Part shown: positions 1 to 64,000 of the stretch, in pieces
Position numbering within the stretch: position 1 is the first letter of the stretch
Layout of the letters: every line of letters begins with the position of its first letter
Source of the DNA: Roseicyclus marinus
Lineage (GTDB): Bacteria; Pseudomonadota; Alphaproteobacteria; Rhodobacterales; Rhodobacteraceae
Length of the DNA stretch: 64,000 bases
Direction of reading: 5' to 3'
Assembly (NCBI RefSeq): GCF_030163795.1
Contig: NZ_JASJOF010000003.1
Span: 357,501-421,500 of the forward strand
Made by a program: the position numbers and the translations under genes
Notes under the pieces: model-generated
Seen by the model: the letters and a program-made list of their open reading frames with translations, nothing else
What the model was told of the DNA's origin: nothing
Database searches by the model: none

Positions 1-2
1 GG

Positions 3-764
3 TCCTTTGCCAGCGGGCGCGCCGTGCTGGCCCTGATGCTGCGCGAGATGTCGACGCGCTACGGGCGCACGCCGGGCGGCTATATCTGGGCCGTGGCCGA
101 ACCCGTGGGCGCGTTGATCGTGCTGTCGGTGGTTTTCGCGCTCATGCTGCGCGCCCCGCCCTTGGGCAATTCCTTCCTCCTGTTCTACGCCTCGGGCTAC
201 CTGCCCTTCACCGTCTATGCGACCATCGCGATGAGCGTTCAGGGCTCCATCACCTTTTCCCGCCCGCTCCTGATGTATCCCGCCGTGTCGTGGATCGACG
301 CGATCTTTGCCCGGTTCGCGCTGAACCTGCTCACCAGCGTCACCATCATGGCCATCGTCTTGTTCGGGGTGCTGGAATTCACCGAAGCATCAACCAACCT
401 CGTCTTCGGGCCGATGATCCTCGCCACCCTCCTTGCGGCGCTGCTCGGCCTCGGCATCGGGGTGCTGAATTGCCTTCTGGCGGGGCTCTTCCCGGCCTGG
501 GGCAATGTCTGGGCCATCATCACGCGCCCGCTGTTCCTGATCGGGGGCGTGATCTTCATCTATGAAAACATGCCCGAGACGGTGCAATCGGTGCTGTGGT
601 ACCTGCCCTGGATCCATCTCACCGGGATGTTCCGCACCGGGGTCTATCCGACCTATGCGCCCGATTATATCTCGATCCCGCTCGTGATGACCTGGATCAT
701 GATCCCGCTGGCGCTGGGCCTTTTGCTCCTGCGCCGCCATTATCAGGACATCCTGAACCGATAG
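3..764 (+). CDS. Capsule/O-antigen ABC exporter permease (KpsM-like), 5' end outside window
   Basis: This is an ABC-2 type integral membrane permease of the kind that exports capsular or surface polysaccharide across the inner membrane with a KpsT-like ATPase. The frame is open from base 3 without a start, so the N-terminus lies upstream of the window; a GTG at 24 is internal to the conserved stretch ALMLREMSTRYG. About six hydrophobic segments follow, ending in a basic tail (LLLRRHYQDILNR). Such genes normally have about 260 residues, so only a short piece is missing. The partner ATPase is not visible. The family call is good; the exact polysaccharide is unknown. Confidence 0.82.
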   Translation, partial: SFASGRAVLALMLREMSTRYGRTPGGYIWAVAEPVGALIVLSVVFALMLRAPPLGNSFLLFYASGYLPFTVYATIAMSVQGSITFSRPLLMYPAVSWIDAIFARFALNLLTSVTIMAIVLFGVLEFTEASTNLVFGPMILATLLAALLGLGIGVLNCLLAGLFPAWGNVWAIITRPLFLIGGVIFIYENMPETVQSVLWYLPWIHLTGMFRTGVYPTYAPDYISIPLVMTWIMIPLALGLLLLRRHYQDILNR

Positions 765-773
765 GCCGTTTCG

Positions 774-1244
774 CTAGGCCCGGTGATACGGCCCGCCCGA
801 CAGGATCGAGGCTGCGCGGTACATCTGTTCGGCCAGCATCACCCGCACCAGCATATGCGGCCAGACCATCCGCCCCAGCGAAATCGCCAGCCCCGCCTCG
901 GCCACCAGATCGCGCGCCAATCCGTCCGCGCCGCCGATGCAGATCGCCAGATCGCCCTGCCCGCCATCGCGCAGGCCCGCCATCCGCTCCGCGAACCCGG
1001 GCGAGGTCAACAGCTCCCCCCGCTCGTCCATCACCCACAGCACTGCGCCTTTGGGCAGCGCCCGGCGCAGCAGTTCGGCCTCCGCCGCCATGCCGCCGCC
1101 CTTGCGGTCCTCAACCTCGATCACACCCCCGAGGCTCAGGCCAAGCGCCCGGCCCGTGCGGTCGAACCGTGTCAGGTAATCGTCGATCAACGCGCGTTCG
1201 GGCCCGCCGCGCAGGCGTCCGACGGCGCAAAGATGCACGCGCAA
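774..1244 (-). CDS. rlmH: 23S rRNA (pseudouridine1915-N3)-methyltransferase RlmH
   Basis: RlmH is a SPOUT-class enzyme that methylates pseudouridine 1915 in helix 69 of 23S rRNA on assembled ribosomes, using S-adenosylmethionine. The 156-residue length is normal for the family. The C-terminal SPOUT knot is visible as CIGGADGL followed by LGRMVWPHMLVRVMLAEQ, and the protein ends in the typical SGGPYHR. It lies 15 nt downstream of rsfS on the same strand, the usual rsfS-rlmH pairing, so the two are probably co-transcribed. Confidence 0.96.
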   Translation of the reverse strand: MRVHLCAVGRLRGGPERALIDDYLTRFDRTGRALGLSLGGVIEVEDRKGGGMAAEAELLRRALPKGAVLWVMDERGELLTSPGFAERMAGLRDGGQGDLAICIGGADGLARDLVAEAGLAISLGRMVWPHMLVRVMLAEQMYRAASILSGGPYHRA

Positions 1245-1259
1245 AGCGACCGCGCGCCG

Positions 1260-1682
1260 TTATTGGGCGGCGCCGGTCGGCATCCACATCTTCTCGAGCT
1301 GGTAGAACTCGCGCACCTCGGGGCGGAAGACATGGACGATCACGTCGCCCGCATCGATCAGCACCCAATCGCCGATTTCCTTGCCCTCGATCTTGCAATG
1401 CAGGCCGAACTCTTCCTTCAGTCGCTCGACCAGCTTGTCGGAAATGGCCGCCACCTGTCGCGACGACCGACCCGACGCGATCACCATGAAATCGGCGATC
1501 GAGGATTTGCCGCGCAGGCTGATCTGCACGACTTCTTCGGCCTTGTCGTCATCGAGAGAGGCAAGGATTCGCGCCAGCAGCGCTTCGCTGGTGGGCGCAT
1601 CGGTGTGGGCCTCAGGTGCGGGCCCTCGGGGCGCGGTCTGTGCAACCGCATGGGTTTGTCCGGTCAGGACGGTATCCTCCAT
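1260..1682 (-). CDS. rsfS: Ribosomal silencing factor RsfS
   Basis: RsfS (RsfA/YbeB, DUF143) binds ribosomal protein uL14 and blocks subunit joining when nutrients are short. The conserved core is clear: ASLDDDKAEEVVQISLRGKS, ADFMVIASGRSSRQV and the terminal GDVIVHVFRPEVREFYQLEKMW. I chose the ATG at 1682 because residues encoded upstream of it (from an ATG at 1739) look unlike the family; neither start has a strong ribosome-binding site. It is followed by rlmH. Confidence 0.9.
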   Translation of the reverse strand: MEDTVLTGQTHAVAQTAPRGPAPEAHTDAPTSEALLARILASLDDDKAEEVVQISLRGKSSIADFMVIASGRSSRQVAAISDKLVERLKEEFGLHCKIEGKEIGDWVLIDAGDVIVHVFRPEVREFYQLEKMWMPTGAAQ

Positions 1683-1993
1683 CTGGATGCGCCTGTGCGA
1701 TCCCGGCGCCGGATGGGACAAAAATAGCATCGCCCGCATGAATTCTCAACGCCGCCGCATCGCAAGACGGGCGGGCGTGGCATCCGCGCTGCCTTGCACC
1801 CATCCCGTTGCCGCGTCCAGACACGAGATATGCGTGGGTCCGCCCAAATCCCGCTCAATACTGGGCATAACGCATATATCTTGGGGATAATCCGCTCATT
1901 TCATCCACATCCTGTGTTGTTTCGTTGACTCAAGGCCCGGACCGCAGGCTAGGATGCGGGTCCAAGCGATGCCCGACGGCAAGGATTCTGCCC
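1683..1993. other. Intergenic region between divergent rsfS and smc
   Basis: About 300 nt separate the divergently read rsfS and smc. The only signals I see are a possible sigma70-like element reading toward smc, TTGACT at 1925-1930 and TAGGAT at 1950-1955 (spacer 19 nt, longer than ideal), and the smc ribosome-binding site AAGGA at 1981-1985. I see no hairpin, RNA gene or repeat. Confidence 0.4.
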
Positions 1994-4900
1994 ATGCGCT
2001 TCACCCGGCTACGGCTCAACGGCTTCAAAAGCTTCGTGGATCCCACCGATCTGGTGATCCGGGACGGTCTGACCGGCGTGGTCGGCCCCAACGGCTGCGG
2101 CAAATCCAACCTGCTCGAGGCGTTGCGCTGGGTCATGGGCGAAAACCGCCCCTCCGCCATGCGCGGCGACGGGATGGAGGATGTGATCTTCAACGGTGCC
2201 GCCACCCGTGGCGCCCGCAATTTCGCCGAAGTCGTCCTGCAGATCGACAATACCGAACGCCTCGCGCCTGCGGGCTTCAACGACAGCGACACGCTCGACA
2301 TCACCCGCCGCATCACCCGCGATGCAGGCTCGGCCTACAAACTGAACGGCAAGGATGTGCGCGCCCGCGACGTGCAGATGCTCTTTGCCGATGCCTCGAC
2401 CGGCGCGCATTCGCCCGCACTCGTCCGGCAGGGTCAGATCTCCGAACTCATCAACGCCCGCCCCAAGGCCCGCCGCCGCATCCTCGAAGAGGCCGCCGGC
2501 ATTTCCGGCCTCTACCAGCGGCGGCACGAGGCCGAGCTGAAACTCAAGGGCGCGGAAACCAACCTCGCCCGCGTCGATGACGTGCTCGAACAGCTCGCGG
2601 GCCAACTCGCCACGCTCGCCCGTCAGGCGAAACAGGCGCAGCGCTACCGCGAAATCGGCGCAGACCTGCGTCAGGCCGAGGGGCTGCTCCTTTGGCTGCG
2701 CTGGCGCGATGCGCAAGATGGCGTCGAACGCGCCGAATCCGTCCTGCGTGAGGCGCTCGGCAATGCCGCAAGGACCGAGGCCGCCGCCCTGCAAGCCGCC
2801 GCCGCCCGCGAAAAAGCCGAGGCAAAGCTGCCTCCCCTCCGCGAGGAAGAGGCGATCGCGGGCGCGATCTTGCAACGCCTGCTTCTTGAACGCGACAGTC
2901 TCGATGGCGAAATCGCAAGGGCCGAGGAAACGATCCGCACGCTCGACGCCCGCCTCGACCAGATCACCCGCGACATCGACCGCGAAAATGCGCTCAATGC
3001 CGATGCGGGCGACAGCATCGCCCGGCTGGAGGAGGAACGCCAAACCCTTCTCGCCGAACAAGATGGCCATGACGACCGTCTTGCCACAGCCCTTGCCGCC
3101 GCTGACGAGGGCGCGACCGTGCTCCGCGCCCGCGAACAGGACCTTGCCGACGCGACCGAGGAAGCGGCCCGCCTGTCCGCCCGCCACCAATCCGCCGAAC
3201 GCCGCGTGACCGAGGCCGAGAAAGCCCGCGCGCGCCACGCGGCAGAGGCTGAAACCGCCACGAAAAACGCGGCCGAGGCCGAAATCCGCCTTTCCGCCAT
3301 CACCCGCGACGTGACCGCCGCACAAGATGCGCTTGCCGCCGCCCGTGACCTCGCCGCCCGCGCCGAAGAAACCCTGACCGAGACCGAAACCGCCCGCAGC
3401 GACGCCCAAACCGCCGAGGCCGAAGCCCGCGCCGCCCGCGCCGAGGCCGAGGGGCGCGCCGGAACGCTCGACAGCGAGGTCACGGCACTCACCCGCCTGC
3501 TCGACCGCGAACGCGGGCAGGGCGACCAGATCCTCGACAAGATCACCGTCGCCAAAGGGTTCGAGGCGGCGCTGGGTGCCGCCCTCTCCGACGATCTGAA
3601 GGCGGGCGAGGCGACGGCCCCCGGCGCGACCGGCTGGACCGGGCTTTCCGCCTATGATGCGCCCGCCGCCCTCCCGTCCGGCGCGCGGCCCATAACCGAC
3701 GTGGCCCAAGGCCCCGCCGTTCTGTCCCGCCGCCTGTCCCAGATCGGCCTTGTCGACCGGGCCGACGGCGCGCGCCTGCAACCGCTCCTGCAACCCGGCC
3801 AACGCCTCGTCAGCCGCGAGGGCGATCTGTGGCGCTGGGATGGCTATGCCGTCGCCGCCGCCGATGCGGTGTCCACCGCCGCGCGGCGTCTGGAACAGGT
3901 CAACCGCCTGACCGAACTTCGCGCCGAAGCGGTGGAGGCTGCGAATATCGCCGCGGGCACCCGTGCCGCGCACGAGACCTTGGCCCGCCGCCTCGCCGAT
4001 CTGACCGAGGCTGATCGCGCCGCCCGCGCCGCTCGGCGCGATGCCGATACGCGGCTCGCCGATGCCTCCCGCGCGCTCAGCCGCGCCGAGGCGGATCGCA
4101 GCGTCCTTCAGGGCAAGCTCGAAACCCTGCAAGCTGCCGCCGCCCGCCACGCCGACGAGGCCCGCGCCGCCGAAACCGAACTCTCCCGTGCCGAAGGGGC
4201 CCGCGCCGAGCTGGAGGATCTGGGCGCCGCCCGCGCCCGGCTCGAGGATATCCGCACCACCGTCGAAGCCGCGCGGATGACCATGCTTGCCCGCCGCACC
4301 GCCCATGACGAGCTCAAGCGCGACGGCGAACGCCGCAAGACGCGCATCGTCCGCATCATCGAGGATGTCGCCAGCTGGCAAAAGCGTCTGGACAGCGCCA
4401 CGGGCCGTCTGGCCGATCTCAACCGCCGCCGCTCGGAAACCGAGGCCGCGCTGGTCGAGGCGCGCGGCAAACCCGGCCAGCTCGCCGCCACCCGTGGTGC
4501 GCTGGCTGAAAAGATCGCGCAGGCCGAGGCGCGCAAGGCTGCGTCCGCCGATGCGCTGTCCGTCGCCGAGGGGGTGGTGCGCCAAGCCATCGCCGCCGAA
4601 CGCGACGCCGAGCGCATGGCGTCCGAGGCCCGCGAAAGCCGCGCCGCCGCTGAGGCCCGCCGCGATGCCGCGCGGGAAGCCGCCGAGGCCGCCGCCCACC
4701 GCATCGCCGAGGAACTGGAAACCACGCCTGCGGGCTTGCGCGAAAGCCTGGGTGATCTGCCCGAACCCATGCCACCCTCCGACCAGATCGAGGCCGAGGT
4801 GCAGCGCCTCCGCCGGGGCCGCGATGCGCTGGGGGCCGTCAACCTCCGCGCCGAGGAAGACGCCGCCGAGGTTCAGACCGAACACGACACGCTCGCCACC

Positions 4901-5449
4901 GAAAAGACCGATCTGGAACAGGCCATCGCCAAGCTGCGCACCGGCATCGCCAGCCTCAACAAGGAAGGCCGCGAGCGCCTTCTGAAAGCCTTTGACGAGG
5001 TGAACACCAGCTTCGCCCGCCTCTTCACCCATCTGTTCGGCGGCGGCGAGGCGCGTTTGGTTCTGGTCGAAAGCGACGATCCGCTCGAGGCCGGTCTCGA
5101 AATCCTCTGCCAGCCGCCGGGCAAGAAGCTCTCGACCCTCTCGCTTCTCTCCGGCGGCGAACAGACCCTGACGGCGCTTGCGCTCATCTTCGCCGTCTTC
5201 CTCGCCAATCCCGCCCCCATCTGCGTGCTGGACGAGGTCGACGCGCCGCTCGACGACGCCAACGTCACCCGTTTCTGCGACCTGCTCGACGAAATGACCC
5301 GCCAGACCGCCACCCGCTTCCTCGTCATCACCCACCACGCGGTGACGATGGCCCGGATGGATCGTCTCTTTGGCGTCACCATGGGCGAACAGGGCGTGTC
5401 GCAACTGGTCTCCGTGGACCTCAAAAAGGCCGAACAGCTGGTCGCCTGA
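1994..5449 (+). CDS. smc: Chromosome segregation ATPase SMC
   Basis: SMC forms the V-shaped dimeric core of the bacterial condensin complex that compacts and segregates the chromosome, with partners ScpA and ScpB. The protein has 1151 residues. The N-terminal Walker A motif is GPNGCGKSN at 31-39, followed by a long Ala/Glu/Arg-rich coiled coil interrupted near residue 530-600 by a hinge. The C-terminal head carries the ABC signature LSGGEQ at 1052-1057 and Walker B DEVDAP from residue 1080. The start at 1994 is set by AAGGA 8 nt upstream and by the family N-terminus MRFTRLRLNGFKSF; the frame is open further upstream. No scp genes are in the window. Confidence 0.97.
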   Translation: MRFTRLRLNGFKSFVDPTDLVIRDGLTGVVGPNGCGKSNLLEALRWVMGENRPSAMRGDGMEDVIFNGAATRGARNFAEVVLQIDNTERLAPAGFNDSDTLDITRRITRDAGSAYKLNGKDVRARDVQMLFADASTGAHSPALVRQGQISELINARPKARRRILEEAAGISGLYQRRHEAELKLKGAETNLARVDDVLEQLAGQLATLARQAKQAQRYREIGADLRQAEGLLLWLRWRDAQDGVERAESVLREALGNAARTEAAALQAAAAREKAEAKLPPLREEEAIAGAILQRLLLERDSLDGEIARAEETIRTLDARLDQITRDIDRENALNADAGDSIARLEEERQTLLAEQDGHDDRLATALAAADEGATVLRAREQDLADATEEAARLSARHQSAERRVTEAEKARARHAAEAETATKNAAEAEIRLSAITRDVTAAQDALAAARDLAARAEETLTETETARSDAQTAEAEARAARAEAEGRAGTLDSEVTALTRLLDRERGQGDQILDKITVAKGFEAALGAALSDDLKAGEATAPGATGWTGLSAYDAPAALPSGARPITDVAQGPAVLSRRLSQIGLVDRADGARLQPLLQPGQRLVSREGDLWRWDGYAVAAADAVSTAARRLEQVNRLTELRAEAVEAANIAAGTRAAHETLARRLADLTEADRAARAARRDADTRLADASRALSRAEADRSVLQGKLETLQAAAARHADEARAAETELSRAEGARAELEDLGAARARLEDIRTTVEAARMTMLARRTAHDELKRDGERRKTRIVRIIEDVASWQKRLDSATGRLADLNRRRSETEAALVEARGKPGQLAATRGALAEKIAQAEARKAASADALSVAEGVVRQAIAAERDAERMASEARESRAAAEARRDAAREAAEAAAHRIAEELETTPAGLRESLGDLPEPMPPSDQIEAEVQRLRRGRDALGAVNLRAEEDAAEVQTEHDTLATEKTDLEQAIAKLRTGIASLNKEGRERLLKAFDEVNTSFARLFTHLFGGGEARLVLVESDDPLEAGLEILCQPPGKKLSTLSLLSGGEQTLTALALIFAVFLANPAPICVLDEVDAPLDDANVTRFCDLLDEMTRQTATRFLVITHHAVTMARMDRLFGVTMGEQGVSQLVSVDLKKAEQLVA

Positions 5450-5521
5450 CGGGTTTTCCCCGGTGGACACCGCGCGCAGAGACGCTAGAACGCGCTCGAC
5501 CCTGCTGCGGAGCCCAAGCCG

Positions 5522-7930
5522 ATGAAATTCACCCTCTCCTGGCTCAAGGACCACCTCGAGACGGATGCGACCGTCGACCAGATCGCCGAGGCCCTGACCG
5601 ATCTCGGCCTCGAAGTCGAAGGCATCGAAGATCGCGCAGCCCGGCTTTCCCCCTTCACCATCGCCAAGGTGGTCAGTGCCGAACAGCATCCCGACGCCGA
5701 CCGCCTGCGCGTCTGCATGGTCGAAACCGACGAGGGCGTGAAGCAGATCGTCTGCGGCGCACCCAATGCGCGGGCGGGCATCACGGTCGTTCTGGCCAAG
5801 CCCGGCGATTACGTCCCCGGCATCGACACCACGCTGGGCGTGGGCAAGATCCGCGGCGTCGAAAGCCATGGCATGATGGCCTCCGAACGCGAACTGGAAC
5901 TGTCCGACGAACATTCCGGCATCATCGAATTGCCGAGCGGTGAAATCGGCCAGAAATTCACCGATTGGCTGGCCGCAAACGACCCGGCCAAGGTCGATCC
6001 GGTGATCGAGATCGCGATCACCCCCAACCGTCAGGATGCGCTGGGCATCCACGGCATCGCCCGCGACCTCGCCGCGCGGGGCCTTGGCCGGCTCAAATCC
6101 CACGATCCCCAAACAATCCCCGGCAGCTTTCCCTGCCCGGTGCCCGTCACCATCGACGCCGACACGCTCGATGTCGCGCCCCATTTCGCGGGCCGCGTGA
6201 TCCGGGGCGTGAAAAATGGCCCCAGCCCGAAATGGCTGCAGGATCGGCTCCGCGCCATCGGCCTGCGCCCCATTTCTGCACTGGTCGATGTGACCAACTT
6301 CTTCACCTATGACATGAACCGCCCGCTGCACGTGTTCGACGTGGACAAGATGCAGGGCGGTCTGCGCGTCCACCGCGCCACGGGTGGCGAAACGCTCCTC
6401 GCGCTCGACGGCAAGACCTACACGATGCGCGCGGGCCATACCCTCATCTCCGACGATCGCGGCCCCGAAAGCCTTGCGGGCATCATGGGCGGTGAGGAGA
6501 CCGGCTGCACCGAGGAGACCGTGACCGTCTTCCTCGAAAGCGCCTACTGGGACCCGATCCATGTCGCCCTGACTGGCCGCGACCTGAAAATCCATTCCGA
6601 CGCCCGCTACCGTTTCGAACGCGGCGTCGATCCCGATTACACCCTGCCGGGGCTCGAGGCCGCGACGCGGATGATCCTCGACATTTGCGGCGGCGAGGCG
6701 TCCGAGGTGGTCGAAGCCGGCGCGCCCGTGAAAACCGCGCGCAGCTATCCGCTCGACACCGCCCGCGTCATCTCGCTCGTCGGCATGGACATCCCCAAAT
6801 CCGAACAGGTCCGGATCCTGACCGCGCTCGGTTTCTCCGCCACCGGCGCGGGCGATGTGCTCGAAGTCTGGGTGCCGTCCTGGCGCCGCGACGTGCAGGG
6901 CGAGGCCGATCTTGTCGAAGAGGTCGCGCGTGTCGCCTCCCTGACCAAGCTTGAACCCAAACCGATGGCGCGTGCGCGCGCGGGCGTGCCGAAACCCGTG
7001 CTGACGCCTGCCCAGCTGCGCGAACGCGCCGCCCGCCGCACGGCGGCCGCGCTCGGCTACAACGAATGCGTCACCTATTCCTTCATCGATCAGGCCTCTG
7101 CCGCGCTTTTCGGCGGCGGCACCGATGACGTGATGCTGGAAAACCCTATCTCCGCCGATCTCAGCCACATGCGCCCGCAGCTTTTGCCGGGTCTCTTGCA
7201 AGCCGCCGCCCGCAACCAGGCGCGCGGCATGATGGATCTGGCGCTGTTCGAGGTCGGCCATGCCTTCCACGGCGGCGAACCGGGCGAACAGCATCTTCAG
7301 GTCGCGGGCCTTCTGGTCGGTCAGACCGGCCCGCGCGACCCGCACGGCACCCGGCGCGGCGTCGATGTCTTCGACGTGAAGGCCGATGCCGAGGCCGTGC
7401 TGGCCGCCATCGGCGCCCCCGCCAAGGCCCAGATCCTGCGCGGTGGGCCGGATTGGTGGCACCCCGGCCGCCACGGCGTCATCTGCCTCGGCCCGAAAAA
7501 GGTGCTGGGCGTCTTCGGTGAAGTGCACCCGCGCATCCTCAAGGCGATGGATGTGAAAGGCCCTGCCATGGCCTTCACCCTCTTCCCCGCCGAAGTGCCC
7601 TTGCCCAAGACCACCAGCGCCAGCCGTGGCGCGGTCGAGATGTCGGGCTTCCAGGCCGTGGAACGCGATTTCGCCTTCGTCGTCGATGGGGCGGTCGAGG
7701 CCTCGGTTCTCGTCAATGCCGCAGCCGGGGCCGACAAGGCCCTGATCGAGGATGTGCGCGTTTTCGACGAATTCATCGGCGGCAGCTTGGGCGAGGGGCG
7801 GAAATCCATCGCCCTGACCGTGCGCCTGCAACCGCGCGACAAGACCCTGACAGAAGACGAGATCGAAGCGGTCGCCGCCAAGATCGTTGACAAGGTCACC
7901 AAGGCCTCGGGCGGCACGCTCCGCGGCTGA
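5522..7930 (+). CDS. pheT: Phenylalanine-tRNA ligase beta subunit
   Basis: This is the beta subunit of the alpha2-beta2 phenylalanyl-tRNA synthetase, which charges tRNA-Phe and hydrolyses mischarged Tyr-tRNA-Phe. The 802-residue protein shows the family order: an N-terminal MKFTLSWLKDHL stretch, an OB-fold tRNA-binding domain near 40-150 (CGAPNARAG), the B3/4 editing region, the B5 domain, a catalytic-like core (RPQLLPGLLQAAARNQ) and a C-terminal FDX-ACB anticodon-binding domain (SGFQAVERDFAFVVD onward). pheS is not adjacent here, so the alpha-subunit gene must lie outside the window. Confidence 0.97.
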   Translation: MKFTLSWLKDHLETDATVDQIAEALTDLGLEVEGIEDRAARLSPFTIAKVVSAEQHPDADRLRVCMVETDEGVKQIVCGAPNARAGITVVLAKPGDYVPGIDTTLGVGKIRGVESHGMMASERELELSDEHSGIIELPSGEIGQKFTDWLAANDPAKVDPVIEIAITPNRQDALGIHGIARDLAARGLGRLKSHDPQTIPGSFPCPVPVTIDADTLDVAPHFAGRVIRGVKNGPSPKWLQDRLRAIGLRPISALVDVTNFFTYDMNRPLHVFDVDKMQGGLRVHRATGGETLLALDGKTYTMRAGHTLISDDRGPESLAGIMGGEETGCTEETVTVFLESAYWDPIHVALTGRDLKIHSDARYRFERGVDPDYTLPGLEAATRMILDICGGEASEVVEAGAPVKTARSYPLDTARVISLVGMDIPKSEQVRILTALGFSATGAGDVLEVWVPSWRRDVQGEADLVEEVARVASLTKLEPKPMARARAGVPKPVLTPAQLRERAARRTAAALGYNECVTYSFIDQASAALFGGGTDDVMLENPISADLSHMRPQLLPGLLQAAARNQARGMMDLALFEVGHAFHGGEPGEQHLQVAGLLVGQTGPRDPHGTRRGVDVFDVKADAEAVLAAIGAPAKAQILRGGPDWWHPGRHGVICLGPKKVLGVFGEVHPRILKAMDVKGPAMAFTLFPAEVPLPKTTSASRGAVEMSGFQAVERDFAFVVDGAVEASVLVNAAAGADKALIEDVRVFDEFIGGSLGEGRKSIALTVRLQPRDKTLTEDEIEAVAAKIVDKVTKASGGTLRG

Positions 7931-7962
7931 TCCGAACCGCGCGTATCTGGCTGGCCGAGGAC

Positions 7963-7996
7963 GCCTCCGGCGGGAGTATTTGCAAAGCAAAGATGG
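7963..7996 (+). repeat. Dispersed intergenic element, copy A (GCCTCCGGCGGGAGTATTT type)
   Basis: The segment GCCTCCGGCGGGAGTATTT followed by an AAGATGG-containing tail lies between pheT and the YtoQ-like gene. A closely related element occurs on the minus strand at 59517-59559, and degenerate or partial forms at 24587-24622 and 23382-23401. It contains the short palindrome CCTCCGGCGGGAG. Its function is unknown; each copy lies just upstream of a coding start. Confidence 0.55.
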
Positions 7997-8031
7997 CGGG
8001 GTTGCGCCCGCGTTTCGTGGAAGGACATGAC

Positions 8032-8478
8032 ATGCTGACCGTTTATCTCTCGGGAGAGATCCACACCGACTGGCGCGACGAGATCGCGGAGGCCGCCCAT
8101 GGGCTCGATGTCACCTTCACCGCCCCCGTGACCGATCACGAGGCCAGCGATGATTGCGGGGTGGCGATCCTCGGCGCGGAACCGGACAAGTTCTGGCATG
8201 ATCACAAGGGTGCGAAACTCAACGCGATCCGCACCCGCCACGGGATCGAAACCGCCGATGTCGTCGTCGTCCGCTTCGGCGAGAAATACCGCCAGTGGAA
8301 CGCCGCCTTCGACGCAGGCTATGCTGCGGCGCTGGGCAAGCCCCTGATCGTGGTCAGCTTGCCCGACCAGCAGCACGCCCTCAAAGAGGTTCATGCCGCG
8401 GCGCTGGCCGTCTGTGACCAGCCCGTGCAGGTCGCCCAGATCCTGCGCTATGTCATGACGGGCAAACTGCCCGGCTGA
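8032..8478 (+). CDS. YtoQ family protein (nucleoside 2-deoxyribosyltransferase-like fold)
   Basis: This 148-residue protein matches the YtoQ family, beginning MLTVYLSGEIHTDWRDEI and containing NAIRTRHGIETADVVVVRFGEKYRQWNAA-type sequence. The family resembles the nucleoside 2-deoxyribosyltransferase fold but has no established reaction that I know of. I chose the ATG at 8032 because AAGGA lies 6 nt upstream and the family starts there; the frame is open to 7993. It stands alone between pheT and mscL. Confidence 0.8.
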   Translation: MLTVYLSGEIHTDWRDEIAEAAHGLDVTFTAPVTDHEASDDCGVAILGAEPDKFWHDHKGAKLNAIRTRHGIETADVVVVRFGEKYRQWNAAFDAGYAAALGKPLIVVSLPDQQHALKEVHAAALAVCDQPVQVAQILRYVMTGKLPG

Positions 8479-8635
8479 CCGAGTGTTGCCGGCGCGACTC
8501 GCCTGCACATTCTCCTTCGGGCCGCCTTCTATCGTTTCTTGCGGTTGAAAGGGCTTTGGTTTTCCCTGTCACTGGGCGCGGGCGGCATCACGATCAGGGC
8601 AGCGTCCGTGTGAACGCAACAGGTGGGACGACCAA

Positions 8636-9064
8636 ATGATCAACGAGTTCAAGGATTTCATCGCGCGTGGCAATGTCGTCGACATGGCCGTGGGCATCAT
8701 CATCGGCGCGGCCTTCACCGCCATCGTGTCCTCGCTGGTGGGCGATCTGATCAACCCGATCATCGCCATTCTGACCGGCGGTATCGACTTTTCCGGCTGG
8801 TTCTATGCGCTCAACGGCGAAAGCTACCCCTCGCTGGTCGCGGCGACCGAGGCAGGGGCCCCCGTTTTTGCCATCGGCAAATTCGTGATGGCCGTGATCA
8901 ATTTCCTGATCATCGCCTTCGTCGTCTTCATGCTGGTCAAGATGGTCAACCGCATCAAGGAGGCCGCGATCAAGAAGGAAGAGGCCAAGGCCGAGGCTGC
9001 CCCCGCAGGCCCGACCGAGCTTGAGGTCCTTCTCGAAATCCGCGACGCGCTCAAGAAATCCTGA
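8636..9064 (+). CDS. mscL: Large-conductance mechanosensitive channel MscL
   Basis: MscL forms a homopentameric inner-membrane pore that opens under lateral membrane tension and protects the cell from hypo-osmotic shock. The 142-residue protein begins with an amphipathic [20 protein letters not shown] segment, continues into TM1 ([20 protein letters not shown]), a periplasmic loop, TM2 ([20 protein letters not shown]) and a charged cytoplasmic bundle ending [14 protein letters not shown] strong terminator follows directly, so it is probably a single-gene unit. Confidence 0.97.
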
Positions 9065-9091
9065 GCCACCGCTGAACCGGGAACAGGGACA

Positions 9092-9120
9092 GGGCCTGCC
9101 GCCACGGCAGGCCCTTTTTT
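9092..9120 (+). terminator. Rho-independent terminator after mscL
   Basis: A perfect 9-bp stem, GGGCCTGCC (9092-9100) with GGCAGGCCC (9106-9114), closes a GCCAC loop and is followed by six T residues (9115-9120). It lies 27 nt after the mscL stop and just before the convergent ald gene. Confidence 0.92.
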
Positions 9121-9128
9121 CGTGCCGT

Positions 9129-10247
9129 TCAGCCCTTCACGACCAGCGCGGGCGAGATCACGTCGATCTCCAGCGCGCGGCCCACGGCGGCATTGGTCAG
9201 CTGCCCCTCATGGGTGTTGAGCCCCGCCAGCAGCCCCGCATCCGCGCGGCAGGCTTCTTGCCAGCCCTTGTCGGCCAGCGCGATCATGTAGGGCATGGTC
9301 GCATTCCCCAGCGCGATGGTCGAACTGCGCGCCACGGCCCCCGGCATGTTGGCCACGCAATAATGCACGATCCCATCCACCTCGTAGATCGGATCCTGAT
9401 GGGTCGTTGCGCGCGAGGTTTCGAAACACCCGCCTTGGTCGATGGCCACATCGACGATCACCGCGCCCGGTTTCATCGTCGCAAGCTGTGCGCGCGTCAC
9501 CAATTTGGGCGCTGCCGCACCGGGGATCAGCACAGCGCCGATCACCATATCGGCCCGCGTGATCAGGTCGGCGGTCGCCTCCGCGCTGGCATAACGCGTC
9601 TTGAAATCGCCGCGGTATACGTCGTCAAGGTAGCGCATCCGGGGCAGCGATCGGTCCAGAACGGTCACATCCGCGCCCATCCCTGCCGCAACCCGCGCGG
9701 CCTGCGTGCCGACCACGCCGCCGCCAATCACCACGACCTCGGCCGGGCCGACACCGGGCACGCCACCCATCAGCACGCCGCGCCCGCCATTGGCTTTTTG
9801 CAGCGCCCATGCGCCCACCTGCGGCGCCAGCCGGCCCGCGACCTCCGACATCGGCGCCAGCAGCGGCAAGGTGCCCGCGGCATCCGTCACCGTTTCATAG
9901 GCGATGGCCGTGACGCCCGAGGCCAGCAGGTCGCGCGTCTGGTCCGGGTCGGGCGCAAGGTGCAGGTAGGTGAACAGGATCTGGCCGCGCCGCAGCTGCG
10001 CGCGTTCCACCGCTTGCGGTTCCTTGACCTTCACCACCATCTCGGCCCGGGCAAAGACCTCGGCAGCGCTTGCCACGATCTCCGCGCCTGCCGCGCGATA
10101 GGCGTCGTCGTCGAATCCCGCGCCGATGCCCGCGCCGGTTTCCACGATCACCGCATGACCATGACCTGTCGCCTCGCGCGCGGCGGCGGGCGTCAGGCCG
10201 ACGCGAAATTCCTGCGGTTTGATTTCCTTGGGGCAGCCGATCAGCAT
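9129..10247 (-). CDS. ald: Alanine dehydrogenase
   Basis: Ald catalyses the reversible NAD-dependent oxidative deamination of L-alanine to pyruvate and ammonium. The 372-residue protein begins MLIGCPKEIKPQEFRVGLTP, has the substrate-binding VKVKEPQ stretch, and carries a Rossmann motif GGGVVGTQAARVAAGMGA near the middle. The ATG at 10247 is preceded by GGAGG at a good distance; the frame is open to 10277 but those ten residues are not family-like. It is divergent from an Lrp/AsnC regulator, a frequent arrangement in which the regulator controls ald in response to alanine. Confidence 0.95.
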   Translation of the reverse strand: MLIGCPKEIKPQEFRVGLTPAAAREATGHGHAVIVETGAGIGAGFDDDAYRAAGAEIVASAAEVFARAEMVVKVKEPQAVERAQLRRGQILFTYLHLAPDPDQTRDLLASGVTAIAYETVTDAAGTLPLLAPMSEVAGRLAPQVGAWALQKANGGRGVLMGGVPGVGPAEVVVIGGGVVGTQAARVAAGMGADVTVLDRSLPRMRYLDDVYRGDFKTRYASAEATADLITRADMVIGAVLIPGAAAPKLVTRAQLATMKPGAVIVDVAIDQGGCFETSRATTHQDPIYEVDGIVHYCVANMPGAVARSSTIALGNATMPYMIALADKGWQEACRADAGLLAGLNTHEGQLTNAAVGRALEIDVISPALVVKG

Positions 10248-10361
10248 GGGATTTCCTCCGGTATCCTGTGACGCCATGATGCGCCTTTGCCGGTGAAATT
10301 GCTTTGAGCTTTTGCCCGGTTTCTTTAACCTTCTCGCAAGAATTTCCGTCGGATATTAAGA

Positions 10362-10844
10362 ATGACGCAAGACTTTCGCGCCAGTATTGAGCTTGACGAC
10401 ATGGACCGCGCCATCCTCCGGGTGCTGCAACGGCACGGCCGGATGACCCACGCCGAACTGTCCGAACGCGTCCATCTTTCGCCCTCGGCCTGCCACCGCC
10501 GGGTGCAGCGATTGGAACAGGCGGGCGTGATCGCGGATTACGTGGCGCTCCTGAACCCGCGCGCCGTGGCGCGGGTCACCACCGTTTTCGTCGAGATAAA
10601 GCTGCAGGGACAATCCGACGAGATCCTCGACGCCTTCGAAAAGGCCGTCGCGCGGGTGCCCGATGTGCTGGAATGTCACCTGATGGCGGGATCTGCCGAT
10701 TACCTGCTCAAGGTCGCGGCAAGAGACAGCGAGGATTTCGCCCGCATCCACCGCCAGCACCTCGCCCGCCTGCCCGGTGTCGCGCAGATGCAATCAAGCT
10801 TCGCGCTGAAAACCGTGTTCAAAACCACGGCCCTGCCTGTGTAG
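10362..10844 (+). CDS. Lrp/AsnC family transcriptional regulator (probable ald regulator)
   Basis: This is a 160-residue feast/famine regulator. An N-terminal winged helix-turn-helix (LDDMDRAILRVLQRHGRMTHAELSERVHLSPSACHRRVQRLE) is followed by a C-terminal RAM domain for amino-acid sensing and oligomerisation. It is transcribed away from ald across a 114-nt shared promoter region, so control of alanine dehydrogenase is the likely role (inference from position). Its TAG stop at 10842-10844 is part of the GTAGGG end of a palindromic repeat. Confidence 0.88.
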   Translation: MTQDFRASIELDDMDRAILRVLQRHGRMTHAELSERVHLSPSACHRRVQRLEQAGVIADYVALLNPRAVARVTTVFVEIKLQGQSDEILDAFEKAVARVPDVLECHLMAGSADYLLKVAARDSEDFARIHRQHLARLPGVAQMQSSFALKTVFKTTALPV

Positions 10845-10908
10845 GGCGGGCGATCCTGCCCAGCATGCGCGGTTTTTGCAGGGAGGATGGTGGGCAGGAT
10901 TGCCCACC

Positions 10909-10912
<4 letters not shown>
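10841..10912. repeat. Inverted pair of GTAGGG-type palindromic repeats between convergent genes
   Basis: The whole 64-nt gap between two convergent genes is a repeat pair. The left element starts GTAGGGCGGGCGATCCTGCC at 10841; the right one is its inverted relative, TGGGCAGGATTGCCCACC then CTAC, at 10891-10912. Each end supplies a TAG stop codon: to the Lrp-type gene on the plus strand (10842-10844) and to the ABC ATPase on the minus strand (10911-10909). Related elements occur at 54681-54704 and 54781-54804. The pair can fold into a long hairpin and may act as a bidirectional terminator or mRNA end stabiliser. Confidence 0.85.
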
Positions 10913-11958
<1,046 letters not shown>

Positions 11959-11973
11959 GGCCCCGTTCCCCCC

Positions 11974-12762
11974 TTATTCCGCCGCGTCCGGAAAGCGCCA
12001 ATCCTGCGCTTCGGACGCGATTGCCTCGGCCGCGGTGCGGATGCGCGGCAGATGTGTGTCCAAGGCGTCCAGCGTCGTGCGCGCCGTGGAGGACGTAACC
12101 GACATCGCCCCCAGAACCCGCCCGCCCCGTGTCAGGATCGGATAGGCGATGCAGATGATCCCCGGTTCATGTTCCTCCCGGTCATAGGCGTAGCCCCGGG
12201 CGCGGATCGCGGCCAATTCGGCACGCAACGCCGCTTCGGTCGTGTAGGTGTGTTCGGTGAAGCGGTGAAAGCTTTGCTGGGCGATCACCTGTTTCAATTG
12301 ATCCTCGGGCAAGAAGGCGATCATCGCCTTGCCCACACCTGTGCAATAGGCGGGCCCGACCTTGCCGGCGGCGGAATACATCTCGATCGGTTGGCGGGCA
12401 TTGCGCTTGTCCACGTACAGCACCTGTGCCCCGTCAAGCTGCGCCAGATGGACGGTTTCGCCCACCGCGTCGGACAGCGCATCGACATGGACCCGCGCGA
12501 TGGGGGCAAGCGAAAAGGTCTGCCAGGCCGCGTGGGCGAGCCGCACCAATCGCAGGCCCGGCGCATAGGTTTGCCGGTCGGGATCGAAATGCAGCATGCC
12601 CTGCTTGGTCAGAACCTGCACGAAGCGATACAGCGTCGCCTTGGGGTAGGGGGAGCGGTCAAGCAGTTCGGCAAAGCGCACGGGGCGGCCAAAGGCAGCG
12701 ATTTCATCCATGACGGCCAATGCCTTGGCGACGGTGCCATCCCCTTGGCCGCGTTCCGACAT
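11974..12762 (-). CDS. IclR family transcriptional regulator of the galactoside locus
   Basis: The 262-residue protein has an N-terminal winged helix-turn-helix (AKALAVMDEIAAFGRPVRFAELLDRSPYPKATLYRFVQVL) and the C-terminal IclR effector-binding domain (VGKAMIAFLPEDQLKQV, then AIRARGYAYDREEHEPGIICIAYPI). It is divergent from the sugar-binding protein gene, with GAAAC/GTTTC inverted repeats between them, and runs into the ABC ATPase. It is most likely the local regulator of galactoside uptake and catabolism; whether it represses or activates cannot be read from the sequence. Confidence 0.9.
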   Translation of the reverse strand: MSERGQGDGTVAKALAVMDEIAAFGRPVRFAELLDRSPYPKATLYRFVQVLTKQGMLHFDPDRQTYAPGLRLVRLAHAAWQTFSLAPIARVHVDALSDAVGETVHLAQLDGAQVLYVDKRNARQPIEMYSAAGKVGPAYCTGVGKAMIAFLPEDQLKQVIAQQSFHRFTEHTYTTEAALRAELAAIRARGYAYDREEHEPGIICIAYPILTRGGRVLGAMSVTSSTARTTLDALDTHLPRIRTAAEAIASEAQDWRFPDAAE

Positions 12763-12808
12763 GCCCTGATCCCTTCCGTGGTCCGCGCATCTTTTGGCGG
12801 GTTTGTTG

Positions 12809-12839
12809 TTGACAAGCCTAGGCTGACTCGGCGTAGGAT
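12809..12839 (+). promoter_or_regulatory. Candidate promoter of the galactoside operon
   Basis: A consensus -35 box TTGACA (12809-12814) is followed after 19 nt by TAGGAT (12834-12839). It reads toward the binding-protein gene and lies immediately upstream of the GAAAC/GTTTC repeats. The spacer is longer than ideal, so the -10 assignment is uncertain. Confidence 0.45.
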
Positions 12840-12849
12840 TTCAACATAA

Positions 12850-12874
12850 GAAACTTAGTTTCAAATAATGAAAC
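12850..12874. promoter_or_regulatory. Candidate IclR-family operator (GTTTC repeats)
   Basis: Three alternating half-sites lie between the regulator and the binding-protein gene: GAAAC (12850-12854), GTTTCA (12858-12863) and TGAAAC (12869-12874). The last two form a perfect 6-bp inverted repeat around AATAA. GAAAC/GTTTC half-sites are typical of KdgR-type IclR operators. The position just downstream of the candidate -10 box would suit control of initiation. Confidence 0.6.
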
Positions 12875-12910
12875 AAAACAGAACGGTCAAGGATCACCAG
12901 GGAGGACACC

Positions 12911-14164
12911 ATGCGATCCATCTTCAAGACCGGCGCCTCGGCGCTTGCGGTCACCACCATGCTTGCGGGCACGGCTTTCGCACAGGAGCTTTCGGGCGTC
13001 CTGCGCATTTCGTCGGACATGTCGAACCCCGGCCCGCGCGCCGTGATGGAGCAGTTGGCCGCCGAATTCGACGAACTGCATCCGAACCTGACCGTCGATC
13101 TGACCATCGTCGACCGCGAGGCGTGGAAGACGCAGATCCGAAACGCCCTGTCTGCCGATCCGCCGGATGTTGTGAACTGGTATGCCGCGAACCGGATGGC
13201 TCCGTTCGTCAATGCGGGCCTTTTCATGGACATCACCGAGTGGTGGGACGCGGGCGATTTCGCGGGTCTGGAATCGGTGCGGGGCGCGCTGACGCAGGAT
13301 GATCGCGTCTGGGGCATTCCCTACACCTACTACCAGTGGGGCGTTTACTATCGTGAAGATATCTTCAATGAACTGGGCCTGTCCGAGCCTGCGACCTGGG
13401 AAGAAGAACTGGCCAATTGCCAGGTAATCGTCGACAGCGGGCGCGCCTGCTACACGATCGGCACGCGGTTCCTTTGGACGGCGGGCGGCTGGTTCGATTA
13501 CCTGAACATGCGCACCAACGGGTTCGATTTCCACATGGCGCTGGCGCGCGGCGAGGTGCCGTGGACCGATGACCGTGTGCGGGCGACATTCGCCAACTGG
13601 CGGCAGCTGATCGACATGGGCGGCTTCATCGCCGACCACCAGAACTACAGCTGGCAAGAGGCGCTGCCCTTCATGATCAACGGCGAGGCCACGGCCTATC
13701 TGATGGGCAATTTCGCGGTCGACCAGCTGCGCAATGGCGGGCTGACCGATGAGCAGCTTGATTTCTACCAATTCCCGATCATCACCGAGGGCCTGCCGCA
13801 GGGCGAGGATGCACCGACCGATACGTTCCACGTCGCCGCCGGCGCGCAGAACGTGGAGGCCGCCCGCGCCTTCCTGCAATATGTCGCCTCGGCCGAAGTG
13901 CAGACGCGGATCAACGGGCCAGAGGGCTTAGGGCAATTGCCGGTCAACGCCAACGCCAGCGTCGCGGATGATGAATTCATCCAGCAAGGCTTTGCGATGC
14001 TGAGCCAGAACGCCCAAGGCGGGATCGCGCAGTTCTTCGACCGTGACTGGCCGGCGGAAATGGCGTCTATCGGGATGGAAGGCTTGCAGGAATTCATGGT
14101 CTTCCCCGACAACCTCGACGACATCCTCGACCGGCTCGAGGCGGCGCGCCAGCGCGTGTATTGA
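12911..14164 (+). CDS. Sugar ABC transporter substrate-binding protein
   Basis: This is an extracellular solute-binding protein of family 1 (COG1653), which captures an oligosaccharide in the periplasm. The 417-residue precursor has a Sec signal peptide (about 1-25, ending GTAFA|QELSG) and a mature domain with RAVMEQLAAEFDELHPNLTVD and the family-typical GIPYTYYQWGVYYREDIF. GGGAGGA precedes the ATG. It is the first gene of a run with two permeases and galactosidases, so the ligand is probably an alpha- or beta-galactoside (inference). Confidence 0.9.
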   Translation: MRSIFKTGASALAVTTMLAGTAFAQELSGVLRISSDMSNPGPRAVMEQLAAEFDELHPNLTVDLTIVDREAWKTQIRNALSADPPDVVNWYAANRMAPFVNAGLFMDITEWWDAGDFAGLESVRGALTQDDRVWGIPYTYYQWGVYYREDIFNELGLSEPATWEEELANCQVIVDSGRACYTIGTRFLWTAGGWFDYLNMRTNGFDFHMALARGEVPWTDDRVRATFANWRQLIDMGGFIADHQNYSWQEALPFMINGEATAYLMGNFAVDQLRNGGLTDEQLDFYQFPIITEGLPQGEDAPTDTFHVAAGAQNVEAARAFLQYVASAEVQTRINGPEGLGQLPVNANASVADDEFIQQGFAMLSQNAQGGIAQFFDRDWPAEMASIGMEGLQEFMVFPDNLDDILDRLEAARQRVY

Positions 14165-14174
14165 TCCCAAGGAC

Positions 14175-14228
14175 GGTGGGGTTCACCCACCTGACGCGTT
14201 GCACCCGCCCTTCGTGGGGTGGGTGCAA
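14175..14228 (+). repeat. Intercistronic palindromes after the binding-protein gene
   Basis: Two inverted repeats fill the gap between the binding protein and the first permease. The first is GGTGGG (14175-14180) with CCCACC (14186-14191). The second is TTGCACCC (14199-14206) with GGGTGCAA (14221-14228), with further CCC/GGG pairing inside. The first resembles the GGTGGGTTTCACCCACC element at 54747-54762. Hairpins at this place commonly protect the upstream binding-protein mRNA or attenuate the permease genes. Confidence 0.65.
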
Positions 14229-14261
14229 CCCCCGACACCAGACCCGACCGGAGCGCCGGAC

Positions 14262-15179
14262 ATGACCGATACCAGCCGCGACACGGCGACATGGATGCAG
14301 CGCAACCGCATGACGGTGACGCCGATCCTGTTCCTGTTGCCGGGGCTGCTGTTCTTTACGGTCTACGTCATCATCCCGATCTTCCAGAGCTTCCAGATCT
14401 CGCTTTACGATTGGGACGGGCTGGGCGCGGCCACCTATGTGGGGCTCGAGAATTATCGCGAGCTCGGCACCGACCGGAATTTCGAGATCTCGCTCTGGAA
14501 CAACGTCAGGTGGCTGGCGCTGTATCTGCTGGCCATCCCGATGGGCCTGTTCATCGCGCTGTTCCTGAACCAGACGGTTGTGGGTATAAGGCTCTATAAA
14601 TCCTTGTTCTTTTTCCCTTTCGTGCTGTCGCAGGTGGTGGTCGGGCTGGTGTTCAGCTGGTTCTACCTGCCGCGCGAGGGGCTGTTGAACGCGGTGCTGC
14701 AATTCTTCGGGCTTGGCACAGTCAACATTCTGGGCGACCCGGATCTTGCCACCTATGGCATCATCGCCGCCGGTCTCTGGCCGCAGACGGCCTATTGCAT
14801 GATCCTGTATCTGACGGGCCTGAACGCCGTGGACCCCGAACAGGTCGAAGCCGGGCGGCTTGACGGCGCCAAGGGGTGGAAGATGCTGTGGTATGTCATC
14901 CTGCCCCAACTCAAGCCCGCGACCTTCATCGCCTTCGTCGTGACGATCATCGGGGCGCTGCGCAGTTTCGACCTGATCTCGGTCATGACGAATGGCGGGC
15001 CGTTCGGATCGACACGCGTCCTGTCGTTTTACATGTTCGAACAGGCGCTGGGCGAATACGGGTTCCGCATGGGCTATGGATCGGCCATCGCAGTGGTGCT
15101 GTTCCTGATCATGCTGGTCTTCATCGGCTATTTCCTGTGGCAGATGTGGCGTGACGAACGCGCCGCGCGGCACGGCTGA
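14262..15179 (+). CDS. Sugar ABC transporter permease (MalF type)
   Basis: This is one of two membrane subunits of the galactoside importer. The 305-residue protein has about six hydrophobic segments, and the EAA loop that contacts the ATPase is visible as EAGRLDGAKGWKMLWYVILPQLKPA. The ATG at 14262 was chosen because the protein then begins MTDTSRDTATWMQRNRMTVT and enters the first membrane segment; upstream sequence is repeat DNA. It is followed after 12 nt by the second permease. Confidence 0.92.
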   Translation: MTDTSRDTATWMQRNRMTVTPILFLLPGLLFFTVYVIIPIFQSFQISLYDWDGLGAATYVGLENYRELGTDRNFEISLWNNVRWLALYLLAIPMGLFIALFLNQTVVGIRLYKSLFFFPFVLSQVVVGLVFSWFYLPREGLLNAVLQFFGLGTVNILGDPDLATYGIIAAGLWPQTAYCMILYLTGLNAVDPEQVEAGRLDGAKGWKMLWYVILPQLKPATFIAFVVTIIGALRSFDLISVMTNGGPFGSTRVLSFYMFEQALGEYGFRMGYGSAIAVVLFLIMLVFIGYFLWQMWRDERAARHG

Positions 15180-15191
15180 GGGGGCGGGGCG

Positions 15192-16040
15192 ATGTTTCCC
15201 ACACCGATCGAGAAACGGTCGCGCGCGGCGCAGATCACCTACCAGTCGCTGTTGCCGCTGGCGCTGATCCTGTGGCTCTTGCCGTTGATCGCCGTCATGC
15301 TGTTCTCGATCCGCCCCTTCTCGGATTTCGGCGCGGGCAACTACTGGGGCATGCCGTCGAGCTTTGAGTTCTTCACGAATTACGGGCGGGTGTTTTTCGA
15401 GTCCGACATGCCGCGCTACCTGATGAATTCGGTGCTGATCACGGTGCCGACGGTGGTGGGGGCCGTGGCGCTGTCCTGCATGACGGGCTTTGCGCTGGGC
15501 ATCTACCGGTTCCGGGGCAACCTTTTGATCTTCTTCATGTTCATTGCGGGCAATTTCGTGCCCTTCCAAATCCTGATGGTGCCGGTGCGCGACCTGACGG
15601 TGAACATGGGGCTTTATGACACCAAGCTGGGGCTGGTGCTGTTCCACATCGCGTTCCAGACGGGGTTCTGCACGCTCTTCATGCGCAATTTCATCCGCGC
15701 GCTGCCCTACGAGCTGATCGAGGCGGCGCGGGTGGAGGGCGTGGCGGAATGGCGGATCTTCTGGTTCGTGGTGCTGCCGCTGATGCGGCCCGCCATCGCG
15801 GCGCTGGCGGTTCTGGTCTTCACCTTCATTTGGAACGATTATTTCTGGGCGCTGGTGCTGACGCAGGGGCCGGGGGCGCAGCCGGTGACGGCGGGCATCA
15901 CATCCTTCAATTCGCAATACGTGGCCCAATACCACCTGATGAGCGCGGGCAGCATCGTGGCAGCGATACCCCCCGTGGCGATCTTTTTCCTGATGCAGAA
16001 ACATTTCATCGCGGGCCTGACACTCGGAGCGGTCAAATGA
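15192..16040 (+). CDS. Sugar ABC transporter permease (MalG type)
   Basis: This is the second membrane subunit, 282 residues, with six predicted membrane segments and the EAA motif EAARVEGVAEWRIFWFVVLPLMRPA. The end FFLMQKHFIAGLTLGAVK is typical of the MalG group. Its stop overlaps the ATG of the alpha-galactosidase by 4 nt (ATGA), which points to translational coupling of import with hydrolysis. Confidence 0.93.
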   Translation: MFPTPIEKRSRAAQITYQSLLPLALILWLLPLIAVMLFSIRPFSDFGAGNYWGMPSSFEFFTNYGRVFFESDMPRYLMNSVLITVPTVVGAVALSCMTGFALGIYRFRGNLLIFFMFIAGNFVPFQILMVPVRDLTVNMGLYDTKLGLVLFHIAFQTGFCTLFMRNFIRALPYELIEAARVEGVAEWRIFWFVVLPLMRPAIAALAVLVFTFIWNDYFWALVLTQGPGAQPVTAGITSFNSQYVAQYHLMSAGSIVAAIPPVAIFFLMQKHFIAGLTLGAVK

Positions 16041-17377
16041 CGAAACTCGCCTTCATCGGCGCGGGTTCCACGATCTTCATGAAGAATATCGTGGGGGACA
16101 TGCTGCACTTTCCGGCCCTCAGGGATGCGCGGATCGCCTTGATGGATATCGATCCGCAGCGGCTCGATGACTCCCGGATGGTGGCGGAAAAGATGATCGC
16201 GACCATGGGAACGGGGGCCGTGGTCGAGGCGACGACGGATCGCACCCGTGCGCTGGATGGTGCGGATTTCGTGGTCACGGCGTTTCAGATCGGGGGCTAT
16301 CGCCCCTCCACCGTGATCGATTTCGACATCCCCAAGGCCTATGGGTTGCGACAGACCATTGCCGACACGCTGGGTGTGGGCGGCATCATGCGGGGCCTTC
16401 GGACCGTGCCGCATCTTTGGGCCATGGCCGAGGATATGGCGCGGCTTTGCCCCGATGCGACGCTTCTCCAATACGTCAATCCGATGGCGATCAACACCAT
16501 GGCCCTGGCCGAGCGGTTTCCGCGCCTGAAACAGGCGGGGCTGTGCCATTCGGTGCAGAACACGGTCGAGGAGATCGCTTACGATCTCGACCTGCCCAAG
16601 GACGACATTCGCTACCGCGTGGCGGGCGTGAACCATGTGGCGTTTTTCCTGCGGCTGGAACATCAGGGCCGCGATCTGTACCCCTCGCTTCGGGACGGAT
16701 ATCGCACCGGTCGCCTGCCCAAGACACCGATCCAGCGACCACATTGCACCAACAAGGTGCGCTACGAGGTGATGGAGCATCTGGGCTATTTCTGCACCGA
16801 AAGCTCGGAACATCTGGCCGAATACGTCCCTTGGTTCATCAAGGAGGGGCGCGAGGATATCATCGCCGACATGGGCATCCCGCTGGATGAATACCCGGCG
16901 CGCTGCGAAATCCAGATGGCGGAATGGGCCGCACAGGCCAAGGCGCTCAAGGCCGCGGCGGGGATCGAGGTGAAGAAGTCCCACGAATTCGCCGCCGAGA
17001 TGATGAACGCCATCGTGACCGATACGCCCTATGTCGCCTACGCGAACCTGCCCAACCGGGGCCAGATCCCGCAATTGCCGATGGGGGCGGCGGTGGAAAC
17101 GCCCGCGCTGGTTGATGGCAACGGGGTCCAGCCTTCGGTCGTCACCGATATTCCGCCGCAACTGGTCGCGCTGATGCGCAGCCAGATCAACGTGCAGGAA
17201 CTGGTGGTGCGCGCACTGGTCGAGGAAAACCTCGATCACGTCTATCACGCCGCTTACATGGACCCGCATACAGCGGCCGAACTGGACCTGCGCCAGATCC
17301 GCAGTCTGGTGACGGATCTTTTGGCAGCGCATGGCGACATGCTGCCGGCCTTCGCCCGGACGCGGAGGGCGGCATGA
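16037..17377 (+). CDS. melA: Family GH4 alpha-galactosidase (MelA-like)
   Basis: GH4 enzymes cleave glycosides by an NAD- and Mn-dependent oxidation-elimination mechanism. The 446-residue protein starts with the Rossmann motif FIGAGSTIF, has the family VNPM segment at 148-150, and shows the expected metal ligands Cys170 (GLCHSVQNT) and His200 (GVNHVAFF). Its neighbours (galactoside-type importer, DgoK, DgoA, beta-galactosidase) favour alpha-galactosidase, but alpha-glucosidase or alpha-galacturonidase activity is possible within GH4. It overlaps both neighbours by 4 nt. Confidence 0.85.
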   Translation: MTKLAFIGAGSTIFMKNIVGDMLHFPALRDARIALMDIDPQRLDDSRMVAEKMIATMGTGAVVEATTDRTRALDGADFVVTAFQIGGYRPSTVIDFDIPKAYGLRQTIADTLGVGGIMRGLRTVPHLWAMAEDMARLCPDATLLQYVNPMAINTMALAERFPRLKQAGLCHSVQNTVEEIAYDLDLPKDDIRYRVAGVNHVAFFLRLEHQGRDLYPSLRDGYRTGRLPKTPIQRPHCTNKVRYEVMEHLGYFCTESSEHLAEYVPWFIKEGREDIIADMGIPLDEYPARCEIQMAEWAAQAKALKAAAGIEVKKSHEFAAEMMNAIVTDTPYVAYANLPNRGQIPQLPMGAAVETPALVDGNGVQPSVVTDIPPQLVALMRSQINVQELVVRALVEENLDHVYHAAYMDPHTAAELDLRQIRSLVTDLLAAHGDMLPAFARTRRAA

Positions 17378-18138
17378 GCGCGGTTTATCCCGATCTCGAC
17401 GGACAATCCGTCTTCATCACCGGCGGTGGTTCGGGCATCGGCGCCGCGCTGACCGAAGGTTTCCTTCGGCAGGGGTGTCGGGTCGCCTTTGTCCAACGCT
17501 CGGATGCGACGCCGTTTTGCGATGCGATGGAGGCGGCAACCGGTCGCCGCCCGCACGCGATGCGCTGCGACATAACCGATATTTCCGCGCTTCAGGCTGC
17601 CATCGCCGAGGCCGGTGCGATCCACGGGCCGGTCACGGTTTTGGTGAACAATGCCGCTAATGACCAGCGCCACACGACAGCCGAAGTGACCGAAGATTTC
17701 TGGGACTGGTCGCAGGCGATCAACCTCAAATGCTATTTCTTCGCGGCCCAAGCCGTCATCGACGGGATGCGCGCAGCAGGCGGCGGATCGATCATCAATG
17801 TCTCGTCGATCTCCTACATGATGGGGAATGCGGGCTATCCGGCCTATACGACGGCGAATGGGGGCATCACCGCGATGACCCGCAGCCTAGCGCGCGAATT
17901 CGGGCAGGACCGCATCCGGGTGAATGCGCTGATGCCGGGTTGGGTGCTGACGCAAAAGCAGCTCGACAAATGGGCCAAGCCCGAGGATCTGGCCGCGCAT
18001 ATGGAACGCATGTGCCTCAAGGAGCATCTGGTCCCCGAGGATATCGTGGGGGGCATGTTGTTCCTTGCATCGAATGCCTCGCGCGCCATGACGGGGCAGG
18101 CGTTGGTGATCGATGGCGGCGTGGTGACGACAGGATGA
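17374..18138 (+). CDS. SDR family oxidoreductase, candidate galactose 1-dehydrogenase
   Basis: This is a 254-residue classical short-chain dehydrogenase. The cofactor motif is TGGGSGIG near residue 16, NNAAND follows near 90, and the catalytic residues are the Ser in NVSSIS and a YPAYTTANG stretch that has Thr-Ala-Asn where the usual YxxxK lysine would be. That motif departure deserves attention. Position between GH4 and DgoK suggests oxidation of free galactose to galactonolactone, the first step of the De Ley-Doudoroff route, but this is inference. ATGA overlaps join it to both neighbours. Confidence 0.75.
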   Translation: MSAVYPDLDGQSVFITGGGSGIGAALTEGFLRQGCRVAFVQRSDATPFCDAMEAATGRRPHAMRCDITDISALQAAIAEAGAIHGPVTVLVNNAANDQRHTTAEVTEDFWDWSQAINLKCYFFAAQAVIDGMRAAGGGSIINVSSISYMMGNAGYPAYTTANGGITAMTRSLAREFGQDRIRVNALMPGWVLTQKQLDKWAKPEDLAAHMERMCLKEHLVPEDIVGGMLFLASNASRAMTGQALVIDGGVVTTG

Positions 18139-19058
18139 GCGGCAGCAGCACATACGCCGATTGGATCGCGGTCGATTGGGGCACAACCCACCTGCGCGTC
18201 TGGGCCATCGGGGCGGATGGCAGCATCCGGGCTGAGGCGTCCTCGGCCAAGGGCATGGGCGGGCTGACGCGCGACGGGTTCGAGCCAGCGCTTCTTGATC
18301 TTGTAGAAGATTGGCTTGGGGGTGGGAAAACGCCTGTTCTGGCTTGCGGCATGGTCGGTGCGAAACAGGGCTGGGACGAGGCACCCTATATCCCGATCCC
18401 GGCAAAGCCTGCCGAACTTGTGCCGATGCGTGCCACGGCCCCCCGCGATCCAAGGCTGTCGTTTTCCATCGTGCCGGGTTTGAAACAGGCAAACCCGACT
18501 GACGTCATGCGCGGCGAGGAAACGCAGATCGCGGGCTTTCTCGCGCTTGAACCGGGGTTCGACGGCATCCTCTGCCTACCCGGTACCCATACCAAATGGG
18601 TGCACCTGAGCGCGGGCGAGGTTGTCAGTTTCCAGACCTGCATGACGGGTGAAATGTTCGATCTGCTCTCGCACCAAAGCGTCCTGCGCCATTCCGTTGC
18701 GGGTGAAGTGCTGGATGGTGAAACTTTTTCCGAGGCTGTCTCCGACACGCTGTCGCGGCCCGAACGTCTGGCGCAGCGCCTATTCGCCATCCGGGCTGAT
18801 GCCACGCTGAACGGCACCGGTTCCGCGGTCGCGCGTGCGCGCCTGTCCGGGGCGCTGATCGGGGCCGAGCTTGCGTCGACGCGGCCCTACTGGCTGGGCC
18901 AGCAGGTCGTCGTGGCAGGCGCACCCGCATTGGCCGATCTCTATGCCCGCGCGCTGGCGGGGCAGGGTGTCGCGGTTCGTGTGCTGGACGCGGCACCGCT
19001 GACGTTGGCAGGGTTGGCGCGCATCCGCGCCGCCCAAAAGGAGCCGACCCACACATGA
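18135..19058 (+). CDS. dgoK: 2-dehydro-3-deoxygalactonokinase
   Basis: DgoK phosphorylates 2-keto-3-deoxy-galactonate to the 6-phosphate. The 307-residue protein has the family start WIAVDWGTTHLRVWA, the central LPGTHTKWVHL motif and an ASKHA-type sugar kinase layout with a C-terminal VVVAGAPALADLY segment. The ATG at 18135 overlaps the SDR stop (ATGA) and the stop overlaps dgoA, so the kinase and aldolase are likely translationally coupled. Confidence 0.92.
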   Translation: MSGSSTYADWIAVDWGTTHLRVWAIGADGSIRAEASSAKGMGGLTRDGFEPALLDLVEDWLGGGKTPVLACGMVGAKQGWDEAPYIPIPAKPAELVPMRATAPRDPRLSFSIVPGLKQANPTDVMRGEETQIAGFLALEPGFDGILCLPGTHTKWVHLSAGEVVSFQTCMTGEMFDLLSHQSVLRHSVAGEVLDGETFSEAVSDTLSRPERLAQRLFAIRADATLNGTGSAVARARLSGALIGAELASTRPYWLGQQVVVAGAPALADLYARALAGQGVAVRVLDAAPLTLAGLARIRAAQKEPTHT

Positions 19059-19675
19059 CGGACCGCAACCTGATCGCCATCCTGCGCGGGCTGACCCCGG
19101 ACGAGGCGCTGCCCGTCGGCGAGGCGTTGCTTGATGCCGGGATCACCCGGATCGAGGTTCCGCTGAATTCGCCGCGCCCTCTCGAAAGCATCCGCATCTT
19201 GGTCGATCATCTGGGCCGTCACGCGCTGATCGGGGCGGGGACCGTTCTGGCCCCCGACGAGGTGCGCGAGGTTGCGGATGCAGGAGGGCGCCTGATCGTC
19301 TCGCCGAATTTCGATGCCGATGTCGTGGCAGAAACCAAGCGGCTTGGGCTTTTGAGCTTTCCGGGCGTTCTGACCCCGTCGGAGTGTTTCTCGGCCCTGA
19401 AAGCACGGGCTGATGGGCTCAAGATCTTTCCCGCCTTCCAGATGGGGATCGACGGGCTGATCGCGGTCCGGGCGGTCCTGCCCAAGGGCGCGCAGCTTTA
19501 CATGGTGGGCGGTGTCGGACCCGAGGCTTTCGCAGATTGGCTGGCGGCGGGGGCGAATGGCTTTGGTCTAGGGTCGTCGCTCTACAAACCGGGGCTTTCG
19601 GCGGCAGAGGTGGGCGTACGCGCCCGCCGCATGGTCGCGGCTTGGGATGAGGCGACCAAAGGGATCGCCGTATGA
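19055..19675 (+). CDS. dgoA: 2-dehydro-3-deoxy-6-phosphogalactonate aldolase
   Basis: DgoA splits 2-keto-3-deoxy-6-phosphogalactonate into pyruvate and glyceraldehyde 3-phosphate through a Schiff-base lysine. The 206-residue protein is a KDPG-aldolase-type TIM barrel: NLIAILRGLTPDEA, IEVPLNSP, GAGTVLAPDEV, FPGVLTPSE, and the lysine motif DGLKIFPA. Family length is normal. In some bacteria DgoA is fused to the dehydratase; here it stands alone and no dehydratase is nearby. Confidence 0.93.
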   Translation: MTDRNLIAILRGLTPDEALPVGEALLDAGITRIEVPLNSPRPLESIRILVDHLGRHALIGAGTVLAPDEVREVADAGGRLIVSPNFDADVVAETKRLGLLSFPGVLTPSECFSALKARADGLKIFPAFQMGIDGLIAVRAVLPKGAQLYMVGGVGPEAFADWLAAGANGFGLGSSLYKPGLSAAEVGVRARRMVAAWDEATKGIAV

Positions 19676-20532
19676 GCGTTGCGGTGCATGACGACCGTCC
19701 CTGCATCTTGGGCGAGGGGCCGCTGTGGCATCCGGGGCGGGGGCAATTGTTCTGGTTCGATATCATGGGCAAACGATTGATGACCCGTGATACCGATGGG
19801 CCGCGCGATTGGCTGTTTGACCGCCATGTTTCAGCTGCCGGGTGGGTCGATGACGATACGCTTCTGATAGCGACCGAAACCGACCTGTGCCGGTTTTCCC
19901 TGTTGACCGGTCAGGCTGCGCCTTTTGCGGCGCTGGAGGCCGACAATTCCGTCACCCGGTCGAATGACGGACGCGCCGACCCGATGGGCGGCTTCTGGAT
20001 CGGGACGATGGGCAAGCGGGCCGAAGCGCGCGCAGGCTCCCTTTACCGGTATTGGAGGGGTGAATTGCGCTGCCTGCGCGATGGCATCACCATCCCGAAT
20101 GCCACCTGTTTCGCCCCTGACGGGCGCACCGCTTATTTCGCCGATACGGCGGCCCATGTCGTCTGGCGCATCGCGCTGGATGCCGATGGCTGGCCTGCCG
20201 GGGACTGGCAGGTATTCCTCGATCACCGGGACAGCGGCCTGAACCCCGATGGGGCGGTCGTGGATGCCGATGGCCATCTGATCGTTGCGGAATGGGGCGC
20301 ATCGCGCGTCGCGCGCTACGCGCCGAATGGAAATCTCGTAGAAGAAATATCGCTTCCCGTTCCGCAGCCGTCCTGCCCGGCCATGGGCGGGCAGAACTTG
20401 TCGACGCTCTACGTCACAACCGCCCGTCAGGGCCTGTCCGATGCGGCAATGGCGGCCGCGCCGCTGTCGGGGCAAACCTTTGCCATTGCCACCGGCTGGC
20501 GCGGACAGGCGGAACACCGGGTGATCCTGTGA
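19672..20532 (+). CDS. SMP-30/gluconolactonase family protein, candidate galactonolactonase
   Basis: This 286-residue six-bladed beta-propeller belongs to the SMP-30/regucalcin group of metal-dependent lactonases. Family features are LGEGPLWHPGRGQLFWFDI at the start, SNDGRADPMGGFWIGTM in the middle and LNPDGAVVDADGHL further on. In this operon it probably opens galactono-lactone to galactonate. It overlaps dgoA (ATGA) and the beta-galactosidase (GTGA) by 4 nt. Confidence 0.88.
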   Translation: MSVAVHDDRPCILGEGPLWHPGRGQLFWFDIMGKRLMTRDTDGPRDWLFDRHVSAAGWVDDDTLLIATETDLCRFSLLTGQAAPFAALEADNSVTRSNDGRADPMGGFWIGTMGKRAEARAGSLYRYWRGELRCLRDGITIPNATCFAPDGRTAYFADTAAHVVWRIALDADGWPAGDWQVFLDHRDSGLNPDGAVVDADGHLIVAEWGASRVARYAPNGNLVEEISLPVPQPSCPAMGGQNLSTLYVTTARQGLSDAAMAAAPLSGQTFAIATGWRGQAEHRVIL

Positions 20533-22454
20533 GCCTGAAACGCACCCTTGGCACCTGCTACTACCCCGAACACTGGCCCGAGGATATCTGGGCCGAGGAT
20601 GCCGCGCGCATGGCCGATCTGGGCCTGACATGGGTCAGAATCGGGGAATTCGCCTGGTCGCGGCTGGAACCCGCCCCCGGCGATCTGCGGCTCGACTGGC
20701 TCGAGCGGGCCATCGACACGCTGCATGGCGCGGGGTTGAAGGTGGTCTTGGGCACGCCCACCGCCACGCCACCGCGCTGGATGCTGGACCGCCACCCCGA
20801 CATTCTGGCCGTCGATGGGAATGGCCGCCCGCGCGGCTTCGGCTCTCGGCGGCATTACTGCTTTTCCCACGACGGCTACCGGGCCGAGGCGGTGCGGATC
20901 ACCGTGATCCTTGCCAGACGCTTCGGGCGCAAGGTCGAAGCCTGGCAGACCGACAACGAATACGGCTGCCATGATACGATCCTGAGCTATTCGGATGCCG
21001 CGCGTCGCGCGTTCCGCGACTGGCTGGCGCAGAAATACCAATCGCCCGAGGCGCTGAACCGGGCTTGGGGCAATGTGTTTTGGTCGATGGACTATGACAG
21101 CTTCGACCAGATCGACCTGCCCAACCTCACCGTGACCGAACCCAACCCGGCGCATGCGCTCGATTTCCGGCGTTTTTCCTCGGACCAGGTGGCACGGTTC
21201 AATGCAGCCCAAGTGGCGGCGATCCGCGCCCATTCCGACGCGCCGATCAGCCACAATTACATGGGCCGCATCGTCGAATTCGACCATTTCGCGCTGGGCC
21301 GCCAGATGGAAATCGCAACGTGGGACAGTTATCCCTTGGGCTTTCTAGAGGATCGGCTGGAGGAGCCGCCCGAGGTCAAGCGCCATTACGCCCGTCAGGG
21401 CGATCCGGATTTCCAAGCCTTTCACCACGACCTATACCGGGCTGTCGCCGCGCAATTCCCGACGGGCGATACGCCGCGCTGGTGGGTGATGGAACAGCAG
21501 CCCGGCCCGGTGAACTGGGCCCCGCACAACCCCGCGCCAGCACCCGGCATGGTGCGGCTCTGGACATGGGAGGCCTTTGCCCATGGCGCGGAATGCGTCA
21601 GCTATTTCCGCTGGCGGCAGGCCCCTTTCGCGCAGGAACAATATCACGCGGGCCTTCTGCGCCCCGACAGCGCCCCAGCTCCCGGCTACCACGAAGCGGC
21701 AGAGGTCGCGCGCGAGTTGTCCGCAGCCCCGCTGGTCGATGTGGCGCAGGCCCCTGTCGCGCTCGTCTTCGACTACGCCTCTGCCTGGGCTTGGGCGGTG
21801 CAGCCGCAGGGGCAGGGTTGCGATTATTTCCGGCTGGTGTTCGAGGTCTATCGGGGCCTGCGCAAGCTGGGCCTTTCCATCGACATCCTGCCGCCCGATA
21901 CCGCCACGCTCGACGGCTACAGGCTCGTGCTCGTGCCGGGTGTCGTGACCCTGTCCGATCCGCTGAAGCGGGCGTTGGCCATGACGACTGCGCAGGTCCT
22001 GATCGGCCCGCGCAGCAACGCCAAGACCGCCGCGCTGTCCATTCCCGTGCCCCTGCCCCCGGCCATCCACGGTCTCGATGTCACGGTTTCCCGGGTCGAG
22101 ACGTTGCGCCCCGACATGCCTGTTCCAATGGCGGGCGCGGGGCATATCACTCTCTGGCGCGAGGAACTGGAGGGCGGAGCCGAGGTGCTTGACCGTGATG
22201 CCGAGGGGCGGCCGGTGACGATGCGGGCGGGCCATGTGACGTATCTGGGCGGCTGGCCGGACCCGGCGCTCCTGCGTCACCTCCTGATCCGGGCTTGTGA
22301 CGCCGCAGGTGTGGCAACGCTCGACCTTCCGCCGGATATGAGGGTTCGTCAGGCGGGGCCTGTGCGGTTTGTCTTCAACCATGGGCCTGCGCCGGTGGTG
22401 TTCGACGGGATCACCTTGCCGCCCGCTGGCCTTGTGCGACAGGATGCTGTCTAG
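20529..22454 (+). CDS. Family GH42 beta-galactosidase
   Basis: GH42 enzymes hydrolyse terminal beta-galactosides with retention. The 641-residue protein (GTG start, overlapping the lactonase stop as GTGA) begins LKRTLGTCYYPEHWPEDIW. It has the acid/base Glu144 in DNEYGCHD and the nucleophile Glu322 in VMEQQPGPVNW, then the trimerisation domain and a C-terminal beta domain. No signal peptide is visible, so it acts in the cytoplasm on imported sugar. Its 3' end overlaps the convergent dioxygenase gene by 4 nt. Confidence 0.93.
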   Translation: MSLKRTLGTCYYPEHWPEDIWAEDAARMADLGLTWVRIGEFAWSRLEPAPGDLRLDWLERAIDTLHGAGLKVVLGTPTATPPRWMLDRHPDILAVDGNGRPRGFGSRRHYCFSHDGYRAEAVRITVILARRFGRKVEAWQTDNEYGCHDTILSYSDAARRAFRDWLAQKYQSPEALNRAWGNVFWSMDYDSFDQIDLPNLTVTEPNPAHALDFRRFSSDQVARFNAAQVAAIRAHSDAPISHNYMGRIVEFDHFALGRQMEIATWDSYPLGFLEDRLEEPPEVKRHYARQGDPDFQAFHHDLYRAVAAQFPTGDTPRWWVMEQQPGPVNWAPHNPAPAPGMVRLWTWEAFAHGAECVSYFRWRQAPFAQEQYHAGLLRPDSAPAPGYHEAAEVARELSAAPLVDVAQAPVALVFDYASAWAWAVQPQGQGCDYFRLVFEVYRGLRKLGLSIDILPPDTATLDGYRLVLVPGVVTLSDPLKRALAMTTAQVLIGPRSNAKTAALSIPVPLPPAIHGLDVTVSRVETLRPDMPVPMAGAGHITLWREELEGGAEVLDRDAEGRPVTMRAGHVTYLGGWPDPALLRHLLIRACDAAGVATLDLPPDMRVRQAGPVRFVFNHGPAPVVFDGITLPPAGLVRQDAV

Positions 22455-23377
22455 CCGCCCACCTTTTCCCGGTAGGTCGCGTCCAGCCGCGATTGCAGGT
22501 AATCGGCCGCCCGGATCGGGGCGTATTTCGGCGCACCCGTGCCGGGAAGGGCCGCGACGATCACATCCGGGTTCGCCTCGACGAACATGGCGACGGACCG
22601 ACGCCGCCGTTTGGGCCGCAGCACGCGATGCGGGGTCGAGACGTAGATGTCGTTGGTCCAGCGCATCAGGCAATCGCCGATATTGACCACATAGGCCCCG
22701 GGCAGATGCGGAACGTCGATCCAGTCTCCCCCGCGCGGGTGCACCTGAAGCCCGGGTTCGCCATCGGTCAGCAACAGGGTCACCACACCGTAATCCGAAT
22801 GCGCGCCCGCCCCGATTTCGCCCGTAGCCCCGGTCGAGGGCGGATAATGCAGCACCCGAAGCGCGGCCAGCGGTTCGTGGAACATCCCGTTGAAATGATC
22901 CTCGGGCAGCGACAGGTCCAGCGCGATGGCCCGGCACAGCCGCACACCAAGACCGAGGGCCGCATCGTAATAGGCAAGCATCGTGTCGCGGAACCCCGGC
23001 AGGTCGGGCCATTGGTTCACGCCACGAAACGGCTCGCCCGCCGCGACACGCGGATCGGCGGGATCCATATCGTAGCCGATGTTGAAGCTTTCCTTGCGAT
23101 CCGCTTGACCGCTCGCCTCGTCAAGGCTTTCCAGCCCGTCATGGGCCCAACCGCGGTAATGCGGCGTCTTGAGGATCGACACCTTCTCCTTTTCCGCGGG
23201 CGGCAAGCCGAAAAACGTATCGGCCTGCGCCAGAACGGCGGCTTGCAGGACAGGGTCTATCCCGTGCCCCGTCAACAAAAAGAATCCCGGCCCGCGCGCC
23301 GCCGCCCCAAGGTCGGCGACAAACCCGTCGCGATCGGTACCGCCTGAAAATCTCGTGAAATCCAGAACCGGGATCAT
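22451..23377 (-). CDS. 2OG-Fe(II) dioxygenase of the isopenicillin N synthase family
   Basis: This is a 308-residue non-heme iron oxygenase. The facial triad is His193 and Asp195 (AHSDYG) plus His250 (STPHRV), and the co-substrate arginine motif follows as RRS at 259-261. The N-terminus (IPVLDF) and the early GFFLLTGHGI segment are typical. It is the last gene of the minus-strand catabolic operon and overlaps the preceding oxidoreductase by 4 nt (ATGA). Members of this family include thymine 7-hydroxylase as well as secondary-metabolism enzymes; the substrate here is unknown. Confidence 0.87.
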   Translation of the reverse strand: MIPVLDFTRFSGGTDRDGFVADLGAAARGPGFFLLTGHGIDPVLQAAVLAQADTFFGLPPAEKEKVSILKTPHYRGWAHDGLESLDEASGQADRKESFNIGYDMDPADPRVAAGEPFRGVNQWPDLPGFRDTMLAYYDAALGLGVRLCRAIALDLSLPEDHFNGMFHEPLAALRVLHYPPSTGATGEIGAGAHSDYGVVTLLLTDGEPGLQVHPRGGDWIDVPHLPGAYVVNIGDCLMRWTNDIYVSTPHRVLRPKRRRRSVAMFVEANPDVIVAALPGTGAPKYAPIRAADYLQSRLDATYREKVGG

Positions 23378-24000
23378 GCCGGCGCCTCCTTCATCTTGGA
23401 CGTTCCACCCAGAAACCGGTCCAGTTTCGCGGCGACCCGCTGCAGGTGCCGTGCCCGGCTTTCAGGCGAAGAGCTGTCCATCAGGTAATGCGCGGCAAAA
23501 GCGGTCTTGCAGCCTTTCGCACACAATAGCCGCACACCGCGCATCAGGGTCCGCCGTCCGGGCGCGCCGATGATCCGCGTCAGCCACCAGCTGGCGCCGC
23601 AGGTTGTGAAAACCGCCAGCCGGGTCACATGGGTCAGGCCGGGCCGAATGTTCGCATGGGCCGCATCAGGCATCAGAAAGGCGACGCCGGGCAGCATGAC
23701 ACGGTCCAGCCAACCCTTGATCATCGCGGGCAGGCCATACCACCACGTCGGATAGACGAAGATCAGGGTATCGCACCATTGCAGGTCCGCGACATGGCTT
23801 TCCACGGGCACCCGGTTCCCCGGCTCGGCCTCGTACCCCTCGTGTTCGGCCGCCGACAGCACAGGGTCGAACCCCTCGGCGTAAAGGTCGCGCAACCGGA
23901 TCTCCGCACCTGCCACGGCCAGCCGCTCCAGAACGACATCGCGCACGGCCTCGGTAAAGCTGCCGCGGCGCGGGTGGCAATAGATCACTAGCGCGCGCAT
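23374..24000 (-). CDS. NAD(P)H-dependent flavodoxin-fold oxidoreductase (NQO family), second of tandem pair
   Basis: The 208-residue protein belongs to the NAD(P)H:quinone/F-NQO flavodoxin-like family: ALVIYCHPRRGSF at the start, then FVYPTWWYGLPAMIKGWLDR, the usual flavin-site segment. It is clearly homologous to the gene just upstream (AEGFDPVLSAAE against AEGFSPVLTQEE), so the two arose by tandem duplication. The ATG at 24000 overlaps the upstream TGA (TGATG). Its last codons form a copy of the AAGATGAAGGAGG element that also serves as the ribosome-binding site of the dioxygenase. Confidence 0.85.
   Translation of the reverse strand: MRALVIYCHPRRGSFTEAVRDVVLERLAVAGAEIRLRDLYAEGFDPVLSAAEHEGYEAEPGNRVPVESHVADLQWCDTLIFVYPTWWYGLPAMIKGWLDRVMLPGVAFLMPDAAHANIRPGLTHVTRLAVFTTCGASWWLTRIIGAPGRRTLMRGVRLLCAKGCKTAFAAHYLMDSSSPESRARHLQRVAAKLDRFLGGTSKMKEAPA
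23382..23401 (-). repeat. Short copy of the AAGATGAAGGAGG element at a gene junction (copy D)
   Basis: On the minus strand this reads GTCCAAGATGAAGGAGGCGC. It encodes the C-terminal TSKMKEA of the oxidoreductase and places AAGGAGG 7 nt before the ATG of the dioxygenase at 23377. It matches the tail of the larger elements at 59517-59559 and 24587-24622. Confidence 0.45.
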
Positions 24001-24581
24001 CAAAAAACCTCCATCTCGCGGCCGACCCGGTCGAGGAAGGCGCCGCGCGCGGCGTCACTTGCCCGGTTCATGTCATACAGCGCGAGATAGCGCAGCTTGT
24101 CCGGGCGGCAGACATGCCAGACGGCCCGCGTCACGGATTTGCGGGGCGGATCGCCGACCAGCATCGCCCGCATCCGTGTTCCGCCATAGGTCGTCACGGC
24201 GGCAAGCTTGCGGATATGCGTCAGGTTTGGCTTCACGCTGCCATCCTCGAGACGAAAGGAAACTCCGGGCAGGAAAACACGGTCAAGAAATCCCTTGAGG
24301 ATTGCGGGATAGCCGAAATTCCAGACCGGAAAGACCATGACCATCGCATCGGCGGCGCGCAACCGCTCGACGTATTCGGCAACGGGCGCGGTATTTGGTC
24401 CGACCTCATGATAACCGCGCCGTTCTTCTTGCGTCAGCACTGGGGAAAACCCCTCGGCGTTCAGGTCGCAATCATCCACGTCCCAGCCCGCGCGGGTCAG
24501 GCGGTCTACCACGCAGCCATGGAGCGCCGCCGAAAAACTCTCGGGGCAGGGATGGGCGAACAACACCAATGCACGGGCCAC
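24000..24581 (-). CDS. NAD(P)H-dependent flavodoxin-fold oxidoreductase (NQO family), first of tandem pair
   Basis: The 193-residue protein starts VARALVLFAHPCPESFSAAL and has VFPVWNFGYPAILKGFLDRVFLPG, the flavin-binding region of the NQO family. I chose the GTG at 24581: an AAAAGGGG ribosome-binding site precedes it and the family motif begins three residues later, whereas upstream translation runs through repeat DNA. The partner gene follows with a TGATG overlap. Likely role: supply of reduced flavin or reduction of a pathway intermediate (inference). Confidence 0.83.
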   Translation of the reverse strand: MARALVLFAHPCPESFSAALHGCVVDRLTRAGWDVDDCDLNAEGFSPVLTQEERRGYHEVGPNTAPVAEYVERLRAADAMVMVFPVWNFGYPAILKGFLDRVFLPGVSFRLEDGSVKPNLTHIRKLAAVTTYGGTRMRAMLVGDPPRKSVTRAVWHVCRPDKLRYLALYDMNRASDAARGAFLDRVGREMEVF

Positions 24582-24586
24582 GGGTC

Positions 24587-24643
24587 GCCCCTTTTCATCT
24601 TGGCAGGAAAACTCTGGGGGGTCCGGGGGGTAAAACCCCCCGG
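24587..24643 (-). repeat. GC hairpin plus degenerate RBS-bearing element (copy C)
   Basis: The 159-nt gap between the FAD oxidase and the first NQO gene contains a perfect 8-bp stem, CCGGGGGG (24623-24630) with CCCCCCGG (24636-24643), and a TAAAA loop. On the minus strand it is followed by ACCCCCCAGAGTTTTCCTGC and CCAAGATGAAAAGGGG, the latter resembling copies B and D and forming the ribosome-binding site of the next gene. It could attenuate or stabilise the downstream three genes. Confidence 0.6.
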
Positions 24644-24740
24644 CGGGTTGTCTCGCGCAGCGAGGCGAAGCCCTTGGCCTCCGCCCGTTCCGGGCGCGAA
24701 AGGTCCACGGGACCATCCGTCGGATGCGCCAAACTGCTTC

Positions 24741-26153
24741 TCACTCCGCGGCCTCGGGCTTGGGCGTCATCGCGGGATAGCGATACATCTGCCCGTAGTC
24801 GAAATCGGGCGTGTCCCACGTCACCATCTTGCCGGGGTTCAACAGGCCCTTGGGATCCGCCTCGCGCTTGAAATCGAGCTGCCGCTGATCGGCCGATTGC
24901 CGCCCTCCCTCCTCCAGCGTGTAGCGATGGGGATTGAAGATCAGCGCGCCGGCCTCCTCGTGCATCCGCACGATCTCGTCCAGCCGCTCCTTCGTGGTGA
25001 ATTTCACAAGGCTTAGCCCGGCGAATGCGATCTTGCCGTCCATCCGGATCGCCTCCAGATGTTGCAACACCTCGGGGCTGAGCGCATCGCGCATCTTCTC
25101 GATCAGGCCCAGATGCTCGGGAAATCCGTAGCGCACCTGCAGATAGGTGATGGATGGGTCGACCCTCAACGCCCTTAGCGTCGTGTGGTTCCAGCCGTAT
25201 TCGAAAACCGGGCCGGGCGTCTTGGGCCAATCCATCTCGTCCGAGCGATAGATCATCCGGGCCTCAGGGTGCCGTCCCAGAAACGTGAGAAAGCCGTCCA
25301 TCGAATGCGGCGCGATCATCAGCCCGATCAGCGTATCATCGGCCTCGATATGCGGCTTGACGCGGGAAAAGTAATCGAAGGGCGCGGGCGCCTCGTAAAC
25401 GCTGGCCAGCTTCAGCAAGATGCCATCCTGATTGGCCAGCTTGTCGGTAAACCGCGCCGCATCCATGAAATCCTTGGTCGCGACGAAAACGTCGATCCAG
25501 TCATAGGCAGGTGCCAGCGGCAGCTCCAACTCGGTGATGATCCCGTTCGTGCCATAGGCATGGCTGACGCGGGCCAGTTCCTCGCCGCGGAATTCGAGGA
25601 TGCGGGGCTCTTCCTCCATCGTCACGACGCGCAGGCGGATGATGTTGCCCAGATCGCGCAAGGACCCCCAATGGACCGAGCCCACGCCGCCGGACCCGCC
25701 GGCGATGAACCCGCCGATCGTCGCCGTCGCCCATGTGCTCGAGAACATCCGGATTTCCTGCCCCGAATGCGCCTTGCAATGGGCATCCAGATCTTTCAGC
25801 AAGATGCCCGGCTCGCAGATCACGCGCCCCGGATGAACCTCCTTCACCTTGTCCATGTAGCGTAGATGCATGACGCAGCCGCCGCGCATCGGCATGGCCT
25901 GCCCGTAATTGCCCGTGCCCGCGCCCCGTGTCGTGACCGGCACGTCATGGGCATAACAGACGCGCAAAACCTCGATCACCTCGGCCTCGGATTTCGGGTT
26001 CACCACGAAATCCGCCTCGAGGTGATCCATCGCCTCTTTCAGGACCGGCGAGTACCAAAAGAAATCGCGGCTCTTGGCACGGATAGTGGCCGGGTTCTCG
26101 TCTTGCTCGATATGGGCGAGGGCGGCCTTGGCGGCGGCGACATTGGCTTGCAT
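24741..26153 (-). CDS. FAD-binding oxidase (GlcD/D-lactate dehydrogenase type)
   Basis: This is a 470-residue flavoprotein of the PCMH/vanillyl-alcohol-oxidase superfamily. The FAD-binding domain carries VTTRGAGTGNYGQAMP and IGGFIAGGSGGVGSVHWGSL, and the C-terminal half is the cap domain, ending near KREADPKGLLNPGKMV. It begins one base after the amidohydrolase stop (TGA then ATG), so the two are co-translated. Substrate is unknown; family members oxidise hydroxy acids or related alcohols, which would suit a ring-cleavage or hydroxylated intermediate. Confidence 0.85.
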   Translation of the reverse strand: MQANVAAAKAALAHIEQDENPATIRAKSRDFFWYSPVLKEAMDHLEADFVVNPKSEAEVIEVLRVCYAHDVPVTTRGAGTGNYGQAMPMRGGCVMHLRYMDKVKEVHPGRVICEPGILLKDLDAHCKAHSGQEIRMFSSTWATATIGGFIAGGSGGVGSVHWGSLRDLGNIIRLRVVTMEEEPRILEFRGEELARVSHAYGTNGIITELELPLAPAYDWIDVFVATKDFMDAARFTDKLANQDGILLKLASVYEAPAPFDYFSRVKPHIEADDTLIGLMIAPHSMDGFLTFLGRHPEARMIYRSDEMDWPKTPGPVFEYGWNHTTLRALRVDPSITYLQVRYGFPEHLGLIEKMRDALSPEVLQHLEAIRMDGKIAFAGLSLVKFTTKERLDEIVRMHEEAGALIFNPHRYTLEEGGRQSADQRQLDFKREADPKGLLNPGKMVTWDTPDFDYGQMYRYPAMTPKPEAAE

Positions 26154-27434
26154 TCAGGTCCTCATCAGGTCGTCGAGTTCGGAATAATCAGGCAGGGTCC
26201 GGTCGATCTGGCGCCCGGCGCGCAGCACGATCCGGTCTGATTGGGGACGGGCGAACAACTCGGTCCAGTTGCGGGCCCGGACGATCACCAGATCAGCGGG
26301 CGCCCCGATCTCGAGCGAGGGCGCGTCGAACCCGCAGGTCGCAGCCGGGTCGGTCAGGAAACTGGTGGTCCAATCGTCGCGCGAATGGTCCAGATGGCCG
26401 ATCCGCGTCGCCTCGCGCATCACCTCCAGCATGTCCATGTCGCCATAGGCGTAGAACGGATCGCGCGTATTGTCCGAGGCAAAGCTGACCCTGATGCCTC
26501 GTTCCCGCATCTCGTGAACCAGCGTGATCCCCCGCCGCCGGGGTGTGCGGATCGTGCCCTGCGGTGTGCGGTCCTGGAGGTAGAGGTTGCACATCGGCAG
26601 GCTGACAACGTCGATCCCGGCCTTGGCCACCAGGTCGAGCGTGTCCATCGCGCGGTCCTCGTCCTGCACGGACAGCGAACAGCAATGCCCCACGACGACC
26701 CGACCGGAAAATCCGGTCTCTATCTTCAGTTCCGCAATGTCGCGCAGGGTTTCGACGCTGGCGTCCATCGTTTCGTCGACATGGAAATCCGCGTTCAGAC
26801 CACGCGCCTCGGCCTGCGCGAAAAAGCCCCGGATGCGGTCGCGCAGATCGGGCATCGGATAGGTGACCATGCCCAGCACGCCGCCCTGTGTCGCTGCCAC
26901 CAGATCGGCGGTGTGGCCAAAGGGGCCGCTGTCATCCGTCCACTTGTCGCATCCGATCAGGCAGGCGGCCTGCAACGTGATCCTGCCGGCCCATTCGGCC
27001 TTCATCTCGCGAAAGACGGGCCAGCTGATGTCGTCTTGGGGCGTGATGCTGTCCAGATGCGTCCGGATCGCCCGCGTGCCATGGGCATAGGCCGCGCGCA
27101 GCGAAAAACCCATCCGCGCGCGTAGGTCTGCGGCGTTCCAGCGCGCGGAACTGTCGGCGCGCACGGTGGTCAGCGCGCCCATGAAACTGCCATCTGGGTT
27201 GGGGCTGCGGGGCCAGATATGGCCCTTGTCCAGATGCGTGTGCATGTCGACGAAAGCGGGAAAGACCATCGCGCCCTGCATGTCGACCGCGATCGCCTGG
27301 GGCGGACCGATCCGCCCTCCGGTGATCGAGATGTCGGTGCGCACCAGATCGCCCGTCTGTCCGATCAGACAGGCCGGGACCGTCACATTGGCCAAGGTCA
27401 CGTCACCATGCGGCAGATGCGTGAAATCCATCAT
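26154..27434 (-). CDS. Cytosine-deaminase-like metal-dependent amidohydrolase
   Basis: The 426-residue protein belongs to the amidohydrolase superfamily near cytosine deaminase and N-isopropylammelide hydrolase. Metal ligands are visible as His65 and His67 (FVDMHTHLDKGH), a later His in FHVDETMD, His in VGHCCS and Asp in SFASDNTRDPF. The family deaminates or deamidates N-heterocycles. The ATG at 27434 overlaps the permease stop (ATGA). Its place in an importer operon suggests that it processes the imported compound; the exact substrate cannot be read. Confidence 0.86.
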   Translation of the reverse strand: MMDFTHLPHGDVTLANVTVPACLIGQTGDLVRTDISITGGRIGPPQAIAVDMQGAMVFPAFVDMHTHLDKGHIWPRSPNPDGSFMGALTTVRADSSARWNAADLRARMGFSLRAAYAHGTRAIRTHLDSITPQDDISWPVFREMKAEWAGRITLQAACLIGCDKWTDDSGPFGHTADLVAATQGGVLGMVTYPMPDLRDRIRGFFAQAEARGLNADFHVDETMDASVETLRDIAELKIETGFSGRVVVGHCCSLSVQDEDRAMDTLDLVAKAGIDVVSLPMCNLYLQDRTPQGTIRTPRRRGITLVHEMRERGIRVSFASDNTRDPFYAYGDMDMLEVMREATRIGHLDHSRDDWTTSFLTDPAATCGFDAPSLEIGAPADLVIVRARNWTELFARPQSDRIVLRAGRQIDRTLPDYSELDDLMRT

Positions 27435-28294
27435 CCCTCCTTGCGCAAGGCACTTTCGTGCCATTTGCGCAGCAAGAGGTGGGACAGGACGCTCAGCGCC
27501 GCAAAGATGAACACGCCCATCGCCGCAACCAAGGCCAGCGCCGCGAACATGCGCGCGATGTTCAGGCGGTAGCCCGCCTCCTGGATGCGAAAGGCAAGAC
27601 CCGATCCGATGCCACCCGTGCCCGCCACCAGTTCGGCCACCACCGCCCCGATCAGCGACAGACCGCCTGCGATCTTCAGACCGCCAAGGAAATAGGGCAG
27701 TGCCGAGGGCAGTTGCAGGTAGCGCAGCCTTTGCCAGCGGGTCGCACCGTAGATTCGGAACAGGTCGCGCAGGTTGTGATCCACGCTGTTCAGACCAAGC
27801 GTCGTCGAGCTCAGCACCGGAAAGAACGCCACCAGCCATGCACAGAGCAGCATCCCCGCGATCTTGCTGTCGACATAGATGAAGATGAGCGGTGCAATCG
27901 ATACCACGGGCGTGACCTGCAAGATCACCGCATAGGGGTAGAACGACAATTCCAGCATCTTGGACTGGTTGAACAGAATGGCGAGGCCCGCGCCCCCCAC
28001 AACGGCCATCACAAGTGCCGCCAGCGTGATCCATCCGGTCAGATAGGCCGCCTCGATCAGCATGCCCCAATCATTGACAAGGCTGTCCCAGACCCGGTCC
28101 GGCCCCGGCAGGATGTAATGCGGGATCTCGTTCGCGGTCACGATCCAGGCCCAGCCAAGGATCGCCAGACCCATGATCACCACGGGCAGCGCCCATTTCG
28201 CCAGCCGTTCGATCCGGGCGGCGCGGGCGCGGCGGATTTCATCCTCATCCCGCGTTCCGGCAAGGGCAAGGCTGCGGTCATCGGCAAGGCTCAT
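27431..28294 (-). CDS. ABC transporter permease (SsuC/TauC/ThiX type)
   Basis: This 287-residue inner-membrane subunit has about six hydrophobic segments after a charged N-terminus (MSLADDRSLALAGTRDEDEI). Its EAA loop lies in the RIYGATRWQRLRYLQLPSALPYFLGGL stretch, and the group-typical GLSLIGAVVAELV segment follows. It is coupled by 4-nt overlaps to the ATPase upstream and the amidohydrolase downstream. The group transports taurine, nitrate, sulfonates, thiamine precursors and other small organics. Confidence 0.9.
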   Translation of the reverse strand: MSLADDRSLALAGTRDEDEIRRARAARIERLAKWALPVVIMGLAILGWAWIVTANEIPHYILPGPDRVWDSLVNDWGMLIEAAYLTGWITLAALVMAVVGGAGLAILFNQSKMLELSFYPYAVILQVTPVVSIAPLIFIYVDSKIAGMLLCAWLVAFFPVLSSTTLGLNSVDHNLRDLFRIYGATRWQRLRYLQLPSALPYFLGGLKIAGGLSLIGAVVAELVAGTGGIGSGLAFRIQEAGYRLNIARMFAALALVAAMGVFIFAALSVLSHLLLRKWHESALRKEG

Positions 28295-29085
28295 GCGTGT
28301 TCCCCCATGGCTTCTCGCAGGGCTTCCGAGGCGCGGCGGGCATGGCCCGCATATTCGGCCGAGGTGCGGAACGCCTCGTCGCGCGGGTAGGGCGCGTCGA
28401 CCGTCACCTCGCTCAGCACACGGCCGGGCCGTGCCGCCATCACCACGATCCTGTCCGAAAGAAACACCGATTCAAAGACGGAATGGGTCACGAAGATCAC
28501 CGTGCAGCCGATTTTCGACCGCAGGGTCAGAAGATCGTTGTTCAGCTTGTGGCGCGTGATCTCGTCCAGCGCGGCAAAGGGTTCATCCATCAAGATCAGC
28601 CGCGGGTTCGTGACGATGGCCCGCGCGATGGACACGCGCATCTTCATGCCGCCGGACAATTCGCGCGGATAGGCGTTCAGGAATTTCTCCAGCCCGACAA
28701 GGCGCAGCACTTCCAGGACGTCATCCTTGACCTCGCCGTAGGATTTGCCCTGCAGACGGAACGGCAGCCAGACATTCTGCGCCACCGTGGCCCAAGGCAT
28801 CAGGGTCGGTTCCTGGAACACGACGCCCAGATCGCCCTGACCCTGTCCGCCTTCCCATTCCACTTTGCCCCGCGTGGGGTGCATCAGGTCGGAAATGATC
28901 CTGAGCGCGGTGGATTTGCCGCAACCCGAGGGCCCGAGCAGCGAAATGAAATCGCCTTGGTTCACCTGCAGGTTCATGTCGCGCAGCGCGATCACGTCAC
29001 CATTGAACACCTTGTCCACATGGTTGAGGCGCAACAGTGGCGGGCGCTGCCCAAGCGGCAGGATGTCGTGATGGCGAACGGCCAT
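28291..29085 (-). CDS. ABC transporter ATP-binding protein (SsuB/TauB/ThiZ type)
   Basis: The 264-residue ATPase has Walker A LLGPSGCGKST, a Q-loop at VVFQEPTLMPW, the signature LSGGMKMRVSIARA, Walker B LILMDEPFAALDE and the switch histidine in FVTHSVFE. It sits between the binding protein and the permease of the same importer and overlaps the permease start by 4 nt. Confidence 0.93.
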   Translation of the reverse strand: MAVRHHDILPLGQRPPLLRLNHVDKVFNGDVIALRDMNLQVNQGDFISLLGPSGCGKSTALRIISDLMHPTRGKVEWEGGQGQGDLGVVFQEPTLMPWATVAQNVWLPFRLQGKSYGEVKDDVLEVLRLVGLEKFLNAYPRELSGGMKMRVSIARAIVTNPRLILMDEPFAALDEITRHKLNNDLLTLRSKIGCTVIFVTHSVFESVFLSDRIVVMAARPGRVLSEVTVDAPYPRDEAFRTSAEYAGHARRASEALREAMGEHA

Positions 29086-29114
29086 GATGCCTCGGCTGGA
29101 TTCTCGTGAAAACA

Positions 29115-29139
29115 GGGCGGCCCGATGACCGGGCCGCCC
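29115..29139 (-). repeat. Intercistronic hairpin after the NMT1/THI5 binding-protein gene
   Basis: A perfect 10-bp stem, GGGCGGCCCG (29115-29124) with CGGGCCGCCC (29130-29139), closes an ATGAC loop in the 68-nt gap between the binding-protein and ATPase genes. There is no T-run, so it is better read as an mRNA-stabilising or attenuating hairpin than a full terminator. Confidence 0.75.
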
Positions 29140-29153
29140 GCTGCCGTGTCAGG

Positions 29154-30152
29154 TCACTGCGGGCGCAGTTCCAGCCCCAGACCCTGGTTCACGAATTGCG
29201 TGGTGTAGGCGGACTGCCAATCGAGACCCGCCTCGACCACGCCCGCCTCGACCATCGCTTCGTAGAAGCCGCCGATCGTCTCGTCGGTCATGGCGCCGAT
29301 GCCCAGCGTCAGGGCGTCGCCCGAATCCACGATCCCGTATTCGATCATCTTGCCGATCGCGTAATTGATCTTGTCCTGCGTCATGTCGGGATTGGCGGCG
29401 AGGATCATCTCGTTGGCCGCGGCATTGTCGCCGTAAAGGTAGTTGTACCAGCCGAGGATCGAGCCTTCGACGAAGCATTCAACCACTTCGGGGCTGTTCT
29501 CGATCGTGCTCGCCATGGTCTCGATCGTCGTCGCGTAGGTGGCATAGCCCGCGTCTGCGATCAGGAACACGTTGGGGGTGAAACCACCCTCGCGCTCGAC
29601 AAGGTAGGGCTCAGACGACAAGAAACCCTGCATCCCCAGCTGCGTATCGGCAAGGAAAGGGGCGGGATTGAACGTGTAGGGCTGGCGCTGTTCCACGGTG
29701 AACCCATGGGCCGCGATCATCCACTGGTAATACGACGTGAACCCGTTATCCCCGATCAGCAGCGTCAGGTCGCGCAGCTCTTCCCAGGTGTCCGCGACAC
29801 CGGGATGGGCCAGGATCACCTGCGGGTGTTTCTGGAACGTGGCGGCGACGGCCACGACCGGAACGCCCTCGGCTACGGCGTTGAACGCTTGAAGCAGGTC
29901 GCCGCCCATGTGGAACTGGATCCGGTCGGCCATCAAGAGCGCGCGGTTGTTCACCTGCGGGCCGCCCGACACGATCGTCACATCCAGACCGCATTCGGCA
30001 TAGGTGCCATCCGCGACCGATTGGTAGAACCCGCCATGCTCGGCCTGCGCCAGCCAGTTGGTCCCGAAGGTGACCGGCGTAAGGTCTTGCGCGCTGGCCG
30101 TCCCTGCGGCCGCAAGGCCCGCGATCAGCGCAAATGTCGAAGTGCGAAGCAT
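29154..30152 (-). CDS. NMT1/THI5-type ABC substrate-binding protein
   Basis: This 332-residue periplasmic binding protein has a Sec signal peptide (about 1-21, ending GTASA|QDLTP) and the family core: VTFGTNWLAQAEHGGFYQSVA, GLDVTIVSGGPQVNNRALL and QFHMGGDLLQAF. The GTNW-aromatic start is shared with binding proteins for hydroxymethylpyrimidine and related N-heterocycles. It is the first gene of the minus-strand operon running to 22451; GGGGAG precedes the ATG. No TPP riboswitch is visible upstream. Confidence 0.88.
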   Translation of the reverse strand: MLRTSTFALIAGLAAAGTASAQDLTPVTFGTNWLAQAEHGGFYQSVADGTYAECGLDVTIVSGGPQVNNRALLMADRIQFHMGGDLLQAFNAVAEGVPVVAVAATFQKHPQVILAHPGVADTWEELRDLTLLIGDNGFTSYYQWMIAAHGFTVEQRQPYTFNPAPFLADTQLGMQGFLSSEPYLVEREGGFTPNVFLIADAGYATYATTIETMASTIENSPEVVECFVEGSILGWYNYLYGDNAAANEMILAANPDMTQDKINYAIGKMIEYGIVDSGDALTLGIGAMTDETIGGFYEAMVEAGVVEAGLDWQSAYTTQFVNQGLGLELRPQ

Positions 30153-30398
30153 CCCTGTAGTCTCCCCGGTATGTTGGCCATGAACTGTCGTCACCCTAGA
30201 AGCGGCCATCGCCCGGTGAAGCGGCAAGGCGGGGCGCTCCGCGGCCATCCCGCGGATGCGCCTGTTTTTACGGCACCTCGCCCGAACCTGCCCAAGTCTT
30301 GCGCATCTGACGGACCGATCCTCTCCTTGGGCTCTGGACAGGCGGCGTCGCGGCGCGTTGGGTGACTCGCGCCTACCAATCCTGAACCGGATGCCGTG
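30153..30398. other. Intergenic region between divergent NMT1/THI5 importer and ridA-like gene
   Basis: The 246-nt region should hold promoters for both directions. I see no consensus -35/-10 pair, no operator-like long palindrome and no riboswitch motif; the operon has no regulator gene beside it. Confidence 0.4.
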
Positions 30399-30815
30399 AT
30401 GACAGACAGCCCGCGCCTTTCCGCCCTTTTGCCCGCCGCCATCCGGCCACCATTTGCCGCCTATTCCCATGGCACCCATGTGCCTGCCGGGGCCGAATGG
30501 GTCCTGACGTCGGGCCAGCTGGGCATCACCGCCGACGACCGCATTCCGCCCGATGTGCGCGCGCAGGCCGATCTTTGCTTTGCCGCCTGCGAGGCGATCC
30601 TCGCCGAAGCGGGGTTCACCCGTGCCGATACCGTGCGGATCAACGCCTTTGTCACCGACCGGGCTCATATGGCGGGCTACATGGCGGCCCGCGATGCGTG
30701 GTGCGCGGGCCTGTCGCGCCTGCCCGCCTCCACGCTGGTCATCGTGTCGGGTTTCACGCGGCCCGAATTCCTTGTCGAAGTCGAGGTGACGGCGGCACGC
30801 CTGCCACCCGCATGA
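30399..30815 (+). CDS. RidA/YjgF family protein
   Basis: The 138-residue protein belongs to the RidA/YER057c/UK114 superfamily, trimeric deaminases of reactive enamines and imines. Family features are PFAAYSHGTHVPAGAEWVLTSGQLG near the start and a VEVEVTAARL end. It has Phe-Thr-Arg-Pro-Glu-Phe-Leu-Val-Glu (FTRPEFLVEVE), which keeps the conserved Arg and Glu. A GTG lies directly before the chosen ATG. It is divergent from the N-heterocycle operon, where amine or imine intermediates would be expected, so a detoxifying role there is plausible. Confidence 0.85.
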   Translation: MTDSPRLSALLPAAIRPPFAAYSHGTHVPAGAEWVLTSGQLGITADDRIPPDVRAQADLCFAACEAILAEAGFTRADTVRINAFVTDRAHMAGYMAARDAWCAGLSRLPASTLVIVSGFTRPEFLVEVEVTAARLPPA

Positions 30816-30872
30816 CCCCTGCTTTTTGAGGTTGACGGAGACTGGCTCCTGTCATACCTCCCGCCACGGTTT

Positions 30873-30949
30873 GGCGGAGTAGCTCAGTTGGTTAGAGCAG
30901 CGGAATCATAATCCGCGTGTCGGGGGTTCGAGTCCCTCCTCCGCTACCA
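30873..30949 (+). tRNA. tRNA-Met (CAT), elongator
   Basis: A complete 77-nt cloverleaf with encoded CCA. Acceptor strands are GGCGGAG (30873-30879) and CTCCGCT (30939-30945, with a closing G-U pair). The anticodon loop ATCATAA has CAT at positions 34-36, and the T-arm is GGGGGTTCGAGTCCCTC. The sequence matches alphaproteobacterial elongator tRNA-Met rather than initiator or tRNA-Ile2. Degraded mobile-element-like DNA begins right after its 3' end. Confidence 0.95.
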
Positions 30950-30956
30950 CCGATGC

Positions 30957-31170
30957 CCCCGATATAGGCGGCCCGGCCAGCGGGCCGATCTGACCGAACA
31001 CCGTGACCTTGATGGCGTCACCGTTGTTCGTGTCCTCGACGACGAGCCGGTCGATCAGCGTCGAACAATCTCGGCGGCTTCCGCGTCGATGATGTCGCCA
31101 GCCAGCCGGTCGCCTGGCGTCGCTAGCGTGGCCGCGTGGGCGGCCACGGCGGCCGGATGTAGGGATATCC
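30957..31170 (-). pseudogene. Serine recombinase C-terminal remnant
   Basis: On the minus strand the translation reads LHPAAVAAHAATLATPGDRL, then AEAAEIVR in one frame and LIDRLVVEDTNNGDAIKVTV with FGQIGPLAG in another, with a frameshift near 31060. This resembles the C-terminal end of large serine recombinases (LHPN...AEALRxLIDRIVVxP...VxLxGxLA). No catalytic domain remains. It abuts the 3' end of tRNA-Met and looks joined to a sulfotransferase fragment at about 31170, as if by deletion. The identification is by pattern only. Confidence 0.5.
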
Positions 31171-31544
31171 GCGTGCCCAAGCCGATCACATCGAACATGG
31201 GCGCAAAGTCCGTCTCAAGCGTTTCGGCCGCGCCGATGAAGTCAAAGCAATTAAGAACGTGGCGCGCGCGATCGAACAGGCCTCCGGTGGGATCGCCACA
31301 AGACAGGTATCGTCATCGCCGATCTGGCGGACAGGGGTTTCATCGACCCCGCGGCCCTTTATGACAAGGAACTTTTTCCGCTCGTCGTGATCCAGCCCTT
31401 CCGATTGCGGAAGCTGTGCGAGAAACCGGCGGTGCCTGCTGTGGGGGCCGAGGATGAGACTTTGTCATCCTTCCAACAGGATCTGAAATGATACAACAGC
31501 GATGTGCCGCCCGTTTTCGGGATATGGGGAAAAACGATACTCAT
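31171..31544 (-). pseudogene. Sulfotransferase pseudogene (frameshifted and internally deleted)
   Basis: The start is intact: ATG at 31544 overlapping the upstream stop (ATGA), then MSIVFPHIPKTGGTSLLYHF, whose HIPKTGGTS is the PAPS-binding motif of sulfotransferases. After KDDKV the frame shifts to LILGPHSRHRRFLAQLPQ and VIKGRGVDETPVRQIGDDDT, and after PPEACSIARA it shifts again to RHVLNCFDFIGAAETLETDF. At least two frameshifts and a deletion of the middle are needed to explain this. It was the third gene of a surface-glycan operon with the methyltransferase and glycosyltransferase. Confidence 0.75.
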
Positions 31545-32230
31545 CGAGGTTCCGAAGCCCATCGTAGCAGCGTCAGCCCATCCAGATCTTTCACCCGTTT
31601 CTCCCCGCTGCCCCAATCGATCGTCTTTTGCTTCACAACCTGAAGCCCTTCCTTCTGCGCATAATGCGAGAACAGCTGAACCAACATGAAAATCCATGCA
31701 TGGGCATTGCGCTGGAAATCGCCGCCCGGAATTCCCGTGAGGTTGGAATAGTGAAGAAAGGCAAAGGCGCCGGGCTTCATCACCCGGTGGAACTCGGCGA
31801 GGTAGGATCGCACCACGTCGCTGTCGAAATGGATCATGGGGTCGAAGCAAAAGACGAAGCTGACATTGCCGTCCTGCACATTGCCCAAGCTCACCCCGTC
31901 GTTCCGGATCAGGGACAGGTTCGGCCCTCCGGAAAACTGGGCAGCGCAGAAATCGATGTTTTCCTAACGGATATCGGCTCCGGTCACGCGCTAAGCCTGT
32001 GTCAGCAGGATCTCGGTCATCCGCCCATGCCCCACAGCCAATTCCAGGACATGGTTCACGTCGATATGAACCCCGTCGAGAAACGGCAGAATGATCCCGT
32101 CGCATTGCACCCGCGCCCGCGTCTCGACCGAATCTTATAGGGGCGTCTGCGCCCATCGCCGCGCGACATGCTGCGTTTCCGTGGATCGTTCGGCCAGCCG
32201 CCTTTGCCGCTGGATGTCCGCGTCGGTCAT
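31541..32230 (-). pseudogene. Class I SAM-dependent methyltransferase pseudogene with three in-frame stops
   Basis: One continuous frame from ATG 32230 (overlapping the glycosyltransferase stop as ATGA) to TGA 31541 encodes a 229-codon methyltransferase, interrupted by TAA at codon 32 (32137-32135), TAG at codon 80 (31993-31991) and TAG at codon 89 (31966-31964). Between them the sequence is still family-like: HVLELAVGHGRMTEILL (SAM motif I), FVFCFDPMIHFDSDVVRSYL and FHRVMKPGAFAFLHYSN. There is no frameshift. The last part could be translated from an internal GTG/ATG but would lack the SAM site. Confidence 0.85.
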
Positions 32231-35190
32231 GCTTTGATCTCCTGTGCTTTGCCTGCCACCCGGCCCCGCGCCTCATCCAGCCCCGCCTTCAGGCCACGGT
32301 GTTTCGCCTCAACGATGGCCAGCCGTTTCGCCATTTCTGCCGGGTTGGCCTGCGTGCGATATGCCCAGGCGCGCAGGTCGGCCTGTTCCCGCGCGATTCG
32401 GCTGGCGATCTCTTCCTCGCTGCCGTCGCCCAGCGTGTAGCCGAAATGAACGTGGAAAAATCGTGCCTCGACCCGGGCCCTCGCGAAGGTCTCGGCCGGG
32501 TCGTAGTCATGCGAGTGATAGACACAGGCCGTCGGCGCATAGAGCTTGGTGTAACCCGCTTCGATGATGTCGCGCGCCCAGACCTGATCCTCTCCGTAAT
32601 CCACTTCCGGATAGGGGATCTCGGTCCAGACACTTCGGCGCATCGCCGAATTGTTGTCGGAATAGAAATGCAGCAATTGCCGCCAACCCATGTCGCCTGA
32701 GCCCCATCTGGCGGGGTCCGTGTCGCGCGACAGGACCAGCGGATGGGCCAGCATGTTGTCGAAATGCCCTTCAATCTCGCGGCGCACCCATTCAGGATGA
32801 TGCGGATAGGGCAGGTGGCGGCCGAACAGGCCCGCAGCCTCGGGCACATGGTCGAACATGGCGCAGATGTCATGCGCCCATGTCGTGCTGGCGGGAATGG
32901 CGTCTTGTGTCAGAAAACCGATGATCGGGGCGCGTCCCGCCGCCGCCGCCGCGTTCCTTGTGCGCCCATGCTGGAAATCGGCCTGATCGATCTCGATCAG
33001 CGCGACATCCTTTTGCGCGCGCAGCCATTCGGCTGTGCCATCCGTCGACCTCGAATCGATGCAATGGATCTGGATCGCCTCGGCCATGTTTTGCCGCCGC
33101 AAGGCCGCGATCACCTGTGCCACCTCGTCCCGCCCGTTCCATGTCGGGATGACCACATCAAGCAAGATGTCCTTGCGCCGCGTCCGCGCAGGGGCCGCGA
33201 TCCGCCGCGGCGCGATCTCGGTCAGCCGTTCGCGCAAGGATCGCTCGACGATGCGCGCACTGTCCTCCCACGAGAATGCGGCCGCCCATGCGCGCCCTGC
33301 CTCGGCTTGTCGCGCGCGCAGCGCCCGATCTTCCAAAAGCCCCGCGATCTTGCCCGCGATATCGACCGGGTCCGGCCCGGCCAGCGTCACTACCCCCTCG
33401 GGAAAGATCGCCCGCGTGCTGTCGCCGTCCAGTTCCACCACCGGCAGGCCGCAGGCCATCATTTCCTGCGGGACCAGCGAATAATTGGTCCCCGAAAAAC
33501 AGATCCCGATATCGCAGGACCGGTAGAGATCGGCCAGCTTCGCCGCGGACAGAACCCCATGGTTCACCGCCGGAAAACTGACCATCCCAAAGGGCAAATC
33601 TGTCTGGCCGAAAAAATGCACCTCGAAATCATCACGCAGGGCGGCGAGGTGTTCCAACGCCATCAGGGACAGCGTGACACAACGCCGGGCGGTGTGGTCG
33701 CGCGCATAGACCGCGATGCGCAGCGGCGTGGCCGCTTCTGCCGCCACCGTTTCGGCGGGATTGTAGATTTCGAGGTCGTAGGCCAGGTGAAAATGGCAGG
33801 CCCATGCCCCGTATTTTTCCCGCATGATCCGTTCCAGCCATGGGCTGGCGCAGATGCAGGGCAGGCCGAACCGGTAGGTCTGTTCGGCCAGCAGCCGCTC
33901 GGACCCGGTGGGGTGGAATTCCACCTCGTAATCCTGCACGAAATAGAATCTCTCGTGAAAACCCGTCACGGCACGGGCAAGATAGGCGGTCGTCCAGCCC
34001 GTCGCGACCACCGCGTCGCCCGTCGCCTCGAACAGGCCGTTCTCCGCGAAATCCACGGGCGCCGCGATGCATTGGAAATGCTTCACGATCGTGTCCCATG
34101 CCGCCTCGCCGCTTTTGTGGAACACGGGCGCTTCGATCCAGACCTTGCAGCGATGGCCGAACATCTCGAGGAACCGGATCATCCGGAAAATCGTCATGTG
34201 CCCGCCGGACCCCGGCTGGAAATCCGGGATGATCCAATGGATCGTCAGACATTCGGGCGTGATCTTCGCCGGGGGGCGGGTTCCCCGGCCCGCCTTCGCC
34301 ACGGGCAGCATGACCGACTGCAGATGCGGGGGGATGACGCTCGCGCCCTTGGCCGTGATCAGGCGCACCGGTTCGTCGCCACGCGCCCTGCGCCCCTCGG
34401 CCTTCCCGAACAGGATGAAATGCAGGAAGGGATTGATATCGCCGCGGGCGATGTCGGGATAGCTCTCGATATAATGGCGCGTCGAGAAATCGGGTCTCGG
34501 GTCGCGCCGCTCGCGCCAGCCCACCGCCATGTAGTGAACCAGCAGCGCCTCGTCATCTTCCGCCGCAAGGTCAGGGTTCATCATCCGGTAAAAGGCCGGA
34601 TCGAACGCCTCCCGCACGGTGTCCAGATCGGCGGCCTTCACCAGATGGGCAAGGGTGCGGCTCCCCAGCTTGCGCCCCTCGAATTGCCCGTGCGTCACGA
34701 AATGCAGAAAAGGGTTTAGCCCCGCCTCACCGACATCGGGATGCGCGCCCAGGTAATCTTGCGCCGAAAACGTCGGGTTGGGCGTCAACCCGGCCGCCGA
34801 GCCGATCATCAGGCAATGCGACAGCAGGGTGTCCACCGGCAGGTCGGACAGCTGGGGCACCTGCGTTCTGTAATGCCCGGCGTCGAAATGGGGCCGCGCC
34901 AGCATCAGCGCCTCATCCCCGATATCGGGGCCCTGCGATCTGCCCCAAAGGCTCAGGCTGGCCGCGCGCCCCTCGGCGCGGCCGCGCTGGATGTAATGCG
35001 CAAAAGGGTTCAGGCCCGCCGCCGCCACATCGGGGTTGCGCGACAGGTAGCGGCGCACCGAAAAGAACGGCGTCGGGTCAAGCCCGGCCTTCCAGCCCGT
35101 CTTCATGAAATGCCGGAACAGGTCACGGTCCGACAACCGCGCGGGCGATGGATGGATCGCGCGGTAAAAGGCGGGGTCGAACTCCGCCAT
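32227..35190 (-). CDS. Large modular glycosyltransferase with N-terminal repeats (surface polysaccharide)
   Basis: The 987-residue protein has three parts. Residues about 4-76, 102-174 and 196-270 are three copies of a repeat of the form FDPAFYR...NPDVAxAGLNPFxHYxxxGxxEGR. About 330-690 is a GT-B region related to rhamnan or S-layer glycan transferases (IHWIIPDFQPGSGGHMTIFR; VPQEMMACGLPVVELDGD). About 715-940 is a GT-A family 2 domain (LDVVIPTWNGRDEVAQVI; IHCIDSRSTDGTAEWL). The start is uncertain: the ATG at 35190 has GAGG 8 nt upstream, but 35229 is possible. It leads an operon whose next two genes are broken. Confidence 0.85.
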   Translation of the reverse strand: MAEFDPAFYRAIHPSPARLSDRDLFRHFMKTGWKAGLDPTPFFSVRRYLSRNPDVAAAGLNPFAHYIQRGRAEGRAASLSLWGRSQGPDIGDEALMLARPHFDAGHYRTQVPQLSDLPVDTLLSHCLMIGSAAGLTPNPTFSAQDYLGAHPDVGEAGLNPFLHFVTHGQFEGRKLGSRTLAHLVKAADLDTVREAFDPAFYRMMNPDLAAEDDEALLVHYMAVGWRERRDPRPDFSTRHYIESYPDIARGDINPFLHFILFGKAEGRRARGDEPVRLITAKGASVIPPHLQSVMLPVAKAGRGTRPPAKITPECLTIHWIIPDFQPGSGGHMTIFRMIRFLEMFGHRCKVWIEAPVFHKSGEAAWDTIVKHFQCIAAPVDFAENGLFEATGDAVVATGWTTAYLARAVTGFHERFYFVQDYEVEFHPTGSERLLAEQTYRFGLPCICASPWLERIMREKYGAWACHFHLAYDLEIYNPAETVAAEAATPLRIAVYARDHTARRCVTLSLMALEHLAALRDDFEVHFFGQTDLPFGMVSFPAVNHGVLSAAKLADLYRSCDIGICFSGTNYSLVPQEMMACGLPVVELDGDSTRAIFPEGVVTLAGPDPVDIAGKIAGLLEDRALRARQAEAGRAWAAAFSWEDSARIVERSLRERLTEIAPRRIAAPARTRRKDILLDVVIPTWNGRDEVAQVIAALRRQNMAEAIQIHCIDSRSTDGTAEWLRAQKDVALIEIDQADFQHGRTRNAAAAAGRAPIIGFLTQDAIPASTTWAHDICAMFDHVPEAAGLFGRHLPYPHHPEWVRREIEGHFDNMLAHPLVLSRDTDPARWGSGDMGWRQLLHFYSDNNSAMRRSVWTEIPYPEVDYGEDQVWARDIIEAGYTKLYAPTACVYHSHDYDPAETFARARVEARFFHVHFGYTLGDGSEEEIASRIAREQADLRAWAYRTQANPAEMAKRLAIVEAKHRGLKAGLDEARGRVAGKAQEIKA

Positions 35191-35461
35191 GACCTTCGCC
35201 TCGGTGCGCGCCCGGACAAGGGGACGCATTCCGCCAAAGACACGCTGTACAAGCACACCAGCCAAAACACACAAACCCGAACACTGGCAACGAACCTCTC
35301 CCGCTTAGCGCAGTTGCGGGCCTCGTGGTAGATCCTACCGAAGCCGCCCCGCATCGGGGCAGGGCGACCGGACCAAGCTTGACACTCCCCCTGTCTTCGT
35401 CCTGAACATCCGCCCCGAACGATCCGGACAGATCCACCGCCTTCCAAGGATACAGACGAAT
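35191..35461. other. Intergenic region between divergent glycosyltransferase and FAH-family genes
   Basis: The region holds a consensus-like TTGACA at 35379-35384 reading toward the FAH-family gene, with no convincing -10 box at the expected distance. I see no other signal. Confidence 0.35.
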
Positions 35462-36142
35462 ATGACCGATCTCTTCCCGCCCGCCGCCGTCACTCGCTTT
35501 CCGGTCGACGGCTCCGACGTGACCCTGCCGATCCGGCGGGTCTATTGTATCGGGCGCAACTACGCCGCCCACGCGGTCGAGATGGGTCACGACCCGGACA
35601 AGGAGCCGCCGTTCTTCTTCCAGAAGAACCCCGACAACGTGACGTTCGGCGATTTTCCCTATCCCGTCGAAACCAGCGACGTGCATCACGAGGTCGAACT
35701 GGTCGTCGCCCTGTCGAAGGGGGGCACGAACATTCCCGTCGAAACCGCGCTCGACCATGTCTTCGGCTATGCCGTGGGTCTCGACATGACGCGCCGCGAC
35801 CTTCAGGGCGAGGCCAAGAAACTGGGCCGCCCGTGGGAAATCGGCAAGGCGGTCGAGAAATCCGCCCCCTGTTCGCCGCTCGTCCCCGCCGACCGTATCG
35901 GTCACCCGGCATCCGGCGCCATCTGGCTCAAGGTCAACGGCGAGATGCGGCAAGAGGGAGATCTGAACCAGATGCTCTGGAAAGTGCCCGAGATGATCTC
36001 GATCCTGTCGCGCTACTTCACGCTCCAGCCGGGCGACGTGATCATGACCGGAACGCCCGCAGGCGTCGGTCCCGTGGTCAAGGGCGACGTGATGCAGGCC
36101 CATGTCGAGGGCGTGGGCGATCTGGTCGTCACCGTTGTATGA
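35462..36142 (+). CDS. Fumarylacetoacetate hydrolase family protein (fumarylpyruvate hydrolase-like)
   Basis: The 226-residue protein is a single-domain FAH-family enzyme that cleaves C-C bonds in beta-diketo acids. The core motifs are YCIGRNYAAHAVEMG, the metal ligands in HHEVELVVAL (Glu-x-Glu) and a downstream Asp in YAVGLDMTRRDLQ, and PGDVIMTGTPAGVGPV near the end. Short members of this type often act as fumarylpyruvate or maleylpyruvate hydrolases or oxaloacetate decarboxylases. It is monocistronic, and its neighbours do not settle the substrate. Confidence 0.87.
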   Translation: MTDLFPPAAVTRFPVDGSDVTLPIRRVYCIGRNYAAHAVEMGHDPDKEPPFFFQKNPDNVTFGDFPYPVETSDVHHEVELVVALSKGGTNIPVETALDHVFGYAVGLDMTRRDLQGEAKKLGRPWEIGKAVEKSAPCSPLVPADRIGHPASGAIWLKVNGEMRQEGDLNQMLWKVPEMISILSRYFTLQPGDVIMTGTPAGVGPVVKGDVMQAHVEGVGDLVVTVV

Positions 36143-36157
36143 CTAAAGGGCAGGGGG

Positions 36158-36173
36158 CGGGCGCCTGCGCCCG
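36158..36173. terminator. Hairpin between convergent FAH-family and matR genes
   Basis: CGGGCGC (36158-36164) and GCGCCCG (36167-36173) form a 7-bp stem in the 39-nt gap between two convergent genes. There is no T-run on either strand, so it is a weak candidate for a bidirectional terminator. Confidence 0.45.
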
Positions 36174-36181
36174 GCCCGGCC

Positions 36182-36847
36182 TCAGGCGCGGCGCAGGCCG
36201 GAATCGCGATAGCTCGCCATCAGGTCGTTGAACCGCTCGCCCTGCACGGCGACATGCCCGCGCAGCGCCTCGCCTGCGCCTTGGCTGTCTCCGCTCCGCA
36301 GCGCCTCAAGAATGCGGCGGTGTTCGTCCAGCGATTGCCGCAACCGCCCGCGCGAATGAAGCTGCATCCGCCGGAACGGTTGCAGCCGCCGATGCAGCCG
36401 CGTGGCCTCGGTGGCAAGGAATCCGTTGCCGCTGGCCTCGTAGATCAGGTGATGGAACCGCTCGTTCTCGCGGTAATAGGCGTCCGCATCGCCCGCAGTG
36501 ACCGAAGCTTCGCAGGCGGTCACCGTTTCCTCGATCCGCGCCAGCATCGTGTCGCTCATCCGCCGCGCGGCCAGCCGCCCGCAAAATGCTTCCAGCTCGG
36601 CCATCACCTCGAACATCTCGACCATCTCGTCAAAGGCCGGATGCCGCACGAAGGCGCCGCGATGCGGGATCAACTCCACCAGCCCCGAACCTGCGAGACG
36701 CTGGAACGCTTCCCGGATCGGCGTGCGCGAAACCGCGAACCTGTCCGAAAGACGCGCCTCGTCCAGCCGCTCTCCATCGCGAAATTCCCCGGTGAGAATC
36801 GCCTGTTCCAGCTGCTCGCGAAGCGTATCTGCGATGCGTTCCGACAT
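36182..36847 (-). CDS. matR: GntR/FadR-family regulator of malonate metabolism (MatR-like)
   Basis: The 221-residue protein has an N-terminal winged helix-turn-helix (LREQLEQAILTGEFRDGERL, then LSDRFAVSRTPIREAFQRL) and an all-helical FCD effector domain with metal-binding histidines (ERFHHLIYEASGN; LDEHRRILEAL; LRGHV). The ATG at 36847 fits the family start MSERIADTLREQ; the frame is open further upstream. It is divergent from a malonate transport and activation operon, as rhizobial matR is, so it is probably its regulator. Confidence 0.82.
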   Translation of the reverse strand: MSERIADTLREQLEQAILTGEFRDGERLDEARLSDRFAVSRTPIREAFQRLAGSGLVELIPHRGAFVRHPAFDEMVEMFEVMAELEAFCGRLAARRMSDTMLARIEETVTACEASVTAGDADAYYRENERFHHLIYEASGNGFLATEATRLHRRLQPFRRMQLHSRGRLRQSLDEHRRILEALRSGDSQGAGEALRGHVAVQGERFNDLMASYRDSGLRRA

Positions 36848-36891
36848 GCTCCGACACCTATCCCATAGGTTGAATGCAGGCAATGGGGATA

Positions 36892-36905
36892 TTGTATACG
36901 AAAGC
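36892..36905. promoter_or_regulatory. Candidate MatR operator
   Basis: The segment TATTGTATACGAAA in the matR-matP gap has the self-complementary core GTATAC (36896-36901) with flanking TT/GA. It resembles the TTGTA/TACA-type inverted repeat that I recall for rhizobial MatR. It lies 45 nt upstream of the matR start and about 90 nt upstream of matP. Confidence 0.5.
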
Positions 36906-36992
36906 TTTGACATTGCACACGGACATGCTACGACTTGAGCAAGCCGCGGTGATTGGAGGTTGCCGGGGCGCTATCCAAAGGGGGGTATCACC

Positions 36993-37979
36993 ATGGAATT
37001 CAAGGTCAGCGCCGCGCTTGCGGCTGGCATCCTTTTCGTTGCGGGCAGCGCCGCCGCCCAAACCGAACTGCGCCTGTCGCATCAATGGTCGACCGGCGAT
37101 GTGCGCCATCAGGTTGCCGAGATGATCGCCAACGAGGTCGCCGCCGCCGATGTCGGCCTCGAGATCACAATCTACCCGTCGGAATCGCTGTTCCGCGCCC
37201 GCGAGCAATATAATCCGCTGTCGCGCGGTCAGGTCGACATGATCGTCTATCCGCTGTCTTATTCCGGCGGCCAGCGTCCCGAATACAACCTGACCCTGAT
37301 GCCCGGTCTCGTGCGCAACCACGACCATGCCGCGCGCCTCAACGAAAGCCCCTTCATGGAGCGGATCGAGGCGCTGATGGCCGAGGATGACGTGATGGTC
37401 CTCGTCCATGGCTACCTTGCGGGCGGCTTCGCCTCGACCGGCGACTGCATCACCCGGCCCGAGCATGTCAGCGGCCTGACCACCCGCGCCGCTGGCCGCG
37501 CCTTCGAGGAAATGCTGGCCGCCGCCGGCGCCTCGATCAGTTCAATGGCCTCGTCCGAAGTCTACAACGCGATGCAGACCGGCGTTCTTCAGGCGGTCAA
37601 CACCTCGTCCTCGTCCTTCGCGTCCTTCCGTCTTCAGGAACAGGTCGCCTGCTACACGCCCGCGGGCGATTACGCGCTGTGGTTCATGTATCAGCCCGTG
37701 CTGATGAACCTCTCGACCTTCGAGGGCCTGACCGAGGAACAGCAGGCCGCGCTCACCGCCGCCGCCGCCAATGCCGAGGCCTGGTATCTCGAGCAGGCCA
37801 AAGCCGAAGATGCGGCTTCGGTCGAGGTCTTCCGCGAGGCCGGCGTCCAGATCGCCGAGATGACCGAAGATGATTTCAACGCCTGGCTCGCCCTGGCACA
37901 GGAAAGCTCCTACCCGTCCTTCATCGCCGAAGTGCCGAACGGTCAGGAACTGCTCGACCTCGCCCTGTCGGTCGAGTGA
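36993..37979 (+). CDS. matP: TRAP transporter substrate-binding protein DctP, probable malonate carrier
   Basis: This 328-residue periplasmic binding protein has a signal peptide (about 1-23, ending GSAAA|QTELR) and the DctP fold: LRLSHQWSTGDVRHQVAEMI, then GQVDMIVYPLSY and the QTGVLQAVNTSSSSF substrate region. AAGGGGGG lies upstream of the ATG. It starts the operon with the small and large TRAP permeases and with malonyl-CoA decarboxylase and synthetase, so malonate is the likely ligand. Confidence 0.87.
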   Translation: MEFKVSAALAAGILFVAGSAAAQTELRLSHQWSTGDVRHQVAEMIANEVAAADVGLEITIYPSESLFRAREQYNPLSRGQVDMIVYPLSYSGGQRPEYNLTLMPGLVRNHDHAARLNESPFMERIEALMAEDDVMVLVHGYLAGGFASTGDCITRPEHVSGLTTRAAGRAFEEMLAAAGASISSMASSEVYNAMQTGVLQAVNTSSSSFASFRLQEQVACYTPAGDYALWFMYQPVLMNLSTFEGLTEEQQAALTAAAANAEAWYLEQAKAEDAASVEVFREAGVQIAEMTEDDFNAWLALAQESSYPSFIAEVPNGQELLDLALSVE

Positions 37980-37986
37980 TCGCTTC

Positions 37987-38010
37987 GGGGCGGCGCCCGT
38001 GCGCCGCCCC
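37987..38010 (+). repeat. Intercistronic hairpin after the DctP gene
   Basis: A perfect 10-bp stem, GGGGCGGCGC (37987-37996) with GCGCCGCCCC (38001-38010), closes a CCGT loop 7 nt after the matP stop. It has no T-run. It probably protects the binding-protein part of the transcript or reduces read-through to the permease genes. Confidence 0.78.
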
Positions 38011-38079
38011 ATGACCCTGCGCGCGGGCCCGCGCTCTCGCCGCCCGCCTTCCACACCCAGCACGCGCCGGAGGTTCTCG

Positions 38080-38628
38080 ATGGCGACCCTTCCCTCAGCC
38101 GGAGCCGCGCGCACCGGAAACAACCTGTTCCTGCGCGCCGTGGCCGCCCTGTCCACGCTCTGCGGCTGGACCGCCGCGGCGATGATCCTCAGTGCGGTCC
38201 TCATCACCTGCCAGATGATCTTCATCCGCTTCGTGCTGGGCCAGTCCACGATCTGGCAGACCGAGGCGGTGATCTACCTCGTGCTCGCCTCGACGCTTCT
38301 GGGTCTGCCCTATGTGCAGCTGATGCGCGGCCATGTGAACGTCGACCTGATGCCGATCTGGACCAAGGGTCCGCTGCGCAAGGCGCTGGCCTTTCTCGTG
38401 CTTGGCGCGTCTATCGTGATCATCGGCACCATGGCCTTCTACGCCTACGAGATGTGGCATTTCGCTTGGGCGCGCGGCTGGCGGTCCGACACCGTCTGGG
38501 GTGTCAGGCTCTGGATTCCCTATCTCGCCATGCCTGTCGGCTTCGGCCTCTACCTTCTGCAACTGGGGGCCGACATGTACGCGCTCGCCTTCGGGATCGA
38601 GAAACCCTTCGGGCTGGAGGACAACTGA
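38080..38628 (+). CDS. matQ: TRAP transporter small permease DctQ, probable malonate carrier
   Basis: The 182-residue protein has four hydrophobic segments typical of DctQ, with the family stretch LGQSTIWQTEAVIYLVLAST and GHVNVDLMP. GGAGG lies 6 nt before the ATG at 38080. Its stop overlaps the ATG of the large permease by one base (TGATG). Confidence 0.88.
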   Translation: MATLPSAGAARTGNNLFLRAVAALSTLCGWTAAAMILSAVLITCQMIFIRFVLGQSTIWQTEAVIYLVLASTLLGLPYVQLMRGHVNVDLMPIWTKGPLRKALAFLVLGASIVIIGTMAFYAYEMWHFAWARGWRSDTVWGVRLWIPYLAMPVGFGLYLLQLGADMYALAFGIEKPFGLEDN

Positions 38629-39941
38629 TGGATCCGCTCACGCTTGGCCTGCTGGTCGCGGCCGTCACCATCCTCGTGCTCTTCTCGGGCGTGTCCGTCG
38701 CCGCCGGTCTCCTGATCGTGGCGGGTGGATTCCTGCTCGTCTTCGACGGGATGCGCTCGCTCGAACTCATGCCCGAGATCTTCTTCGGCAAGCTCAATTC
38801 CTTTGCCCTGCTCGCCATCCCGATGTTCATCATCATGGGGGCGGCCATCGCCTCGACGCGGGCGGGGGCGGATCTCTACGAGGCGCTCGAACGCTGGCTC
38901 ACCCGCGTTCCGGGCGGGCTCGTCATGTCGAACCTCGGGGCCTGCGCGCTCTTTTCGGCCATGTCGGGTTCCAGCCCCGCAACCTGCGCCGCCATCGGCA
39001 AGATGGGCATCCCCGAGATGCGCAAGCGCGGCTATGCCGACGAGGTGGCGGCAGGCTCCATCGCGGCGGGCGGAACGCTCGGCATCCTGATCCCGCCCTC
39101 CGTCACGATGATCGTCTACGGCATTGCCACCGAAACCTCTATCGGGCGGCTGTTCCTTGCGGGCGTCATGCCGGGGCTTCTGCTGGTCGGTCTGTTCATG
39201 GCCTGGTCGGTCTTCCACACTTGGCGCTACGGCAATGCCTCGGTTCTGGCGACGCGCAGCTACAGCATGCGGGAACGCCTCGAGATCCTGCCGCGCGTCA
39301 TTCCCTTCATCATCATCATCGTCGGCGTGCTCTATGCCATGTATGGCGGCATCGCCACGCCGTCCGAGACGGCGGCGGTCGGCGCGCTTTTGTGTCTCCT
39401 GATCGCGATGATCATCTACCGGCTTTGGTCCCCCATGAAACTCTGGGGCATCTTGCGCGACAGCACGCGGGAATCGGTGATGATCCTCTTCATCATCGGG
39501 GCGGCGGGTGTGTTCAGCTACATGCTCTCCTCGCTCTACATCACCCAATCCATCGCGGAATGGATCTCGGCGCTCGACGTGAACCGCTGGGTGCTTCTGG
39601 GCGTGGTCAACGTCTTCCTCCTGATCGCGGGCTTCTTTCTGCCGCCGGTCGCCGTGATCTTGATGGCGGCCCCGATCCTGATGCCGATCATCCTTGCCGC
39701 CGATTTCGATCCCTACTGGTTCGCGGTGATCCTGACGATCAACATGGAAATCGGCCTGATCTCGCCACCTGTCGGCCTCAACCTCTATGTCATCAACTCC
39801 ATCGCGCCCGACATTCCGCTGAAAAAGATCCTCGTGGGCTCGCTGCCCTATGTCGGCTGCATGGTGCTGGCGATCATCATCCTGTGCATCTTCCCGGGCA
39901 TCGCGACATGGCTGCCCGATCTGGTGATGGGACCGGTCTGA
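38628..39941 (+). CDS. matM: TRAP transporter large permease DctM, probable malonate carrier
   Basis: The 437-residue ion-coupled permease has about 12 membrane segments and the DctM motifs LLAIPMFIIMGAAIA, FSAMSGSSPATCAAIGKMGIPEM and LGILIPPSVTMIVYGI, with a second half ending GLISPPVGLNLYVIN. It drives uptake by sodium or proton gradient in complex with DctQ. The stop overlaps the malonyl-CoA decarboxylase ATG by one base. Confidence 0.92.
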   Translation: MDPLTLGLLVAAVTILVLFSGVSVAAGLLIVAGGFLLVFDGMRSLELMPEIFFGKLNSFALLAIPMFIIMGAAIASTRAGADLYEALERWLTRVPGGLVMSNLGACALFSAMSGSSPATCAAIGKMGIPEMRKRGYADEVAAGSIAAGGTLGILIPPSVTMIVYGIATETSIGRLFLAGVMPGLLLVGLFMAWSVFHTWRYGNASVLATRSYSMRERLEILPRVIPFIIIIVGVLYAMYGGIATPSETAAVGALLCLLIAMIIYRLWSPMKLWGILRDSTRESVMILFIIGAAGVFSYMLSSLYITQSIAEWISALDVNRWVLLGVVNVFLLIAGFFLPPVAVILMAAPILMPIILAADFDPYWFAVILTINMEIGLISPPVGLNLYVINSIAPDIPLKKILVGSLPYVGCMVLAIIILCIFPGIATWLPDLVMGPV

Positions 39942-41200
39942 TGGGACGCAGCTGGGCGCTTGGTGATCTGCTCTCGACGTTGTTCGAGCGTCGGGCGCCC
40001 ACGGGGGCCGTCACTGGCAATGCCCCCCTGCCGGACCTGTGTCGCGCCCTGATGTCGGGGCGGGGCGAGGTTTCGGGGATGAAGCTCGCTTCGGAAGCGC
40101 TCGCACGCTGGCGCGCGGCGGATGAGGCGGAGCGGCTGGCCTTCTTCCGCTTCCTCGCCGACGACATGGACCTCGACCCCCGCGCACTCGGCGATGCGGC
40201 CCGCGCCTATGCCGACAGCCGCGACACCGCGCATCTCACGACGCTTCTCGCGGCCGCAGAACCTCCGCGACAGGAATTGCTCCGCCGCCTCAACCAGGCG
40301 CCGGGCGGCACGGCCGATCTGGTCGCCATGCGTGTCGCCCTGATGCAGGCCGCGCAGGACGATCCCGGCCTTGGCCGCGTCGACCTCGATTTCCGTCATC
40401 TCTTCGCCAGCTGGTTCAACCGTGGCTTTCTGGTCCTGCGCCGGATCGACTGGGACAGCCCCGCCGCCCTTCTGGAACGGCTCATCGCCTACGAGGCCGT
40501 CCACGAAATCCAAAGCTGGGATGACCTGCGCCGCCGCGTCGCGCCGCGCGACCGGCGCTGTTTCGCCTTCTTCCATCCCGCGCTTCCCGACGATCCCCTG
40601 ATCTTCGTTCAGGTCGCGTTGACCCGTGGCATCCCCGGCGCCATCGGCCCGATCCTGTCCAAGGACCGCCAGCCCCTGCCGCCCGCCGAGGCCGATACGG
40701 CGATCTTCTATTCCATCTCCAATTGTCAGGCGGGCCTGCGCGGCATTTCCTTCGGCAATTCCCTGATCAAGCAGGTGGTCGAAGTTCTGGGTGCCGAACT
40801 GCCCCAGCTGAAAACCTTCGCCACGCTCTCGCCCATTCCAGGCCTCGTGCGCTGGCTCGATGATACCGGCATCGCCCATCCCGACGATCCCGCACAGGTC
40901 CGCGCCCTGGCCGCCCGCTACCTGCTGGAGGCCAAGGCCCGCGACGACCAACCGCGCGATCCCGTCGCGCGCTTCCACCTCGACAACGGGGCCGAGGTTC
41001 ACGCGATCCATGCCGAGGCCGATCTGTCGCCCCGCGGCCAGTCGCAAAGCCTCGGGGCCATGGTCAATTACCGCTATGACCCCGCGCGGGTCGAAGACAA
41101 TCACGAAACCTATGCCACCGCCTATCACGTTGTCGCCACGCGCGATGTGAAGGCGCTGGTCACGCCCGGTGCGGACCGCGCCCGCGGCGCTCGCGACTGA
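39941..41200 (+). CDS. matA: Malonyl-CoA decarboxylase
   Basis: This enzyme converts malonyl-CoA to acetyl-CoA and CO2. The 419-residue protein has the helical N-terminal domain and a C-terminal acetyltransferase-like domain with the catalytic Ser and His region: CFAFFHPALPDDPLIFVQVAL, then SISNCQAGLRGISFGNSLIK and LATLSPIPGLVRWL-type sequence, and GAMVNYRYDPARVEDNHETY at the end. The start is at the TRAP permease stop. With matB it forms the malonate to acetyl-CoA route. Confidence 0.94.
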   Translation: MGRSWALGDLLSTLFERRAPTGAVTGNAPLPDLCRALMSGRGEVSGMKLASEALARWRAADEAERLAFFRFLADDMDLDPRALGDAARAYADSRDTAHLTTLLAAAEPPRQELLRRLNQAPGGTADLVAMRVALMQAAQDDPGLGRVDLDFRHLFASWFNRGFLVLRRIDWDSPAALLERLIAYEAVHEIQSWDDLRRRVAPRDRRCFAFFHPALPDDPLIFVQVALTRGIPGAIGPILSKDRQPLPPAEADTAIFYSISNCQAGLRGISFGNSLIKQVVEVLGAELPQLKTFATLSPIPGLVRWLDDTGIAHPDDPAQVRALAARYLLEAKARDDQPRDPVARFHLDNGAEVHAIHAEADLSPRGQSQSLGAMVNYRYDPARVEDNHETYATAYHVVATRDVKALVTPGADRARGARD

Positions 41201-41221
41201 AACGGAGGCGCTGGGCCACCC

Positions 41222-42760
41222 ATGACAAACCCGCTGTTCGACACGCTTTTCGCACCGCTCGCCGCGCGCGAGGGCGCATTCCTGCATACCGCTGACGGCA
41301 GCCAGATCACCGGCCCCGATTTCCTCGCCACCATCGCGCGCCTCGCGCATGTCCTGCGCGACATCGGCGTCGCCCCCGGCGACCGCGTCGCGGTACAGGT
41401 GCCCAAGACGCCCGAGGCGCTGGCGCTCTACGGGGCCTCGGTCGCTGTGGGCGCGGTCTTCCTGCCGCTCAACACCTCCTATACCGAGGCCGAGATCGAC
41501 TATTTCATCTCCGATGCCCGGCCCGCGCTTTTCGTCTGCGATCCGAAATCCGAAGCCTCGCTTGCCCCCGTCACCGCCCGCCATGGCGCGGCCCTCCTGA
41601 CGCTCGGGGCCGATGGCCGGGGCAGCCTGACCGACCGCGCCACCGCAGCCGCCGCCGAATTCACCCCCACCGATCGCGCGTCCGACGATCTGGCCGCGAT
41701 CCTCTACACCTCCGGCACCACGGGCCGGTCCAAGGGTGCGATGCTGACGCAGGACAATCTCCTGTCCAACGCCAGCGCGCTGGCCGCCGAATGGCGGTTC
41801 ACGGGTGGCGACGTGCTGCTCCATGCGCTGCCGATCTTCCACACCCACGGGCTCTTCGTGGCCACCCATGTCTGCCTTGCCAGCGGGGCCTCGATGATCT
41901 TCCTGCCCGGCTTCGACGCGGACGAGGTGTTCCGCCTCCTGCCGCAGGCGACGACGCTGATGGGGGTGCCGACCTTCTACACCCGCCTCCTCGACGATCC
42001 CCGCCTCACCCGCGAGGCAACGGCGCATATGCGCCTCTTCGTGTCGGGCTCCGCGCCGCTTCTGGCCGAAACCCACGCGGGCTTTGCCGCGCGCACGGGT
42101 CACGCGATCCTCGAACGCTACGGCATGACCGAAACCAACATGAACACCTCAAACCCCTACGACGGCGCGCGCCGCCCCGGCACCGTGGGCCGTCCGCTTC
42201 CGGGGGTCGAGGTCATCGTGACCGACCCCACCACCGGCGCGGCCCTGCCGCAGGGCGAGATCGGCATGATCGAGGTGCGCGGCCCCAATGTCTTCAAGGG
42301 CTATTGGCAGATGCCCGAAAAAACCCGCGAGGAATTGCGCGAGACCGGCTTCTTCATCACCGGCGATCTCGGCCGCTTCGACGATGACGGTTATCTCTCC
42401 ATCGTGGGCCGCCAGAAAGATCTCATCATCACCGGCGGCTACAACGTCTATCCCAAGGAGGTGGAGTTGATCCTCGACGATCAACCCGGCGTGTTGGAAA
42501 GCGCCGTGATCGGCGTGCCCCATCCCGATTTCGGGGAGGCGGTCCTCGCCGTCCTCGTCCCCACCAAGGATGCGACCCCCGATCTGGCCGCCATCGACAC
42601 CGCGCTCCGCGCTACCCTTGCCCGGTTCAAACAGCCCAAGGCGCTGGAGCTTGTCGACAGCCTGCCGCGCAACAAGATGGGCAAGGTGCAAAAGGCCGAA
42701 TTGCGCGCCCGCTTCGCGGATCGTTTCGCCCCGCCCGGCAAACGCGCGGCCGAGGGCTGA
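41222..42760 (+). CDS. matB: Malonyl-CoA synthetase
   Basis: MatB activates malonate with CoA and ATP. The 512-residue acyl-adenylate-forming enzyme has the P-loop YTSGTTGRSKGAM, then LPIFHTHGLFVATHV, ERYGMTETNMNTSNPYDGAR (the MatB-type A5 region, with an Arg that suits a malonyl carboxylate), TGDLGRFDDDGYLSIVGRQKD and the C-terminal catalytic lysine in LPRNKMGKVQK. It lies 21 nt after matA and ends the malonate operon. Confidence 0.94.
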   Translation: MTNPLFDTLFAPLAAREGAFLHTADGSQITGPDFLATIARLAHVLRDIGVAPGDRVAVQVPKTPEALALYGASVAVGAVFLPLNTSYTEAEIDYFISDARPALFVCDPKSEASLAPVTARHGAALLTLGADGRGSLTDRATAAAAEFTPTDRASDDLAAILYTSGTTGRSKGAMLTQDNLLSNASALAAEWRFTGGDVLLHALPIFHTHGLFVATHVCLASGASMIFLPGFDADEVFRLLPQATTLMGVPTFYTRLLDDPRLTREATAHMRLFVSGSAPLLAETHAGFAARTGHAILERYGMTETNMNTSNPYDGARRPGTVGRPLPGVEVIVTDPTTGAALPQGEIGMIEVRGPNVFKGYWQMPEKTREELRETGFFITGDLGRFDDDGYLSIVGRQKDLIITGGYNVYPKEVELILDDQPGVLESAVIGVPHPDFGEAVLAVLVPTKDATPDLAAIDTALRATLARFKQPKALELVDSLPRNKMGKVQKAELRARFADRFAPPGKRAAEG

Positions 42761-42835
42761 CGCAGCCCGCTCAGGTTGCATGTTCGGGCAAGACCCGGCA
42801 CTGTCCCGGCCCAACCTCCCCGATCAGGCAGCGGA

Positions 42836-43603
42836 ATGGACAAGCCAGCGCCACGCACACCCGCCCCGCGCGACCGCCGGTCCCGGCCGACCCGCGTGGC
42901 CGACGCGATCAAGGATTGGCTCGTCGAACGCAACATGGCCCCGGGCGACCGCCTGCCCGGCGAGACCGAATTGATGGCCCGCTTCGGCATGGCCAAGGGC
43001 ACGATCCGCGAGGCGATGCGCATCCTGCAGGCACAGGGCCTGATCGAAACCCGCACCGGCCCCGGCGGCGGCAGTTTTGTGGGGGAGGTGACCGCCGACC
43101 GCGCCAAGGCGCTTCTGGCCAATTACTTCTACTTCCAGCACCTGTCGGTCGCCGACATCTACCAATTGCGCCGCGTGCTCGAACCCGAACTTGCCGCCTC
43201 GCTCGCAGGGCGGCTCACCGACGACCAACTCCACGATCTTGAAAGCGTGGTGGCCCGCTATCCCGAACCCGCCAAAAGCGCCGAGGAAGAACGCGACCAG
43301 CATGTCGCCTCGCTCGACTTTCACCGCAAGCTGGCGAATTTCTCGGGCAATCCTCTGCTGGCCTTCGTGGTCAGCTTCATGGGTCGTATCCTGACCGATC
43401 TGACCGTCTATCGCCGCCTCTACGACCCGCCGAACCGCGAGCTCTATGAAAAGGGCCGCGCCTATCAGATCGACCTGATCGCCGCCCTGCGCGAGGGCCG
43501 CGGCGACGATGCCCGCGCGATCATGCAGGCCCACATGCAAACCGCCGAGGCGCTGATGCAGGCGCAAGAGGCGCAGGTGCTGCGCCGCTTCATTGCCGAA
43601 TAG
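42836..43603 (+). CDS. GntR/FadR-family transcriptional regulator
   Basis: The 255-residue protein has a winged helix-turn-helix (RVADAIKDWLVERNMAPGDRL, then ARFGMAKGTIREAMRILQAQ) and an FCD-type helical domain (DFHRKLANFSGNPLLAFVVSFM). The ATG at 42836 follows GCGGA. It lies 75 nt after matB, convergent with the DUF1028 gene and close to a peptide-type importer. It probably controls that importer and DUF1028 gene; a role in malonate control is less likely given the MatR-like gene upstream. Confidence 0.86.
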   Translation: MDKPAPRTPAPRDRRSRPTRVADAIKDWLVERNMAPGDRLPGETELMARFGMAKGTIREAMRILQAQGLIETRTGPGGGSFVGEVTADRAKALLANYFYFQHLSVADIYQLRRVLEPELAASLAGRLTDDQLHDLESVVARYPEPAKSAEEERDQHVASLDFHRKLANFSGNPLLAFVVSFMGRILTDLTVYRRLYDPPNRELYEKGRAYQIDLIAALREGRGDDARAIMQAHMQTAEALMQAQEAQVLRRFIAE

Positions 43604-43615
43604 GGTCGGTCGGCC

Positions 43616-44341
43616 TCACCGCCGGATCGCGGGCTCCTGCTCGACGATGGGCTCCGGCACCTCCGGCACCTCCTCAGGGGCGGGCGCACGATGCGGATCG
43701 TCCAGAACCGGCACCACCTTCGTCCAGCCGTGATAGGGGTCCGATTGCGACACCAGATACAGATCGGCCAGCGCCGCCAACGGGTTGACCGAATGATCGA
43801 TCCGGAGCGTCAAGGGCGCCATGTCATGGCCCACGACCAGCAGGGCCGCCGACAACAGGCCCCGCGCATCGCCGCCCGCCGCCGCCGCCGCCGCCAATGC
43901 CCCCATCAGCCGTTCCGGGAAAGGCATGGCCGCCGCCGCCCGGTATCCGTCGAGCGCCGCATCGATCACCTCACGCCCCGCCAGCATGTTGCCCGCGATC
44001 ACCACGCCGTCTTGTTCCAGCGCGCCTGCATGGGGAATGCTCTGCCCACCGGTAAAGGCCCCCGTGCCACCGCGCGGGTCCAGCGCGGCCAACTGCCGAT
44101 GCGCCCGCCCCGCATCTGCACCCGTCACCGCCGCCACCGCAGCGCCCGCCGCCAGACCGGCGGCCATGCGCGTCAACACATCCTCGCCCCACAGCGTCGA
44201 GGGCGCAGTGCCCTGGCTGGCCGACATCCCCGATTCGGGATGCCCGCGCAGCACCCAACCGCCCACGCACAGGCTGCCCGTGGCCGCCGCACCGCCGATC
44301 CGGCCTGTTTTTTCATCGATCGCGAGGATGGAAATGGTCAC
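43616..44341 (-). CDS. DUF1028 family protein (Ntn-hydrolase-like)
   Basis: The 241-residue protein matches DUF1028: TISILAIDEKTGRIGGAAATGSLCVGGW at the start, then GMSASQGTAPSTLWGEDVL, GRAHRQLAALDP and TGGQSIPHAGALEQDGVVIAGNML. The fold is related to Ntn hydrolases, but the activity has not been established to my knowledge. I chose the GTG at 44341, which has GGAGG 7 nt upstream, over an ATG at 44371. It is divergent from a peptide-type ABC importer, a recurring neighbourhood for this family. Confidence 0.85.
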   Translation of the reverse strand: MTISILAIDEKTGRIGGAAATGSLCVGGWVLRGHPESGMSASQGTAPSTLWGEDVLTRMAAGLAAGAAVAAVTGADAGRAHRQLAALDPRGGTGAFTGGQSIPHAGALEQDGVVIAGNMLAGREVIDAALDGYRAAAAMPFPERLMGALAAAAAAGGDARGLLSAALLVVGHDMAPLTLRIDHSVNPLAALADLYLVSQSDPYHGWTKVVPVLDDPHRAPAPEEVPEVPEPIVEQEPAIRR

Positions 44342-44371
44342 CCCGGGCCCTCCGCTGCATCCTGCTTGCAT

Positions 44372-44383
44372 TTATCATGATAA
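44372..44383. promoter_or_regulatory. 12-bp palindrome, candidate regulator site
   Basis: TTATCATGATAA is a perfect 12-bp palindrome in the short AT-rich gap between the DUF1028 gene and the peptide-importer operon. It is the obvious candidate operator for the FadR-type regulator at 42836-43603, acting on both divergent units. Confidence 0.55.
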
Positions 44384-44457
44384 TTTGCCCTCATCGAATT
44401 GATAGTGAAAAATTACCGGCACCCTCGATGCCGCCCGACAGGAGAGGACAAGACAGC

Positions 44458-46035
44458 ATGAGACTTCTCGACATGACCCGCCGCGCGGTGCTCGCCTCGG
44501 GCGCAGCCCTTGCGCTGACGCTTGCGGCCCCGCTTGCCGCCACGGCCCAGACGCCCCCCGGCGTCCTCGTGGTGGGGCAGGTGGCCGAACCACAGGCGCT
44601 CGACCCCCATGCCGTCACCGCGGTCAACGATTTCCGCATCCTGATGAATGTCTATGACGGCCTCGTCCGCTACGCCTCCGGCACGCTCGAGGTGGAACCG
44701 GCGCTCGCCACCGATTGGACGATCTCAGAGGATGGCACCGTCTACACCTTCATGCTGCGCGATGGCGTCACCTTCCACGACGGCACCCCCTTCAACGCCG
44801 AGGCCGTGGTGTTCAACTTCGAACGGATGCTGAACGAGGATCACCCGTACCACGACACCGGCCCCTTCCCGCTGTCCTTCTTCTTCTCGGCGGTCCAAAG
44901 CGTCGAGGCCGTGGATGACCTGACTGTCCGCTTCACGCTCGATGCGCCCTATGCGCCCTTCCTGTCGAACCTCGCCTATCCCACCGGCCTCATCGTCTCG
45001 CCCGCTGCCGTGATGGAGCATGGGCAAGATTTCGGCCGTAACCCGTCCGGCACCGGGGCCTTCACCTTCACCGAATGGCGCTCGAACGAGGCCGTGGTGA
45101 TCGAGGCCAACCCCGATTACTGGGATGGCGCGCCCGCGCTTCAGGCCGTGGTCTTCCGGCCCATCACCGATGCCAACACCCGCGTCGCCGAAATGCTCTC
45201 GGGCGGCATCGACCTGATGGTCGAGGTTCCGCCCGTCGCCCTCTCCGAATTCCAGGGTGACGGTTTCCAGATCGTCGAACAGGCCGGACCCCATGTCTGG
45301 TTCCTGATCCTCAACCTGCGCGAAGGGCCCTTCACCGACCAGCGTGTGCGGCAGGCCGCCAATTACGCGATCAACAAGACCGCTCTTGTAGAAGATGTTC
45401 TCGAAGGCACCGCCGAGGTTGCCGCCGGCCCCACGCCGCCCGCCTTCGCCTGGGCCTATAACGAAGAGCTTCAGCCCTACCCCTACGATCCCGACCGCGC
45501 CCGCGAACTGCTGGCCGAGGCGGGCGTCGAGAACCCGGAAATCACCTTCTACGTGACCGAGGGTGGATCGGGCATGCTCGATCCCGTTGCCATGGGCACC
45601 GCCATCCAGGCCGATCTCGAGGCCGTGGGCTTCGACGTCACCATCGAAACCTACGAATGGAACACCTTCCTCGGCCGCGTGAACCCCGGTCTGGAGGGCG
45701 AGGCCGACGCCGCCCAAATGGCTTGGATGACGAATGACCCCGACACGCTGCCCTATCTTGCGCTGCGCACCGATGCCTTCCCGGAAAACGGCGGCTTCAA
45801 CTCGGGCTATTATTCCAACCCGCAGGTCGACGCCCTGCTCGAAGAGGCCCGCACCTCGACCGATCAAAACCGCCGCGCCGAGCTTTACCGCGAGATGCAG
45901 GCCATCGTGCAGGAAGACGCGCCTTGGGTCTTCGTGGCGAATTGGGTGCAGAACGCCGTGACCTCGGATGCGGTCGAGAATTTCGCGCTCGAACCCTCGT
46001 TCTTCCTGCTTCTCGATGACGTGGTGAAGAACTGA
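44458..46035 (+). CDS. Peptide/nickel-type ABC transporter substrate-binding protein (family 5)
   Basis: The 525-residue precursor begins with a twin-arginine-like leader (MRLLDMTRRAVLASGAALAL, cleavage near TAQT) and has the family 5 pattern: ALATDWTISEDGTVYTFMLR, DGVTFHDGTPFNAEAVVFNF and the late ANPDYWDGAPALQAVVFRP. It captures oligopeptides, glutathione or similar ligands in the periplasm. AGGAG lies upstream. It leads an operon with a permease, a fused permease-ATPase and a second ATPase. Confidence 0.9.
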   Translation: MRLLDMTRRAVLASGAALALTLAAPLAATAQTPPGVLVVGQVAEPQALDPHAVTAVNDFRILMNVYDGLVRYASGTLEVEPALATDWTISEDGTVYTFMLRDGVTFHDGTPFNAEAVVFNFERMLNEDHPYHDTGPFPLSFFFSAVQSVEAVDDLTVRFTLDAPYAPFLSNLAYPTGLIVSPAAVMEHGQDFGRNPSGTGAFTFTEWRSNEAVVIEANPDYWDGAPALQAVVFRPITDANTRVAEMLSGGIDLMVEVPPVALSEFQGDGFQIVEQAGPHVWFLILNLREGPFTDQRVRQAANYAINKTALVEDVLEGTAEVAAGPTPPAFAWAYNEELQPYPYDPDRARELLAEAGVENPEITFYVTEGGSGMLDPVAMGTAIQADLEAVGFDVTIETYEWNTFLGRVNPGLEGEADAAQMAWMTNDPDTLPYLALRTDAFPENGGFNSGYYSNPQVDALLEEARTSTDQNRRAELYREMQAIVQEDAPWVFVANWVQNAVTSDAVENFALEPSFFLLLDDVVKN

Positions 46036-46045
46036 TACCCTCGCG

Positions 46046-46068
46046 CCGGGGCGGATCCTTCGCCCCGG
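46046..46068 (+). repeat. Intercistronic hairpin after the family 5 binding-protein gene
   Basis: CCGGGGCG (46046-46053) pairs perfectly with CGCCCCGG (46061-46068) around GATCCTT, in the 100-nt gap before the first permease. There is no T-run. The gap also contains the palindromic-looking AAATTCCCGGGAATTT (46101-46116), another perfect inverted repeat. Confidence 0.75.
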
Positions 46069-46135
46069 TCCGCCCCGGAATATCCGGACATTCCGGCCAG
46101 AAATTCCCGGGAATTTGCTCCCCGCACGAGGCCAG

Positions 46136-47083
46136 ATGACCCGTTACATCCTCCGCCGCCTGATCTCGGCCATCCCGGTGCTGTTCGGCATTTCGGTCAT
46201 CGTCTTCGCGATCATGGCGCTGATCCCGGGCGACCCGGCCACCGCCATCCTCGGCAGCTTCGCCACCCCCGAGAACGTGGCCCGCCTCAACGAGGATCTG
46301 GGCCTCGATAAACCTCTGGTCCAGCAGTACGTCATCTGGCTCGGCAACCTGCTTCAGGGCGATCTGGGCCGCAGTTTCAACCTCAACCGCCCCGTGCTGG
46401 ACGAGGTTCTGGAACGCTTCAACGCCACGCTCGTCCTTGCCGGGACCAGCTTCGTTCTCTGTTCCATCCTCGGCATCGTCGCGGGCGTCGTCTCCGCCGC
46501 CAACCAGTATGGCACGGCCGACCGCGCGATCACCTTCGTCGTGCTTCTGGGGATTTCCATTCCCTCCTTCTTCCTCGGGATGATGATGATCCTCACCTTC
46601 GCGGTGAACCTGCGGATGTTCCCGGCCTCTGGCATGTGGCCGATCTTCGGCGACCGCGATCTCTGGGCGCTCCTGCGCCATCTCACCCTTCCCGCGCTGG
46701 CGCTGTCGGTGGTGGCCACGGGCGTCATCGCGCGCCTGTCGCGTTCCGCCATGCTCGAGGTGCTGCGGCAGGATTTCATCCGCACCGCGCGGGCCAAGGG
46801 TGTCCCCGAACGCGGCGTGATCTGGCGCCATGCGCTCCGCGCCGCCATGGTCTCGATCATCCCCGTCCTCGGCATTCAGGCGGGCTTCGTCCTGTCGGGC
46901 GCGGTCTATATCGAGGTGGTGTTCCAATGGCCGGGCATCGGCCGGATGCTGGTCGACGCGATCTTGCGCCGCGACATCTTGCTGGTGCAGGGCGGCGTCA
47001 TCTTCGTCGCGGCCTGCTACGTCCTGTTCAACATCGTCGTCGATGTCGCCCAAAGCCTGCTCGACCCAAGGATCAAGACATGA
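46136..47083 (+). CDS. Peptide-type ABC transporter permease (DppB type)
   Basis: This is the first membrane subunit, 315 residues, starting MTRYILRRLISAIPVLFGIS, with the family ALIPGDPATAILG and LGLDKPLVQQY motifs and the EAA loop in RTARAKGVPERGVIWRHALRAAMVSII. The ATG at 46136 fits the family start; the frame is open 21 nt upstream. Its stop overlaps the next gene by 4 nt (ATGA). Confidence 0.93.
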   Translation: MTRYILRRLISAIPVLFGISVIVFAIMALIPGDPATAILGSFATPENVARLNEDLGLDKPLVQQYVIWLGNLLQGDLGRSFNLNRPVLDEVLERFNATLVLAGTSFVLCSILGIVAGVVSAANQYGTADRAITFVVLLGISIPSFFLGMMMILTFAVNLRMFPASGMWPIFGDRDLWALLRHLTLPALALSVVATGVIARLSRSAMLEVLRQDFIRTARAKGVPERGVIWRHALRAAMVSIIPVLGIQAGFVLSGAVYIEVVFQWPGIGRMLVDAILRRDILLVQGGVIFVAACYVLFNIVVDVAQSLLDPRIKT

Positions 47084-48957
47084 GCGCGCTGGCGCTTCTG
47101 GCGCGCAACCGGCTGGCGCTTGGCGGGCTGATCGTGATGGCCCTCGTCGTGCTTCTGGCGATCCTCACGCCGCTTCTGCCGCTCGCCCCGCCCAATGTCA
47201 CCGATACCGGCAACCGCTTCCTGCCGCCCTTTTCCCCGGGCGCGCCGCTCGGCACCGACCACCTCGGCCGTGATCTCCTCTCGCGCCTGATGTGGGGCAC
47301 CCGCCTGTCGCTCGCCGTGGGCATTGCCGCGGCTTTCGTCGCCGCCACCATCGGGGCCGCCATAGGCATCGTCGCGGGCTACTACGGCGGGCGCACCGAC
47401 AACGTCATCATGCGCGGCGTCGACATGCTGATGGCCTTTCCCTACATCCTCCTGGCGCTCGCCATCGTCGCCGCCCTCGGCCCCGGCCTGATGAACGCGC
47501 TGATCGCGGTCGCGGCCGTCAACATCCCCTTTTTCGCCCGCAACATCCGCGGCATCACCGTGGGCATCGCGCACAAGGAATTCGTCGACGCTGCCCGCCT
47601 GTCCGGCATGTCGGATGCCCGCATCATCCTGACCGAGATCTTGCCCAACGTCGTGCCGGTGATCGTCATCGCCATGTCCACGACCGTCGGCTGGATGATC
47701 CTCGAAACCGCCGGTCTCAGCTTCCTCGGTCTCGGCTCCCAGCCCCCCGTCGCTGATCTCGGCTCCATGCTGGGCGAGGCGCGGGCGGCCCTGATCACCA
47801 ATCCCCACACCTCCATCGTGCCGGGCCTCATGATCCTCGTCATCGTCATGGCCATCAACCTACTGGGCGACGGTATCCGCGACGCGCTCGACCCGCGCTT
47901 GAAATCGGGCGCGCTGAACCGGCCCTTGCCCGCCACGCTGGTCGCCCCCGACCGCCAGCCCGAGAGCCAGCAGAACGACGGCATCCTGACGCTTGACAAC
48001 CTCCAGACCCAGTTCCGGGTCAAGCACCGCACCTACCGCGCCGTGGGCGGCGTGACGCTCTCCGTCAAACCGGGTGAATGCCTCGGCATCATCGGCGAAA
48101 GCGGTTCCGGCAAATCCGTCACCGCGCTTTCGGTCATGGGCCTCGTCGCCTCGCCCCCCGGCCTCGTCACCGGCGGCTCGGTCCATTACCGGGGCGATGA
48201 CCTGATCGGCGCGCCGTACCGGCAGTTGCGCAGCCTCAGGGGCAGCCAGATCGCCTATATCTTTCAGGATCCGCTCGCCACGCTTCACCCGCTCTACCGC
48301 ATCGGCGACCAATTGATCGAGGCGATCGCGGTGCACCACAGCATTTCCCGCGCCGAAGGCCGGAAACGGGCCATCGACCTGCTCAACGCCGTGCGTATCC
48401 CCAACGCCGCCTCCCGCATCGACGATTACCCGCACGAAATGTCGGGCGGAATGCGCCAGCGCGTCGGCATCGCCATGGCGCTCGCCAATGACCCCGAGGT
48501 CATCATCGCCGATGAGCCCACCACCGCGCTCGACGTGACCGTGCAGGCGCAGATCCTCTCGCTCCTCGACGATCTGCGCCGCGACCGGGGACTGGCGATC
48601 ATCTTCATCACCCATGATTTCGGCGTGGTCGGCCAACTCTGCGACCGCGTGGCGGTCATGTACGCCGGCCGTATCGTCGAACAGGGGCCCACCCGCGCCA
48701 TTCTCGACGCGCCGCGCCACCCCTATACCGCGCGGCTCATGGCCTGCGTGCCGGAACTGGGCGCGGGCAAGCGCCGGCTCGAGGCGATCCCCGGCCTGCC
48801 GCCGCCCGTCGACGACCTGCCCCCCGGCTGCGCCTTCGCCCCGCGCTGCGACCGCGCGACCGACACCTGCCGCCGGGGCGACATCGCGCTCGAGTCCGCG
48901 GGCGACCGCGCGCTGCGCTGCCTCCAGCCCGTCCAGCCGCAGGAGGCAATGCCATGA
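47080..48957 (+). CDS. Fused peptide ABC permease (DppC) and ATPase (DppD)
   Basis: The 625-residue protein joins two normally separate subunits. Residues about 1-285 are a DppC-type permease (PLGTDHLGRDLLSRLMWGTR; EAA loop at FVDAARLSGMSDARIILTEI). After a short linker near 295-310, about 310-620 form a DppD-type ATPase with Walker A GESGSGKS, signature MSGGMRQRVGIAMAL, Walker B VIIADEPTTALD and the C-terminal oligopeptide domain with its Cys cluster (GCAFAPRCDRATDTC). No stop, start or frameshift separates the halves. Confidence 0.93.
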   Translation: MSALALLARNRLALGGLIVMALVVLLAILTPLLPLAPPNVTDTGNRFLPPFSPGAPLGTDHLGRDLLSRLMWGTRLSLAVGIAAAFVAATIGAAIGIVAGYYGGRTDNVIMRGVDMLMAFPYILLALAIVAALGPGLMNALIAVAAVNIPFFARNIRGITVGIAHKEFVDAARLSGMSDARIILTEILPNVVPVIVIAMSTTVGWMILETAGLSFLGLGSQPPVADLGSMLGEARAALITNPHTSIVPGLMILVIVMAINLLGDGIRDALDPRLKSGALNRPLPATLVAPDRQPESQQNDGILTLDNLQTQFRVKHRTYRAVGGVTLSVKPGECLGIIGESGSGKSVTALSVMGLVASPPGLVTGGSVHYRGDDLIGAPYRQLRSLRGSQIAYIFQDPLATLHPLYRIGDQLIEAIAVHHSISRAEGRKRAIDLLNAVRIPNAASRIDDYPHEMSGGMRQRVGIAMALANDPEVIIADEPTTALDVTVQAQILSLLDDLRRDRGLAIIFITHDFGVVGQLCDRVAVMYAGRIVEQGPTRAILDAPRHPYTARLMACVPELGAGKRRLEAIPGLPPPVDDLPPGCAFAPRCDRATDTCRRGDIALESAGDRALRCLQPVQPQEAMP

Positions 48958-49916
48958 CCACCCCCGCCCTGCGCCTCGAAAACCTGTCCAAGACCTTCCC
49001 GCTCGGCCGCCGCCTCTTCGGCCCCGAACGCCCCGGCGTCCGCGCGGTCCATCCTGTCACGCTCGAAGTGATGCCCGGCGAAACCCTCGGCATCGTCGGC
49101 GAAAGCGGCTGCGGCAAGTCCACGCTGGCCCGAATGCTCGTGGGTCTCCTTCCGCCCACCACCGGCACGATCCAGATCGAGGGCAGGGCGCTCGACAATG
49201 CCGATCCTGCGGTCTTCGGCAAACGCATCCAGTATGTCTTTCAGGACCCGATCAGCAGCCTCAACCCCCGCAAGACGATCCGCCAGATCATGGAGGCGCC
49301 GCTGAAACTCCTCCACGGCATGGACCGCGCCGCGCGGGCAAAACGCATCGCTGAGATTTTCGCCACCGTCTCCCTGCGGGAGGAGTTTCTAGACCGCTAC
49401 CCGCATGAATTCTCCGGCGGGCAGGCGCAGCGCATCGGCATCGCCCGCGCGCTGGCGGCCGAGGCGCGCATCCTCATCCTCGATGAACCCGTCTCCGCCC
49501 TCGATGTCTCGGTGCAGGCGCAGGTGCTGAACCTGCTCGCCGATCTCAAGGCCCGCCTCGGCCTGACCTATCTCTTCATCTCCCACGATCTCGCGGTGGT
49601 GGAGGCCGTGTCGGATCGCGTTGCCGTCCTCTATTTCGGCTCGGTTGTCGAACTGGGCCGGGCCGAGGATATCTTCCGCGCGCCCCGCCATCCCTATACG
49701 AAACTTCTGGCCGACAGCGCGCCGGTCGTGGGCCGCCCCCTGACCGCGCCCGAGGCGCGCGAAACCGAATTACCCGATCCGCTGAACCCGCCCGGGGGCT
49801 GCGCCTTCCGCGCGCGCTGCCCCCGGGCCAGCGACCTCTGCGCGGCCAAGGTGCCGGTGCTCGATGGGGCAGGGGGGCGTCACGCCGTCGCCTGCCACCA
49901 CCCGCTTCAGGACTGA
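48954..49916 (+). CDS. Peptide-type ABC transporter ATP-binding protein (DppF/OppF type)
   Basis: This is the second ATPase, 320 residues: Walker A GESGCGKST, Q-loop VFQDPISSLNPR, signature FSGGQAQRIGIARA, Walker B ILILDEPVSALD, and the C-terminal Cys motif GGCAFRARCPRASDLC. It overlaps the fused gene by 4 nt (ATGA) and would pair with its ATPase half. Its 3' end overlaps the convergent phosphotransferase gene by about 10 nt. Confidence 0.93.
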   Translation: MTTPALRLENLSKTFPLGRRLFGPERPGVRAVHPVTLEVMPGETLGIVGESGCGKSTLARMLVGLLPPTTGTIQIEGRALDNADPAVFGKRIQYVFQDPISSLNPRKTIRQIMEAPLKLLHGMDRAARAKRIAEIFATVSLREEFLDRYPHEFSGGQAQRIGIARALAAEARILILDEPVSALDVSVQAQVLNLLADLKARLGLTYLFISHDLAVVEAVSDRVAVLYFGSVVELGRAEDIFRAPRHPYTKLLADSAPVVGRPLTAPEARETELPDPLNPPGGCAFRARCPRASDLCAAKVPVLDGAGGRHAVACHHPLQD

Positions 49917-50923
49917 TCCACCACCTCCAGCGCGCGGATTGCGAACCGCTCGGCCAGCGGGGCCAGCGCCGCCGCATCCTTCCCCGCCGCCGATCCCGCC
50001 CGCGCCCTGTCGGCGATGCCCACGAAAATCACCGCAAAGCGGAACAGCGCAAAGGCGACGTGGAACGGCAAAAGCGGCCCGGTCGGGCGCGCATGGGCCT
50101 GGTATTCCGCCACGAACGCATCGCGCTCGGGGATACCGCCCGCCCGCCAATCGGTGCCCAGAAGCCCCCGGTATTCCTCGGGTCCGCTGTGCCACGGGAT
50201 CACGCAAAACCCCAGATCGGCGAGCGGATGGCCCAGCGTCGACAATTCCCAATCCAGAACCGCGATCACGCGCGGCTCGGTCGGATGCCACATCAGGTTG
50301 CCGACCCGGAAATCCCCATGCGCGATAGACACCGCCCCATCATCCTCGGGCATGTTGGCGGGCAACCAGTCCACAAGCCGATCCAGCGCCGCGATCCGCG
50401 GCCCGGTCGAGGCCGCGTATTGCCCGCTCCACCGCGCGATCTGCCGCGCGAAATAATTCCCCGGCTTGCCGAAATCGCCCAAGCCCACCGCCTCGGGCCG
50501 GACCGCATGCAACCGCGCCAGCGTCCGCGCCATGTCCAGATACATCGCCCGCCGATCCTGCGGCGCGACACCGGGCAGGGTCGTGTCGTCGAACACCCGC
50601 CCCTTCAGCCGTTCCATCACGTAGAATGGCGTGCCAAGGATGCCCGCATCCTCCTCCAGCCACAGGGCGCGGGGCACTGGCACCTCCGTCCCCTCCAAAG
50701 CGCGCAGCACGCGGAATTCCCGCTCGATGGCATGGGCACCGGGCAGGATCGGCCCCTCGGGCTTCTTGCGCAGCACGAACCGCGCCCCGCCCCAATCGAC
50801 GAAGAATGTCGGGTTCGACTGCCCGCCGCCGATCCGCGCCACGCGCGGTAGCCCCTCACATGGCAGCCGCGCGCCCAGCCAATCGGCCAGTGCGCCCGCG
50901 TCGATGCCCGTGGACCCGCTCAC
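49907..50923 (-). CDS. Phosphotransferase-family protein (ACAD10/APH-like)
   Basis: The 338-residue protein has the aminoglycoside-phosphotransferase kinase fold: ALPRV-type N-lobe with QSNPTFFVDWGGARFVLRKK, the catalytic loop SIAHGDFRVGNLMWHP (HGDxxxxN) and the metal-binding VLDWELSTLGHPLADLG. Homologues next to acyl-CoA dehydrogenases phosphorylate hydroxyacyl-CoA intermediates (ACAD10/11 type). I chose the GTG at 50923, which overlaps the acyl-CoA dehydrogenase stop (GTGA); an ATG at 50941 is the alternative. Confidence 0.88.
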   Translation of the reverse strand: MSGSTGIDAGALADWLGARLPCEGLPRVARIGGGQSNPTFFVDWGGARFVLRKKPEGPILPGAHAIEREFRVLRALEGTEVPVPRALWLEEDAGILGTPFYVMERLKGRVFDDTTLPGVAPQDRRAMYLDMARTLARLHAVRPEAVGLGDFGKPGNYFARQIARWSGQYAASTGPRIAALDRLVDWLPANMPEDDGAVSIAHGDFRVGNLMWHPTEPRVIAVLDWELSTLGHPLADLGFCVIPWHSGPEEYRGLLGTDWRAGGIPERDAFVAEYQAHARPTGPLLPFHVAFALFRFAVIFVGIADRARAGSAAGKDAAALAPLAERFAIRALEVVDQS

Positions 50924-52128
50924 GACCCGGTCACATCCCATGACCAGAACCCGCGCCCCTCATCGGCCAGATGCCGGTTCAGCACCATCTGGTGCACCTC
51001 GTCCGCGCCATCGACCAGCCGCGCCTGCCGCGCATAGCGATAGATCCACTCCAGCACGGTGTCCTGCGAATACCCCCGCGCCCCGTTGATCTGGATCGCC
51101 ACATCCGCCGCCTTGTGCAGCAGGTTCGCGACATGGATCTTGGCCATCGAAACCTCTTTCTTGGCGAACCCGCCCCGGTCCAGCTCCCAGGCCGCCTTCA
51201 TCACCAAAAGCCGCCCCACCTCGATCCCCATCGCCAGATCGCCCAGCTTGATCTGGATGCTCTCCCGATCCGCCAGCCTGATCCCGAACCCCTCCCGCGT
51301 CTCGGCATAAACGCGCGCGATCTCGACGCAGCGTTTCGCCAGCCCCAGCCAGCGCATGCAATGCGTCAACCGCGCAGGCCCCAGCCGCATTTGCGTCAGC
51401 TTCAGCCCCAGACCCTCGCCCAGCAGCACCCGGTCCTCGGGCAGCACCATGTCCTCATAGACCAGCTCGCAATGCCCGCCATGTTCCTCGGGTCCCATGA
51501 TCGGAATGCGCCGTTCTATCCGCCAACCCGGATCGTCCCGGTGATGCAGAAACGCCGTCAGCCCCCGCCGCGGATCATCCGATGTGCGCGCCATCAAGAT
51601 GAAATGCTCCGCCTCCGCCGCGCCGGTGATGAACCACTTGTGCCCCCGGATGACGTAATCCCCACCCCGCTTTTCCGCCCGCGTCAGCATCATGCCGGGG
51701 TCCGACCCGCCCCCCGGATGCGGCTCGGTCATGGCGAATGCCGACCGCACCTGCCCCTCCACGATCGGGGCAAGCCACCGCGCCTTCTGCGCCTCGGTCG
51801 CGGCCTGTTCCAGCACCATCATGTTGCCATCGTCGGGTGCGGCCGAATTGAACACCACCGGCCCGAAGATCGAGCGGTTCATCTCCTCGTAACAAACCGC
51901 CATCCCCATCCGGCCCAGCCCTTGCCCGCCGCTCTCGGGGCGAAGTTGCAGGCACCACAACCCCTCGGCCTTCGCCTTGGCGCGCAGCGGCTCCAGCCAG
52001 TCATGGGCGATGTTGCCATGCGCGTCCCACGCCTCCCGCCGCGCCTCGACGGGCAGGATCTCCTCCTCCACGAACCGGGCGATCCGCGCGCGGAACCCCT
52101 CGACCTTGGGCGAAATCGTGAAATCCAT
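50920..52128 (-). CDS. Acyl-CoA dehydrogenase
   Basis: This 402-residue FAD enzyme introduces the alpha-beta double bond in acyl-CoA. Family features are the N-terminal helical domain, FAMTEPHPGGGSDPGMM for the flavin and substrate contact, GHKWFITGAAEAEHFILMARTS, and NGARGYSQDTVLEWIYRYARQARLVDGADEVH at the C-terminus. It is coupled by a 4-nt overlap to the phosphotransferase, the pair found in ACAD10/11-type hydroxy-acid catabolism. Confidence 0.92.
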   Translation of the reverse strand: MDFTISPKVEGFRARIARFVEEEILPVEARREAWDAHGNIAHDWLEPLRAKAKAEGLWCLQLRPESGGQGLGRMGMAVCYEEMNRSIFGPVVFNSAAPDDGNMMVLEQAATEAQKARWLAPIVEGQVRSAFAMTEPHPGGGSDPGMMLTRAEKRGGDYVIRGHKWFITGAAEAEHFILMARTSDDPRRGLTAFLHHRDDPGWRIERRIPIMGPEEHGGHCELVYEDMVLPEDRVLLGEGLGLKLTQMRLGPARLTHCMRWLGLAKRCVEIARVYAETREGFGIRLADRESIQIKLGDLAMGIEVGRLLVMKAAWELDRGGFAKKEVSMAKIHVANLLHKAADVAIQINGARGYSQDTVLEWIYRYARQARLVDGADEVHQMVLNRHLADEGRGFWSWDVTGS

Positions 52129-52241
52129 GGCGTGTCCCTCCCCGACCCGTCAGCCCTCAACCGCTACCACCGCCCCCGCGCGCTGGACAAGCCCCGCCCC
52201 CCTTGCTCTAACCTGCCCCGACCAAGCGACCGGAGGCCGAC

Positions 52242-53534
52242 ATGGTGGACATCGCCACCCGCGTCTACAACCACAAGTGGAAGATCGACCCGATCGTCCG
52301 CTCCCTCATCGACACCGATTTCTACAAGCTCCTGATGTGCCAGTCGGTGTTCCGCAACAAACCCGACACGATCGTCACCTTCTCCCTCATCAACCGCACC
52401 ACGCGCATCCCGCTCGCCAACCTGATCGACGAAGGCGAACTGCGCGAACAGCTCGACCATATCCGCACCCTCCGCCTCACCCGGGGCGAAAGCACATGGC
52501 TCCGCGGCAACACCTTCTACGGCCAGCGTCAGATGTTCCGCCCCGATTTCATGGAATGGTTCGAGGCGCTCCAACTCCCCCCCTACCACCTCGAACGCAT
52601 CGGCGATCAATACGAGCTCACCTTCGAAGGCAAATGGCCCGAGGTCATGCTGTGGGAAATCCCCGCCCTCGCCGTCCTGATGGAGCTTCGCTCCCGCGCC
52701 GTGCTGCGCCACATGGGCCGGTTCGAGCTGCAGGTGCTCTATGCCCGCGCCATGACCAAGCTCTGGGAAAAGGTCGAGCGCCTGCAAAGGATCGACGGCC
52801 TGCGCATCGCCGATTTCGGCACCCGCCGCCGCCATTCCTTCCTTTGGCAGGATTGGTGCGTCCAAGCGATGAACGAGGGTCTGGGCAACGCCTTCGCCGG
52901 CACCTCCAACTGCCTCATCGCGAAAAACCGCGACCTCGAGGCGATCGGCACCAACGCCCATGAACTCCCCATGGTCTACGCGGCGCTGGCCGACACCGAC
53001 CCCGCGCTCGCCCGCGCCCCCTATGACGTGCTGTCCGATTGGCACGAGGAGCATTCCGGCAACCTCCGCATCATCCTGCCCGACACCTACGGGACCGAGG
53101 GTTTCCTGTCCCGCGCCCCCGATTGGCTGACCCAATGGACGGGCATCCGCATCGACAGCGGCGACCCCGCCAAAGGGGCAGAGGTCGCCATCCGCTGGTG
53201 GCAATCCCGCGGCGAGGATCCGCGCGAGAAACTGGTGATCTTCTCCGACGGCCTCGACGTCGACAAGATCGCGGCGCTCCACGCCCAATTCTCCGGCCGC
53301 GTCCGGGTGAGTTTCGGCTGGGGCACGCTCCTGACCAACGACTTCCGCGGGCTGGTCGCCGATGACGCGCTTGCGCCGTTTTCGCTCGTCTGCAAGGCTG
53401 TCGCGGCAAACGGTCGGCCCACGGTCAAGCTCTCCGACAACCCCGAAAAGGCGATGGGGCCGGAGGCGGAGATCGCTCGGTACAAGCGGGTGTTTGGGGT
53501 GGGCGAGCAGGAGCGGGTTGAGGTGGTGGTTTAG
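52242..53534 (+). CDS. pncB: Nicotinate phosphoribosyltransferase
   Basis: PncB joins nicotinate and PRPP to nicotinate mononucleotide in the Preiss-Handler NAD salvage pathway. The 430-residue protein has [20 protein letters not shown] at the start, [42 protein letters not shown] with the regulatory His region, and [18 protein letters not shown]. The 3' end marks a sharp change from GC-rich to AT-richer DNA. Confidence 0.96.
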
Positions 53535-53570
53535 GGTTTGTTCTGTTGCGTTTGTCGTGTGTGCGTGGTG

Positions 53571-54047
53571 ATGGTGCGCTTGTTGAATTTTCTGAAAAAG
53601 CACTCGGAAGAGATTTCCGCTGCAGCGGCACTTCTTGGAGTCGTTATTGCTAGTCTTGGCTTCGCAATAACCATCCATCAGTTAAGCCTCACTGAACGAG
53701 CACTCAGAGCTTCAAACGCTTATCAGATCCAAAGCGACGCTAGAGATTTAGCCCAAGAGATGCTCCTGTTTACAGAATTGAGGGCCGCCATCAGAGGTGA
53801 AGGTGCAGAGCGCGAACTCTTACCAAGAATGCGGGAAGCCTTGTGGAGGCAGCACAACTTCTTTCTTTCAGTATTCAGACAAAGTGAAGCTCGTGGGCTA
53901 ACCACGACAGTTTCCGATGCATTCCAGAGAGACTTTTGTGGTTTCGTGGCTCGTGAGTTTGTCGCGCTGCAGTGGGAGGTCATGGTGCGTCAAGAAATGC
54001 TTACGGAAGACCATATGGAAATGAGGAGAGAGTGGTGTGACAGCTAA
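53571..54047 (+). CDS. Orphan membrane-anchored protein in low-GC segment
   Basis: I do not recognise this 158-residue protein. It has one predicted transmembrane helix near residues 15-36 (AAAALLGVVIASLGFAITIH), then a helical domain rich in Arg and Glu (ERALRASNAYQIQSDARDLA; PRMREALWRQHNFFLSVFRQ). Base composition differs from pncB beside it. I chose the ATG at 53571 because the frame upstream is Cys/Val-rich and unlike a protein; no strong ribosome-binding site is visible. It overlaps the next gene by 11 nt, so the two form a unit. Confidence 0.6.
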   Translation: MVRLLNFLKKHSEEISAAAALLGVVIASLGFAITIHQLSLTERALRASNAYQIQSDARDLAQEMLLFTELRAAIRGEGAERELLPRMREALWRQHNFFLSVFRQSEARGLTTTVSDAFQRDFCGFVAREFVALQWEVMVRQEMLTEDHMEMRREWCDS

Positions 54048-54579
54048 ATGGGCTTATGCGATGGTTTTGTCCGCATTATGCTCTTTTGGGGCAGTGTATG
54101 CGGGTGAGTTGGGGAATGTCTATGGAAGCCCCGAAATAGAGCAGGCATCAAGGGAAAGCAGTGCTGCCGCTTTGGCCGCGTTGCGCGATCTGTTTGAGGC
54201 TGCACGACTCCGCGAAATTGGTGAAGGAAGCGGTTCAGAGCTGTTCCTCGCTGCTGCTGAAAATCTAAGAGTTGCGTCTAATGGTTTTTCAGCTCTCGTG
54301 GAAGCCGAGGTGGGTTTCGAACTTACAGAGGATGAACGATCCTATGTAATTGCTCGGATTGGTGATAATTTTTTTGGTGATATTGGGATGGCTAATGTCT
54401 CCCATTTGTCCGTCTTGTTATCTATGATGGGCGAAGCAACTTTTGAGCTTTCCAATCTATTGCTTGAAATCAGTGGTGATTTTGAGGGTTTGATATTGCC
54501 CAATCTATCTCCAAGAGTTGAGAGAATTCTTGCATTGGGTGAAGTTATCTCGACGATTGGCGAGGGCAGGCTCGATTGA
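54037..54579 (+). CDS. Orphan secreted/periplasmic protein in low-GC segment
   Basis: I do not recognise this 180-residue protein. It has a likely Sec signal peptide (WAYAMVLSALCSFGAVYA, cleavage before GELGN) and a mature helical domain with no cysteines (ALRDLFEAARLREIGEGSGS; SPRVERILALGEVISTIGEG). The GTG at 54037 has AGGAG at good spacing and overlaps the upstream gene by 11 nt. Codon use is AT-rich; the 60 nt at 54361-54420 have 23 G or C, against 38 of 60 in pncB at 52861-52920. Probably acquired by transfer. Confidence 0.6.
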   Translation: MTAKWAYAMVLSALCSFGAVYAGELGNVYGSPEIEQASRESSAAALAALRDLFEAARLREIGEGSGSELFLAAAENLRVASNGFSALVEAEVGFELTEDERSYVIARIGDNFFGDIGMANVSHLSVLLSMMGEATFELSNLLLEISGDFEGLILPNLSPRVERILALGEVISTIGEGRLD

Positions 54580-54659
54580 TTTATTCGGCAAGCATGCATA
54601 ACGTGTGGTTATACCCTACCATGCCGCACAAAATGCCCACCCTAAACCACACCCCGTAG

Positions 54660-54804
54660 GCCGGGCTTCAGCCCGGCACCGTAGGGTGGGCAATCCTGCC
54701 CACCAAACCGCCGCCCACCATCCCCACCAACCACCCGCGCTGCGTGGTGGGTTTCACCCACCCCACACCACCCGCGCGCCTGGTGGGCAAATTGCCCACC
54801 CTAC
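54660..54804. repeat. Cluster of palindromic repeats next to the ParDE genes
   Basis: Four imperfectly related palindromes lie in 145 nt. They are GCCGGGCT/AGCCCGGC (54660-54677), a GTAGGGTGGGCAATCCTGCC element (54681-54704), GGTGGGTTTCACCCACC (54747-54762 region) and GGTGGGCAAATTGCCCACC ending in CTAC (54782-54804). The last supplies the TAG stop of parE (54803-54801). They match the repeat pair at 10841-10912 and resemble the first palindrome at 14175-14191. A further shorter copy, TGCCCACCCTA, lies at 54634-54644. Confidence 0.85.
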
Positions 54805-55085
54805 ACCGCCACATCCATGCTCTGGTGCAACACCCGCACCACCGTAACCGCCGCCGCATCCTCGCGAAAAAACACCACGTGGCTCCCCACCAACGCCCGC
54901 CGCAGCCCCGGCCCGACCTCCTCCGCGCGGCGGGATGCGGTCGCGCCGGTCGCAAGGCCGATCATCCGCGTATCCAGATCGTCCAGATACTTGTCAGCCT
55001 GCGCCTCGCCCCATGTCTGGAACGTGTAGATCCAGATGCCGCGCAAATCCGCTTCGGCCTCCGGCGAGACATCGAGCCGTTTCAC
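54801..55085 (-). CDS. parE: ParE/RelE-family toxin
   Basis: The 94-residue protein matches the ParE group: [20 protein letters not shown], then [20 protein letters not shown] and the C-terminal [22 protein letters not shown]. ParE-type toxins poison DNA gyrase. The GTG start overlaps the ParD stop (GTGA), the usual coupling. The TAG stop is part of a palindromic repeat, so the very C-terminus (MDVAV) may have been set by repeat insertion. Confidence 0.88.
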
Positions 55086-55339
55086 GACGCCTCGCGCTTG
55101 CGGGCCTCGGCCATCCACTCCGCACGGCGCGCGGGCCAATCCCATTCACGGGCAATCCCGCTCGCCTCGCCCTCCGCGATCAATTCCTTGAGCCGCGCCA
55201 GCTTGGCCTCTTCCTCCTCCAGCAGGCGCAGCCCCGCCCGCACCACCTCGCTGGCCGAGCCATAGCGCCCCTCCTTCACCTTCTCCTCGATGAAGCCCGC
55301 GAAATGATCCCCAAGGGAAACGGATGTGTTCTTGCCCAT
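55082..55339 (-). CDS. parD: ParD-family antitoxin
   Basis: The 85-residue protein has an N-terminal ribbon-helix-helix DNA-binding domain ([21 protein letters not shown], then [20 protein letters not shown]) and an acidic-basic C-terminal tail that would wrap the toxin. GGAGGG lies 6 nt before the ATG at 55339. Its operator candidate is 21 nt upstream, fitting autorepression by the ParDE complex. Confidence 0.92.
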
Positions 55340-55359
55340 GGCCTGCCCTCCGATACTGT

Positions 55360-55374
55360 TACCAATATTTGGTA
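55360..55374. promoter_or_regulatory. Candidate ParD operator
   Basis: TACCAA (55360-55365) and TTGGTA (55369-55374) form a perfect 6-bp inverted repeat around TAT, 20 nt upstream of parD. Its size and place fit a ribbon-helix-helix binding site overlapping the parDE promoter. Confidence 0.7.
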
Positions 55375-55389
55375 TCGAGGCATCACCTG

Positions 55390-55821
55390 TCAATCGGGGT
55401 CGACCGGACCCCGCCCCGCCTTCACCTCGCCGCGCACCTTCTTCGCCTTGATCCGGCGTTCCACCGACCCCTTGGTCGGCCGCGTCGGGCGGCGCACCTT
55501 GGGCGCGACCAGCGCCGCGCGCACCAGCTCCGCCAACCGCTCCCGCGCGATCTCCCTGTTGCGGGCCTGGCTCCGGGTCTCCTCCACCTGGATCACCACC
55601 GCGCCTTCCTTGGTCCAGCGCCGCCCGGCCAGCCGCCGCAGCCGCCGTTTGACCGGATCGGGCAGATGCGGGGACCGTTCCGCCTCGAACCGCAATTCGA
55701 CCGCCGTCGACACCTTGTTCACGTTCTGCCCACCGGGCCCGGAGGAGCGGGTAAAGCTCTCCGTCATCTCCCAATCGGCAAGCGTGATCTGGTCTGTGAT
55801 GGTCAGGGGCATGGCGGGCAT
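55390..55821 (-). CDS. arfB: Alternative ribosome-rescue factor / peptidyl-tRNA hydrolase ArfB
   Basis: ArfB enters the empty A site of stalled ribosomes and hydrolyses the peptidyl-tRNA with its GGQ motif. The 143-residue protein has [20 protein letters not shown] with GGQ at residues 30-32, and the basic C-terminal tail ([17 protein letters not shown]) that reads the mRNA channel. A second ATG three codons later is an equally good start. smpB is also in this window, so both rescue systems are present. Confidence 0.94.
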
Positions 55822-55895
55822 CTGTAACTACGGATGTCCTACACAATCACTACGGCATCACGACGGAAACCCTACGCAAGGGTCCGGCCAACGAA

Positions 55896-55923
55896 AAAGG
55901 GCCACCCCATGGGGCGGCCCTTT
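55896..55923 (-). terminator. Strong terminator-like hairpin downstream of the micro-ORF
   Basis: AAAGGGCC (55896-55903) and GGCCCTTT (55916-55923) form the outer stem, with CCCC/GGGG inside around AT and one A-C mismatch. Read on the minus strand it ends in a run of T (TTTTT at 55898-55894). It lies 70 nt after the 18-codon frame and before arfB. Confidence 0.8.
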
Positions 55924-55993
55924 CGAAAGATCAGGAGGCGGTCCGGTTAGGACTTAACCAACCTTGCAAGGGCGAAATCACCCGAGGATTGCC

Positions 55994-56050
55994 TCAGGCG
56001 CGCACCTCCCAAGCTGTCCCGACACCGTTCTCCAATACCCTTCTAGACAC
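55994..56050 (-). CDS. Candidate 18-residue micro-ORF with perfect Shine-Dalgarno
   Basis: A GTG at 56050 opens an 18-codon frame ending in TGA at 55994, encoding (V/M)SRRVLENGVGTAWEVRA. It is preceded by AAGGAGGTGATCC, a complete match to the anti-Shine-Dalgarno end of 16S rRNA, with 7 nt between AAGGAGG and the start. TTGACA lies on the same strand at 56115-56110 and a strong terminator follows at 55923-55896, so it could be a free-standing transcript. I do not recognise the peptide; it could be a leader peptide, a small functional peptide or the translated part of an sRNA. Confidence 0.5.
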   Translation of the reverse strand: MSRRVLENGVGTAWEVRA

Positions 56051-56051
56051 T

Positions 56052-56064
56052 GGATCACCTCCTT
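56052..56064 (-). promoter_or_regulatory. Extended Shine-Dalgarno AAGGAGGTGATCC
   Basis: On the minus strand this 13-mer is fully complementary to the 3' end of 16S rRNA (GGATCACCTCCTT). Such length is rare for a native ribosome-binding site. It sits directly before the GTG of the 18-codon frame. Confidence 0.75.
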
Positions 56065-56121
56065 CCTGCTTGGTTGCTGTTAGGTCCAGCCTGCCACAGA
56101 TTTTGCGGTTGTCAAAACATT

Positions 56122-56745
56122 TCACGCAACCTGTGCCACGAATTTCCGCGTCAGCAACCGGAACGGGATCAGCGCGACCATGGCGATGGCCAGCTTGACG
56201 CCCCAATCCGCCACCGCCAGCGACACCCACAAGGGCGCGACAGGACCCCAGCCCAACAGCGGCACCATCTCCCCCGCCCAGGACACATCGTTACCGGGCT
56301 CGAGCCACGTTAACGTTCCCGAAAAGGCGATGGAGAAAAACAGCGCCGTATCGACCGACGATCCGATAACGCTCGAAAAAACAGGCGCTTGCCACCAAGC
56401 CCCGTTCCGCAGCCGGTCGAACACAGCTACGTCCAAAAGCTGCGCCGTCAAAAACGCGATCCCCGATCCGACCGCGATGCGCAGCGTGACCAGCGGCCCG
56501 AACTCGCCCATGATCTGCGTGCCGATCAGCGAGCATCCGACGCCGACCAAAAACCCAACGAAAACAACGCGTCGCGCCGCCGTCACGCCGTAAACCCGGT
56601 TCATCACATCGGTGACGAGAAAGGCCAAAGGATAGGTGAACGCGCCCCATGTCAGCCAATTCCCGAACAGGAATTGCACGAGGATATTCGAGGCCACGAC
56701 AACGGCAGCCATCGCCAGGATGCCCGGCAAGTACTTGGTATTCAT
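56122..56745 (-). CDS. yhhQ: Queuosine precursor transporter YhhQ (VUT/DUF165 family)
   Basis: YhhQ imports 7-cyano- or 7-aminomethyl-7-deazaguanine for queuosine tRNA modification. The 207-residue protein has six hydrophobic segments and the family motifs NILVQFLFGNWLTWGAFTYP, LVTDVMNRVYG and FSSVIGSSVDTALFFSIAF. It lies 79 nt after the aminotransferase gene on the same strand. No recognisable preQ1 riboswitch was found in its leader. Confidence 0.9.
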   Translation of the reverse strand: MNTKYLPGILAMAAVVVASNILVQFLFGNWLTWGAFTYPLAFLVTDVMNRVYGVTAARRVVFVGFLVGVGCSLIGTQIMGEFGPLVTLRIAVGSGIAFLTAQLLDVAVFDRLRNGAWWQAPVFSSVIGSSVDTALFFSIAFSGTLTWLEPGNDVSWAGEMVPLLGWGPVAPLWVSLAVADWGVKLAIAMVALIPFRLLTRKFVAQVA

Positions 56746-56824
56746 GATGTATTTCCGTTTTTACAAGGTGGTCGGAGACTTGGCCCCAAAAGGGCAGAGC
56801 CGCCCCCTACACTCCAAACCGGAT

Positions 56825-58000
56825 TTACGCAAGCACCTCGGCCAGTGCCGCCGCGACCTGCGGGATCGCCGCCGCCGTCAGGCCCGCGACATTCATCCGC
56901 CCGTCGCCGACCAGGTAAATGCCATGCTTTTCCCTCAGGATATCAACCTGTTCCGGGCTCGCCCCGATCAGCGAAAACATCCCCCGATGCGCCGCCAAAA
57001 ACCCGAACTGGTCCGACCCGGTCGCCTCGCGCAGCGCCACAGCCAAAGCCGCCCGATTGCTTGCCATGACCGCGCGCATCCCGTCCAGCTCTGCCCGCCA
57101 CGCATCGCCAAGCGCCGGATCCGACAAGATATCTTGCACCACCCGCGCGCCATGGTCGGGCGGAAACGCGAAATTCTGCCGGTTCATCCCCGCCAGAACC
57201 CCCTCCGCCGCCGCCTTGGCCCCGGTCACGATCAGCACCACGCCGACCCGTTCCCGGTACAGCCCGAAATTCTTGGAACAACTCGCCGCGACAAAGACCT
57301 CCGGCAGCGCCCCGGCCAGCAGCCGAACGCCCGCCGCATCCGCCTCCAACCCCTCGCCGAACCCCTGATAGGCCATGTCGACAAAGGGGATGGCCCCGCT
57401 CCGCGCGCAGAGATCCGCAATCGCCCGCCAATCCGCCAGCGTCGGATCAACCCCGGTCGGATTGTGGCAACACCCATGCAGCAAGATCAGATCGCCCGCG
57501 CGTACCCCCGCCAGATCGGCCAACATGCCGTAGCGGTCCAGCCCCCCGGTCGCGCCGTCGTAATAGCGATAGGTCCGCCGCTTCTGCCCAAGGTGGTCGA
57601 TGATGGCCGGGTGGTTGGGCCAGGTAGGATCACTGATCCAGACCGTCGCCCCGGGCTGCAAACGGTGCACGCTCTCCAACACTTGCCGCACCGCCGCCGT
57701 GCCGCCCGGCGTGCCTGCGCCCGCGACCCGCGCCTCGGGCACGGCATCGCCAAGGATCAACCGCCGCATCGCGTCGATGAAGCCCGGATCGCCGCGCAGG
57801 CCGACATAGCCCTTGGTCTCCTGCCGCTCCCAGATCGCGCGCTCGGCCGCCTTGACCGCCGTCATCACCGGCGTCGTCCCCTCGGGTGAGCGATAGACGC
57901 CCACACCCAGATCCACCTTGTCCATCCTCGGATCGGCCGCGAACATCCCCATCAGCCGGATGATCTTGTCTGGCTCGGGCGGCGTCACACTCTCGAACAT
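56825..58000 (-). CDS. Aromatic/aspartate aminotransferase (PLP fold type I)
   Basis: This is a 391-residue class I aminotransferase of the AspC/TyrB group. It has VDLGVGVYRSPEGTTPVM at the start, KGYVGLRGDPGFIDAM, the LLHGCCHNPTGVDP segment, DMAYQGFGEG and the PLP lysine in ASCSKNFGLYRERVG. The ATG at 58000 has AAAGAGA upstream; the codon at 58006 in the same frame is TTG. Bacterial members transaminate aspartate, tyrosine and phenylalanine. It is 12 nt after the GNAT gene. Confidence 0.92.
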   Translation of the reverse strand: MFESVTPPEPDKIIRLMGMFAADPRMDKVDLGVGVYRSPEGTTPVMTAVKAAERAIWERQETKGYVGLRGDPGFIDAMRRLILGDAVPEARVAGAGTPGGTAAVRQVLESVHRLQPGATVWISDPTWPNHPAIIDHLGQKRRTYRYYDGATGGLDRYGMLADLAGVRAGDLILLHGCCHNPTGVDPTLADWRAIADLCARSGAIPFVDMAYQGFGEGLEADAAGVRLLAGALPEVFVAASCSKNFGLYRERVGVVLIVTGAKAAAEGVLAGMNRQNFAFPPDHGARVVQDILSDPALGDAWRAELDGMRAVMASNRAALAVALREATGSDQFGFLAAHRGMFSLIGASPEQVDILREKHGIYLVGDGRMNVAGLTAAAIPQVAAALAEVLA

Positions 58001-58012
58001 GGCCAATCTCTT

Positions 58013-58579
58013 TCAGGAAAACAGCGATGGATCGCGGTCATGGACCAGTACGCGCCGCCGCTCTTCGCGTCCCACGGGCCGAAAGCCCAGCTTCTGATAC
58101 AACGTCAGCGCGCGGGGATGGTCCAAGGTGCAGGTGTTGACCGTCATCCGCGCGACGCCGTCCCGCGCCCAACCGGTCGCGATCGCCGTCTGCAACAAGG
58201 TCTTTCCCCAACCCTGTCCCACCGCCTGCGGCACGAGCCCGAAATAGGCGAGGTCGCAGACGCCCGCTTGCCGCCAATCCAGCATGAAAAACCCCTGCGG
58301 CCAGCCATTTCCCATCGCGGTCCAGATCACCACATCCGGATCGCGGACAAAGGCCTGCAGGGCCGCGGGGTCCGTCTCGGCCTGGTCGAAGCGATCCTGC
58401 CACTCGTAATCGCGGCCCACCGCGTCATAGAGCGTCAGGAAATACCAGACCGGCGGGTCGATGGCGCGCTCCAGCCGGATATGCTCAGGCAGACGCTGCG
58501 CGCTCCAGTCGGGCCGCGCGTCCATCTGCAGATAGGTGATCGTATAGGAAACCTCGGTTCCCGCCGGGATCAGGCTCAT
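58013..58579 (-). CDS. GNAT family N-acetyltransferase
   Basis: The 188-residue protein has the acetyl-CoA-binding core of the GNAT fold: VCDLAYFGLVPQAVGQGWGKTLLQTAI (motif A, Q-x-x-G-x-G/A) followed by ARMTVNTCTLDHPRALTLYQKLGF. The acceptor is unknown. The ATG overlaps the sseA stop by 4 nt (ATGA), so it is translated with that gene. Confidence 0.87.
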   Translation of the reverse strand: MSLIPAGTEVSYTITYLQMDARPDWSAQRLPEHIRLERAIDPPVWYFLTLYDAVGRDYEWQDRFDQAETDPAALQAFVRDPDVVIWTAMGNGWPQGFFMLDWRQAGVCDLAYFGLVPQAVGQGWGKTLLQTAIATGWARDGVARMTVNTCTLDHPRALTLYQKLGFRPVGREERRRVLVHDRDPSLFS

Positions 58580-59427
58580 CCGGTCTCGACCTGAAGCTGC
58601 TCGAACTGGCCCCATTCCGACCATGACCCGTCATAGAGCGAGACATCGGCATTCCCCAGCCGATGCAGCGCCAGCATCACGATGGCCGCCGTCACGCCCG
58701 ACCCGCAGGTGGTGATGGTGCGCTTGCCCACATCGACACCCGCCGCCTCGAAGATCGCGCGCAGCGCCTCATTGTCTTTCATCGTGCCATCGGCATTGAG
58801 CAGGCTCGCGTAATGCACGTTCTTCGACCGCGGGATATGGCCTGACCGCATCCCCGGACGCGGCTCGGGCTCCTCGCCGCGGAACCGCCCGGGGGACCGC
58901 GCATCGACGATCTGCCAATCGCCCAGCTTCGAGGCCGCGGCCACCTGCGTCACATCCTTCACCAGATGCGCCTGCCGTTGCACCGTGATGTGCCGGTCGC
59001 GCAGGATCGGGGGCATGTCCTCCAGCGGGCGGCCCTCGGCCTTCCACTTCGGCAAGCCGCCATCCAGAACCGCTACATCGTTCTTGCCCATCAGGCGGAA
59101 ATTCCACCACACGCGCGCCGCCGAAAACAGGCCCATCGCGTCATAGACCACCACCTGGTGCCCGTCGCCCACGCCCATGGCGCGCATCCGGCTCACGAAT
59201 TTCTCGACCGGGGCCGCCATATGGGGCAGGGCGCTTCGCGCATCCGCGATCTCGTTGATGTCGAAATACCGCGCGCCCGGAATATGGCTTGTCGCGTACT
59301 CGGCCTTGGCGTCGCGGTCCACACCCGGAAGGAAGTAGGTGGCATCGAGAATCCGAAGATCCGGGTCCTCCAGATGCGCCTCCAGCCACTCGGTCGAGAC
59401 AAGCGTTTTCGGGTCGTCAGCGGCCAT
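58576..59427 (-). CDS. sseA: 3-mercaptopyruvate sulfurtransferase
   Basis: SseA moves sulfur from 3-mercaptopyruvate to thiophilic acceptors such as cyanide or thioredoxin. The 283-residue protein has two rhodanese domains; the second carries the catalytic Cys241 in TTCGSGVTA, the mercaptopyruvate-type CGSGVT loop. GGAGGG lies 7 nt before the ATG at 59427. A second in-frame ATG at 59508 is preceded by AAGGAGG but would add an Arg-rich stretch of 27 residues unlike the family; that sequence comes from a repeat element. Confidence 0.92.
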   Translation of the reverse strand: MAADDPKTLVSTEWLEAHLEDPDLRILDATYFLPGVDRDAKAEYATSHIPGARYFDINEIADARSALPHMAAPVEKFVSRMRAMGVGDGHQVVVYDAMGLFSAARVWWNFRLMGKNDVAVLDGGLPKWKAEGRPLEDMPPILRDRHITVQRQAHLVKDVTQVAAASKLGDWQIVDARSPGRFRGEEPEPRPGMRSGHIPRSKNVHYASLLNADGTMKDNEALRAIFEAAGVDVGKRTITTCGSGVTAAIVMLALHRLGNADVSLYDGSWSEWGQFEQLQVETG

Positions 59428-59516
59428 GGCAAGGCCCTCCGCACAAAAGGCATCGTTCCAAGGCCTAGCCCTACTTGCCCCGCGCCCGCCGCGCAAGCGC
59501 CGGGGCATCGCGGAAC

Positions 59517-59559
59517 CCCTCCTTCATCTTGGAAAACAAACTCCCGCCGGAGGCTCCCG
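59517..59559 (-). repeat. Dispersed intergenic element, copy B
   Basis: On the minus strand this reads CGGGAGCCTCCGGCGGGAGT, then TTGTTTTCCAAGATGAAGGAGGG. It is the fullest copy of the element seen at 7963-7996, with partial relatives at 24587-24622 and 23382-23401. It lies in the smpB-sseA gap. Its AAGGAGG is 7-8 nt before an ATG (59508). Confidence 0.6.
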
Positions 59560-59588
59560 TAGCCGCCACCAGCACGCCGCCCGAGGCG

Positions 59589-60062
59589 TCAGTTCTGCTT
59601 GAGCAGACGCGCCTTCTGCCGCTGCCAGTCGCGCTTGGCGCTGGTCTCGCGCTTGTCGGCCAGCTTCTTGCCCTTGGCGATGCCAAGCTTCAGCTTCACC
59701 AACCCCTTGTGGTTGAAATACATGACGATGGGCACCAGCGTCATGCCCTCGCGCTGGGTCGCGCTCCACATTCGGGACAATTCGCGCTTGCTCGCCAACA
59801 GCTTGCGCCGCCGCCGTTCCTCGTGGCCCCAGGTCTTGGCCTGCGCATAGGGCGCGATATAGCCGTTCACCAGCCACAACTCGCTGCCCTCCACCGCCGC
59901 ATAGCTTTCGGCGATATTGGCGCTGTTCACGCGCAGGCTCTTCACCTCCGACCCGGTCAGCACGATCCCGACCTCGAGATCCTCCTCGATCGCGTAATCG
60001 AAACGCGCCCGCCGGTTCTCGGCGATCACCTTGTAATTCTTGTTGTCGCTGTCCTTGGCCAT
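59589..60062 (-). CDS. smpB: SsrA-binding protein SmpB
   Basis: SmpB binds tmRNA and brings it to stalled ribosomes for trans-translation. The 157-residue protein has [52 protein letters not shown] and the basic tail [20 protein letters not shown]. The ATG at 60062 fits the family start; the frame is open upstream into trmO. tmRNA (two-piece in alphaproteobacteria) is not in the window. Confidence 0.96.
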
Positions 60063-60079
60063 TGCGCCGATATAGGCGA

Positions 60080-60562
60080 TCAGGCGTCCGGGTGCCAGCC
60101 CGGCGGCACGTCCACCGTGCCGATCCACGGCTTGATGTCCAGAACCGGTGTCCCGTCCCAGGCGTCGGTCGCGTCGATCCCGATCACGCCCGTTTCCGGG
60201 TCGAGCGACGTGATCATCACGGTCCCCAGCGCGATGGGATTGGGCCGCACCGGCGAGCGCAGCGCGAAGGTTCCGCGCGGCCCGTTGCCATGGCCGGGGG
60301 TCTGGATCAGCAGGTCCCGCTCACCCCGGTCCACCCAGTAGAGCAGTTGGATCGCCTGTCCCACCTCCAGCCCCGTCAGCGCGGGGCCATAGGCCGGGTC
60401 CAGCTCCACCCGCGCCCCTTGCCCGGTCTCGCGCGCAACGCGCAGGTTCTTGGGCGCGGTGCCCTTGCCCCAGGGCGACCGGATCCGCCCGATGAAGGTG
60501 ATCCCCGCCTCGATCCGCGTCGCCGGGTCGAAGGGCAGGGCGATCTCGCCCTCCCGCTTCAC
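60080..60562 (-). CDS. trmO: tRNA t6A37 N6-methyltransferase TrmO (TsaA/UPF0066)
   Basis: TrmO methylates threonylcarbamoyl-adenosine at position 37 of certain tRNA-Thr species with S-adenosylmethionine. The 160-residue protein has the compact UPF0066 barrel: [19 protein letters not shown], then [13 protein letters not shown], the signature, and [12 protein letters not shown] near the end. The GTG at 60562 overlaps the dapA stop (GTGA). It lies 17 nt before smpB. Confidence 0.86.
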
Positions 60563-61428
60563 AGGATGCCCGCGTGCCGCATCGCCGCCGCGATCTGCGC
60601 CTTTGTCGCCTCCGACAAGCCGGTCAGCGGCAGCCGCACCTCTTCCGAACACCGCCCCAAAAGCGACAGGCCGTATTTCGCCCCGCAAACGCCCGGTTCG
60701 GCGAAAATCGCCTCATGCAGCGGCATCAGCTTGTCCTGGTAGTCCAGAGCCGCGCGGTAATCGCCGGCCAGCGTCGCCGCCTGCATCTCGGCGCAAAGCT
60801 TGGGCGCCACATTCGCCGTCACGCTGATGCAGCCCACGCCGCCCTGTGCGTTGAACCCCACGGCCGTCGCATCCTCGCCCGACAACTGCACGAAATCCGC
60901 ACCGCAGGTCATGCGCTGCTTCGGCACCCGGCTCAGGTCGCCGGTCGCATCCTTCACGCCGACGATATTGGGCAGTTTCGCCAATTCGCCCATCGTCGCG
61001 GGCAGCATGTCCACGACCGACCGGGGCGGGATGTTGTAGATGATGATCGGCATCCCGATCTCGTTCAGCGCCGAGAAATGCGCGATCAGGCCCTTTTGCG
61101 TGGGCTTGTTGTAATAGGGCGTCACGACCAGAACGGCATCCGCGCCCACCGCCTTGGCATGTTCGACGAACCGGATCGCCTCGACCGTGTTGTTGCTGCC
61201 CGCCCCCGCGATCACCGGCACGCGGCCCGCTGCGGTCTGCACAACCGCCTCGATCACCTGCTCATGCTCGGCATGGGTCAGCGTCGGGCTTTCCCCGGTC
61301 GTGCCCACCGGCACCAACCCGGTCGACCCCTCGCCGATCTGCCACTCCACCAGCCGTTTCAGCGCGTCGAAATCCACCGCGCCGTCCGTGAACGGCGTGA
61401 CCAGCGCAGGCATCGAGCCCTGGAACAT
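60559..61428 (-). CDS. dapA: 4-hydroxy-tetrahydrodipicolinate synthase
   Basis: DapA condenses pyruvate with aspartate semialdehyde in the lysine and diaminopimelate pathway. The 289-residue TIM barrel has [31 protein letters not shown], the proton-relay Tyr in [12 protein letters not shown] and the Schiff-base Lys in [14 protein letters not shown]. The ATG at 61428 has AAAGG 9 nt upstream; an ATG at 61437 lies too close to it. dapA leads the run through trmO, smpB, sseA, GNAT and the aminotransferase. Confidence 0.96.
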
Positions 61429-61583
61429 GACACGCATCCTTTCGTCGAGAGAGACCGCCGGCATCCCCGGTCGGCAAATTCGCGCGGACACTAGCGAGGG
61501 CGCGCGGGAATGCCAAGTTCGTGTGTTGCACGCCCGACAGGTGGCCCTATCCTCGGCCCCGACATGCGATGGGATAACGATTG

Positions 61584-63527
61584 ATGCGATACCTCCTGCT
61601 TTGCCTCGCCATGGCCTGCGCGCCGCTGACCGCCCGTGCAGATCAACAGGCAGAGGCGCTTGGCCTTGCCCTCGCCGCCCTCGGGCGCGGCGATCTCGAC
61701 CTTGCCGCGCAGGCCGCCGCCCCGCTGACCGATCCGGTGGCCCGCGATATCGTCGAATGGACGCGCCTGCGCCGCGGCGGGGCCGATTGGGCCGATCACA
61801 TCGCCTTTCTCGACCGCAACCCCGATTGGCCGGGCCTCGATTACCTCCGCTCGCAGGGCGAGGCATCGATCCCCGATAATGCCGATCCGGCCCGCGTCAG
61901 CGCCTATTTCGCCACCACGCCCCCCGCCACGGGCGCTGGCGCGCTGGCGCTGGCCCGCGCCCATCTGGCCAGCGGCGACCAAGCCGCAGCCGAGGCCGAG
62001 GCGATCCGCGCCTGGACCGGCATCACCATGACGGGGGACGAGGCCGCAGCATTCCGGGCCGCCTTCGGCACAATCCTGAACGAAGGCACCCACCACATCG
62101 ACCGGCTCGACCATCTGCTGTGGGAAGGTGCCGCGGAGCGCGCCCGCGCCATGTTCCCCCTCGTCCCCGAAGGCTGGCAGCGGCTGGCCGAGGCGCGCCT
62201 TGCGCTTCGTGCGCGCCAAACCGGCGTGGACACGCTCATCGCCGCCGTTCCCGCCGATCTCGCGGATCATCCGGGCCTTGCCTATGAGCGCTTCCTCTGG
62301 CGCATCGGCGCGGGCTTCTGGGATACGGCGGGCGATCTGATGGCCGAACGCTCCGGTTCGGCTGCCGCATTGGGCCGCCCGCTCGCATGGGCCGACCGCC
62401 GCGCCGACCTTGCCCGCGACGTGATGCGCGAGGGTGAATTCGACACCTGCTACGCCTATGCCGCGAACCATCATCTGGACCGGACGCAAGCCGCCTCCGA
62501 TTTCGCGGAACTCGAATGGCTCGCGGGCTATTGCGCCTACAGGCTCGGGCGGCACGACACCGCCATCACCCATTTCACCGCCTTCCGCGACGCCGTCTTT
62601 TCCCCGATCTCGATGGGCCGCGCGGGCTATTGGCTGGGCCGCGCCCACGAGGGCGCGGGCAATGCCGCGCAAGCCACCGAAGCCTATGCACTCGGCGCGC
62701 GCTACCAATCCAGCTTCTACGGCCAACTCGCGCAGGATCGCGGCGACCTGCCGGTCGATCCCGCCTTCCTCGGCACCGAAAGCTATGGCGACTGGCGGCA
62801 GGCCCCGTTCACCTCCAACCCGGTGTTTCACGCGGGTCTCCTGCTCTACGAGGCGGGCGACCGCCCGCTCGCCGCGCGCTTTCTCACCCATCTGACCGAA
62901 AGCCTGCCGCGCGATCAGGCGGGCATGCTGGGCGATTTCGCGCTTGATCTGGGCGATGCCTATCTTGCCGTCCTCATCGGCAAACGCGCCGCGCAGGCCG
63001 GCGATGAAATCATGCGCCCCTATTACCCGGTCGTGCCCGAACTGGCCCTGGCCGACCTGCCCGCGCCCGCCGCCTTCGTGCTGGCCATCGCGCGCCGCGA
63101 ATCGGAATTCAACCCGGCGGTGGTCAGCCCGGCGGGGGCGCTCGGCCTGATGCAGGTCATGCCCGGCACTGCGCGCGACACCGCCCGCGATCTTGGGCTG
63201 TCCTATTCGCAAAACCGCCTGCTCGACGATCCGGCCCATAACGCGCTGATCGGCGCGACCTTTCTGGCCGGTCTCATCGAACGCTACGACGGCAATCCGG
63301 TGCTGGTCTCCGCCGCCTACAACGCCGGGCCCGCGCGGGCAGCGGAATGGATCGAACGCTTCGGCGATCCGCGCCGCGCCGAAGACGTGGTGTTCTGGAT
63401 CGAGGCGATCCCCTTCACCGAGACGCGCAACTACATCATGCGCGTGACCGAAAGCCTTGCGATCTACGAGGCGCAATTGACCGGGCGATTGCCCGAACTC
63501 GGTCTGGCCGAACGGCTGGCGCGCTAG
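61584..63527 (+). CDS. slt: Soluble lytic murein transglycosylase
   Basis: This periplasmic enzyme cleaves peptidoglycan glycan strands to 1,6-anhydro products. The 647-residue precursor has a signal peptide (about 1-18, ending [10 protein letters not shown]), a long superhelical region of TPR-like helices, and a C-terminal SLT domain near 490-640. The catalytic Glu is in ARRESEFNP, followed by [16 protein letters not shown] and [17 protein letters not shown]. It is divergent from dapA across about 155 nt. Confidence 0.94.
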
Positions 63528-63531
63528 GGCG

Positions 63532-64000
63532 TCAGGACGCCGGGCCGAAGGTCTCGCAGGGAATGCCGCGCGCCGACAGCCGTGCGCAGGCGCGCGCGGC
63601 CTGATCCTCGGTCATGCCTTGGAACCGGGGCTCGTAGCCGCCGTTGCGCTGCACCACGCGGCGCAGCGATTGCTCGAAACTGGTGACCTCGCTCAAGGCG
63701 GTGCGCAGCAACAGCCGCTCGGCGGCGTGATGCGACGGCTGCGGTCCCAGTGTGACACCGTACAACCGCTCGCCCGAGGACGAGGCCCGCGTCACGATCT
63801 CGGGCCCGGTCGGCTGCGCGGGGGCGGCTGGCGCATCGGCCGGGCGCGGCGGCACGGCCAGAACAGCAACCTGTTCCACCGCCTGCGGATCAGCTGCGGC
63901 TGTCGGGGCCGGGATGACCGCAGGGGCCGCGCTTGCGACCTCCACCACAGCTGCGCTGTCCTCGGGTCGCGGCTCCGGAACGACCTCGAGGATCGTCTCC
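63532..64000 (-). CDS. C-terminal part of a SPOR-like cell-wall protein (probable D-Ala-D-Ala carboxypeptidase), truncated by window
   Basis: The frame is open to the window edge, so the N-terminus is outside. The visible 155 residues are a Pro/Ala/Glu-rich linker (ETILEVVPEPRPEDSAAVVE) and a terminal domain with LGPQPSHHAAERLLLRTAL, EPRFQGMTEDQAARACARL and a GIPCETFGP end, resembling a SPOR peptidoglycan-binding domain. In related bacteria such a tail is found on D-alanyl-D-alanine carboxypeptidases; the catalytic domain cannot be seen here. It is convergent with slt, 4 nt apart. Confidence 0.65.
   Translation of the reverse strand, partial: ETILEVVPEPRPEDSAAVVEVASAAPAVIPAPTAAADPQAVEQVAVLAVPPRPADAPAAPAQPTGPEIVTRASSSGERLYGVTLGPQPSHHAAERLLLRTALSEVTSFEQSLRRVVQRNGGYEPRFQGMTEDQAARACARLSARGIPCETFGPAS

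Follow-up and report, generated by a model that had tools for sequence, protein, structure and literature searches.

Within the window, by which we mean the whole 64,000-nt stretch of Roseicyclus marinus DNA analyzed here, the gap between a queuosine precursor transporter gene (yhhQ; 56745-56122) and arfB (55821-55390) holds a small unit of its own on the minus strand. The names of the two flanking genes, first proposed in a preliminary description of this DNA, were borne out by TIGR00697 and NF006718, respectively, both over the cut-off. The unit itself is also as that description had it, i.e. a -35 box, TTGACA (56115-56110), a Shine-Dalgarno (SD) sequence, AAGGAGGTGATCC (56064-56052), which is a 13-nt complement of the 16S 3' tail (as judged against the textbook tail), a GTG start codon (56050-56048), an 18-codon frame (VSRRVLENGVGTAWEVRA; 56050-55994) closed by TGA (55996-55994), and an intrinsic terminator hairpin with a T-run (55923-55894), apparent from both the sequence and the predicted fold, all on the minus strand.

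The exact 13-mer AAGGAGGTGATCC is found three times in the assembly, and the other two sites have no start codon at that spacing. We considered whether the match could stem from a plus-strand 16S gene, as its remnant or its end, and ruled this out, as no rRNA family matched in the window and the match ends after CTGGATCACCTCCTT. None of the three 13-mer sites resembles a 16S gene, and the assembly seems to be without one. Just past arfB, on the minus strand, there is a parDE-type toxin-antitoxin pair (window 54801-55355; PF05016 ParE_toxin, PF03693 / TIGR02606 ParD).

While the preliminary description had seen no convincing -10 box, comparison with relatives corrects this, supporting CAGGCT (56093-56088, minus strand), which follows TTGACA after a 16-bp spacer. 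TTGAC is present in 93 of 130 distinct Rhodobacteraceae upstream regions, and in 91 of these 93 an A at position 2 and a T at position 6 of the -10 box lie exactly 16 bp on; the same two bases at any other spacing from 12 to 23 are found in 0-7 of the 93 each. A generic promoter and terminator scanner flagged neither at the unit by its own criteria, so the evidence for the promoter is comparative. With its unmapped start set by the promoter spacing and its end by the terminator, the inferred transcript would span 56084-55894 on the minus strand. The promoter region (window 56115-56088, minus strand) has a conserved ACAAAATCTGTG-like stretch in its spacer in many Rhodobacteraceae, perhaps a regulator site; CTGTG or TTGTG occurs in 91 of the 130 upstream regions.

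Conservation in Rhodobacteraceae

When 61 genomes were searched at the DNA level, 41 had matches, many of which covered nothing but the terminator. The core was present in 27 of the 29 loci examined (L035 and L037 being the exceptions), with an 18-codon frame in 27 of 27, and a covariance model made from those 27 matched 260 of 296 Rhodobacteraceae genomes, once per genome in nearly all the genomes listed. The loci that were read number 137, consisting of all the long DNA-search matches, the best 30 covariance-model matches and 80 more among the better matches listed; they represent 131 distinct genomes, six loci being duplicates, and counts are given per distinct genome. An SD kept in front of a broken 18-codon frame, which the preliminary description had held would speak against a real peptide, was looked for and is not the pattern found, as 128 of the 131 distinct genomes have exactly 18 codons (kinship uncorrected) and the other three have 22, 24 and 17.

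The start codon is GTG in nearly all the Rhodobacteraceae loci, with ATG in one and TTG in one; L255, which has lost one base of the spacer, starts with TTG and still has 18 codons. At codon 19, tallied in 124 distinct frames with L254 and L255 omitted, TGA is found 51 times, TAG 44, TAA 27, and CGG and CAA once each. TGG, which would be expected if only purines were needed, is found in 0 of 124.

Of the 36 genomes among the 296 that had no covariance-model match, the 20 listed were examined. In four of them (L331, L332, L333 and L335) the gap between yhhQ and arfB again holds a copy, though a diverged one, with AAAGGAGGTGCC and an ATG, an unrelated peptide (of the MIIGKQEQLVKV... type) and a CCACCTC clamp strand. 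The SD of these copies matches 9 nt of the 16S tail, and three of the frames have 18 codons while the fourth has 23, so that the length was kept in three of the four despite the replacement of the peptide. Three further non-matching genomes have a similar SD followed by frames of 25, 26 or 31 codons, and nothing convincing was found in the rest of the 20. By this comparison, neither the 18-codon length nor the 13-nt SD is absolute.

These sequence comparisons bear out a stand-alone conserved unit with its frame under selection, given that 260 of 296 genomes are matched and that all three stop codons are used and TGG never; the unit is real, conserved and self-contained, and not a product of chance. 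It could still be proposed that the RNA is purely non-coding and that structural constraints have produced the frame as a side effect, as there is a strong constraint at the RNA level and Rfam lists the relative CC2171 (see below) as a non-coding sRNA. However, TGG is absent at the stop position even though the same hairpin pairing, as we infer it, could allow it, the length is kept in diverged copies of other sequence, and the frame is rescued by TTG in L255, and we therefore regard a purely non-coding RNA as highly improbable.

Relatives in other orders

The sole notable Rfam match of the unit is RF01867, the Caulobacter sRNA CC2171, over positions 1-159 of 159 with an E of 5.9e-8. The score of 42.0 bits, most of it contributed by the 5' block together with the terminator, lies below the gathering cut-off of 75, leaving no hit at the gathering threshold. 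The preliminary description had named no family for the unit, which must be amended in that a related Rfam sRNA exists, and holds to the extent that the score is below that family's cut-off. We take CC2171 to have come from the 2008 Caulobacter sRNA paper.

Like CC2171, the unit has the 5' block GAAAGGAGGUGAUCC-start-UCU and a closing terminator, and other CC2171 members also have a short frame. The 5' block of CC2171, AAAGGAGGUGAUCCAGUGUCU, is present, with GGAAGGAGG in the window where most relatives have GAAAGGAGG. Unlike in CC2171, the long-range consensus stem CAUUGUC/GACAAUG, which joins the start-codon region with the pre-terminator segment, is not formed, several of its pairs being non-standard in the alignment; in its place, CRYCUCC is predicted to close the SD itself.

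The CC2171 model matches 105 of 387 alphaproteobacterial genomes at an E of 0.01 or better, 14 of them over the cut-off. In each of the best 30 CC2171-model loci outside Rhodobacteraceae (30 of 30), the SD is of the same type, the start codon sits in the corresponding position and the frame has 18-26 codons. A pattern for the 5' block was found in at least 119 stretches in named genomes, and 80 pattern loci among the matches listed gave 78 complete frames, all of 14-31 codons, and two that run off the locus end. One of the 80 matches (L097:5050-5070) is in a MAG labelled Gemmatimonadota, and thus lies outside Alphaproteobacteria, where it may reflect contamination or chance. Frames of 14-31 codons are found in all of 131 distinct loci of the alphaproteobacterial type, some of them from Rhodobacteraceae, with a chance of 0.28 for each, and the length goes by clade, being 18 in Rhodobacterales and most Sphingomonadales, 14 in Bradyrhizobium, 22-23 in Mesorhizobium types and often 23-25 elsewhere. 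In the 14-codon frames of Bradyrhizobium and a Xanthobacteraceae MAG (L118, L129, L135, L138 and L094; ...KRCHLAG.AR), CACCUC of the frame's own coding sequence pairs with the SD. A stricter pattern, which misses many true cases, the R. marinus window genome included, was found in 76 of 397 Pseudomonadota genomes, i.e. in 76 of 161 Alphaproteobacteria and 0 of 236 others (counted from the listing), and a reversed control pattern had no match in the same 397 genomes.

The best reading of these alignments would be that the unit is related to the alphaproteobacterial CC2171 type but has diverged from it. The likeness between the Rhodobacteraceae unit and CC2171 may also have arisen by convergence, since the part they have in common is largely the 16S complement itself. 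Excerpts of published work place RF01867 in a Mesorhizobium sRNA table (PMC5596092) and, in the Rfam 15 paper, among the families improved with R-scape (PMC11701678).

Peptide and translation

The preliminary description had suggested looking for third-position variation that keeps the peptide, and the answer is divided: there is a weak synonymous excess in Rhodobacteraceae and none detected elsewhere. Of the single-base codon changes in Rhodobacteraceae, 38.1% are synonymous, vs 29.6% expected by re-placement (0/1000), with relatedness uncorrected and nonsense changes left in the null; the other two frames give 27.1% and 26.7%. Outside Rhodobacteraceae the share is 27.1% vs 29.0% expected (701/1000), in a set of 140 changes that has limited power.

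The residues L6, E7, G11 and T12 are nearly fixed in Rhodobacteraceae, and the C-terminal residues vary freely, the last six codons varying most. An ordinary tiny gene, where the 18-residue peptide is the product and the fold merely tunes its translation, would account for these residues, for the frame being kept in 128 of 131 genomes and for a synonymous excess that is absent in the other two frames. The same fixed residues, however, also have nearly fixed third bases (GAG, ACA), which points to an RNA constraint, and the freely varying C-terminus, the peptides that are wholly different between orders and in the diverged copies at the same place, and the lack of an excess outside Rhodobacteraceae all speak against the peptide as the product. 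We consider the tiny gene unlikely, and conclude from the codon comparisons that the start, the stop and the length are selected more clearly than the peptide, which may nevertheless matter within Rhodobacteraceae, where the synonymous excess is real.

Two special kinds of peptide were also considered. An arrest peptide is disfavored by inference, as the last six codons are the most variable, and inspection of the peptides by eye showed no obvious hydrophobicity that would suggest a type I toxin.

Published work bears on translation in both directions. Against it, a ribosome profiling study in Caulobacter reported that most ncRNA regions were untranslated, two earlier predicted ncRNAs being translated (PMC4117421). 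In S. meliloti, according to PMC10117765, 54 small frames were newly recognized as translated and a third of them lay on annotated sRNAs, which makes a translated sRNA plausible in Alphaproteobacteria.

Predicted fold and energetics

The RNA of the unit in the window has a predicted fold of -87.7 kcal/mol, with a z of -4.43 against 200 shuffles, and 32 relatives tested have a mean z of -3.8 (range -6.3 to -1.3). Three elements recur in the predicted folds of 129 distinct relatives. The first is a clamp on the SD (127 of 129), whose 5' arm in the window is AGGAGGUG of the SD (56063-56056) and whose 3' arm is the anti-SD-like CGCCUCCU (55940-55933) adjoining the terminator; the second is a start-codon hairpin (117 of 129; 56054-56031, with arms at 56054-56045 and 56040-56031); and the third is a hairpin with the stop codon in its 5' arm (56000-55979), the stop being paired in 116 of 129, all on the minus strand. 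The preliminary description had supposed that the full match to the 16S tail could drive very high translation, which is not supported, as the SD is predicted to be paired with CRYCUCC before the terminator in those 127 relatives.

The variants of the clamp 3' arm nearly all still pair with the SD (CACCTCC in 49, CATCTCC in 37 and CGCCTCC in 30). In a model-fitted alignment of 100 sequences, 94.9% of the clamp cells are paired, vs 40-52% when the stem is slid, and in the model-fitted alignment of the start-codon hairpin the figure is 95.2%. No two-sided compensatory change was found in the clamp stem in the 100-sequence alignment, the exchanges being of the G-U kind only, because the SD arm cannot vary.

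All the energies that follow are computed for RNA only, with co-transcriptional folding, proteins and the ribosome left aside. In the 129 Rhodobacteraceae sequences, a median of 10.6 kcal/mol is needed to open the SD, and a 6-nt AGGAGG duplex, which gives -9.2 kcal/mol, leaves the balance positive in 88 of 129. The duplex of the actual full SD site has a median of -23.0 kcal/mol, and with it the balance is positive in 0 of 129. The computed 6-nt SD is thus mostly unable to open the clamp and the full SD is able to, so that the extended SD fits an opening of the clamp by the 30S subunit. In the diverged copies, opening costs 7.8-10.1 kcal/mol and the 9-nt duplex gives -14.6 kcal/mol. At 85 loci of other orders the SD alone costs a median of 4.4 kcal/mol and the SD together with the start region 11.1; in these orders the predicted occluding partner differs and the SD itself is only lightly closed in the modeled folds. 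At the 131 loci of the alphaproteobacterial type, the predicted partner of the region after the start codon lies behind the frame in 71 and inside it in 46, and in 12 this region is open.

An alternative would be a decoy or brake, i.e. an RNA that holds 30S subunits through its 16S-tail complement and so lowers initiation. The computed -23.0 kcal/mol agrees with this, and there is a precedent by analogy in SprF1 of Staphylococcus aureus, whose purine-rich 5' end, in the account given in excerpts of PMC8938821, competes with mRNA for ribosomes. However, the unit keeps a start and a stop codon at fixed spacing, for which a decoy has no need, and the site is predicted to be closed, and we find a decoy quite unlikely.

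Neighboring genes

Within the flank examined, yhhQ precedes the unit in 126 of 131 Rhodobacteraceae genomes, and arfB lies close downstream on the same strand in 111 of 131. It was this synteny that first suggested a leader controlling the downstream ribosome rescue gene arfB by attenuation, and a ribosome-sensing leader ahead of a ribosome-rescue gene would make sense. The proposal was then weakened by genomes and orders without arfB. The flank (0.5-1.65 kb) has no ArfB match in 20 of the 131 genomes although the RNA is present, and in other groups a look at 30 loci showed no arfB and no yhhQ within about 1.5 kb, the 20 neighbor proteins scanned there being of mixed kinds. Moreover, the minimum-energy fold has the terminator hairpin beside the clamp and no competing antiterminator. 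An arfB leader is very unlikely in our judgment, and since the neighbors vary across genomes and orders, the RNA is best seen as a stand-alone unit. At the Bosea locus L086, an RNB-domain (RNase II/R type) gene lies downstream of the RNA on the same strand.

Proposed mechanism

The reading that we favor, and hold from the sequence evidence to be somewhat more probable than not, is that the RNA is a translated riboregulator, i.e. a CC2171-type sRNA in which ribosome docking or gated switching would be selected and not the peptide. It can be hypothesized that the last stretch of RNA ahead of the terminator folds back over the ribosome-binding region and shuts it, and that the 30S subunit would be able to open this clamp because the pairing of the SD with the 16S tail is far more extensive than that of an ordinary SD. 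Crossing of the short frame would unwind the start-codon hairpin and bring the ribosome to the stop codon inside the central hairpin, and its arrival there may alter the exposure or stability of parts of the RNA. The output would most likely be that the RNA acts in trans once remodeled, or that it is stabilized or destroyed according to ribosome supply. Several findings stand against this reading: the synonymous excess in Rhodobacteraceae, the lack of two-sided compensatory change in the clamp stem and the light closure of the SD in other orders, as well as the diverged copies, which have a 9-nt SD, so the full 13-nt match is dispensable, the three of 131 genomes that break the 18-codon rule, and the 12 of the 131 loci of the alphaproteobacterial type in which the start region is unpaired.

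A bolder form of the riboregulator, which we put forward as a doubtful possibility, would be a class-wide alphaproteobacterial switch that senses ribosomes, with an anti-SD clamp opened mainly by 30S subunits with an intact 16S tail, and a dispensable frame of 14-31 codons that would only pass the ribosome along and flip the RNA. If this were true, the switch would inform gene regulation throughout the class of ribosomes that are free or intact, and the peptide would be a meaningless by-product.

For the favored riboregulator, if docking is the signal, this would be a directly testable RNA that reads ribosome state or supply. By the conservation of its frames, a listed sRNA type, CC2171, appears to be translated in many alphaproteobacteria, and such frames fit neither the annotation of small proteins nor that of plain non-coding RNAs.

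Comparison with known systems

The open-access literature, as far as its accessible parts go, held no description of this RNA as translated, nor one of the putative design as a whole, in which an extended SD, a self-complementary clamp and a frame of fixed length are combined with a changing peptide. Besides CC2171, three kinds of system invite comparison.

Attenuator leader peptides likewise have a short frame followed by a terminator, and the Rhodobacteraceae unit usually stands ahead of a same-strand gene as they do; unlike them, it has no fixed downstream gene across orders and no antiterminator in the minimum-energy fold. SprF1 (excerpts of PMC8938821) has in common with the unit a purine-rich stretch that could engage the ribosome, for which there is here a computed duplex energy only; SprF1 is an antisense antitoxin, whereas this RNA has start and stop codons that are under selection and a site predicted to be closed. 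The third kind is that of dual-function sRNAs with tiny frames, such as rnTrpL/peTrpL of S. meliloti, from which, as excerpts of PMC10117765 report, a 14-codon frame is translated. Like rnTrpL, the unit is a small alphaproteobacterial RNA with a tiny frame, predicted here from the conservation of start, stop and length; unlike rnTrpL, which is leaderless and part of the trp attenuator, it has an extended SD and no conserved downstream gene across orders.
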